From the NCBI GenBank assembly GCA_026397715.1, contig JAPLUN010000417.1, forward strand, positions 1 through 32,225: a stretch of 32,225 nucleotides of DNA, given 5' to 3'. The notes under the pieces were generated by a model, which ran no database searches, was not told the DNA's origin, and saw nothing but the letters and a program-made list of their open reading frames with translations. Shown in pieces: positions 1 through 32,225 of this stretch (position 1 is its first letter; every line of letters starts with the position of its first letter). The translations under genes were made by a program, and so were the position numbers. This stretch comes from Verrucomicrobiota bacterium (lineage in GTDB: Bacteria > Verrucomicrobiota > Verrucomicrobiia > Verrucomicrobiales > Verrucomicrobiaceae).

Positions 1-2
1 AT

Positions 3-356
3 GGCGGCCAGACGATTCAAAAGGGCGAGTGGGCCGCGCTCATCACCTTCTTAAATTCACTGCGCGCAGACCACCTTGTGCTGGAACTCGCGCATCGTCC
101 CGCTGCTGATCTGGATGCGCTACAGGATCTCGATCCCAAAATCGGGGTCGGCCTTGGCGTTGTGGACATCAAGGTGAACCACATCGAAACCGCCGACGAA
201 ATCGCCCGCCGCATCGAAGCCGCAGAGAAAAAGCTCGGCTCCGGCCGGGTGAAGTTCATCCATCCCGACTGCGGCTTCTGGATGCTCAAACGCAGCATCG
301 CCGACCGCAAGATCGAGGCGCTGGCGAAAGGACGTGACAGATTCGAAGGACGGTGA
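3..356 (+). CDS. MetE-like cobalamin-independent methionine synthase family protein, C-terminal part
   Basis: The reading frame is open from the left edge to a TGA, so only about the last 117 residues are present. They look like the C-terminal end of the UROD/MetE-like barrel: a LxLExAHR stretch, then a GLGVVDIK segment, then HPDCGFWML near residue 95 of the fragment. In MetE the Cys of the final NPDCG motif is a zinc ligand that activates the thiol substrate, and HPDCG fits that position. Family members transfer a methyl group from a folate or a related donor to a thiol such as homocysteine. Many PVC genomes carry short archaeal-style versions with only this domain, so full-length MetE cannot be assumed. 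A heme lipoprotein gene follows 16 bases later on the same strand. Confidence 0.75.
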   Translation, partial: GGQTIQKGEWAALITFLNSLRADHLVLELAHRPAADLDALQDLDPKIGVGLGVVDIKVNHIETADEIARRIEAAEKKLGSGRVKFIHPDCGFWMLKRSIADRKIEALAKGRDRFEGR

Positions 357-372
357 TTCACTCCCTTGACCC

Positions 373-777
373 ATGAAAAACATCCTCGTCTTCGCCGCGC
401 TGTTGTCCCTGGCCTCCTGCGCCAGCACCATGAACAGCCACCGCATGAAAGCGGCCCAGCGCAAGATGCTGGAAACGCGCAGGCTGCAGCAGGCCGGTGA
501 ATGGGATGCCGCGCAGGCCATGGCAGAGCGCATGCATTCGAGTGTGGCCAAGTCGATCACCAGCGCACCTCGGCAGAAGTCTTCCAGTGGAACCATGGTC
601 GATCTGCTGCCCCTGCTCGCAGGCTGGGAAAACGGACCTTTCTCCGATCTCAAAACCACACTCCAAAAGCACGACTTAAAGCGCTCCCCGGCAGCCTTTG
701 CTTCGCTGCGCCAGCAGTGCGTGAACTGCCATGCAGTTCTCGGCAACACCAAGGTGCAGGTGAGTGAGATTCCGTAA
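373..777 (+). CDS. Small lipoprotein with a C-terminal CxxCH heme motif (cytochrome c'-like)
   Basis: The 134-residue product starts with a lipoprotein signal (hydrophobic stretch, then LASC lipobox with Cys at about residue 16), so it should be anchored to a membrane outside the cytoplasm. The rest is mostly predicted helix. One heme-binding motif, CVNCH, lies about 20 residues from the end. A single CxxCH close to the C-terminus of a small helical protein is the layout of cytochrome c' and related four-helix cytochromes, but the sequence was not recognised as a named family. A role in electron transfer, gas binding or metal binding is inference. The gene is convergent with the anti-sigma gene, with only two bases between the stop codons. 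Confidence 0.7.
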   Translation: MKNILVFAALLSLASCASTMNSHRMKAAQRKMLETRRLQQAGEWDAAQAMAERMHSSVAKSITSAPRQKSSSGTMVDLLPLLAGWENGPFSDLKTTLQKHDLKRSPAAFASLRQQCVNCHAVLGNTKVQVSEIP

Positions 778-779
778 CC

Positions 780-1508
780 TCACACCAGACCAAACAATTT
801 CTTCAACACTGCTTCATCCGCCGTGGTGGCGAGGAGGAAGGTTTGGCTGCCATCGCTCCAACTGGCCATGTTCCAGTTCTTGCTGGTCTTGAACTCTGGC
901 TGAAGCTGAGGAGGCTGATCGGAGAGGCCGGTGTTGTCCATCACGACAAGGTGCGCCTCTTTGCCGGGCTCAATTTCAAAGCAGATGATGGATGCCACAC
1001 GACCCGCAACTTGGATGCGCTTGCAGGCCAGCACAGGCATGGTCCCCACCGTGCCTGGCAGGCGGGCCGGCGTCGGAGATCGATCCGCGACGAGCATCTT
1101 TTTGATGGCTTCGAAATCTCGCGAGACGTGATCGACCTTGGACATGCCGTACTCGACTTTCGTCAAGGCAGCAAGCGAGTCAGCCTGCCAGCCCGGCATG
1201 CCGCTGTTCACAGGCCAAAGCATGGTCCAGCCCAAAACCACCGCTGCAGCAGCTGCAGCCAGCATGGGCAGAACCCAGCGGGTGGGACGTTTGGCTGGCT
1301 GCATGGCATTTTGCAGAATACTTGCCCGCAGCCCTGCTGGAATGGTGGCAGCAAAGGCCCCGGCGACTTGCTCATCAAACTCAGTGCGCTTTTTCAGCCA
1401 TGCGCCCAGTTCGGGATCGCTCTCAGCCATCGCACGCGCCTCGGGCGATGCATCCTGAGGGCGGAGCGTCGTGGCATCGAGTTCGAGTCTGGCTTCTTCG
1501 CGGTTCAC
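780..1508 (-). CDS. Probable one-TM anti-sigma factor
   Basis: The frame stays open well upstream of this start, but that part overlaps the sigma gene and has no domain sense. The chosen start is the GTG at 1508, which overlaps the sigma stop as GTGA and suggests translational coupling. The product has 242 residues: a charged, probably cytoplasmic N-terminus (1-75), a transmembrane helix at about 78-99 after RPTR, and an outer domain of about 140 residues. The outer domain holds two cysteines, Cys162 (LACKR) and Cys176 (IICFE). The position right after an ECF sigma gene and the topology match membrane anti-sigma factors. No HxxxCxxC zinc motif is present in the N-terminal part, so it is not a classical ZAS-type protein. 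It probably holds the sigma factor inactive until an envelope signal, possibly metal or redox, is sensed. Confidence 0.72.
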   Translation of the reverse strand: MNREEARLELDATTLRPQDASPEARAMAESDPELGAWLKKRTEFDEQVAGAFAATIPAGLRASILQNAMQPAKRPTRWVLPMLAAAAAAVVLGWTMLWPVNSGMPGWQADSLAALTKVEYGMSKVDHVSRDFEAIKKMLVADRSPTPARLPGTVGTMPVLACKRIQVAGRVASIICFEIEPGKEAHLVVMDNTGLSDQPPQLQPEFKTSKNWNMASWSDGSQTFLLATTADEAVLKKLFGLV

Positions 1509-2104
1509 GAGGCGGATAGGGGGATGATGTTGGAGGGGGCGGAGTCTTCGAGCCGGCGCAAAATGGTGCGCAGGCTGTCTTTGGCACGGGAAAGGCGTGA
1601 CATCACCGTGCCGATGGGAACGCCCAACGTCTCGGCGATGTCTCGGTAGGATAGCTCCTTGAGGTAAAAAAGCACCAGTGGCGCTCGGTAATTGGGCTCC
1701 AGTTCTTCGAGCGCCGTTTGCAGCGTGGCGCTGTCCACACGCGGATTTTCGCCATCGTCGTTGTGCTGGGTGGCACCATGCTGCTCGGGTTCGAATTCGA
1801 CTTCCTCGTATTTTTTTTCGCGGCGGGCGATGCCGAGCCATTCGCGGTAGATCGTGGTGAAAAGCCAGGTCTTAACCTTCGAGGCGTCACGCAGCGTGTG
1901 CCCTTTCTTCGCCCATTGCAGAAAGGTCTGCTGCACCAGATCCTGCGCAGTCGCCTCTCGCCGGCACATGCTCATGGCGAAGCGGTAAAGCCCCTGATAG
2001 TGGGAGTCCACGATCTGCTCAAAGCTGGGCACAGTGTCGGTCACGCGTCGAGGTATCGTGCGGGTTGCAGGCAGTTCAATGCCGAATTGGAAGGCAGATT
2101 CCAT
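1505..2104 (-). CDS. ECF-type RNA polymerase sigma factor
   Basis: The 199-residue protein has region 2 at about 30-97, with the LVQQTFLQWAKK core and KVKTWLFTTIYREWLG typical of sigma-70 region 2. Region 4 lies at about 128-182, with the helix-turn-helix LSYRDIAETLGVPIGTVMSRLSRAK. Regions 1 and 3 are absent, as in ECF sigma factors. It directs RNA polymerase to a small regulon and is normally kept inactive by the adjacent anti-sigma factor. The gene lies 58 bases downstream of the DoxX gene, and that gap holds a copy of the two-box motif also found before the bufA-like gene. It may therefore be transcribed both with the bufferin operon and from its own promoter. An acidic, poorly conserved linker (about 100-125) joins the two regions. 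Confidence 0.93.
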   Translation of the reverse strand: MESAFQFGIELPATRTIPRRVTDTVPSFEQIVDSHYQGLYRFAMSMCRREATAQDLVQQTFLQWAKKGHTLRDASKVKTWLFTTIYREWLGIARREKKYEEVEFEPEQHGATQHNDDGENPRVDSATLQTALEELEPNYRAPLVLFYLKELSYRDIAETLGVPIGTVMSRLSRAKDSLRTILRRLEDSAPSNIIPLSAS

Positions 2105-2130
2105 GAGTTCATGGGTCGGATATGCAGGTG

Positions 2131-2159
2131 GGAGACGTGACCGCAGCGTTTATTCCCGC
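2131..2159 (-). promoter_or_regulatory. Candidate ECF promoter of the sigma gene
   Basis: Read on the minus strand, GCGGGAATAA is followed after exactly 15 bases by CTCC, inside GTCTCC. The same two boxes at the same spacing occur upstream of the bufA-like gene (4726-4754). A GGAAT-type -35 box and a GTC-containing -10 box fit ECF promoters in general. Transcription would begin near 2124, about 20 bases before the sigma ATG. The site suggests autoregulation, which is inference from the shared motif. Confidence 0.6.
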
Positions 2160-2162
2160 TAT

Positions 2163-2621
2163 TTACGCTTTTTTTCGCCGACGCAGCAGTTCATCGGCCG
2201 ACAGCCTGCCAGGACCAAAAATGAAGACGGTCAGGCTGACCAGCAGAAAGAGAAACGGCGGGGCGCTGACGAAGGAGTCGGCATCGGACCAGATCGTTTT
2301 GACCACATCGAGATGTGCCGTGCCGTAGGCGACGAGCATGGTGAAGATCAGTGGCACGCAAATGACTCGGGAGAAGAGGCCCGCCAGAAGCAGCAAGCCA
2401 CCAAAGCACTCCGTGCAGCCCGCTAGGTAGGCATTCAGCTCTGGAAAGGGAATGCCGAGTTCGGTGAAAAAAGCTGTGGGCATGCTGATGTCGCTGAGCT
2501 TGCCTTTTCCGGTCTGAAAAAACTGCCAGCCCCAGTAGAGGCGGATGCCGAGCAAAAAGGGATCTGCCAGGTAGCTGGCGGTACGATCGAGGAGGGAGTT
2601 GGCGAAGGTCCAAGGTTTCAT
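2163..2621 (-). CDS. DoxX family membrane protein of the bufferin operon
   Basis: The 152-residue protein has four hydrophobic segments and typical DoxX features: LLGIRLYWGWQFFQTGKGKL near the N-terminus, then an F-x-ELGIPFPELNAYLAGCTECFGGLLLLAGL stretch. DoxX proteins are small inner-membrane proteins of poorly defined, often redox- or metal-related, function. They recur in bufferin and gold-induced (gig) operons, where this gene is the D member in Caulobacter. The ATG overlaps the stop of the DUF2063 gene as ATGA, so translation is probably coupled. The tail RRRKKA places the C-terminus on the cytoplasmic side. The family is clear; its exact role here is not known. Confidence 0.88.
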   Translation of the reverse strand: MKPWTFANSLLDRTASYLADPFLLGIRLYWGWQFFQTGKGKLSDISMPTAFFTELGIPFPELNAYLAGCTECFGGLLLLAGLFSRVICVPLIFTMLVAYGTAHLDVVKTIWSDADSFVSAPPFLFLLVSLTVFIFGPGRLSADELLRRRKKA

Positions 2622-3484
2622 GATTTGCGGGGAAATTGGGTGAACCAGCCGAGCTGGGAGAATTCGGTGAACCAGTCACGAATCTGTGCGGGCCAGTCAG
2701 TGTCCGGACTGGCCTGGGAGAGGGCGAATTCGATGGCATCCGCCAGCGTGAGGCCATCCCTCAATGCCGTGAGCATGGCGAAGGACTCCGGGGCCAGGCG
2801 CTTGAAGTACAACTGGTTGTCATGGCGGTGAACGGCCAGATGCACACACTCGCGTTTTAATTTTGGTGCCTTGGCGACTTTGGCACGTGTGGGTGCCTCG
2901 GACATGGCCTGGCTGGCTGAACCGCGCACATCGGCATCGGCTTTTTTCATCGCGGTGATGAAGTGATCGACGGCGTGGTCGATCAGCAGAAGCACGACGC
3001 AGGGCTGGAGCCCCAGACGAAGCATGGAGGGATCTGCGCCAAGGAGATCATCAATCCGCAGCGGCTTTTTCAACACCTCGTCAAAGGCAAGCGTCTGCGC
3101 CCATTCAACGCGGGCAACATCACGCGCCTTGAGATCCGTAATAAAATCTGAAAGTGCGGAGCCTAGATTACGTAGAGTCCAGGAAGTGCTGGGATGCTTC
3201 GCGAGGTAGTCGCGGCAGAGCCGGTGAAAGCGGCGCTCGCCCAGGAAAACACGCAGCGCGGGATAGTCGTCGTAGAGACAGTCGAGCAGGCGGAACCAGT
3301 ACTGGCGGGCGTAGATTTCGAGCCTCTCGAATCCGCTCATGCGGTCGTTCGGCGTGATGAAATCGACCTGAGTGCTGGCGGACAGGCCATCCTGGCGTGT
3401 GAGCGGCTGCATCAGCGCGGCAGCCATGGTGCGTTGCAATTGGCGCAGGTCGGCATTGGTGCGGAGACGGCTAGGCGTGGGCAT
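2618..3484 (-). CDS. bufC: DUF2063 (BufC-like) partner protein of the MNIO enzyme
   Basis: The frame is open further upstream, but that part lies inside the DUF692 gene, so the start is placed at the ATG at 3484; an ATG six bases earlier at 3490 is also possible. This gives 288 residues overlapping the upstream gene by 14 bases. The N-terminal half is a DUF2063 domain: LQRTMAAALMQPLTR, RLEIYARQYWFRLLDCLYDD, then YLAKHPSTSWTLRNLG. The C-terminal half has a winged-helix-like section (about 215-275, ESFAMLTALRDGLTLADAIEFAL). DUF2063 proteins are encoded next to DUF692 oxidases, and experimental work on bufferins and related peptides indicates that they help present the precursor peptide to the enzyme. 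The basic, Ala- and Lys-rich link between the halves is not conserved. Downstream overlap with the DoxX gene is ATGA. Confidence 0.88.
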   Translation of the reverse strand: MPTPSRLRTNADLRQLQRTMAAALMQPLTRQDGLSASTQVDFITPNDRMSGFERLEIYARQYWFRLLDCLYDDYPALRVFLGERRFHRLCRDYLAKHPSTSWTLRNLGSALSDFITDLKARDVARVEWAQTLAFDEVLKKPLRIDDLLGADPSMLRLGLQPCVVLLLIDHAVDHFITAMKKADADVRGSASQAMSEAPTRAKVAKAPKLKRECVHLAVHRHDNQLYFKRLAPESFAMLTALRDGLTLADAIEFALSQASPDTDWPAQIRDWFTEFSQLGWFTQFPRKS

Positions 3485-4313
3485 GCTCATGAAGGTAGCG
3501 GTTGGCTTTGAGCGCTTCGGCATGCACATCATCGAAGCTGGGGATTTTGTCGTCCCATTCGAGGAGCGTAGCGGTGCTGCCGGATTGCTTAATGGCAGAG
3601 GCGTAAAGATCCCAGACAGGATCGGGCACGGGATGATCGTGGGTGTCGAGGATGACGTGATCGAGCCGGGTGTGTCCGGCGATGTGAATCTGGCCGACTC
3701 GTTGATGCGGCACTGCACGGAGGTATTCGAAGGGATCGAAGCCGTGGTTCTGCGAGGAGACGTAGATGTTGTTTACATCCAGGAGGATGCCGCAGTCAGC
3801 TTGCTCAACGACTTCGTTGAGGAATTCCCACTCGGTCATCTCATTCTGCGTGAATTCGGCGTAGCTGCTCACATTTTCCACGCAGATGGGCACTTCAAGG
3901 AAATCCCGCGCCTGCCTGATTTTCTCGGCGGTGTGCCTTGCCACACTCAGGGTGTAGGGCATGGGCAGGAGGTCGTGGGAGCAGCGGCCATCCACACTGC
4001 CCCAGCAGAGGTGATCAGAGAGCCAGGGCGTGTTGGTGCGCTTCACCAGACGCTTCAATTTTCTGAGGTGGTCGCGGTTCAGGGGATCGGCATTGCCGAA
4101 GTACATCGACACCCCGTGTTGCACGACGCGGTACTGCTCCAAAATGCTGTCCAGCACCTCCAACGGGCGACCGCCATCGACCATGAAATTTTCGGAAATG
4201 ATCTCAAACCAGTCACAGACGGGCTTCTTCTCCAGAATATGCCGGTAGTGCGGCACACGGAGGCCGAGACCGATGCCGAGATCGGTGTGACCATTGTGAG
4301 GGTTCGCGGGCAT
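3471..4313 (-). CDS. bufB: DUF692 multinuclear non-heme iron oxidase (BufB-like)
   Basis: The 280-residue length is typical for DUF692/MNIO enzymes, which form a TIM-type barrel holding two or three iron ions and modify cysteines of ribosomally made peptides. Family landmarks are visible in order: GIGLGLRVPHY, WFEIISENFM, the HGVSMYFG segment, LSDHLCWG, CVENVSSY, LLDVNNIYVSS, IHIAGHT and DTHDHPVPDPVW. The His, Asp and Glu residues in these segments are the usual metal ligands. In bufferins the enzyme converts Cys to a thiooxazole that binds copper; here the substrate is probably the Cys-rich protein encoded 83 bases upstream. A modest ribosome site (AGGA, ten bases before the ATG) is present. 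A strong hairpin lies between the precursor gene and this one. Confidence 0.92.
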   Translation of the reverse strand: MPANPHNGHTDLGIGLGLRVPHYRHILEKKPVCDWFEIISENFMVDGGRPLEVLDSILEQYRVVQHGVSMYFGNADPLNRDHLRKLKRLVKRTNTPWLSDHLCWGSVDGRCSHDLLPMPYTLSVARHTAEKIRQARDFLEVPICVENVSSYAEFTQNEMTEWEFLNEVVEQADCGILLDVNNIYVSSQNHGFDPFEYLRAVPHQRVGQIHIAGHTRLDHVILDTHDHPVPDPVWDLYASAIKQSGSTATLLEWDDKIPSFDDVHAEALKANRYLHEHAHA

Positions 4314-4348
4314 TTTTTGGAGTTCCTAATGTGAAGTTTAAAGATTGG

Positions 4349-4383
4349 CCGCAGCCACACGCGGGGGTGTCGTGTGGCTGCGG
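4349..4383 (-). repeat. Perfect 12-bp hairpin between precursor and modifying-enzyme genes
   Basis: CCGCAGCCACAC at 4349-4360 is perfectly complementary to GTGTGGCTGCGG at 4372-4383, with an 11-base loop. It sits just after the bufA-like stop codon. The minus-strand sequence after the stem has only a short T run (ATCTTTAAAC), so it is not a full intrinsic terminator. It more likely stops part of the transcripts or protects the 3' end of the precursor mRNA. Confidence 0.75.
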
Positions 4384-4396
4384 AAATCGATTCGGC

Positions 4397-4654
4397 TTAC
4401 TTCTTCGGCATGGTGTTGCAGCCGCCTTTGCCCTTGCAGGAGTTCTTGCCTTTGCAGCCGTTGTCGCCGGACTTGCAGCCTCCCTGTCCTTTGCAGGTAT
4501 TGTGTCCCTTGCAGGCATGCTGACCTTTGTCCGCCATCTTTTCAATGGAGACGCCGAGGCTGGCGGCCTTCTGGGTGCTGGTGGTCTGGGCGGCGTAGGC
4601 ACCGGAAAGGAGACCGGTGAAGGCGGCGGCGGCGATGATGTGCTTGGTGCTCAT
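4397..4654 (-). CDS. bufA: Bufferin-type Cys-rich precursor peptide (BufA-like)
   Basis: The 85-residue product starts with a signal peptide (MSTKHIIAAAAFTGLLSGAYA, cut likely after residue 21), so the mature part acts outside the cytoplasm. The mature part is short and polar and carries six cysteines at 48, 54, 60, 67, 73 and 79. They form two tandem units of the pattern C-K-G-x-N-[ST]-C-K-G-x-G-G-C, 19 residues apart. This matches the CKGxNxCKG type of periplasmic bufferin metallophores rather than the EGKCG type. Bufferins are large RiPPs with a Sec signal whose cysteines are modified by a DUF692 enzyme to sequester copper. The gene heads the operon and has a candidate ECF promoter about 70 bases upstream. 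Copper as the ligand is inference from the family. Confidence 0.85.
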   Translation of the reverse strand: MSTKHIIAAAAFTGLLSGAYAAQTTSTQKAASLGVSIEKMADKGQHACKGHNTCKGQGGCKSGDNGCKGKNSCKGKGGCNTMPKK

Positions 4655-4725
4655 GGTAGGTGTGATGTACTTTGGTTTGTTTGTTAGTTCTGGCTGGCTG
4701 CGGGGATTCGAGCCATCGCAACGTT

Positions 4726-4754
4726 GGAGCCTCCGCCCCTGCGATTATTCCCGC
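4726..4754 (-). promoter_or_regulatory. Candidate ECF promoter of the bufferin operon
   Basis: On the minus strand GCGGGAATAA is followed after exactly 15 bases by CTCC, followed by A-A-C. The same boxes at the same spacing precede the sigma gene (2131-2159), where ten of ten bases of the upstream box and all four of the downstream box agree. The intervening CGC after the first box is also shared. Transcription from here would leave a leader of about 60 bases before the precursor ATG. Confidence 0.62.
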
Positions 4755-4760
4755 CGAACT

Positions 4761-4802
4761 GAACTTTCTTTTAGCAGGGGGCAAAAAGTCCTGCTTTAGT
4801 TC
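4761..4802. repeat. Interrupted inverted repeat in the bufA-mpl divergent region
   Basis: GAACT (4761-4765) and AGCAGG (4773-4778) pair with CCTGCT (4790-4795) and AGTTC (4798-4802). It lies just upstream of the candidate bufferin promoter and 39 bases before the mpl ATG. It could be an operator or a leader hairpin for mpl. No T run follows, so a terminator is unlikely. Confidence 0.35.
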
Positions 4803-4840
4803 ACGCCTGCGCCTGGATTTGAACCGTGCGCTTCTTTTCC

Positions 4841-6223
4841 ATGGCATCTCCCAAGCACATTCATTTCATCGGCATCTGCGGCACCGCGATGGGCTCCACC
4901 GCAGTCGCCCTGCGCGCCCTCGGTCACACCATCAGCGGCTCCGACAATCAAGTCTATCCACCGATGAGCGATGTGCTGCGTGATGCCGGCATCACCGTGA
5001 CCGAAGGCTACAATCCGGACAACCTGCCGCTGCAGGCCGATGTGTACGTGGTAGGCAACGCGATCTCACGCGGCAATCCTGAACTCGAAGCACTGCTGGA
5101 GAAAAAGCTGCCTTACGTCTCCATGGCGGAGATGCTGAAGCGTGAAGTCATTCAGGGCAAACGCAGCTTTGTGGTGAGCGGCACACATGGCAAAACAACG
5201 ACGACCACGATGCTGGCGTGGATCTACGAGCACGCTGGCAAAAACCCCGGCTTCATGATAGGCGGCGTACCGGAAAATTTCGAATCAGGCGCACGCTTCA
5301 CGCACTCGGACCTGTTTGTGATCGAAGGCGACGAATACGACACCGCCTACTTCGACAAGCGCAGCAAATTCCTGCACTACCTGCCGGAGTGCGCGATCGT
5401 GAACAACATCGAATTCGATCACGCGGACATCTTCCGTGACCTCGACGAAATCCTGCTCTCGTTTCAGCGCTTCTTGAACACCGTGCCTCGCAACGGCCTC
5501 GTCCTGATCAATGGTGACGACGCCAACTGCCTGACCCTGCGTGCGAAGTGCCCTGCACCGCTCAAGACGGTGGGACTGGGACCAGACTGCGATTTCCGCA
5601 TCAAGATCACCGGCGTAACGCCCGAGGCCACGCAGTTTGAAATCAATGGCGCTGCGTTCGAGGTACCCATGGTAGGCGAATTCAATGCACGCAATGCGGC
5701 CATGTGCGTCTGCGCCGCCCGCTTTGCCGGATTGAGTGATGATGAAATCCGCGCCGGCCTGAGCAGCTTCCGCGGCATCCGCCGTCGTCAGCAGGAGCGT
5801 GGCACCGTCCACGGCATCACGATCATTGATGACTTCGGTCATCACCCGACCGCCATTCGCGAGACACTGCGCGGCCTGCGCCAGCGTTATGACGGTCGCC
5901 GCCTTTGGGCGCTGTTCGAACCACGCTCAAACACCAGCCGCCGCAACGTACTGCAGAATGAACTGATCGAAGCCCTGACCGAAGCCGACGGCTCCGTCAT
6001 CGCCGCAGTCGCCAATCCCGAAAAGGTCGCGGCAGATCAACGCCTGGACACCGCCAAGGTGGCTCAATCCGTCACCGCACGCGGCAAACCCTGCTGGTTT
6101 GAAGCAGACACCGATGCCATCGTGAATCGTCTGAAACAGGAAACTCGCACGGGCGATGTGATCGTGGTTTTCAGCAACGGCGGCTTCGACGGCATCCACG
6201 ACAAGCTGCTGAAAACGCTGTAG
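4841..6223 (+). CDS. mpl: UDP-N-acetylmuramate:L-alanyl-gamma-D-glutamyl-meso-diaminopimelate ligase
   Basis: The 460-residue length and sequence match Mpl, the Mur-ligase relative that re-attaches recycled murein tripeptide to UDP-MurNAc in the cytoplasm. Visible parts are the N-terminal HIHFIGICGTAMGSTA nucleotide-sugar fold, SGSDNQVYPPMS, the ATP loop GTHGKTTTTT at about residues 114-123, FVIEGDEYDTAYFDKRSKF (DEYDTA is diagnostic for Mpl over MurC), EFDHADIF, IDDFGHHPTAI and the C-terminal LFEPRSNTSRR. The ATG at 4841 was chosen over an in-frame GTG at 4826 because family N-termini start directly with this fold. It implies a DAP-containing Gram-negative-type wall with muropeptide recycling. 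The next gene, convergent, encodes another peptidoglycan enzyme. Confidence 0.95.
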   Translation: MASPKHIHFIGICGTAMGSTAVALRALGHTISGSDNQVYPPMSDVLRDAGITVTEGYNPDNLPLQADVYVVGNAISRGNPELEALLEKKLPYVSMAEMLKREVIQGKRSFVVSGTHGKTTTTTMLAWIYEHAGKNPGFMIGGVPENFESGARFTHSDLFVIEGDEYDTAYFDKRSKFLHYLPECAIVNNIEFDHADIFRDLDEILLSFQRFLNTVPRNGLVLINGDDANCLTLRAKCPAPLKTVGLGPDCDFRIKITGVTPEATQFEINGAAFEVPMVGEFNARNAAMCVCAARFAGLSDDEIRAGLSSFRGIRRRQQERGTVHGITIIDDFGHHPTAIRETLRGLRQRYDGRRLWALFEPRSNTSRRNVLQNELIEALTEADGSVIAAVANPEKVAADQRLDTAKVAQSVTARGKPCWFEADTDAIVNRLKQETRTGDVIVVFSNGGFDGIHDKLLKTL

Positions 6224-6295
6224 GACCGAGCCGTTTACAGTTGCCTTCAGCACAGTCGCTGAGCCGCTTCATCGGCGTCTGAACAACTGCCCCGC

Positions 6296-7648
6296 TCAGT
6301 AAACAATCTCCACCTCGTCGCCCACACGCACCTGGCTGAAGAACTGCTTCGCCTTCTCGTAGGGAAGACGGATGCAGCCATGTGACGCGGGCTGCCCCGT
6401 GACATACCCGCTGTGCAGGCCGATCGCCCCGCAGTTCAAGCGCATGAACCAAGGCATGGCCACATGGTAGAGCGTGGAGACATGGGAGGTGTGCTTGTCG
6501 GTGATTACATAGCGCCCTGCCGGTGTGCCATAGCCTTCGCGCCCGGTGGAAACCATGGTGTGGTTGATGATGCGCCCCTGCTTGGTCACCCAAGCACGCT
6601 GACTGGAAAGATCGACGGTCACGAGCGTATCGGGCTCCGACTCCGGATCACGACCCAGTAGGACACGCATCAGAAACAGATACCCCTGCGTGGCGGCAAA
6701 ATTGATTGGGTAGCGGTGATAGCGTGTGGTGCCCATTCCAGGCTTGCCGCCCGCACGCATCAAGGTGACCGCGCCTTCCACATCCCCGCGCGCAGCACAG
6801 CAGATCATGGGGGTGATCCCACGATCGCTTTCCATGGCGTTTCGAAGATCCTTGATCGTGCAGCGATCAATGACCTGCTTCTGAATAGGTGTGTTGAAAC
6901 GTGTGTTGGGATCGACGCCAAAATCCAGCAGCGCCTGCAACACGGGAACATTCCGGCGCAGGGAGGCAATCGCTATCGGTGGCTGCTTTTCATGCGCCGG
7001 CTGGTTCAGGTTCACTCCGGAGAGCGCCAGCACATGCACACAATCCGCACGTCCCATGCGCACGGCGGCACACAGTGGCGTATCCCCGCCCAATGTCATT
7101 TCGTTGGGGGAAATGCCCATGGCGATGATCTTGGCAAGGTGGGCAGCGTCATCGTTGAGCACAGCTTGATACGCTTGAGGCAACGCCTCAGTGCGCGGCA
7201 TCAGACGAGTCCAGTGATCCGTGATTGGATCAAGGATCGGACGCCAGACAGGCATTTTGAAGGCGATAACAGGAGCGGGCTTGTCAGACTTCTTGGCGGC
7301 GGCCACCCCGGAGTCCCCGTTGGACGGCTTCGTTGGAATGACCGGTTTCACCTTGGCGTCCTCCGCCGCACGTTTCAGGGCGGCTTTCTCCGCATTCGGC
7401 GTCACTGGCAGCGGTCGCACCGGGTCAAATGTCGCATCCAAAGGCAGCGCGGCACGGATCTCAGCACTTTTCTCGCTCAGCTTGCCTTGTCCCACTTTGC
7501 TGTCCGTGGCCATGGGTGGTGTGACCGCATCCAAACGAAACATTTCATGGTTCTTCAAAAGCTGGATGATACCCCAGCAAATCCCCACGCCGACAATCGG
7601 TGGGAGAATGCAGGCACCTAGCATGTTGATGAATGAACCCTTTTTCAT
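6296..7648 (-). CDS. Ankyrin-repeat L,D-transpeptidase (YkuD domain)
   Basis: The 450-residue protein has a N-terminal transmembrane anchor (about 8-31), a Lys/Ala/Pro-rich linker, ankyrin repeats at about 160-310 (GDTPLCAAVRMGRADCVHVL, then PIAIASLRRNVPVLQALLDFGVDPN, then a later GITPMICCAARGDVEGAVTLM) and a YkuD domain at about 325-450. The catalytic motif is present: His412 in LHSG, then ASHGCIRLP with Cys425. YkuD enzymes make 3-3 crosslinks in murein or attach proteins to it, using the DAP-containing stem. The ankyrin part, normally a protein-binding module, should lie on the periplasmic side with the enzyme and may hold it to a partner. It ends 72 bases from the mpl stop, facing it. Confidence 0.92.
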   Translation of the reverse strand: MKKGSFINMLGACILPPIVGVGICWGIIQLLKNHEMFRLDAVTPPMATDSKVGQGKLSEKSAEIRAALPLDATFDPVRPLPVTPNAEKAALKRAAEDAKVKPVIPTKPSNGDSGVAAAKKSDKPAPVIAFKMPVWRPILDPITDHWTRLMPRTEALPQAYQAVLNDDAAHLAKIIAMGISPNEMTLGGDTPLCAAVRMGRADCVHVLALSGVNLNQPAHEKQPPIAIASLRRNVPVLQALLDFGVDPNTRFNTPIQKQVIDRCTIKDLRNAMESDRGITPMICCAARGDVEGAVTLMRAGGKPGMGTTRYHRYPINFAATQGYLFLMRVLLGRDPESEPDTLVTVDLSSQRAWVTKQGRIINHTMVSTGREGYGTPAGRYVITDKHTSHVSTLYHVAMPWFMRLNCGAIGLHSGYVTGQPASHGCIRLPYEKAKQFFSQVRVGDEVEIVY

Positions 7649-7805
7649 TTTTGCGTCACAATCCTGCCATCCATAACAAAAATGATCAGTGTGTCGAGCA
7701 GGTTTTCACCGATCAAAGGTCATGCCACTTACAAATCGGGTTTTGAGGCTGCATGCGGGGACAAAATTAAGGCAATTCAGCAGAGTTTTATGGTAATTCA
7801 TAAAC

Positions 7806-8828
7806 ATGGTGAGACATTACTTGATGTTCTTGGCCTCCAAAGCATCAGCCTCCATGAGCTCGCGCATCATGTGCGCAATGTTTGCCTCGCTATGCTTGGG
7901 CCTCACACAAGGTCGTGCGATCGTGTTTGAAGCCACCGCCGATCCCAATCACAACATCACGGCCCCCACCGGCATCTTTGCCAATTCAGGCTGGCAGTAC
8001 GAAGGTACCTACGGCGCCTACCTCGGCACCATGATCGCGCCGCAGTACTTCATCACCGCGCAGCATTTCGGCACTCAGGGCAGCACCTTCACACAAAACG
8101 GCATTTTCAGTGGTGGCGCGGACGTGACCTACAACATCGACACCGCAGCCAACAGCGGCATCGGCTATTGGGACATCGCTGGCACTGACCTGCGCATCTT
8201 CAAAATTCAGGAAACCTTTGCCTACTATGCCCCCCTTTACACGGGATCCTCTGAAACAGGTCTGACCATGGAGATCAACGGCAGAGGCGGTCCACGCGGG
8301 GCGGATATCCTCGTCGGCGGGATACTGCATGGCTGGCAGGATAGCAGCCCTGATGGTACCGCGCGCTGGGGCACGAACACAGTCAGCGGCATTTATTCGA
8401 GCGCGATCGGCGATCTGCTCACCGCCTCATTCAGTGCCAGTGGAACCGCCGAAGAAGCCACCCTTTCCAACGGCGATTCCGGCGGCGGCGTATTCGTCAA
8501 TGACGGCGGCATCTGGAAACTGGCTGGCGTGAACTACAGCATTGATGGCATGTTCGACACCAACAACACCACTGGGGATGGCAGCGATTTCAATGCAGCA
8601 CTCTTTGATCGCGGCGGTCTCTATCAGGGCTCCGACTCCTTTGGCTGGACATTCATTCCTGATCTCCCGCTGGACAATCCCTCCAGCATGTACGCCTCGC
8701 GCATCTCCACCAGCGCGGCCTCCATCATGTCCATCACCTTGGTTCCAGAGCCTCAGTCGGCTTTGCTGGTGATGCTGGCTATCTCAGCAGGCTTGTTGCA
8801 GCGCAGGCGCGTCACGCGGCCGGTTTGA
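7806..8828 (+). CDS. Secreted trypsin-like serine protease with PEP-CTERM sorting signal
   Basis: The 340-residue protein has a long N-terminal export signal ending near GRA at 36-38. The body is chymotrypsin-like: FITAQHF (His87), TDLRIFKI (Asp128 as likely acid) and GDSGGG (Ser225), followed by WKLAGVNYS. The usual TAAHC is TAQHF, so the Cys next to the histidine is missing. The C-terminus is a textbook PEP-CTERM tail: VPEP at 313-316, a 16-residue hydrophobic segment and an RRR cluster. Such tails are recognised by exosortases, which are not encoded here. The start is uncertain, since several ATGs lie in the first 25 codons. The 157-base gap before it holds no gene. The 3' end overlaps the convergent PIN-TRAM gene by 17 bases. 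Confidence 0.85.
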   Translation: MVRHYLMFLASKASASMSSRIMCAMFASLCLGLTQGRAIVFEATADPNHNITAPTGIFANSGWQYEGTYGAYLGTMIAPQYFITAQHFGTQGSTFTQNGIFSGGADVTYNIDTAANSGIGYWDIAGTDLRIFKIQETFAYYAPLYTGSSETGLTMEINGRGGPRGADILVGGILHGWQDSSPDGTARWGTNTVSGIYSSAIGDLLTASFSASGTAEEATLSNGDSGGGVFVNDGGIWKLAGVNYSIDGMFDTNNTTGDGSDFNAALFDRGGLYQGSDSFGWTFIPDLPLDNPSSMYASRISTSAASIMSITLVPEPQSALLVMLAISAGLLQRRRVTRPV

Positions 8829-9834
8829 TCTCAGCAAAGATCAGCCTTCCGGCACTGGTCGGCAGGGTGCCCGAAACCACCACATCCACCGTCTGCCCGA
8901 TCTGCGCGGCCGCATTGTTCACGACGATCATGGCACCATCTGGCAGATAGCCCACCGCCTGGTTCTTGTCCTTGCCCGGTTTGGTCAGCGGCAGCCGCAG
9001 TTCATCGCCCACGCTGAGTTCTGGATTCAAGGCTGCGACCAGTTCGCGCAGGCTGAGCACCGTGATGCCACGCAGCCGGGCCACCTTGGCGAGATTGTCA
9101 TCACTGGTCAGCAGGCGGGCGTTCAGCTCACGCGCCAGCGTCACCAGCCGCACTTCCACCGAGGCATCGGATGTGCCGTCTTCATGAATGGAAACTTTCA
9201 TCTCAGGCCTTGCCCGCAGTTTTTCCATCATCTCCAGACCTCTCTTCCCCCGCAGAGATTGCGCCACCTCGGGGGAGTCTGCCAGATGCTGGAGCCCGTC
9301 TAAAACGCAACGCGGCACCACGACGGCACCGCTGAGAAATCCGGTGGCAAACATACCTGGCAGCCGGGCATCCATGACGACGTTCGCGTCCAGCAGCAGC
9401 GGTTCACCTTCAGAGCCGTCTCGGCGGAACCGGATGTATGGGATCAGAAAGGCAAACTGGTCCCGGTCACTGCGCAGCGCAAATGTGACCCCAAAAAACG
9501 CCAGAGTCCCATAGATGCAGATCTCCGCGACGTTTTGCAGCGCCACACCCTCCTCGTGATTTTGGAAATAGGCGAGCTGGAACACGCCGATGCGCGTGAT
9601 CAGCCATGCGCAGAAGAGCCCCACCGCAAGCCCCAGCGTGGCGTGGGAAAAATCCCGCAGGGTGAAATGCGCCAGCAGCACATCCAGCACCACCAGCATG
9701 CCCATGAAAACCGCGCCACTCAACGCTCCGACCCAGGCGTCCTGGTCCAAGCCAAGGGCGATCGCGATGCCAATGAAAACGGAGAACGCAAAGAACAGCG
9801 CACGCACAAGGCGGATGGGCCAGGAAGTTTTCAT
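8812..9834 (-). CDS. PIN-TRAM domain membrane protein (YacL-like)
   Basis: The ATG at 9834 was chosen over an upstream in-frame GTG at 9846. The 340-residue protein has four transmembrane segments in its first 125 residues, a PIN nuclease-like domain (about 145-265, starting LLLDANVVMDARL and including LLTSDDNLAKVARLRGI) and a C-terminal TRAM domain (about 280-340, SVGDELRLPLTKPGKDKNQAVGYL). This order is that of the widespread YacL/PIN-TRAM family. The acidic residues of a PIN active site are visible at the D-A-N, in the middle and in TSDDN. Family members are suspected RNases tethered to the membrane. It is the last gene of a leftward group that starts at glpK, 51 bases after the previous stop. 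Confidence 0.88.
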   Translation of the reverse strand: MKTSWPIRLVRALFFAFSVFIGIAIALGLDQDAWVGALSGAVFMGMLVVLDVLLAHFTLRDFSHATLGLAVGLFCAWLITRIGVFQLAYFQNHEEGVALQNVAEICIYGTLAFFGVTFALRSDRDQFAFLIPYIRFRRDGSEGEPLLLDANVVMDARLPGMFATGFLSGAVVVPRCVLDGLQHLADSPEVAQSLRGKRGLEMMEKLRARPEMKVSIHEDGTSDASVEVRLVTLARELNARLLTSDDNLAKVARLRGITVLSLRELVAALNPELSVGDELRLPLTKPGKDKNQAVGYLPDGAMIVVNNAAAQIGQTVDVVVSGTLPTSAGRLIFAEIKPAA

Positions 9835-9897
9835 GGAGATGCCCACGGATTAAAGGCAAAAACCAGACGGGGCAAAAGGATTCTCCCCCGGAATTCG

Positions 9898-10770
9898 TCA
9901 AGGCCTCATGGCCAGACCACCACGCCGCGTAAACTGAAGCTCCACTCCGGCATCCGCAAACACCCGTCCCATCTCACGTTCCAGCTCTGCCACACTGCGC
10001 CCAGCCAGGATAAACTCCCTCACAGCGTTCTCCTCTGACATGCCCTGCTCCATGGCTTGCAGCAGTGTTTTCACCCCCGCTCCGTTTCCTGCACGATCAA
10101 GATAAGTAAGATAGAAGGTCAGCAGCATCGCCGAGGCGCGGTTCTCGCTAGCGACGGGCGTGTTCAGACTCGCCGTCCACGCTCTGGCATCCATGGCCAT
10201 CAGTTCGGACAGGTTCAGCATCCCAAAACGCACCGACTGCCCCATCTGCCGGGCACCCGATTCACGCAGGCTTTGCCGCAGCTGGTCGATCGTCTGGGCA
10301 GCAGACAACCCGGCATTCTTAGCATCAGCAAATTCGGGGATGTCCGCTAGCAGCCACACCGGGGGTGTTTGTTTCACGACTGGCGCTTGGACCTGTGGCG
10401 GAGCCAGCACCACTGCGGGAGCGGGTGTCGGCACAGGATTTTTCTTCAGCCCATAAGCCGCTAGCCCGGAGGACTGCACTGTCTCCAATGGCGACTTCAA
10501 ACTCCGCGCCTGGACGAACGGCGATTCACGGACAGCAATAGCGGCACTGGGGTGCGGCGTCTCTTTTTTTAGCCACAGCACAAACGCCGTGACACCCAAG
10601 GCGGCTGCAGACACAACAGCCAAGCGCAGCATCGTGATCATGCTCGGCTTCCCACGCCGACGCCGTTTACGAACGATTTCGGTTTGGTCCACCAGCGCTA
10701 TGGGAGCGCAACTGGGAGCAAGAGGATGCATGACACTGAGTACAGACCGGGTAAAAGCCTCAATCGTCAA
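9898..10770 (-). CDS. Hypothetical membrane-anchored protein
   Basis: No family was recognised. The product has a basic stretch KRRRRGK at about 35-41, one transmembrane helix (about 46-65), a Pro/Val-rich linker (100-130), and a helical outer domain of about 160 residues with repeated A/L-rich helices, ending in ELEREMGRVFADAGVELQFTRR. The topology is type II with a small cytoplasmic head. The start is unclear: TTG at 10770 lies only one base after a strong AAGGAGG, which is too close, while the ATG at 10731 lacks a ribosome site. It sits between recG (46 bases upstream) and the PIN-TRAM gene, so it is probably co-transcribed with them. Function unknown. Confidence 0.6.
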   Translation of the reverse strand: MTIEAFTRSVLSVMHPLAPSCAPIALVDQTEIVRKRRRRGKPSMITMLRLAVVSAAALGVTAFVLWLKKETPHPSAAIAVRESPFVQARSLKSPLETVQSSGLAAYGLKKNPVPTPAPAVVLAPPQVQAPVVKQTPPVWLLADIPEFADAKNAGLSAAQTIDQLRQSLRESGARQMGQSVRFGMLNLSELMAMDARAWTASLNTPVASENRASAMLLTFYLTYLDRAGNGAGVKTLLQAMEQGMSEENAVREFILAGRSVAELEREMGRVFADAGVELQFTRRGGLAMRP

Positions 10771-10783
10771 GCCTCCTTAACTA

Positions 10784-10804
10784 AACCTTGCCTTAAACAA
10801 GGTT
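10784..10804 (-). repeat. Small hairpin between recG and the hypothetical gene
   Basis: AACCTTG (10784-10790) pairs with CAAGGTT (10798-10804) around a seven-base loop. It follows the recG stop on the minus strand. No T run follows, so it might only pause transcription or affect the messenger. Confidence 0.35.
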
Positions 10805-10816
10805 AACCAACCCGAA

Positions 10817-12904
10817 TTACTGCATCATCGCTTGCGCCTTTTCCGCCACCACCGGCTCATCCCGGAACACCGCCAGTGCCGGACGCAAAAGCTGCGGATC
10901 TTCGTCCAGCGTCCGTTCGGCAAGCTGCCGCGCCAGACGCACCAGCCGTGTATCTGCCAGCAGTTCACCAAACAGCAGCGGTGCCTGCCCGCTCTGCGCA
11001 TGGCCCAGCACATCCCCCGGCCCACGCCGCCTCAGGTCTTCCTCGGCAATTTGAAAGCCGTCGCTCGTCTCCTCCATGATCGCCAGCCGCTGCCGGTTTT
11101 CCTCGTCCTTGTCATCCACAAACAGCACGCAGTAGCTCGTGTGCGCCCCGCGGCCGATACGGCCACGCAGCTGGTGCAGTTGCGCCAGCCCAAAACGGCC
11201 CGCGTCATGAATGAACATCACCGTCGCGTTTGGAACATCGATGCCCACTTCGATCACTGTCGTCGAGACCAGTGCATCCAGCTTGCCCGCACGAAATCGC
11301 TTCATCACCTCCTCCTTCTCCTCCGCGCTCATCCGGCCATGCAGCAGACCCACCTCGCACGGTGCCAGCAGCTTGGACCACTCCTCATGTCCCTTCGTCG
11401 CTGCGCCAGCCTCTATCTTTTCCGATTCGTCGATCAGCGCGTACACGATGTACCCCTGCCGCCCTTCCTCGATCTGCTCACGCAGAAATTTGGCCGCCTC
11501 CTTCAGCTTGGTTTTCGGACGCACCTTCGTGATGATCTTCACCCCATCGCGAGGCTTCTGGTCGATCGTAGAGACCTCCAAATCACCGTAGATCGTCAGC
11601 GTCAGCGTGCGCGGGATCGGCGTGGCAGTCATCACCAGAACATCCGGCGTATCCCCCTTGCGGATCAGCTTCGCCCGCTGCGCCACGCCAAACTTGTGCT
11701 GCTCATCGATGACGACAATCCCCGTGTTGTGCATCAGCTCCGCGTCATGCAGCAGCGCATGCGTGCCGATGACAATCTCGGGTTTCGCCGAGCTGCTCTT
11801 TCCGCGCATCAGCTCCACGCCATCCCCATCCTCGCGCTTCGACCCCGTCCTCAGCGCCACGCGCAGTCCCAGCGGTTCCAGCCACTTGCGTGCATTGCGT
11901 GCATGCTGCTCGGCCAAAATCTGCGTCGGCGCCATCAGCACCGCCTGCCGGCCTGATTCGACCGCACGCAGCATCGCAGCAAAGGCCACCACCGTTTTGC
12001 CGCTGCCCACATCGCCGTGCAGCAGGCGGTTCATCGGATTGCCCGAGGCCATGTCTCGATGAATCTCATCCAGACAACGCTGCTGCGCCTGGGTGAGCTG
12101 AAACGGCAGCTCGTTGAAAAAGTCTCGCAGCAGCTCGCCCGTGCCCACCTGCCTGCGCCCGCCAGATTCGATCACCCGCCTCTTCCGCCGTGCCACCCGC
12201 AGCTGGTAACCATAAAACTCCTGCAACGCAAGGTAGCGCCGCGCCTGCTCCAAATTCTCCATGCTGGATGGGAAATGCACCTCCCGCAGTGCCTTCGAAC
12301 GCGACATGCCCGCAAACTCCCCTTCCCCGCTCGGTACCGGCAGCAGATCTTCGATGAACGACTCCGGCAGCGCCTGCATCACATGCCACGCCGCCACGCG
12401 CAGGGCTTTCTGCGTCATCGCCCCCTTCAGCCGGTAGATCGGCGTGATGCGCCCAGTGTGAATCTGCCCCGCATCATCATCAGCACCGCCTTTGACGATC
12501 TCATACTCGGGATGCGCCATGCTCAGCCGGCCCTTCGTGTCCTTGATCACACCATAGACGATCAGCTCCTGCCCCTCCGCCAGCACCCGGCTCATGAACG
12601 GCATGTTCCACCACTTCAGCGTGAGCTGCTGCCCCAGCAGCCCCGTCGCATGCCTCACCACCGCCTCAAACACGCCCGCCCTGCCGAAGAACTTGTTCCC
12701 CGTCTTCGTGATCAGAACGTGGTGGCACGTCGGCACCAATCCCGCATGAAACGCCAGCGCCTGCATCTGCCGCCGGTCCTCATGCCGGGATGGCATCAGA
12801 GCGACCACATCCGCCACCGTCGTCACACCCTCCTTGCCCAGCAGCCGCGCGGCATTCGCGGGCATGCGGGGAACTTCAGCGAGAGAGAGGTCGAGTGGGA
12901 TCAC
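10817..12904 (-). CDS. recG: ATP-dependent DNA helicase RecG
   Basis: The 695-residue length fits RecG (about 680-695). The wedge/OB domain occupies roughly the first 240 residues. The SF2 motor follows with Walker A GDVGSGKT, motif Ia MAPTQILAEQH, the DEQHKFGV form of motif II, motif III TATPIPRT, TTVIEVGIDVPNA and motif VI QLRGRIGRGAHTSYC. The C-terminal section with EEDLRRRGPGDVLGHAQSG is the RecG-specific TRG-like region. RecG reverses stalled forks and branch-migrates Holliday junctions. The start is a GTG without a clear ribosome site; an ATG 13 codons later is possible. It begins 48 bases after the GNAT gene. Confidence 0.96.
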   Translation of the reverse strand: MIPLDLSLAEVPRMPANAARLLGKEGVTTVADVVALMPSRHEDRRQMQALAFHAGLVPTCHHVLITKTGNKFFGRAGVFEAVVRHATGLLGQQLTLKWWNMPFMSRVLAEGQELIVYGVIKDTKGRLSMAHPEYEIVKGGADDDAGQIHTGRITPIYRLKGAMTQKALRVAAWHVMQALPESFIEDLLPVPSGEGEFAGMSRSKALREVHFPSSMENLEQARRYLALQEFYGYQLRVARRKRRVIESGGRRQVGTGELLRDFFNELPFQLTQAQQRCLDEIHRDMASGNPMNRLLHGDVGSGKTVVAFAAMLRAVESGRQAVLMAPTQILAEQHARNARKWLEPLGLRVALRTGSKREDGDGVELMRGKSSSAKPEIVIGTHALLHDAELMHNTGIVVIDEQHKFGVAQRAKLIRKGDTPDVLVMTATPIPRTLTLTIYGDLEVSTIDQKPRDGVKIITKVRPKTKLKEAAKFLREQIEEGRQGYIVYALIDESEKIEAGAATKGHEEWSKLLAPCEVGLLHGRMSAEEKEEVMKRFRAGKLDALVSTTVIEVGIDVPNATVMFIHDAGRFGLAQLHQLRGRIGRGAHTSYCVLFVDDKDEENRQRLAIMEETSDGFQIAEEDLRRRGPGDVLGHAQSGQAPLLFGELLADTRLVRLARQLAERTLDEDPQLLRPALAVFRDEPVVAEKAQAMMQ

Positions 12905-12952
12905 TTGGTGAGATGGAATGCGTGTGGATGAGTGTCAAAGACGATCTCCAAT

Positions 12953-14026
12953 TCACACCGCCTTCTCCATCACATAATCATCCATCACAAACCCGCTGCC
13001 GATGTCGCTGACGATGTCTTCGGTGAAGCGAAAACCCGCACGCAAATAGGAGCGGATGGCCGGGGCGTTGCGTTTGTTCACGCGGAGGCGCACAACTTTG
13101 CAGCACATCTCACGAGCACGGTCCTCGGTCCATCGAAGAGTGATTCCCCCAAGCCCATGGCCGTGCACTTCAGGCAGCAGGTAGAGCTTGTTGATGAAGA
13201 GCACCGGCTCAAAGAGGAGCTTCTCAAAGGAAATGTATCCAACAGGTTTTGGTCCGGCGATTTCGACGAGCGCATACCACACATCGCGCGCCTGCATCTC
13301 ATGCGCCATGGAGCCGGGCTGATACCAGATGGAAAGCATGTAGCGAATCTGCTCCACGCTGATGATGCCGGGATAATACGCATGCCAGATTTCATGCCCC
13401 AGACGCTGCACCGTGGGCAGCTCGTGGGCACCAATCCGGCGAATGCGGGCGCTGAGCGGTTCTCGGTGCGTTTGAATCGTGCTCAAAGCATGCCGCCAGA
13501 CATCCTCATCCCGCGCCGGTGAGAGACGGTGCAAATGCGCGGCGATCTGTCCCTGCGTGGGCTCCACGATCTGCTCTTTGCGGATTTGTTTCTGATCCGA
13601 TGGAAACTCAGCCTCCGGCAGGATCAACTGCGCAAGATACCAGCAGGCCCAGGCACGCCAGATGCGCAGCTCCTTGTTCGGCTCCACCATGCGCGTGGCT
13701 AGGTGCTGCCAGTGACGGCGCGGGTTGCCAATGAACTGGCCCTCAACCCGGTGCTGCATGATCCACACCAGCGCCAGATAGGGCAGCGGCCATTTGGCGA
13801 GAACGGGCTCATCGGCCCTCAGCGGCAGCGACAGCGCACGGTTGATGATGAGAATGCTTTTGGCCGGAAATCCTTCGCGCCATAAACTCTGCGCATAGTG
13901 CAGCGCCGTTTCATAAAACAGCGGCCCACGCTCATGATTCAACGCCTCGATGTCCGTGTGATCGTAGTGCCGGTTCTCCTCCGGCAGTAGCGGGCAGGGC
14001 GGATTGATCCAAGCGGTGTGCTTCAC
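12953..14026 (-). CDS. GNAT family N-acetyltransferase with N-terminal helical domain
   Basis: The start is the GTG at 14026, which overlaps the glpK stop as GTGA and has a good ribosome site (GGAGGAGA) nine bases upstream, inside the end of glpK. This gives 357 residues. The N-terminal 160 residues are helical and TPR-like ([20 protein letters not shown], then [16 protein letters not shown]). The C-terminal part (about 195-355) is a GNAT domain: [40 protein letters not shown] with the acetyl-CoA loop, and [13 protein letters not shown] with the usual Asn and Tyr. GNAT enzymes transfer an acetyl group from acetyl-CoA to an amine; the substrate is unknown. Coupling to glpK suggests linked expression but not necessarily linked chemistry. 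Confidence 0.87.
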
Positions 14027-15513
14027 GCCGATTTCTCCTCCCATCCCTTGGCACGGCCCAGCGCCCGGTTCCAGCCCTGCGTGATCTGGGTGCGGGCGGC
14101 AGCTTTCATGCTGGGCTTGAATTTGCGGTCCACCTGCCAGTGCTTCGCGATGTCGGCCAGATTCTTCCAATAGCCCACGGCAAGTCCCGCGAGGCAGGCC
14201 GCACCGAGTGCCGTGGTTTCATTCACTTTGGGTCGAACGACAGGAACCCCCAGCAGGTCGCACTGCAGCTTCATGAGCAGATTGTTCACGCTGGCACCAC
14301 CATCGACGCGCAGTTCCTTCAGCTTGATGCCCGCGTCGGCCTCCATGGCCTTCAAGATGTCCATGACCTGCAAGGCAATGCCTTCCAGTGTCGCGCGCGC
14401 GATGTGTGCCGCCGTCGTACCGCGCGTCAAGCCCAGAAGTGTGCCACGCGCATAGGCATCCCAATGCGGTGCCCCGAGTCCTGCAAACGCTGGCACAAGA
14501 TAAACGCCACCGGTGTCAGGCACACTCGCGGCCAGAGCCTCAACATCCGCCGACTGACGGATGATGCCCAAACCATCGCGCAGCCACTGGATCGCCGCGC
14601 CGGCAATGAACACGCTGCCCTCCAGCGCGTATTCGGTGCGCCCATTGATGCGCCAGGCCACGGTGGTGAGCAGTTTGTTTTTGGAATTGATCGGTTTGGT
14701 GCCAGTGTTCATCAGCATGAAACAGCCCGTGCCATAGGTGTTCTTCACCATGCCGGGCTTAGTGCAAATCTGGCCAAACAACGCCGACTGCTGATCTCCC
14801 GCGATGCCCGCAATGGGAATCGAACCGCCAAGCAGCGATGTCGCACCAAACTCACCGCTCGAATCCCGCACCTCCGGCAGCATGGAGCGTGGCACGTCGA
14901 AGATCTTCAACAGCTCGTCATCCCAGGTGCCTTTGCGAATGTCATAGAGCATCGTGCGCGAGGCATTGCTGACATCCGTGGCATGCACCTTGCCGCCGGT
15001 GAGATTCCACAGCAGCCAGGAGTCGATGGTGCCAAAGGCGAGCTCACCCTTGGCAGCGCGAGCCTTGGCCCCTTTCACATTTTGCAGAATCCACTGCACC
15101 TTCGTGGCTGAGAAGTAGGCATCCACGACGAGGCCGGTTTTGCGCTGGATGAGCTTGTCGAGTTTCTGAGCGCGCAGCTTGTCGCAGATCGTGGCCGTTC
15201 GGCGGTCCTGCCAGACGATGGCGTTGCAGATCGGCTTCCCGGTTTTGCGATCCCACACCACGGTCGTCTCCCGCTGGTTCGTGATGCCAATGGCGGCCAC
15301 GTCAGCGGCCTTCGCCCGCGCTTTGTGCAGCACTTCAGAGGCCACCCCGGCCTGCGTGGCCCAGATTTCTTGCGCATCATGCTCCACCCAGCCCGGTTTT
15401 GGGAAGATCTGCCGGAATTCCTTCTGGGCCGTCGCCACAATGCCGCCGTCGTGGTTGAAGAGGATCGCGCGTGAGCTGGTGGTGCCCTGGTCGAGTGCGA
15501 GTATGTATTTCAT
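14023..15513 (-). CDS. glpK: Glycerol kinase
   Basis: The 496-residue length equals that of typical GlpK. It starts [19 protein letters not shown], the FGGY ATP-binding loop, and includes [34 protein letters not shown] (glycerol-contacting Arg-Glu), [37 protein letters not shown] with the catalytic Asp, [15 protein letters not shown] and the C-terminal [10 protein letters not shown]. It phosphorylates glycerol to sn-glycerol-3-phosphate using ATP in the cytoplasm. The ATG at 15513 was chosen over an upstream TTG. No glpF or glpD is next to it, which is unusual; the partner is a GNAT gene instead. Confidence 0.97.
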
Positions 15514-15640
15514 GGTTACTTCAGATGTTCCCAAGGCCAGCGTGCGGAGTCAATGCCTTACAAACTGGCGAGCAACCTGTAGCTGGCATTTTTCAGTCAG
15601 AATGAATACTCTAGCTTGGAAAGCATCCAAACTCACCACC

Positions 15641-16285
15641 ATGCAAACCGTCCCTGAAACCGCAGCGCCCGCCGCACCGCGTGCGCGCTCCACCAAGAAA
15701 GTCGTGCTCATCACCCTCGCAGTCGTCCTCGGCTGCGCGGGCATCGCCGCCGCCACCGGCGCATACTGGGTCAAACAAACCTTCTACCCCTCCGCCATGA
15801 CTCCCGTGAGCCTGACCGCCACGGAGAAAGCGGAGTTCGACAACAAGCTGCAGGTCCTGAACAATCCTGCCGCCATTCCGCCCGATGAGGCAAACCGCAC
15901 CATCGTCGTCAACGAGCGTGAAGTGAACGCCTACCTCGCCCAGCAGCAGCTCGGCGAGACCGTGCAGGTGAAGTTTGGCGAAGGCCAGGTCTCCGCTGCA
16001 GTCATTTTCACCGCCCCGGAAGATTTCCCGATCGTGCCAAACCAAAAGATTCGCCTCCGCTTCACCTTCGGCACAAGCCTTTCGGCTGAGCACAAGCTGT
16101 CGCTGAAACTCGACGACCTCAGCCTCGGCGGCATCTCCCTGCCAAACAGCTGGATCGGTGACCTCAAGGGCGTGGATCTCGTGGCTGAAAACGTGGAGAC
16201 CGATCCTGCGCTTCAAAAATTCCTCGCTGGCATCCAGTCGCTGGAGGTCCACAATGGCACGCTCCGCCTCGTGCTGAACAAGTAA
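15641..16285 (+). CDS. Hypothetical single-TM exported protein
   Basis: The 214-residue protein has a basic lead (RARSTKK), one transmembrane helix at about 22-44, and an outer domain of about 165 residues. The outer domain starts with a helix (LTATEKAEFDNKLQVLNN) and continues as an alternating beta-rich section: TIVVNEREVNAYLAQ, then VSAAVIFTAPED, KIRLRFTFG and LSLKLDDLSLGGISLP. This beta pattern recalls lipid- or ligand-binding AsmA-like or LolA-like folds, but no family was recognised. An in-frame ATG at 15602 could add 13 residues. It is divergent from glpK (127-base gap) and ends just before a strong terminator. Confidence 0.78.
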   Translation: MQTVPETAAPAAPRARSTKKVVLITLAVVLGCAGIAAATGAYWVKQTFYPSAMTPVSLTATEKAEFDNKLQVLNNPAAIPPDEANRTIVVNEREVNAYLAQQQLGETVQVKFGEGQVSAAVIFTAPEDFPIVPNQKIRLRFTFGTSLSAEHKLSLKLDDLSLGGISLPNSWIGDLKGVDLVAENVETDPALQKFLAGIQSLEVHNGTLRLVLNK

Positions 16286-16300
16286 CCGTTTCGCAAAATC

Positions 16301-16336
16301 AAAAAGCCGCAGAGGTGATCCCTCTGCGGCTTTTTT
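16301..16336. terminator. Strong bidirectional intrinsic terminator
   Basis: AAAAAGCCGCAGAGG and CCTCTGCGGCTTTTT form a perfect 15-bp stem with a five-base loop, with A and T runs on either side. It lies between the convergent hypothetical gene (ends 16285) and the DUF1080 gene (ends 16355). It therefore ends transcription from both sides, including the long leftward catabolic operon. Confidence 0.95.
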
Positions 16337-16354
16337 CATTTTAGACTGATCGGA

Positions 16355-17089
16355 TCACTTCTTCGCGTCGGCTTCGGCGAGGATCTTCTTGGCCTCCTCC
16401 GCCCCGATTTCACGCACCTTCAGATTGCGCCAGCGGATCTCGCCGCCGTGAGTCTGCAGCATGATCGGGCCCTTCGCGGGCAGCGGCTGGGTCTTGTCAT
16501 AGTAGTTTTCCATCACGTTGCCATCCACGACGAGCTTGTCATTCAGCCACACCCAGGTGCGTGCGCCGATCTGGCGAATGCGAAAGCTGTTCCACTCACC
16601 CATGGGCTTGTCAGCCACCACCAAGGGATCGCGTCCCGGGGTGTCAGGGGTGTTGTTGAACAGACCGCCGGAACCAAGGTGCGGCCTGCGTGTCGGTTTG
16701 GCCGGATCAAAAATCTGAGACTTGTCCCAGATCTGCACCTGGGGTGCGCCACGCAGGTAGATCCCGCTGTCAGCTCCTGCCACGGTTTTGTATTCGATGA
16801 GGAACTCGATGTCGCCAAACTCCTCTTCAGTGGTGGCATACGGGCCGTGGCCGTCGTTGACCAGTTCGCCGTTCTCCACCTTCCAGTCTTTGGCGAATTC
16901 ATCGCGCATCTTCTTGAGCGCTTCGGCTTTCTTCTCGCCTTCGAGTTTGACGACGGAGTGCGGATTCAGGCCGTACCAGCCGGTGAGATCCTTGCCATTG
17001 AAGATCGGCCGGAAGGCGGAGTCTTCAGCACGGGAGACAAGACAAACAGCCAGCAAGAGGCTGCTAAGAGTGAGTGAATTGAGTTTCAT
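16355..17089 (-). CDS. Secreted DUF1080 protein (3-keto-disaccharide hydrolase family)
   Basis: The 244-residue protein has a signal peptide (ends near SRA at about 21) and a full DUF1080 domain, a concanavalin-like beta sandwich. Landmarks are FRPIFNGKDLTGWYG, WKVENGELVNDGHGPYATTEEEFGDIEFLIEYK, SGIYLRGAPQVQIWD, GSGGLFNN, GEWNSFRI and GPIMLQTHGGEIRWRNLKVREI. Members of this family hydrolyse 3-keto-glycosides formed by an oxidoreductase. It is the last gene of the operon before the terminator and starts 27 bases after the esterase stop. The natural glycoside is not predictable from sequence. Confidence 0.93.
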   Translation of the reverse strand: MKLNSLTLSSLLLAVCLVSRAEDSAFRPIFNGKDLTGWYGLNPHSVVKLEGEKKAEALKKMRDEFAKDWKVENGELVNDGHGPYATTEEEFGDIEFLIEYKTVAGADSGIYLRGAPQVQIWDKSQIFDPAKPTRRPHLGSGGLFNNTPDTPGRDPLVVADKPMGEWNSFRIRQIGARTWVWLNDKLVVDGNVMENYYDKTQPLPAKGPIMLQTHGGEIRWRNLKVREIGAEEAKKILAEADAKK

Positions 17090-17116
17090 AATTATGATGG
17101 TAAATGGCAGATGCTC

Positions 17117-18073
17117 TCACTTTGCTTCCTTGAGCTTGGCGATGAGGAAATCGTTGATCGTCTTGTACTTCACATCCGTCGCTCCAGGATAAACGACCTC
17201 GCAGGCCACGCCTTTTTCTTTGCAATGTTCCTGCAGTTTCACGCCAAAGTTCGCTGTGTGTGTCGGGTCCTTTTGCTCCTGGCCGATGGCCGGAGGTGAG
17301 CCAAAGTAACAGTACACCGGCGGATCGTCGGACGATACAAGCGCGTAGGGCGAGTATTCATTGATCCAAGGCAGGATGCGCTCGCGTGCCGCCACGAAGT
17401 CATCGAAGTTTTTGAACTCACCCGATTTGCTGAAAGCATGGCCGCCATACTTGCTGTTCGGTGTCCACTCGCGCATCTGCTTGGGATCCAGCGTCGTCTG
17501 CGGTCCGTTCACAGCAGCCGTGTAAAGCCGGGTCGATTCACGCGCGATGGGGTCGCTGCTCTTCGGATCGGCCATGTCGTCATGGAAAGCCAGCCATAGG
17601 CTGCTGCATGCACCTGCTGAGCCACCACTGGCGCCAATGCGCAGTTTGTCGATGTTCCACTCCGCCGCCTTGCTGCGCACAGTCTGCAAAGCCAGCGCCG
17701 CATCCGTCAGCGGTGCTTTTACCGGTGGCACTACGTCCTGCGCCTGCGAGATGTAGCGGTAGTTGATCGAAACAACGGAAATGCCTTCCTTCAAAAACGG
17801 CTCCACGGCAATGCCCGCCTTGTCTCCGCCCATCCAGCCGCCGCCATGGATGAAAAACAGCAGCGGCGTCGGCTTGTCCGACTTCGCCTGCCAGAAATCG
17901 AGCACGTTTCGCTCAGCCGGCCCATACTTCAGATTTGCCACCGTCGGCGGCGGATTCTTCGGATAGACTTTCTTGGCCGGAGCCTTGGCAGCAGGAGCTT
18001 CAGCCTTCTTCGCCGGTGTGTCGGCGGCAAAGGCGATAGAGGTGAGTAAAAGGAGTGAGAGAGCGAGTTTCAT
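17117..18073 (-). CDS. Secreted alpha/beta hydrolase, carbohydrate-esterase-like (copy 1)
   Basis: The 318-residue protein has a signal peptide (cut near residue 16) and a Lys/Ala/Pro-rich linker. The alpha/beta-hydrolase domain follows, with oxyanion motif HGGGW (76-80), INYRY and nucleophile GASGGSAG (Ser152). These features match the BD-FAE/acetyl-esterase group acting on acylated carbohydrates. The Asp and His of the triad are harder to place; SSDDPPVY and DPTHTANFG are the likely sites. It is a close paralogue of the protein at 18379-19329, with long identical stretches such as AFHDDMADPKSSDPIA and AIGQEQKDPTHT. It starts nine bases after a small two-TM gene. Confidence 0.9.
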   Translation of the reverse strand: MKLALSLLLLTSIAFAADTPAKKAEAPAAKAPAKKVYPKNPPPTVANLKYGPAERNVLDFWQAKSDKPTPLLFFIHGGGWMGGDKAGIAVEPFLKEGISVVSINYRYISQAQDVVPPVKAPLTDAALALQTVRSKAAEWNIDKLRIGASGGSAGACSSLWLAFHDDMADPKSSDPIARESTRLYTAAVNGPQTTLDPKQMREWTPNSKYGGHAFSKSGEFKNFDDFVAARERILPWINEYSPYALVSSDDPPVYCYFGSPPAIGQEQKDPTHTANFGVKLQEHCKEKGVACEVVYPGATDVKYKTINDFLIAKLKEAK

Positions 18074-18082
18074 GGATTGGCA

Positions 18083-18379
18083 TTACGCGGTTTGAGAGTG
18101 GTCTTTTCCATAAAGACGGTAGAACCAGGCAGTGACGACCAGATTCACAAGGCTCACAATCAGCAGAATATGAATCAACGGCGTGATCACCTGCTGGATA
18201 GGTTGAATGAATGCAAGCTCAACGGGGCGGCTGGCAAATTCCGCTACGTAACGATCCATCGCTGCACCAATCGACTGGCGTGACCATGCAGCAGCCGCTA
18301 CAACAACCACATTGATTAGCGTGGTAGCAATGAGCGCGACCTTGAGCAAAACTCGTTGTGCGTCTTTTTTCGTGTTCAT
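18083..18379 (-). CDS. Small two-TM membrane protein
   Basis: The 98-residue protein has two hydrophobic helices at about 12-33 and 62-88, a charged N-terminus (MNTKKDAQR) and an outer loop between (SRQSIGAAMDRYVAEFASRPVE). No family was recognised. The ATG overlaps the upstream esterase stop by one base (TAATG), and the next gene starts nine bases after it, so it is a genuine operon member. It sits between two paralogous esterases. It might be a membrane partner of one of them, but this rests only on position. Confidence 0.72.
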   Translation of the reverse strand: MNTKKDAQRVLLKVALIATTLINVVVVAAAAWSRQSIGAAMDRYVAEFASRPVELAFIQPIQQVITPLIHILLIVSLVNLVVTAWFYRLYGKDHSQTA

Positions 18380-19329
18380 TACTTCTTCAGTGTCTCAATC
18401 AAAAACTCCGCAATGCCCTTATGCTTCACATCCGGCGCACCGGGATAAACGAGCTCGCATTCATCACCGATTTCACGGCAGTGTTCCTGAAGTTTGACGC
18501 CGTAGTTCGAGGTGTGGGTGGGATCTTTCTGCTCCTGGCCGATGGCCGGTGCACTGCCGTAGTAAAGATAGACCGGCGGGTCGTCCTTGCTGACGAGCTC
18601 ATAAGGTGAGTACATCTTGATCCACTTCAACACCGACTCGCGCTTCTCCAAAAACTCGGCAAAGCGTGTGTCGCGGGTCTTGCGCTCGTTCGGGTCCATG
18701 AAGCCAAAAGCATGGCCGCCATAGCGGCTGTTCGGCGTCCATTCCTTGAGCTGCTTGGGATCCAACGAGGTCTGCGCACCGCTGACCGCCGCGCACCAGA
18801 GACGCGTGGATTCATGGGCAATGGGATCGCTGCTCTTCGGATCGGCCATGTCGTCGTGGAAGGCGAGGTAGAGGCTGGAGCAGGCCCCCGCGGAGCCACC
18901 GCTTGCACCAATACGCTGCTTGTCGATGTTCCATTCCACCGCGCGGCTGCGCACGAACTGCAAAGCACGCGCAGCATCCTCCAGTGGCCACTGCACGGGC
19001 GGCATCACGCCCGCAAGCTGCGCTTGCCAAGAGTAGCGGTAGTTGATGGAGACGACGGAGATGCCGGCCTTCAGGCAGGCTTCGAGTTCGCCAACACCAG
19101 ACTTATCTCCCGCGACCCAACCGCCACCATGGATGAAGAACAGCAACGGCGTGGGCTTCGACGAATCCGCTTTGTAAAAATCGAGCACCTGCCGCTCATG
19201 CGAACCATAAGGCACATTTGCGACAGTCGGTGCACGTTTTGGAAGCGGAGCAGGTTTGACGGCGGGAGCAGGCGTCTGCGCGTGCAGAGACGCAGCTAGA
19301 AGCAGGGTGAGGAAGGTTGGTGATTTCAT
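18379..19329 (-). CDS. Secreted alpha/beta hydrolase, carbohydrate-esterase-like (copy 2)
   Basis: The ATG at 19329 was chosen over an upstream TTG because it directly begins the signal peptide (MKSPTFLTLLLAASLHAQ). The 316-residue protein has the HGGGW oxyanion motif, INYRY, and nucleophile motif GASGGSAGACSS. It is clearly homologous along its whole length to copy 1, including EWNIDK, DDPPVY and GVKLQEHC. It differs in its shorter linker and in an insertion FMDPNERKTRDTR before the C-terminal part. A tandem duplication with divergence is the simplest history. It begins 20 bases after the serine hydrolase stop. Confidence 0.9.
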   Translation of the reverse strand: MKSPTFLTLLLAASLHAQTPAPAVKPAPLPKRAPTVANVPYGSHERQVLDFYKADSSKPTPLLFFIHGGGWVAGDKSGVGELEACLKAGISVVSINYRYSWQAQLAGVMPPVQWPLEDAARALQFVRSRAVEWNIDKQRIGASGGSAGACSSLYLAFHDDMADPKSSDPIAHESTRLWCAAVSGAQTSLDPKQLKEWTPNSRYGGHAFGFMDPNERKTRDTRFAEFLEKRESVLKWIKMYSPYELVSKDDPPVYLYYGSAPAIGQEQKDPTHTSNYGVKLQEHCREIGDECELVYPGAPDVKHKGIAEFLIETLKK

Positions 19330-19349
19330 GTGCGTTGGATTGAAAGAGA

Positions 19350-20486
19350 TCAAGGTTTGGTGAAGCGATCCGCAGCGGCCGCCTGAAACGTGGAGAGAAT
19401 CTTCTTGCCGTCATCGGTTCTCCATCCGCCAGTGTGCTGCACCATGAAAACGGTGGCGATGCCTTTGGCGGGATCGATGTTCATGCTCGTGGCATGCGCG
19501 CCGCCGTGGCCGAAGGAGGTGCCGTTGAGTGAGAAGCCGAGGCTGTAGGCCGCGAGGCCCTCACCGGTTTGTTTGGTCTGGAGCTGCTTGAGCGCGGCTT
19601 CGGAAATGTAGCGCTTGCCGTTGAATTGGCCAGCATTGAGAAGCATCTGGCAGAATTTCGCCACATCCGCAGCTGTGCTGTACAAACCACCAGCGGGCAT
19701 GGGCTGGCGGATGTGATCGTGCAGGGGGTAATGGAGCTGGCTAACAGGGACAGCCTCAAGGTCGGTTTTGTCTTTGTTCGGCTTGTAGGAAAGGGCGATG
19801 CGATTTTCCTGTAATTCATTGGGCCAGAATGTGGTATCTATCATGCCGAGCGGAGTGAAGAGGCGCTGCTGCATGAAGTCTTCGTAGCTCATGCCGGAGA
19901 TGACTTCGATAATGCGGGCGGCGGTATTGATGCCGGCATTGGAATACTGGTATTTCGTATCCGGCTCAAACTCCAGCGGAGCGGCTGCATAACTTAGCAC
20001 AGCGATGCGCAAAGGCAGCATGTCCAGGGTGGGATTTTCCACGGCTGACTTAAACGACAGACCGCTGGTGTGGCTGAGTACGTTGCGCACGGTGATGGGG
20101 TGTTTGGGGCGGACAAGCAGCACATGGTTTGTGTCTTTTTCAGCAATAACCATCTGTCCTTTGAACTCGGGCAGGTATTTTTCGACGGGGTCATCGAGGG
20201 ACACTTTTCCCTCATCGACGAGCATCATGAAGGCCGTGGCGGTGATAGGTTTGCTCATGGAGGCGATCCAGAACATGGCATCCTTTGTCATGGGCTTTTT
20301 GGCGGCGATGTCGGCCCAGCCGACGGTGCTAATGTCGAGAACCTTGTCCTTGTCGGCCACGATGGTGACGGCTCCGGCGAGCACTTTGTCATCCACAAAC
20401 GGCTGCAACGTCGAGGCGATGGGGCGTGGCGTCTCGGCATGGAGACCGACGAGCGCGATGAAAAGGAACGAAGCGAGTTGTTTCAT
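19350..20486 (-). CDS. Secreted class C beta-lactamase-like serine hydrolase
   Basis: The 378-residue protein starts at ATG 20486 with a signal peptide (cut near HAET). Class C/DD-peptidase-like motifs are present: SMSK (Ser76, Lys79), YSN (Tyr181, Asn183) and HGG in SFGHGGAHAT near the C-terminus. This family includes esterases, D-amino-acid hydrolases and penicillin-binding-protein-like enzymes, and the motifs alone do not identify substrate. In this setting, between DUF1501 and two esterases, a secreted esterase acting on a glycan substituent is plausible. No ribosome site is evident. It is 61 bases downstream of the DUF1501 gene. Confidence 0.9.
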   Translation of the reverse strand: MKQLASFLFIALVGLHAETPRPIASTLQPFVDDKVLAGAVTIVADKDKVLDISTVGWADIAAKKPMTKDAMFWIASMSKPITATAFMMLVDEGKVSLDDPVEKYLPEFKGQMVIAEKDTNHVLLVRPKHPITVRNVLSHTSGLSFKSAVENPTLDMLPLRIAVLSYAAAPLEFEPDTKYQYSNAGINTAARIIEVISGMSYEDFMQQRLFTPLGMIDTTFWPNELQENRIALSYKPNKDKTDLEAVPVSQLHYPLHDHIRQPMPAGGLYSTAADVAKFCQMLLNAGQFNGKRYISEAALKQLQTKQTGEGLAAYSLGFSLNGTSFGHGGAHATSMNIDPAKGIATVFMVQHTGGWRTDDGKKILSTFQAAAADRFTKP

Positions 20487-20547
20487 GATCGGGAGGCAGA
20501 CGAAAACGCATCTCGAATGCCATTTGATCAAACAAAAGCCTCGTGTC

Positions 20548-21957
20548 CTACGCCAGTGCCCGGGTGATCACCCTGCGGTCCTCGACGCCGGTGAGGCGTT
20601 GATCTAGTCCTTGATGGAGATAACTGAGGCGAGAGTGGTCGATGCCCATGAGATGCAGGATCGTCGCGTGCAGGTCGCTGACGTGACAACGGTCTTCTAC
20701 AGCTTTGAAGCCGAGTTCGTCGGTGGCACCGATGGCCTGGCCACCTTTAACGCCTGCTCCAGCCATCCACATGGAGAAGCCATGCCAGTCGTGATCACGG
20801 CCGGGTTTGCCCACGCCTTCGCTGGTGGGGGTGCGACCGAATTCGCCGCCCCAGACTAGGAGGGTTTCATCCCACAGGCCGGTGCGTTTGAGATCGGCGA
20901 TCAGCGCGGCGATGGGCTGGTCGGTTTCACCGGCGTGCAGGGTGTGATTGGTGATGCAGTCGTTGTGGCCGTCCCAGGTGTCTTCGATGTGGCCGCCGCC
21001 TGAGTAGAGTTGGATGAAGCGCACGCCTTTTTCGATGAGCTTGCGCGTGATGAGGCATTTGCGGCCAAAGTCGGCGGTGCGCTTGTCATTGAGGCCATAC
21101 ATCTCACGGGTGGCGGCGTCCTCGCTATCGAGATCAACCACGCTCATGGCTTCCGTCTGCATGCGATAGGCCAGTTCGTAGGATTCGATGCGGGCCATCA
21201 GTTCCGTCTCTTCGGGATGCCGCTTGAGGTGTTCTTCATTCAAGGACTTGAGCAGATCGAGACTGCGCCGTTGGGTGCGGTCGCTTGTGCCTGCGGGTGT
21301 CGCGAGATCCAGCAGGGGGGAACCTCCGCTGCGAAAGAGGGTGCCCTGATACGCGGCTGGCATGTAGCCCGCAGTCCAGTTGGATGCGCTGCCGATGGGT
21401 CCGCCACGCGGGTCCGTCATCACCACGAAGCCCGGCAGGTCTTGATTGGCGGTGCCGAGGCCGTAGTTGAGCCATGAGCCAAGGCAAGGCTTACCGATGA
21501 AGATGCTGCCGGTGTTCATCTGCAAGCAGCCAGAGGCATGCGCGGCCGTGTCAGCGTGCATCGAGCGGATCACGCACAAATCATCAGCGTGCATGGCGGT
21601 GTGTGGAAAGAGGCTGCTGATCTCAAGGCCGCTCTGACCGTGTTTCTTGAACTCAAAGGGCGACTGCATCAGATGTCCCACGGCGCGGCCGTTGGATCCC
21701 ACCTTCGCATCGCCATGATAAGGCATGCCGTGGTATTTCTTGAGGGCTGGTTTCGGATCAAAGGTGTCCACCTGGCTCGGCCCGCCATTCATGAAGAGGA
21801 AGACGCAATGCTTGGCCTTCACAGGAAAATGCGGGCGCTTTTCCGACAGCGGCGATGCAGCGAGTGCATCGGTTGCCATCAAATCTGCCAGCGCCAGTCC
21901 GGCAAAGCCGCCAGTGGCACGCATCAAGTATTCGCGTCGTGTGAGAGGGCGGTTCAT
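20548..21957 (-). CDS. Tat-exported DUF1501 protein
   Basis: The 469-residue protein starts four bases after the upstream stop. A twin-arginine signal (RREYLMRATGG) leads, so it is exported folded. The body is DUF1501, an alkaline-phosphatase/sulfatase-superfamily fold: MNGGPSQVDTFDPK, IRSMHAD, a GGHIEDTWDGHND segment, ETLLVWGGEFGRTP, GKPGRDHDWHGFSMWMAGAGVKGG and HVSDLHATILHLMGID. Several His and Asp residues suggest a metal site. DUF1501 genes almost always follow DUF1549/DUF1553 genes in planctomycetes and verrucomicrobia; the pair's biochemical role is not established, though sulfated or complex polysaccharide use is often proposed. Confidence 0.93.
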   Translation of the reverse strand: MNRPLTRREYLMRATGGFAGLALADLMATDALAASPLSEKRPHFPVKAKHCVFLFMNGGPSQVDTFDPKPALKKYHGMPYHGDAKVGSNGRAVGHLMQSPFEFKKHGQSGLEISSLFPHTAMHADDLCVIRSMHADTAAHASGCLQMNTGSIFIGKPCLGSWLNYGLGTANQDLPGFVVMTDPRGGPIGSASNWTAGYMPAAYQGTLFRSGGSPLLDLATPAGTSDRTQRRSLDLLKSLNEEHLKRHPEETELMARIESYELAYRMQTEAMSVVDLDSEDAATREMYGLNDKRTADFGRKCLITRKLIEKGVRFIQLYSGGGHIEDTWDGHNDCITNHTLHAGETDQPIAALIADLKRTGLWDETLLVWGGEFGRTPTSEGVGKPGRDHDWHGFSMWMAGAGVKGGQAIGATDELGFKAVEDRCHVSDLHATILHLMGIDHSRLSYLHQGLDQRLTGVEDRRVITRALA

Positions 21958-21961
21958 CGTT

Positions 21962-24016
21962 TTACTCGGGATAAACAAACTCGTTCAGATTCAGAATCAC
22001 CCGGCAGGCTTGTTCCAGCGGTTGGTCTTGAAGAAAGGTGCGCATCTTCGCCAGCTCATCAGGTGAGGGATTGCGGCAGAGAGCGAGCTTCCATGCGAGG
22101 GTGATCTGCTTTTCGGGATCATACTCAGCCTCGCGCTTCAATCGTGTGGCGAAGTGCTGTGCCTGCTGGTTGACGAATTCCCCGTTGAAGAGGCTGAGCG
22201 CCTGCGGTGCGACGGTGGTGACCTGGCGCTGGGGGCAGCTGCTGACGGTGTCGGCGAGGTCGAGGGTTTCGAGCATGGGGATGACGAGGCCGCGTTTGAT
22301 GAAGGCGTAAATGCTGCGACGCGAGGCTTCGCGTTCGTCCGAGGGCTGCCAGACTTTTTCCTTGTCGGTGTTGGCTTCGAGAGCGGCCTTGGGAATGCCG
22401 GGCTTCATCGCGGGGCCAAAACGCTTTGGATTGAGCTGGCCGCTGACGGCGAGCATAGAGTCGCGGATGGCTTCAACTTCAAGGCGGCGGTAGCGCATGA
22501 GCGAGTCCGAGGATTTACTCATCTGCCATGTTTGGCTGGTGAGGATGAGGTGGTGCAGCTTTTTCAACGACCAGCCAGCGTCATGCATGAACCAGTGCGA
22601 GAGCCAGTCTAGCAGTTCAGGCTGTGAGGGGGCGGCCCCCATGAGCCCGAAATCATTCGCGGTGGTCACGAATCCTTGGCCGAAGTGCTGCTGCCAGACG
22701 CGGTTCACGATGACGCGGGCGGTGAGCGGGTTTTGAGGGCTAGCGATCCATTGGGCGAGGCCAAGGCGACGCAGGGTGGTCTTTTCACCCGATGGAAACT
22801 GCGGCTGCTGTTTGACGAGAATGGCAGGCACCGCAGGCCCGACGAGATCGCCAAAGCGGGTGGGTGAGCCGCGAACGAGGACATGGGTTTCGGGGGCTTT
22901 GGAGGAGGGTTCATTCCAAGTGTACACTTCCGTGCCATTGATGGGGACGGTGAGTTCTTTGCGTCCTTTGGCGGGTCGTTGGAGGGGATTGAAGACGGCG
23001 ACAAGGCTGTAGTAATCGCGAGTGGCCAGCGGCTCGAACTTGTGGTCGTGACAGCGTGCGCAACCGATAGTGAGGCCGAGAAAGGCCTGCCCGGTGGTGC
23101 TGACGATATCGTCGAGCTGATCATAGCGGTCTGCGGCACGATCCGCAGGTTCGTCGTCCCAATGACCGAGGCGCAGAAAGCCAGTGGCGATGACGGATGA
23201 AACGGAACGGTCCGGCAGTTCATCGCCGGCGAGCTGTTCCAAAACGAAGCGGTCGAATGGTTTGTCCTGATTGAGTGATTCGATGACGTAGTCGCGGTAA
23301 CGCCAGACGAAGGGCTTCTCGGCATCGCGCTCGTAGCCGTTGCTGTCCGCATAACGCACCACATCCAGCCAGTGCCGCGCCCAGCGCTCACCGTATTCGG
23401 GGCGTGTGAGCAGGTCATTGATCACGGCGTTCAGATCGCCCGATTTGGCGAAGCGCTCCTGTTCTTGAATCGTCGGCGGCAGGCCGGTGAGATAGAGATG
23501 CATACGGCGCAGCAACGCCAATGGATTCGCCTGAGGCGAGGCCTTGCGTTGGCCGAACACGAAGGTGTCGATCGGATGAGTGAAGGCAGACGCAGGCAGC
23601 GGTGGGCTCTGCACGGGTTGGAATGACCAGTGCTCGGAGGGCTTCTTGGGAATCACTTCATTCTTTGGAAAGGGCGCACCGTCCGCGATCCACTGCTGCA
23701 GCAGTTCGATCTGCTCTGCGCTCAAACGTTTGCCTTCCGGCGGCATGCGCTCGTCTTCATCCGTAGAAGCGATGCGTTCGAGCAAGTCGTGGTGAACCTC
23801 CTTTTGAATCAAAGCGCCGGCATCGAGCCGCAGATCGCCTTTTTGTTTCACGGTGCCATGGCAGGAAATGCAGCGCTCCTTGAGCAAGGGCTTGATGTCC
23901 TTCACATAGTCCACCGCCATTGCGGGCAGCACGAAGGCATACGCGCCTAGCACTGCGAAGAACGCAGATGGCAAGGGGTTGAAGCGATGGAGTTCAGGCG
24001 GGCGCATGGTGGGCAT
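21962..24016 (-). CDS. DUF1549/DUF1553 protein with planctomycete cytochrome C domain
   Basis: The 684-residue protein has a signal peptide and then a PSCyt1 domain with heme motif CISCH (49-53) and MPPEG (91-95, likely distal Met). DUF1549 (about 145-345) includes [34 protein letters not shown] and a second heme-type motif CARCH (319-323) before DHKFEP. DUF1553 (about 410-665) includes [17 protein letters not shown] and [19 protein letters not shown]. It is thought to be an exported electron-transfer or oxidative protein, heavily expanded in the PVC group. It is the first gene of the catabolic operon, divergent from the AraC gene. An ATG at 24007 is an alternative start. Confidence 0.93.
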
Positions 24017-24020
24017 AGAC

Positions 24021-24080
24021 TGTCTGACATACTCATACGGTCATTGCACCGTTCTTTAAATTGAATGTTTGACCTCATAC
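24021..24080. promoter_or_regulatory. Candidate AraC operator region with direct and inverted repeats
   Basis: TGTCTGAC followed by two bases and ACTCATAC (24021-24038) recurs in near-identical form as TGTTTGAC-CTCATAC at 24066-24080, 45 bases apart. Between them ACGGT (24037-24041) and ACCGT (24048-24052) form an inverted repeat. AraC-type regulators usually bind direct repeats, and this is the only DNA between the regulator and the operon. The second copy overlaps the upstream candidate start of the AraC gene. Confidence 0.42.
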
Positions 24081-24982
24081 ATGTAGATTTTGACATGGCT
24101 GACGAGCGCGATCCCAATCTCTACTTCAGCATTCCGGGCCCATGGAATATGAACGCGACGCGGCCCATGCACTGCGATCTGGGGCAGATCGTCTTCGCCG
24201 GCACCAAGTGGGACAGCCAGGCCACCTATGCGCATGCTCCCCCACCGCATTATTTGCGGCCCACGCCGCACTACCTGCTTGTTTTGACCCTTGAAGGCAC
24301 GGCTGACTACATGGACGACACCGGGGCGCGCTGTGTGATGCAGCCCGGCACACTGGTGTGGTCAAAGCCCGGCGTGAATCAAAGCTACGGCCCCAAGGAC
24401 GGCGAGCGCTGGAGTGAATTGTTTCTGTGGTTCAATGGCAGCGTCTTCGATGCCTGGCAGTCTGCCGGATATCCCGGCGACCGCAGCCGGGTGCTGGAGC
24501 TCAGCCCCCTGCCCTACTGGACAAACCGGCTGCGCCGCATTCTCCAGCCGCCACCGGATGCGCCTGCGGAAACACCTCTGTCACGCCTCTGCCACTTCCA
24601 GCAGTGGCTGGCCGATGCCCTCCAATTTGATGCCTCGCAGCACCAGACCACGGAGACTTTGGAGTGGCGGGAGACTGCGGAGCGTTTGCTGGCTGATGGC
24701 AAACTGGGAGCGCCATCACTGGAAGAAATCGCGACAGCTCTCGGCATGTCCTACAGCGCCTTTCGAAAACGATTTGTGCAGATGACGGGCAAGAGCCCCG
24801 GCGAATTTCGTGCGGACGCGATCGTGCTGCGTGCGTGTTCCAAGCTGCTGGAGAGCAGCCACACGCTGGCCAGGATCGCCGATGATCTCGGCTTTCATGA
24901 CGCCTTTCATTTCTCGCGGCGCTTCAAGCAGGTCGTGGGGATGTCGCCGAAGGATTTTAGGAGGCAGCATGCGGTGAGGTGA
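24065..24982 (+). CDS. AraC family transcriptional regulator
   Basis: The protein has an N-terminal cupin-like sensing domain (about 15-130, HYLRPTPHYLLVLTLEGTADYMDDTG, then MQPGTLVWSKPGV) and a C-terminal double helix-turn-helix (about 210-303). The first HTH is SLEEIATALGMSYSAFRKRF, and the second ends with HTLARIADDLGFHDAFHFSRRFKQVVGMSPKDFRRQ, the AraC signature. The cupin part binds a small ligand, often a sugar, in this family. It is divergent from the DUF1549/1553 operon and probably activates it. The first ATG at 24065 is followed by another at 24095 (MADERDP); the later start would leave room for the repeats upstream. Confidence 0.92.
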   Translation: MFDLIHVDFDMADERDPNLYFSIPGPWNMNATRPMHCDLGQIVFAGTKWDSQATYAHAPPPHYLRPTPHYLLVLTLEGTADYMDDTGARCVMQPGTLVWSKPGVNQSYGPKDGERWSELFLWFNGSVFDAWQSAGYPGDRSRVLELSPLPYWTNRLRRILQPPPDAPAETPLSRLCHFQQWLADALQFDASQHQTTETLEWRETAERLLADGKLGAPSLEEIATALGMSYSAFRKRFVQMTGKSPGEFRADAIVLRACSKLLESSHTLARIADDLGFHDAFHFSRRFKQVVGMSPKDFRRQHAVR

Positions 24983-25041
24983 GATTCCCCATCAGCTCCC
25001 GCATTCGAATATCTTGTGGCGTGCGTGTGCCGACCGGCCCG

Positions 25042-25087
25042 TCGAAAGCGGTAGCTGCGCTCGTTCCTCGCTCCGCAACCGCAGTCC
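25042..25087 (-). repeat. Palindromic intergenic repeat, unit 3
   Basis: On the minus strand the element starts GGACTGC and ends GCTTTCGA. GCGGT (25048-25052) and TGCG (25056-25059) pair with CGCA (25074-25077) and ACCGC (25078-25082). The two ends resemble GGAGTGC and GCTTTCGA of the repeats at 27613-27699, with a different stem and a longer loop. Together they look like one family of REP-type elements. The rest of the 142-base gap between the AraC and Gfo/Idh/MocA genes holds only the hairpin at 25102-25136. Confidence 0.5.
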
Positions 25088-25101
25088 AAATGGGCCGCGC
25101 C

Positions 25102-25136
25102 CCGGAGGTCCGTTTCGGGAAACGCTACACCTCCGG
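25102..25136. repeat. Hairpin across the Gfo/Idh/MocA stop codon
   Basis: CCGGAGGT (25102-25109) pairs with ACCTCCGG (25129-25136), and inside this CGTTT (25111-25115) pairs with AAACG (25120-25124). The right arm is the last codons of the coding sequence, so the hairpin includes the stop codon. No T run follows on either strand. Confidence 0.5.
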
Positions 25137-26576
25137 CAGTTCAAATCCGGCGGCGTATTCCTCCTGAGCCAGCTTGTTGGCCTCGGCGGCAAACTCACCG
25201 GTGAAGACTTCGTTCACTGGATCGAAGTCGAGCCATGGCCCGACGACGACTTGCTCGACCTCGGTGTTGATTTGATTGGCAGCAAGCGTGGCGAGCATGC
25301 CCGCAAACATTTCCTGGCCGAACTTGTCGCCCTGCAGGCGCTCTTTGATTTCTTCGTTCTTCATCGCCTTGCCGAGGCGGTAGGAGGTGTTCGCGAGATG
25401 CGAGAGGGCAGCGGCCTGCTGACCGTGGCGGATGTGCAGCACATCCTTGGTGTATTTGCCGGCGCGCACGGAGTCGATGAAGTTCTTCATGTGATCCGGG
25501 CCGGTGAGGAAGTTCTCAAACTTCGTGATGGTCTTGCCCTCGTTGTCGTAGGCCTTGGATTCGGCCACGTAACCGCCTTCACAGTGGATGATGTTTCCGG
25601 TGCGAATACCCTTGTAGGGCGGTTCGCCGGATTTTTGATCCATGTTCTTTGTGGGCAGGCCAAACATGTCCATGAGCAGAGGCACGGGCTCATAGGGATG
25701 GAAAGCGAGCTGGCAGTTGGCCGTCTGGCCGTCGTCCACATAACCCCAGCGATGGCCGAGGCTCATCACGCGCTGCGGCAGCGTGGCGGGATCGTTGAGC
25801 GCCCAGCGAGCCACGTCATACTGATGCGGCCCCTGATTGCCGATGTCGCCGTTGCCATAGGGCCACTGCCAGTGCCAGTCGTAGTGGAACTGCTTGCGCA
25901 TGATGGGCATCTCAGGACGAGGCGAGGACCAGAGCTTGTAATCCACCGTAGCGGGCGGCTGCTGGGGAGCATCCACCTTGTCGATACTCATGCGCAGGCC
26001 GTGGACGAGCGCATGGGAGAGCTTCTTCTTGCCGATGTGGCCTTCATTCACCCATGCCATGGCCGCAGCCCAGCCGAGGTCGGAGCGGCGTTGCAGGCCG
26101 TGCTGAACGATGATGCCTTTCGCGGCTGCTTTAGTCGCAGCCGCCATGAGCTTGCGGCCCTCAATGAGATTGTGACAGACGGGCTTCTCCACATAGACGT
26201 GCTTGCCGTGTTGCAAGGCGGTGAGCGCGATGAGCACATGGCTGTGGTTTGGCGTGGCGATGGTCACGGCATCAATGTCCTTGTCCGCGCAGCACTCGCG
26301 GAAGTCACGGTAGGTTTTGACGGTGATGTTCTGCTTGGCGAGCTCGGCCACTTTTTTGTCCACGACGGCGGAGTCGACATCGCACAGCGCCACCAACCGC
26401 ACGCCGGGAACTTTGAGCAGTTCCTTGATATGACCGCCGCCGCGACCGCGAAAACCGATCACCGCAACGCGCACATCACCGTTTGCCCCGAGCGGTGCGC
26501 CCCAGGCAGGCATGGAAATGGCTCCGGCGAGGGAGGTCTGAAGGAAACGACGACGAGAAGTGGCGGGCGTGTTCAT
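25125..26576 (-). CDS. Tat-exported Gfo/Idh/MocA family oxidoreductase
   Basis: The 483-residue protein has a twin-arginine signal (SRRRFLQTSLAG, Arg8-Arg10) and then a Rossmann domain (VRVAVIGFRGRGGGH at 35-48, followed by LVALCDVD). ATPNHSHVLIALTALQHGKHVYVEKPVCHN contains the EKP motif near the catalytic site. A C-terminal alpha/beta substrate domain includes YDWHWQWPYGNGDIGNQGPHQYDVARW, with the usual His. Tat export of an NAD(P)-dependent enzyme implies that the cofactor is bound before export. Family members oxidise sugars, often at C3. The adjacent operon contains DUF1080, whose known relatives hydrolyse 3-keto-glycosides, so a functional link is plausible. It is not part of that operon. 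An ATG at 26588 is an alternative start. Confidence 0.93.
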   Translation of the reverse strand: MNTPATSRRRFLQTSLAGAISMPAWGAPLGANGDVRVAVIGFRGRGGGHIKELLKVPGVRLVALCDVDSAVVDKKVAELAKQNITVKTYRDFRECCADKDIDAVTIATPNHSHVLIALTALQHGKHVYVEKPVCHNLIEGRKLMAAATKAAAKGIIVQHGLQRRSDLGWAAAMAWVNEGHIGKKKLSHALVHGLRMSIDKVDAPQQPPATVDYKLWSSPRPEMPIMRKQFHYDWHWQWPYGNGDIGNQGPHQYDVARWALNDPATLPQRVMSLGHRWGYVDDGQTANCQLAFHPYEPVPLLMDMFGLPTKNMDQKSGEPPYKGIRTGNIIHCEGGYVAESKAYDNEGKTITKFENFLTGPDHMKNFIDSVRAGKYTKDVLHIRHGQQAAALSHLANTSYRLGKAMKNEEIKERLQGDKFGQEMFAGMLATLAANQINTEVEQVVVGPWLDFDPVNEVFTGEFAAEANKLAQEEYAAGFELPEV

Positions 26577-26638
26577 GTTGCCGCTCATAACGTCGGCTGC
26601 GGGCTTGCCTTTACGAAGTTCATGCCTAGCGGTGAAAG

Positions 26639-27601
26639 ATGGAGCCTCTTCCGACCCTCAGCGAAATCGAAGCCGCCAAGGCGCTCATTCGTCCGCACAT
26701 CCACGAAACACCGGCGTACCGCTGGCCTCTGCTAGAAGCGGGCCAGGGCTGCGATTTGTGGTTGAAGCATGAAAACCACACGCCCGTCGGGGCTTTCAAG
26801 ATTCGCGGCGGGCTGGTCTATATGGACGAGTTGAAACGTCAGCAACCCGAGGTGCGCGGGGTCATCGCCGCCTCGACCGGCAATCACGGGCAGTCCATTG
26901 CTTTTGCAGCGAGACGGAACGGCCTGCGCGCCGTGATCGTGGTGCCGCATGGCAACAACCCGGAGAAGAACGCTGCCATGCGCTCGATGGGAGCGGAACT
27001 GGTGGAGCATGGCCGGGAGTTTCAGGAGGCGCTGGTGTTTTCGCGTGAACTCTCCGCCAAAGAAGGGCTGCATGCGGTGCCGTCATTTCACCCCTGGCTG
27101 GTGCGTGGTGTGGCGACGTATGGGCTGGAGCTGTTTCGTGCGGTGAAGGATCTGGATGTGGTGTTTGTGCCCATCGGCCTGGGGTCCGGATTCTGCGGCG
27201 TGGCCGCCGCACGTGAGGCGCTGGGGTTGAAGACGAAGATCATCGGTGTGGTGTCCGAGCATGCGCCCGCTTATGCGCTGTCATTTCAACAGCGGCAGTT
27301 TGTGGAGCAAACGAGCATGACGCGTGTGGCGGAAGGCGTGGCCTGCAAAACGCCGAATCGTGACGCGCTGGAGCATGTGATTCGTTATGCGCATGAGATT
27401 GTCACCGTGAGTGATGAAGAGACCGTGGCCGCAATGCGTGAGATCATTCAGGCTACTCATAACATCGCCGAAGGTGCGGGTGCGCTGGCGTATGCGGCGC
27501 TGAAGAAGCAGCGTGAGAAGTGGGAAGGGAAGCGCGTGGCGTGTGTGCTCACAGGCGGGAATGCGAGCATGAGCATTTTACGCGAGGCGCTGGGGGTGTG
27601 A
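26639..27601 (+). CDS. Threonine/serine dehydratase-like PLP enzyme
   Basis: The 320-residue protein is a fold-type II PLP enzyme. Lys54 in GAFKIRGG is the Schiff-base lysine, ASTGNHGQSIAFAAR is the substrate and PLP contact loop, and GLGSGFCGVAAA binds the PLP phosphate. AEGAGALAYAALKK and CVLTGGNAS close the fold. It has the short form without the ACT-like regulatory domain of IlvA, so it is a catabolic-type threonine ammonia-lyase or a serine racemase/dehydratase. The exact substrate is undecided. It is divergent from the Gfo/Idh/MocA gene and followed by a pair of palindromic repeats. Confidence 0.92.
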   Translation: MEPLPTLSEIEAAKALIRPHIHETPAYRWPLLEAGQGCDLWLKHENHTPVGAFKIRGGLVYMDELKRQQPEVRGVIAASTGNHGQSIAFAARRNGLRAVIVVPHGNNPEKNAAMRSMGAELVEHGREFQEALVFSRELSAKEGLHAVPSFHPWLVRGVATYGLELFRAVKDLDVVFVPIGLGSGFCGVAAAREALGLKTKIIGVVSEHAPAYALSFQQRQFVEQTSMTRVAEGVACKTPNRDALEHVIRYAHEIVTVSDEETVAAMREIIQATHNIAEGAGALAYAALKKQREKWEGKRVACVLTGGNASMSILREALGV

Positions 27602-27612
27602 TGGAGCGCGGA

Positions 27613-27648
27613 GCGTCTTGGAGTGCTCCAGCCCTCTGGAGCTTTTCG
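27613..27648 (+). repeat. Palindromic intergenic repeat, unit 1
   Basis: GCGTCTTGGAGTGC is followed by a hairpin with stem GCTCCAG (27625-27631) and CTGGAGC (27636-27642) and loop CCCT, then TTTTCG. It is an inverted copy of the unit at 27664-27699. The two stems differ by paired changes that keep pairing intact (TCCAG/CTGGA against GCCGG/CCGGC). Confidence 0.75.
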
Positions 27649-27663
27649 CAGGCCATTAGACAC

Positions 27664-27699
27664 TCGAAAGCGCCGGAGGGCCGGCGCACTCCAGGACGC
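27664..27699 (-). repeat. Palindromic intergenic repeat, unit 2 (inverted)
   Basis: On the minus strand this reads GCGTCCTGGAGTGC, then stem GCGCCGG/CCGGCGC (27681-27687 and 27670-27676) with loop CCCT, then TTTCGA. Flanks, loop and layout match unit 1 in reverse orientation, giving a head-to-head pair like the BIMEs of enterobacteria. It fills most of the 122-base gap between the dehydratase-like gene and the S15 hydrolase gene. Confidence 0.75.
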
Positions 27700-27723
27700 T
27701 GGCGCGCATTCGCATACCCAGAC

Positions 27724-29565
27724 CTACGGCTTCACCAAGGGCAGTACGATGTGCGAGGGATGCTCGCGATCGTAATAGACGGTGTTCGTGGCGATGACTG
27801 TGCGGCGGTGCTCCTGGAGGGGCTCGCCGGTGTTGGGGTTCACATCGAACCGCGGGAAGTTGCTGCTGCTGATGTCCACGCGAATGCGGTGGCCTTTTTT
27901 GAAGAAGTTGCTGGTGGGGTAGAGCTTGATGGTGAAGGGATAGACCTTACCGGGCTGCATGAGCTTTTCCTCCTGCAACGAATAGCGGAAACGGGCGCGG
28001 ACGATACCATCCGCGAGATTGAGATCAAAGCCATGCGGCCAGTCGGTGCTGGACGGATACACATCGATCAACTTGGCGGTGAAATCGGTGTCCAGGGCAT
28101 CGGATGAAGCCCAAAGCTTCACCTCGATCTCACCCGTGATTTCGGTGTCTTCGGCCAGTGGTGCAGTTTGGAATACGAGTACGTCACTGCGGGCGGATAG
28201 CGGAATGGGCTTGGTCCAGTTCCAGAATTTGTCACTGCCACGCTGATCCCATGCGCCCTGCTGCATGATGCCGTCTCCGGAGGAGATGTTGCCGCCGAGC
28301 GTGGGCACCGGGTTCTTGGGGTCAAAAGCATAGGTCACGGATGCGCGCTCATCCCTGGGCTTCGCGTCGCTCAGCAGGCCTTCGGCATGCAGATAGAACG
28401 GGGTGGGTTTCATGCGCGCCAGCGGCCATTCGTTTTCATCACGCCATTGTCCGCCGTGGTTGAGCAGGCCCTCTTTAGTCTTGCTGCCATCTCCGGTGCC
28501 CATGACGAAGATGCGGACTTTTTTGGCAAATGGGGCGGCCTTGCCGACGCTGTTATCGATGCCCTTCATCCAGTGATCGAACCACTCCTTGCGCCAGGCG
28601 AGTTCGTTCGCGATGGCGGCGGCTTTGCCGAAGTCGACCTGACCGTGCGATGACTTGCCCTGCGCGCCGTGAATCCATGGACCCATGATGAGATAGACAT
28701 CGCTCTTGAGCGTCTTCGAAAGTGCCTGGAAATTTGCCGAGGTGTTGCCGGCCCATGAGTCATACCAGCCGCCGACGAGATAGACCGGCATGTCTTTGTA
28801 GCGCGAGGGATCGGCCAGAATGTTGTTCTGCCGCCAGAAGGCATCGTCCTTGCCGTGGCGCATGGCCTGGATGAGCCAGTCTTCGTATTCAGGGGCGAGT
28901 TTCAGAGGAGTGGAGCCGGGACGCAATGGAAGAAGGGAGAGGTAATCCCAGCGATGGTCCGCCATTTCCTTGAGTTCGTTCTGAGTCGCAGGATCAAGCG
29001 CCGCATTGCTGCCTTTGCCGGCATTGAGCATGATCCAGTTCCAGAAGCGCATCTCAAACGCCCCCGCATTGCGCATGCTCTGCCGCCCCATGTTGGACAC
29101 GGCATCCACCGGGATGACGGTGGTGAGCTGCGGCACTTTTTCCATGGCCATCGCGTGCTGCGTGCCACCGACGTACGAGGTGCCCACCATGCCGATCTTG
29201 CCATTTGCCCAAGGCTGCGCGGCGATCCATGCGGCGCAGTCTGTGCCGTCCACGCCATCATCGGTCATCCAGTGCCAGACGCCCTCGCTTGCGTAGCGGC
29301 CGCGGGTGTCCTGCGCGACGAAGGCGTAGCCGTGCGAGGCAAAGTACTCACCATAGCTTTTTGCGCCGTCCTTGTTGTAAGGCAGACGCGTGAGGATGAC
29401 GGGCAGCTTTTCGGTGCTGCCCGCAGGCAGGTAAACATCCGTGGCGAGCTTCACGCCATCGCGCATCGCCACCATGACGTTCTTTTCGACCTTAACGCCT
29501 GCTTCCTGGGCATGGAGCCAGGAGGCGGCCAGAATGACTGCGAAGACGGCGGAGCGGATGATCAT
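27724..29565 (-). CDS. Secreted CocE/NonD family hydrolase (peptidase S15-like)
   Basis: The 613-residue protein has a signal peptide (cut near HAQ at 18-20), an alpha/beta-hydrolase domain with the S15 lead DGVKLATDVYLPAG and LTRLPYNKDG, and a DTRGRYASEG motif. The nucleophile is Ser130 in GTSYVGGTQ. A C-terminal jelly-roll domain (about 385-613) is typical of the X-Pro dipeptidyl-peptidase/cocaine esterase group, ending in RVDISSSNFPRFDVNPNTGE. It should hydrolyse an ester or amide in the periplasm; the substrate is unknown. The ATG lies four bases after the TlpA-like gene stop. Confidence 0.93.
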   Translation of the reverse strand: MIIRSAVFAVILAASWLHAQEAGVKVEKNVMVAMRDGVKLATDVYLPAGSTEKLPVILTRLPYNKDGAKSYGEYFASHGYAFVAQDTRGRYASEGVWHWMTDDGVDGTDCAAWIAAQPWANGKIGMVGTSYVGGTQHAMAMEKVPQLTTVIPVDAVSNMGRQSMRNAGAFEMRFWNWIMLNAGKGSNAALDPATQNELKEMADHRWDYLSLLPLRPGSTPLKLAPEYEDWLIQAMRHGKDDAFWRQNNILADPSRYKDMPVYLVGGWYDSWAGNTSANFQALSKTLKSDVYLIMGPWIHGAQGKSSHGQVDFGKAAAIANELAWRKEWFDHWMKGIDNSVGKAAPFAKKVRIFVMGTGDGSKTKEGLLNHGGQWRDENEWPLARMKPTPFYLHAEGLLSDAKPRDERASVTYAFDPKNPVPTLGGNISSGDGIMQQGAWDQRGSDKFWNWTKPIPLSARSDVLVFQTAPLAEDTEITGEIEVKLWASSDALDTDFTAKLIDVYPSSTDWPHGFDLNLADGIVRARFRYSLQEEKLMQPGKVYPFTIKLYPTSNFFKKGHRIRVDISSSNFPRFDVNPNTGEPLQEHRRTVIATNTVYYDREHPSHIVLPLVKP

Positions 29566-29569
29566 GAAA

Positions 29570-30517
29570 TTATTCGGCCAGCAGTTTCTTCACCTTCTCC
29601 TCCAGCCCCTCAAAGGCGGTCATGCTCACGACGACGCCCTTCTTGTTGAGCAGCCACATCGTAGGAATGGATTCGAGATTGAACTTGATGAACAGCTCGT
29701 TTTCCGGGCCTTTGCCATCGAAGTACTGCGGCCATTCGACTCCTTTGTCCTTCAGGAAGGCCTCCAGTTCCGCCTTGTCGGCATCAAGCGAAACACCAAT
29801 AACCTCAAATCCCTTCGCATGCTGCTCTTTGTAAATTTTGAGGACAGTCGGCAGTTCCTCGACGCATGGCCCGCACCAGGTGGCCCAGAAGTCAATGAGG
29901 ACGACCTTGCCCTGCAGCTTGCTCACATCCACCGCACGGCCGTCCACGGCTGTGAACTTCAGTCCCAGCGGCTGAGTCTTGAGATTCACCTCCTGCAGTT
30001 TGACCTCCACCATCTTGTTCAGCTTTTCCTCGGGGAAAGCCTTCAGGTGCTTCTCCGCCAAAGCGACCCACGCAGCAGCGTCGCCCCCCGGAGCGACCGC
30101 TGAATCAGACGCGAGCATGACCTGGGTCAGACTGGCCTGCGATCTCGTCTCAGGCTTTGCATCCGCTGCTTTGACAATGTCATCCAGACTGATGAGTTCC
30201 TTCTCAGGCGCAGGGACATCGGCAAGCTCGCGCACATGCCCGAGCATCGCAGCAAAGAGTGCAACCTCCCAGCGAGCAGGATTGGTGGGCGCCGACTTCA
30301 TGGCGGCGGCATAAGTCGCATCAAAGTCCGTCAGGCTGTGCTTCAGCATTATGCGCGCCGTTTCACTCGTCTGGGGATTCTCCTTGGGGTTGCGGATGCC
30401 TTCGATGATGTCGTTGACCTTCTTCCACTCGTCATCGCCATCGGCGGCACGAATGGAAGAGGAAACAGCCAGGACGAGAGTCGTGACACTGAGGCAGAAA
30501 AGGCGGAGAGCGTTCAT
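29570..30517 (-). CDS. TlpA-like exported thioredoxin-fold protein
   Basis: The 315-residue protein starts at ATG 30517 with a signal peptide (cut near RAA at 23-25). About 150 residues of helical, unassigned sequence follow, including AARWEVALFAAMLGHV-like helices. The last 130 residues are a TlpA/ResA-type thioredoxin domain with WCGPC (Cys215, Cys218), VIGVSLDADKAELEAFLKDKGVEW and the cis-proline region SIPTMWLLNKKG. Such proteins reduce disulfides outside the cytoplasm, for example in cytochrome c maturation, which would fit a cell with many CxxCH proteins. It lies between DUF1501 and S15 genes with gaps of 46 and 4 bases. Confidence 0.92.
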   Translation of the reverse strand: MNALRLFCLSVTTLVLAVSSSIRAADGDDEWKKVNDIIEGIRNPKENPQTSETARIMLKHSLTDFDATYAAAMKSAPTNPARWEVALFAAMLGHVRELADVPAPEKELISLDDIVKAADAKPETRSQASLTQVMLASDSAVAPGGDAAAWVALAEKHLKAFPEEKLNKMVEVKLQEVNLKTQPLGLKFTAVDGRAVDVSKLQGKVVLIDFWATWCGPCVEELPTVLKIYKEQHAKGFEVIGVSLDADKAELEAFLKDKGVEWPQYFDGKGPENELFIKFNLESIPTMWLLNKKGVVVSMTAFEGLEEKVKKLLAE

Positions 30518-30563
30518 GAAGAAGGGAGAGCCTAAACGGATGAAATCCACGCCACCAATCTTT

Positions 30564-32018
30564 TTACGCGAAGATTTCCGTCACGGCTTTTCCTTTACCA
30601 TCTTCCGTCACGTAGAACGGCCGGCCTTCGATTTCGAACTCCGTCTTCGGGCTGATGCCCATGGCGGTCATGATGGTGGCGTGCAGGTCCATGACGCTCA
30701 CAGGATTTTTGGTGGCAATGAGCGGACGCTCATCGGCGGTTTCGCCGTAGAGATGGCCTTTCTTCACGCCGCCGCCGAACATCACCACACTGGTGCCGCC
30801 AGTGAAATGGCGGTGCAGGCCGTAGTGCTTCATCTCGCTGAGCGTGTCGACTTTGAAGGTGGTCTGGTCGTTCGCGGTGGAGCCGGGCTTGCCTTCCATG
30901 AGTGCATCGCGGCTGAACTCGCTGGCAATGACGATGAGCGTGCGATCCAGCAGACCTTTTGCCTCCAGATCACGCACGAGCTGCGAGATGGGCAGGTCGA
31001 TCTCCTTGTGCATGGCCTCCACGGTGGAGTGGCCGTCTTTGTGAGTGTCCCACTGGAAGAAGGGCACGTACTCGGTGGTCACTTCGACGAATCGTGTGCC
31101 CGCTTCGACCAATCGGCGGGCGAGCAGGCAGCCACGGCCAAAGCGGCCGGTGTCATACTTGGCGTAGCTCTCCTTGGGCTCCAGGGTGATATCGAAGGCT
31201 TCGCGCTCCTTGGCGCTGAGCAGGCGGTAGGCATTGTCCATGCTGCGCAGCATGGACTCCTGCTGGTAGTCGCTCATGAACTCGCGCTGCGGGCTTTGAT
31301 CAACGAGCTTGCGGAAGAGGCGGTCGCGATTGGCGAAACGATTGGCGTCCATGCCCTTCGGTGGCTTTACGGACTGCGCGGCTTCTTCAGGAAACGGCAG
31401 GTTCATGGGGCCGAACTCGCTGCCAAAAAATCCTGCGGTGGTGAAGGCTTTCAACTCTTCGCTTTCGCCCACGCCTTCGAGCCGCTGGCCGATGTTGATG
31501 AATGCGGGCATCACGGCATTGCGCGGACCAAGCACCTTGGCCATCCAGGAACCGATGTGCGGGCACGCGACCGTCTGCGGCGGCACGTAGCCGGTGTGCC
31601 AGTGATACTGGTGCCGTGAGTGCAATATGCTGCCGAGATCTGGCTGCACCGCGCTGCGGATCAGCGTGGCGCGGTCCATCACCTGCGCGATGTTTTCCAA
31701 GCCCTGGCAGATTTTGATGCCATCCACGTTGGTGTTGATGGCGGGAAAGGTGCTGAGCATGCGCTTGACCTCCAGGCCCTTCTCAAAGGGCAGGTAGCCC
31801 TTGGGATCAAAGGTGTCGGGCGCGGCCATGCCGCCGGCCATCCAGAGGAGGATGCAGGCGTCGGCCTTGGCAGGTGGATGTGTCACCTTCTCGCCGGTTT
31901 TTGCCCAGATGGCCTGCGGTGCGCCGGTCATCCAAGCCGCGGTGCTGGCAGCTGCGAGTTTCTTCAGGAAATCGCGACGGATGAGGTGCTCGGGGAGGGT
32001 GGGATCGATGTCGTGCAT
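30564..32018 (-). CDS. Tat-exported DUF1501 protein, second copy
   Basis: The ATG at 32018 was chosen over an upstream in-frame GTG; it begins 484 residues with a twin-arginine signal (IRRDFLKKLAAAST). DUF1501 marks are WMAGGMAAPDTFDPKGYLPF, MDRATLIRSA, HSRHQYHWHTGY, FGRGCLLARRLVEAGTRFVEV, DRTLIVIASEFSRD, GGTSVVMFGGGVKKGHLYG and SVMDLHATIMTAMGI. It is only distantly similar to the first copy (20548-21957). Unlike most family members it has no DUF1549/DUF1553 partner upstream: the neighbouring gene on that side runs away from it. Confidence 0.92.
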   Translation of the reverse strand: MHDIDPTLPEHLIRRDFLKKLAAASTAAWMTGAPQAIWAKTGEKVTHPPAKADACILLWMAGGMAAPDTFDPKGYLPFEKGLEVKRMLSTFPAINTNVDGIKICQGLENIAQVMDRATLIRSAVQPDLGSILHSRHQYHWHTGYVPPQTVACPHIGSWMAKVLGPRNAVMPAFINIGQRLEGVGESEELKAFTTAGFFGSEFGPMNLPFPEEAAQSVKPPKGMDANRFANRDRLFRKLVDQSPQREFMSDYQQESMLRSMDNAYRLLSAKEREAFDITLEPKESYAKYDTGRFGRGCLLARRLVEAGTRFVEVTTEYVPFFQWDTHKDGHSTVEAMHKEIDLPISQLVRDLEAKGLLDRTLIVIASEFSRDALMEGKPGSTANDQTTFKVDTLSEMKHYGLHRHFTGGTSVVMFGGGVKKGHLYGETADERPLIATKNPVSVMDLHATIMTAMGISPKTEFEIEGRPFYVTEDGKGKAVTEIFA

Positions 32019-32104
32019 GACAGTACTCAAACGCTGCGACAATGGCTTCACTGACGTAATTTTCCACTTCCTCTGCCATCTCGGATCAATGTCCCCAAGA
32101 TTCC

Positions 32105-32225
32105 ATGATTGACGGGCGTCTTGCTATCGCCATCTCCATACTTGTGCTGATCAGTCTCCACCATCTGCTGTTTGTGCTTCTGCCCGTCGCTCTGGCGGTG
32201 CGCCTGTACGTCAAACCACGACAGG
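32105..32225 (+). CDS. Start of a membrane protein gene, cut by the right edge
   Basis: An ATG at 32105 opens a frame that runs to the end of the window (40 codons). The residues MIDGRLAIAISILVLISLHH and the next stretch are almost all hydrophobic, giving one or two membrane helices or a signal anchor. No family can be named from this much. It is divergent from the DUF1501 gene, with an 86-base gap that should hold both promoters. Confidence 0.45.
   Translation, partial: MIDGRLAIAISILVLISLHHLLFVLLPVALAVRLYVKPRQ

Follow-up and report, generated by a model that had tools for sequence, protein, structure and literature searches.

Known bufferin and envelope-stress systems

Bufferins protect against copper, and sigma and anti-sigma genes have been reported with Buf1 but not Buf2 clusters (PMC12452194); the main text of that study does not mention Verrucomicrobiota. 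In Caulobacter, the SigF (ECF16) regulon comprises YedY/MsrP, DUF2282-DUF692-DUF2063-DoxX operons and sigF-nrsF itself, and two conserved cysteines of the anti-sigma factor NrsF are needed for control (PMC3511200). The ECF16 HOCl systems of Brucella and Azospira also pair an ECF factor with membrane-bound NrsF, control MsrPQ, and have a methionine-rich scavenger peptide, MrpX/BcrX (PMC8315932).

The window analysed here, a stretch of 32,225 nucleotides, is an entire contig of a 6.76-Mb draft genome whose near relatives bear the name Prosthecobacter or Verrucomicrobiaceae. Judged from its sequence, the source would be a Prosthecobacter-like bacterium with a copper-buffering peptide operon adjoining a stress sigma factor and a membrane anti-sigma factor (Table 1). 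As in SigF-NrsF, an ECF factor goes with a putative membrane anti-sigma factor that has two conserved cysteines, and the predicted regulon is small, has a single promoter motif in common and includes MsrP, a bufferin operon and the sigma gene. However, NrsF has six transmembrane (TM) segments (PF06532), whereas the anti-sigma factor of the window has one, followed by a long outer domain. Unlike in Caulobacter, the precursor is BufA2-like rather than DUF2282, and secreted MsrA and MsrB are among the predicted targets. The precursor-MNIO-DUF2063-DoxX order, the Sec signal peptide and the 6-Cys core are those of Buf2/BufA2 clusters, but the clusters described in PMC12452194 lack the attached ECF-anti-sigma pair, and the precursor falls below the curated BufA2 cut-off. 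Control of MsrPQ, predicted here for the genome of the window, is shared with Brucella and Azospira, but the peptide here is Cys-rich and putatively MNIO-modified, and the anti-sigma factor is a different one. What appears to be new is thus the verrucomicrobial regulon variant, this kind of circuit (SigF-NrsF, ECF16) being already known.

The operon and the sigma/anti-sigma pair

Table 1. Positions of genes and predicted signals of the bufferin locus in the window, with the basis of each assignment
Feature	Position	Strand	Basis
bufA, secreted precursor, 85 aa	4397-4654	-	translation; NCBIfam BufA2 8e-9
bufB, putative MNIO (DUF692) bufferin maturase	3471-4313	-	PF05114 6e-106; NF050167 MNIO_BufB
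DUF2063 partner protein of MNIO (PME-type 1)	2618-3490	-	PF09836 1e-17, above cut-off
DoxX/HvfX-type membrane protein	2163-2621	-	PF07681 4e-19, above cut-off; NF050144 79.8 bits vs cut-off 80
ECF sigma factor (ecf), verrucomicrobial clade apart from SigF (ECF16)	1505-2104	-	Sigma70_r2 and r4_2 above cut-off; tree
Putative anti-sigma factor (anti), one TM	780-1508	-	gene order, topology, sub-threshold profiles, AlphaFold model
Predicted ECF promoter of buf genes, GGAATAA-N15-CTCCAAC	4724-4752	-	kept before bufA in relatives
Predicted ECF promoter of ecf-anti, GGAATAA-N15-CTCCCAC	about 2128-2156	-	also precedes ecf in genus relatives, whether or not they have buf genes
Strong hairpin in bufA-MNIO gap	4345-4385	-	-30 kcal/mol; kept in genus

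Open reading frames, translations and family searches bear out the six minus-strand genes in the order given by the preliminary description, and the ATGA overlap at the DoxX gene and the GTGA overlap at the ecf/anti-sigma junction, which it had also listed, are both seen (the anti-sigma gene starts with GTG). The DUF2063 gene starts with ATG and shares 20 bp with the MNIO gene. Since the order is repeated in nine genus relatives, it is not due to chance. The 58-bp doxX-ecf gap contains a separate predicted ECF-type promoter, so the pair need not rely on read-through from the buf genes. The hairpin between bufA and the MNIO gene would serve as an attenuator or processing site and may set the excess of bufA over the maturase. 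On the plus strand, at 373-777, a small lipoprotein gene with a CVNCH haem-binding motif is convergent with the anti-sigma gene; it is also there in several buf-less relatives.

The identification of the operon as bufferin-type was likewise upheld. The MNIO, DUF2063 and DoxX proteins pass curated or Pfam cut-offs (PF09836 and PF07681 for the two partners), and the MNIO is of the BufB type, with 344.4 bits against a cut-off of 310 for NF050167 in the NCBIfam search. The bufA precursor has a signal peptide ending in AxA and a core, HxCKGxNxCKGxGGCKSGDNGCKGKNSCKGKGGC, with six cysteines. It scores 35.5 bits with the BufA2 profile NF050166, below the cut-off of 60, and is therefore called BufA2-like. 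The 6-Cys core is common to nearly all Verrucomicrobiota and Acidobacteriota loci examined.

The ECF factor belongs to a verrucomicrobial clade (support 98/97) separate from SigF-type factors, to which it is 21-29% identical; only two SigF-type references, on long branches, were in the tree. The product of 780-1508 is putatively its anti-sigma factor, on the basis of gene order, topology and sub-threshold profile matches: its gene overlaps and follows ecf, an N-in topology with one TM is given by both sequence and model, and its only profile matches, DUF3379 and the NCBIfam 'antisigma' entry (21.7 bits), are both below threshold. In those loci outside the genus that were examined, the two genes remain paired. 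The protein consists of an N-terminal helical domain, a TM at about residues 78-100 and an outer alpha/beta domain. Neither the protein itself (at E<=1) nor 18 homologues (at E<=0.1) match the NrsF family PF06532. Membership in NrsF/ECF16 was rejected by the profile search and by the tree with its two SigF references: the window system is not a SigF-NrsF member because its anti-sigma factor differs in family and topology and its ECF factor falls in another clade. The one-TM putative anti-sigma factor outside the NrsF family, and the Cys-bearing outer domain ascribed to it earlier, are both supported by profiles, topology and alignment. Two cysteines, Cys162 and Cys176, are invariant, both in 18 aligned homologues with identities as low as 26% and in each of the 31 genus-level or paralogous rows. 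In the AlphaFold model, they occupy neighbouring strands (159-167 and 170-180) of the outer domain, which has a pLDDT of about 90; the linker and TM region are of low confidence. A fold family could not be named from Foldseek, whose best hits, RseB chains (E about 0.008, TM 0.28), are too weak, and a sequence search against solved structures gave chance matches only. A literature search for DUF3379 together with a sigma factor found nothing.

In five genus genomes (G018, G033, G009, G019 and G034; loci L068-L072) there is also a paralogous ECF/anti-sigma pair (about 50% and 25% identity), preceded by a tiny Cys-rich lipoprotein gene. In G019, a GGAATAA-type promoter motif is also found upstream of this second pair.

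Linkage of the pair to the buf genes

Nine genus relatives carry a complete buf operon (G002, G012, G013, G017, G018, G022, G027, G029 and G030), and in all nine the order is bufA-MNIO-DUF2063-DoxX-ecf-anti; G017 has an insertion of about 1 kb ahead of ecf. Comparison of gene order around DUF692 genes, proposed earlier as a check on the linkage, therefore places the pair beside the buf genes in 9/9 cases, but another 14 genus relatives have ecf-anti (anti-sigma identity 39-60%) and no MNIO match. In these buf-less relatives, ecf-anti is flanked directly by murC on its other side where the contig reaches that far; the pair adjoins murC in the genus with or without buf genes. In G001, truncated MNIO and DUF2063 pieces remain between murC and an intact pair, and by its sequence this remnant is a buf loss in progress. 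The buf-less relatives and the G001 remnant indicate that the pair is the stable resident while the buf genes come and go. Mapped on the ECF tree, gain and loss of the buf cassette take five state changes, of which only the loss in G001 is clear because the deep forks are poorly supported.

These results bear on the proposal that the pair serves the bufferin operon alone, as its metal-triggered regulator, and is cotranscribed from the 3' end of that operon. Its attractions are the six-gene order, found in the nine relatives and in L185, the protection that bufferins give against copper (PMC12452194), and the promoter motif upstream of bufA. However, the pair exists without MNIO in 14 relatives and intact beside degraded MNIO and DUF2063 genes in G001, ecf has its own predicted promoter, msrB and msrPQ share the motif, and in several Opitutae genomes that have both, the pair is located away from the buf genes. 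The dedicated-regulator reading was rejected on these grounds and is very unlikely. The sigma factor is accordingly not the operon's "own", as it had been called: pairs occur without MNIO, and the predicted regulon includes secreted MsrB, MsrPQ and, elsewhere, MsrA.

Outside the genus, where a pair was counted if ecf exceeded 150 bits and the anti-sigma gene was present, it is found next to buf genes in loci of Opitutae, Spartobacteria and Limisphaerales. It lies 3' of them in L185, L195, L200, L201, L212 and L221, and 5' in L189, L196, L217 and L238. In a set of 388 genomes from the phylum, 70 have the anti-sigma family, 33 have MNIO and 24 have both; the family is present in 24/33 MNIO genomes vs 46/355 others (p=4e-13, kinship ignored). 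The suggestion of a verrucomicrobial version of the operon with this regulator pair is supported by this distribution. In L176 (8096-10314), a gene for a 613-aa thioredoxin-domain protein and a second bufA copy lie between DoxX and ecf.

A 3' regulator is found in other phyla as well. In Acidobacteriaceae (L193, L206, L223 and L233, at about 8200-9140), an ECF and an anti-sigma gene also follow DoxX of a BufA2-like operon, but their ECF is 25-30% identical to that of the window and the anti-sigma factor is an 88-aa soluble zinc-finger type; the GGAATAA-type motif is absent upstream of bufA in these four loci. On an Asticcacaulis plasmid (L404, NC_014818.1, 3673-7439), genes for a BufA2 precursor (100 bits vs cut-off 60), MNIO, DUF2063, ECF, NrsF and NrsF form one run. 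By these sequences, linkage of an ECF gene to Buf2 and the 3' position are not unique to Verrucomicrobiota, and the 3' place, to which the preliminary description had drawn attention, is not special, the pair being 5' in other Verrucomicrobiota. The BufA2-like operons compared here carry three kinds of regulator: an ECF factor with a one-TM anti-sigma factor (Verrucomicrobiota), with a zinc-finger one (Acidobacteriaceae) or with NrsF (Asticcacaulis). The published rule that sigma factors go with Buf1 and not Buf2 clusters (PMC12452194) is now qualified. On a Rhodanobacter plasmid (L407, 3657-5549), DUF2282-MNIO-DUF2063 genes lie within a mercury-resistance (mer) cluster.

The promoter motif and the predicted regulon

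In the window and its relatives, bufA and ecf are both preceded by the motif GGAATAA-N14-16-CTCNCAY, which is found before ecf in nearly every genus genome, those without buf genes included. The self-amplifying circuit envisaged earlier is supported to the extent that bufA and ecf have the same predicted promoter. A slightly looser pattern has six matches in the genome of the window, vs one in the reversed control. They precede bufA, ecf, secreted msrB (C479), a SigK-like ECF gene and two others (C90, with spacing 14 and -10 part CTCGAA, and C553), which are probably due to chance as no sensible gene follows them. Upstream of msrP (C71), with msrQ next, the sequence is GGAATAG-N15-CTCACAC. The MsrB and MsrP identities are above curated cut-offs. 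In 21 genus genomes, 48 matches vs one in the reversed control were found, with bufA, ecf, msrB, msrP and the SigK-like ECF gene as recurrent targets and secreted msrA (G018) and trxB (G016) as targets in single genomes.

From these sequence data, we consider it likely that the ECF factor and its one-TM anti-sigma factor form an autoregulated envelope oxidation-stress switch, the bufferin operon being one member of the regulon. In the resting cell, the cytoplasmic domain of the anti-sigma factor would hold the ECF factor at the membrane, as family precedent suggests. Alteration of the outer domain, probably by oxidation of, or metal binding to, the two invariant cysteines, would release the ECF factor to transcribe from GGAATAA-N14-16-CTCNCAY promoters. 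The ecf-anti promoter is among the predicted targets, which would result in positive autoregulation. Expression of the buf operon would provide DoxX and a secreted Cys-rich peptide matured by MNIO and its DUF2063 partner, while secreted MsrB and MsrPQ would repair oxidised methionine outside the cytoplasm.

The motif might instead belong to another ECF factor, with the neighbouring pair regulating something else. A similar motif precedes the paralogous ECF gene of some genus members, so another sigma factor could share these promoters; the SigK-like ECF gene also carries a site; and msrB has retained a motif-like promoter in G003 and G010, neither of which yielded a pair. Conversely, G014 and G016 have the pair and no good msrB site. 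Against this alternative, the motif stands directly upstream of ecf in nearly every genus genome, and in other families and orders it precedes ecf homologues, a placement that usually signals autoregulation; the presence of the pair also predicts the motif. It is an improbable reading, and the switch controlled by the adjacent pair is preferred.

In 20 more-distant genomes, 47 matches vs one or two control matches were found, and the motif recurs before the same kinds of gene: ECF-anti (G306, G127, G219, G266), bufA (G127, G171, G137), doxX (G219, G124, G171, G409, G137), secreted msrA (G124, G171, G409, G148, G137), secreted msrB (G219, G171, G409, G137), msrP (G072, G115), dsbD-like genes (G115, G266), trxB (G266) and a ResA/TlpA-like gene (G148). 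Three genomes of one family with MNIO and without the pair (G091, G103, G201) have matches at unrelated genes only. Sites before Msr, buf, DoxX or ECF genes make up 20/30 of those examined in anti-sigma-positive genomes vs 0/9 in negative ones (p=0.0004, or p=0.017 with G409 counted as negative); the motif is upstream of bufA outside the genus in 5/8 loci with an adjacent pair vs 6/56 without (p=0.003), and upstream of msrB in 11/16 anti-sigma-positive vs 2/12 negative genomes (p=0.008), although these Fisher tests overstate independence because the genomes are related by descent. G409 has DoxX, MsrA and MsrB sites, and an anti-sigma gene was not among the few candidates scored there by the search. 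These sequence matches suggest that the regulon may extend across much of Verrucomicrobiota.

As to the signal, oxidants, or copper combined with an oxidant, are what the Msr targets point to, and these repair targets suit oxidants no less than the metal trigger proposed earlier. Alternatively, the pair could be the regulator and its signal the binding of copper or some other metal by the two cysteines, methionine repair being induced since copper toxicity oxidises periplasmic proteins. Two invariant cysteines suit metal as well as redox chemistry, and Caulobacter SigF responds to chromate and cadmium (PMC3511200). However, a copper exporter or oxidase is absent among the motif targets, and the data do not separate metal from oxidant; a metal signal of this kind is a possibility that we hold to be rather unlikely. 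On a wider proposal, built on the oxidation-stress switch, we are evenly divided: that this is a phylum-wide, previously undescribed ECF regulon, whose non-NrsF anti-sigma factor would sense periplasmic oxidation or copper directly via its two cysteines, and which would have reached a SigF-NrsF-like output independently, with an MNIO-made Cys-rich bufferin and methionine sulfoxide reductases that act outside the cytoplasm. A literature search for verrucomicrobial ECF regulons found none described, and the stress biology of the phylum gains a defined promoter motif together with a short list of predicted targets. In distant phyla, two sigma/anti-sigma systems that are unrelated appear to bring bufferin and Msr genes together, and this suggests that bufferins take part in a general cell-envelope response to oxidised sulfur.

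The motif also precedes the SigK-like ECF gene at G000:C418 8525-8554 (L111), G013:C198 (L133) and G018:C26 (L127), and a sigma cascade is possible from these sites.
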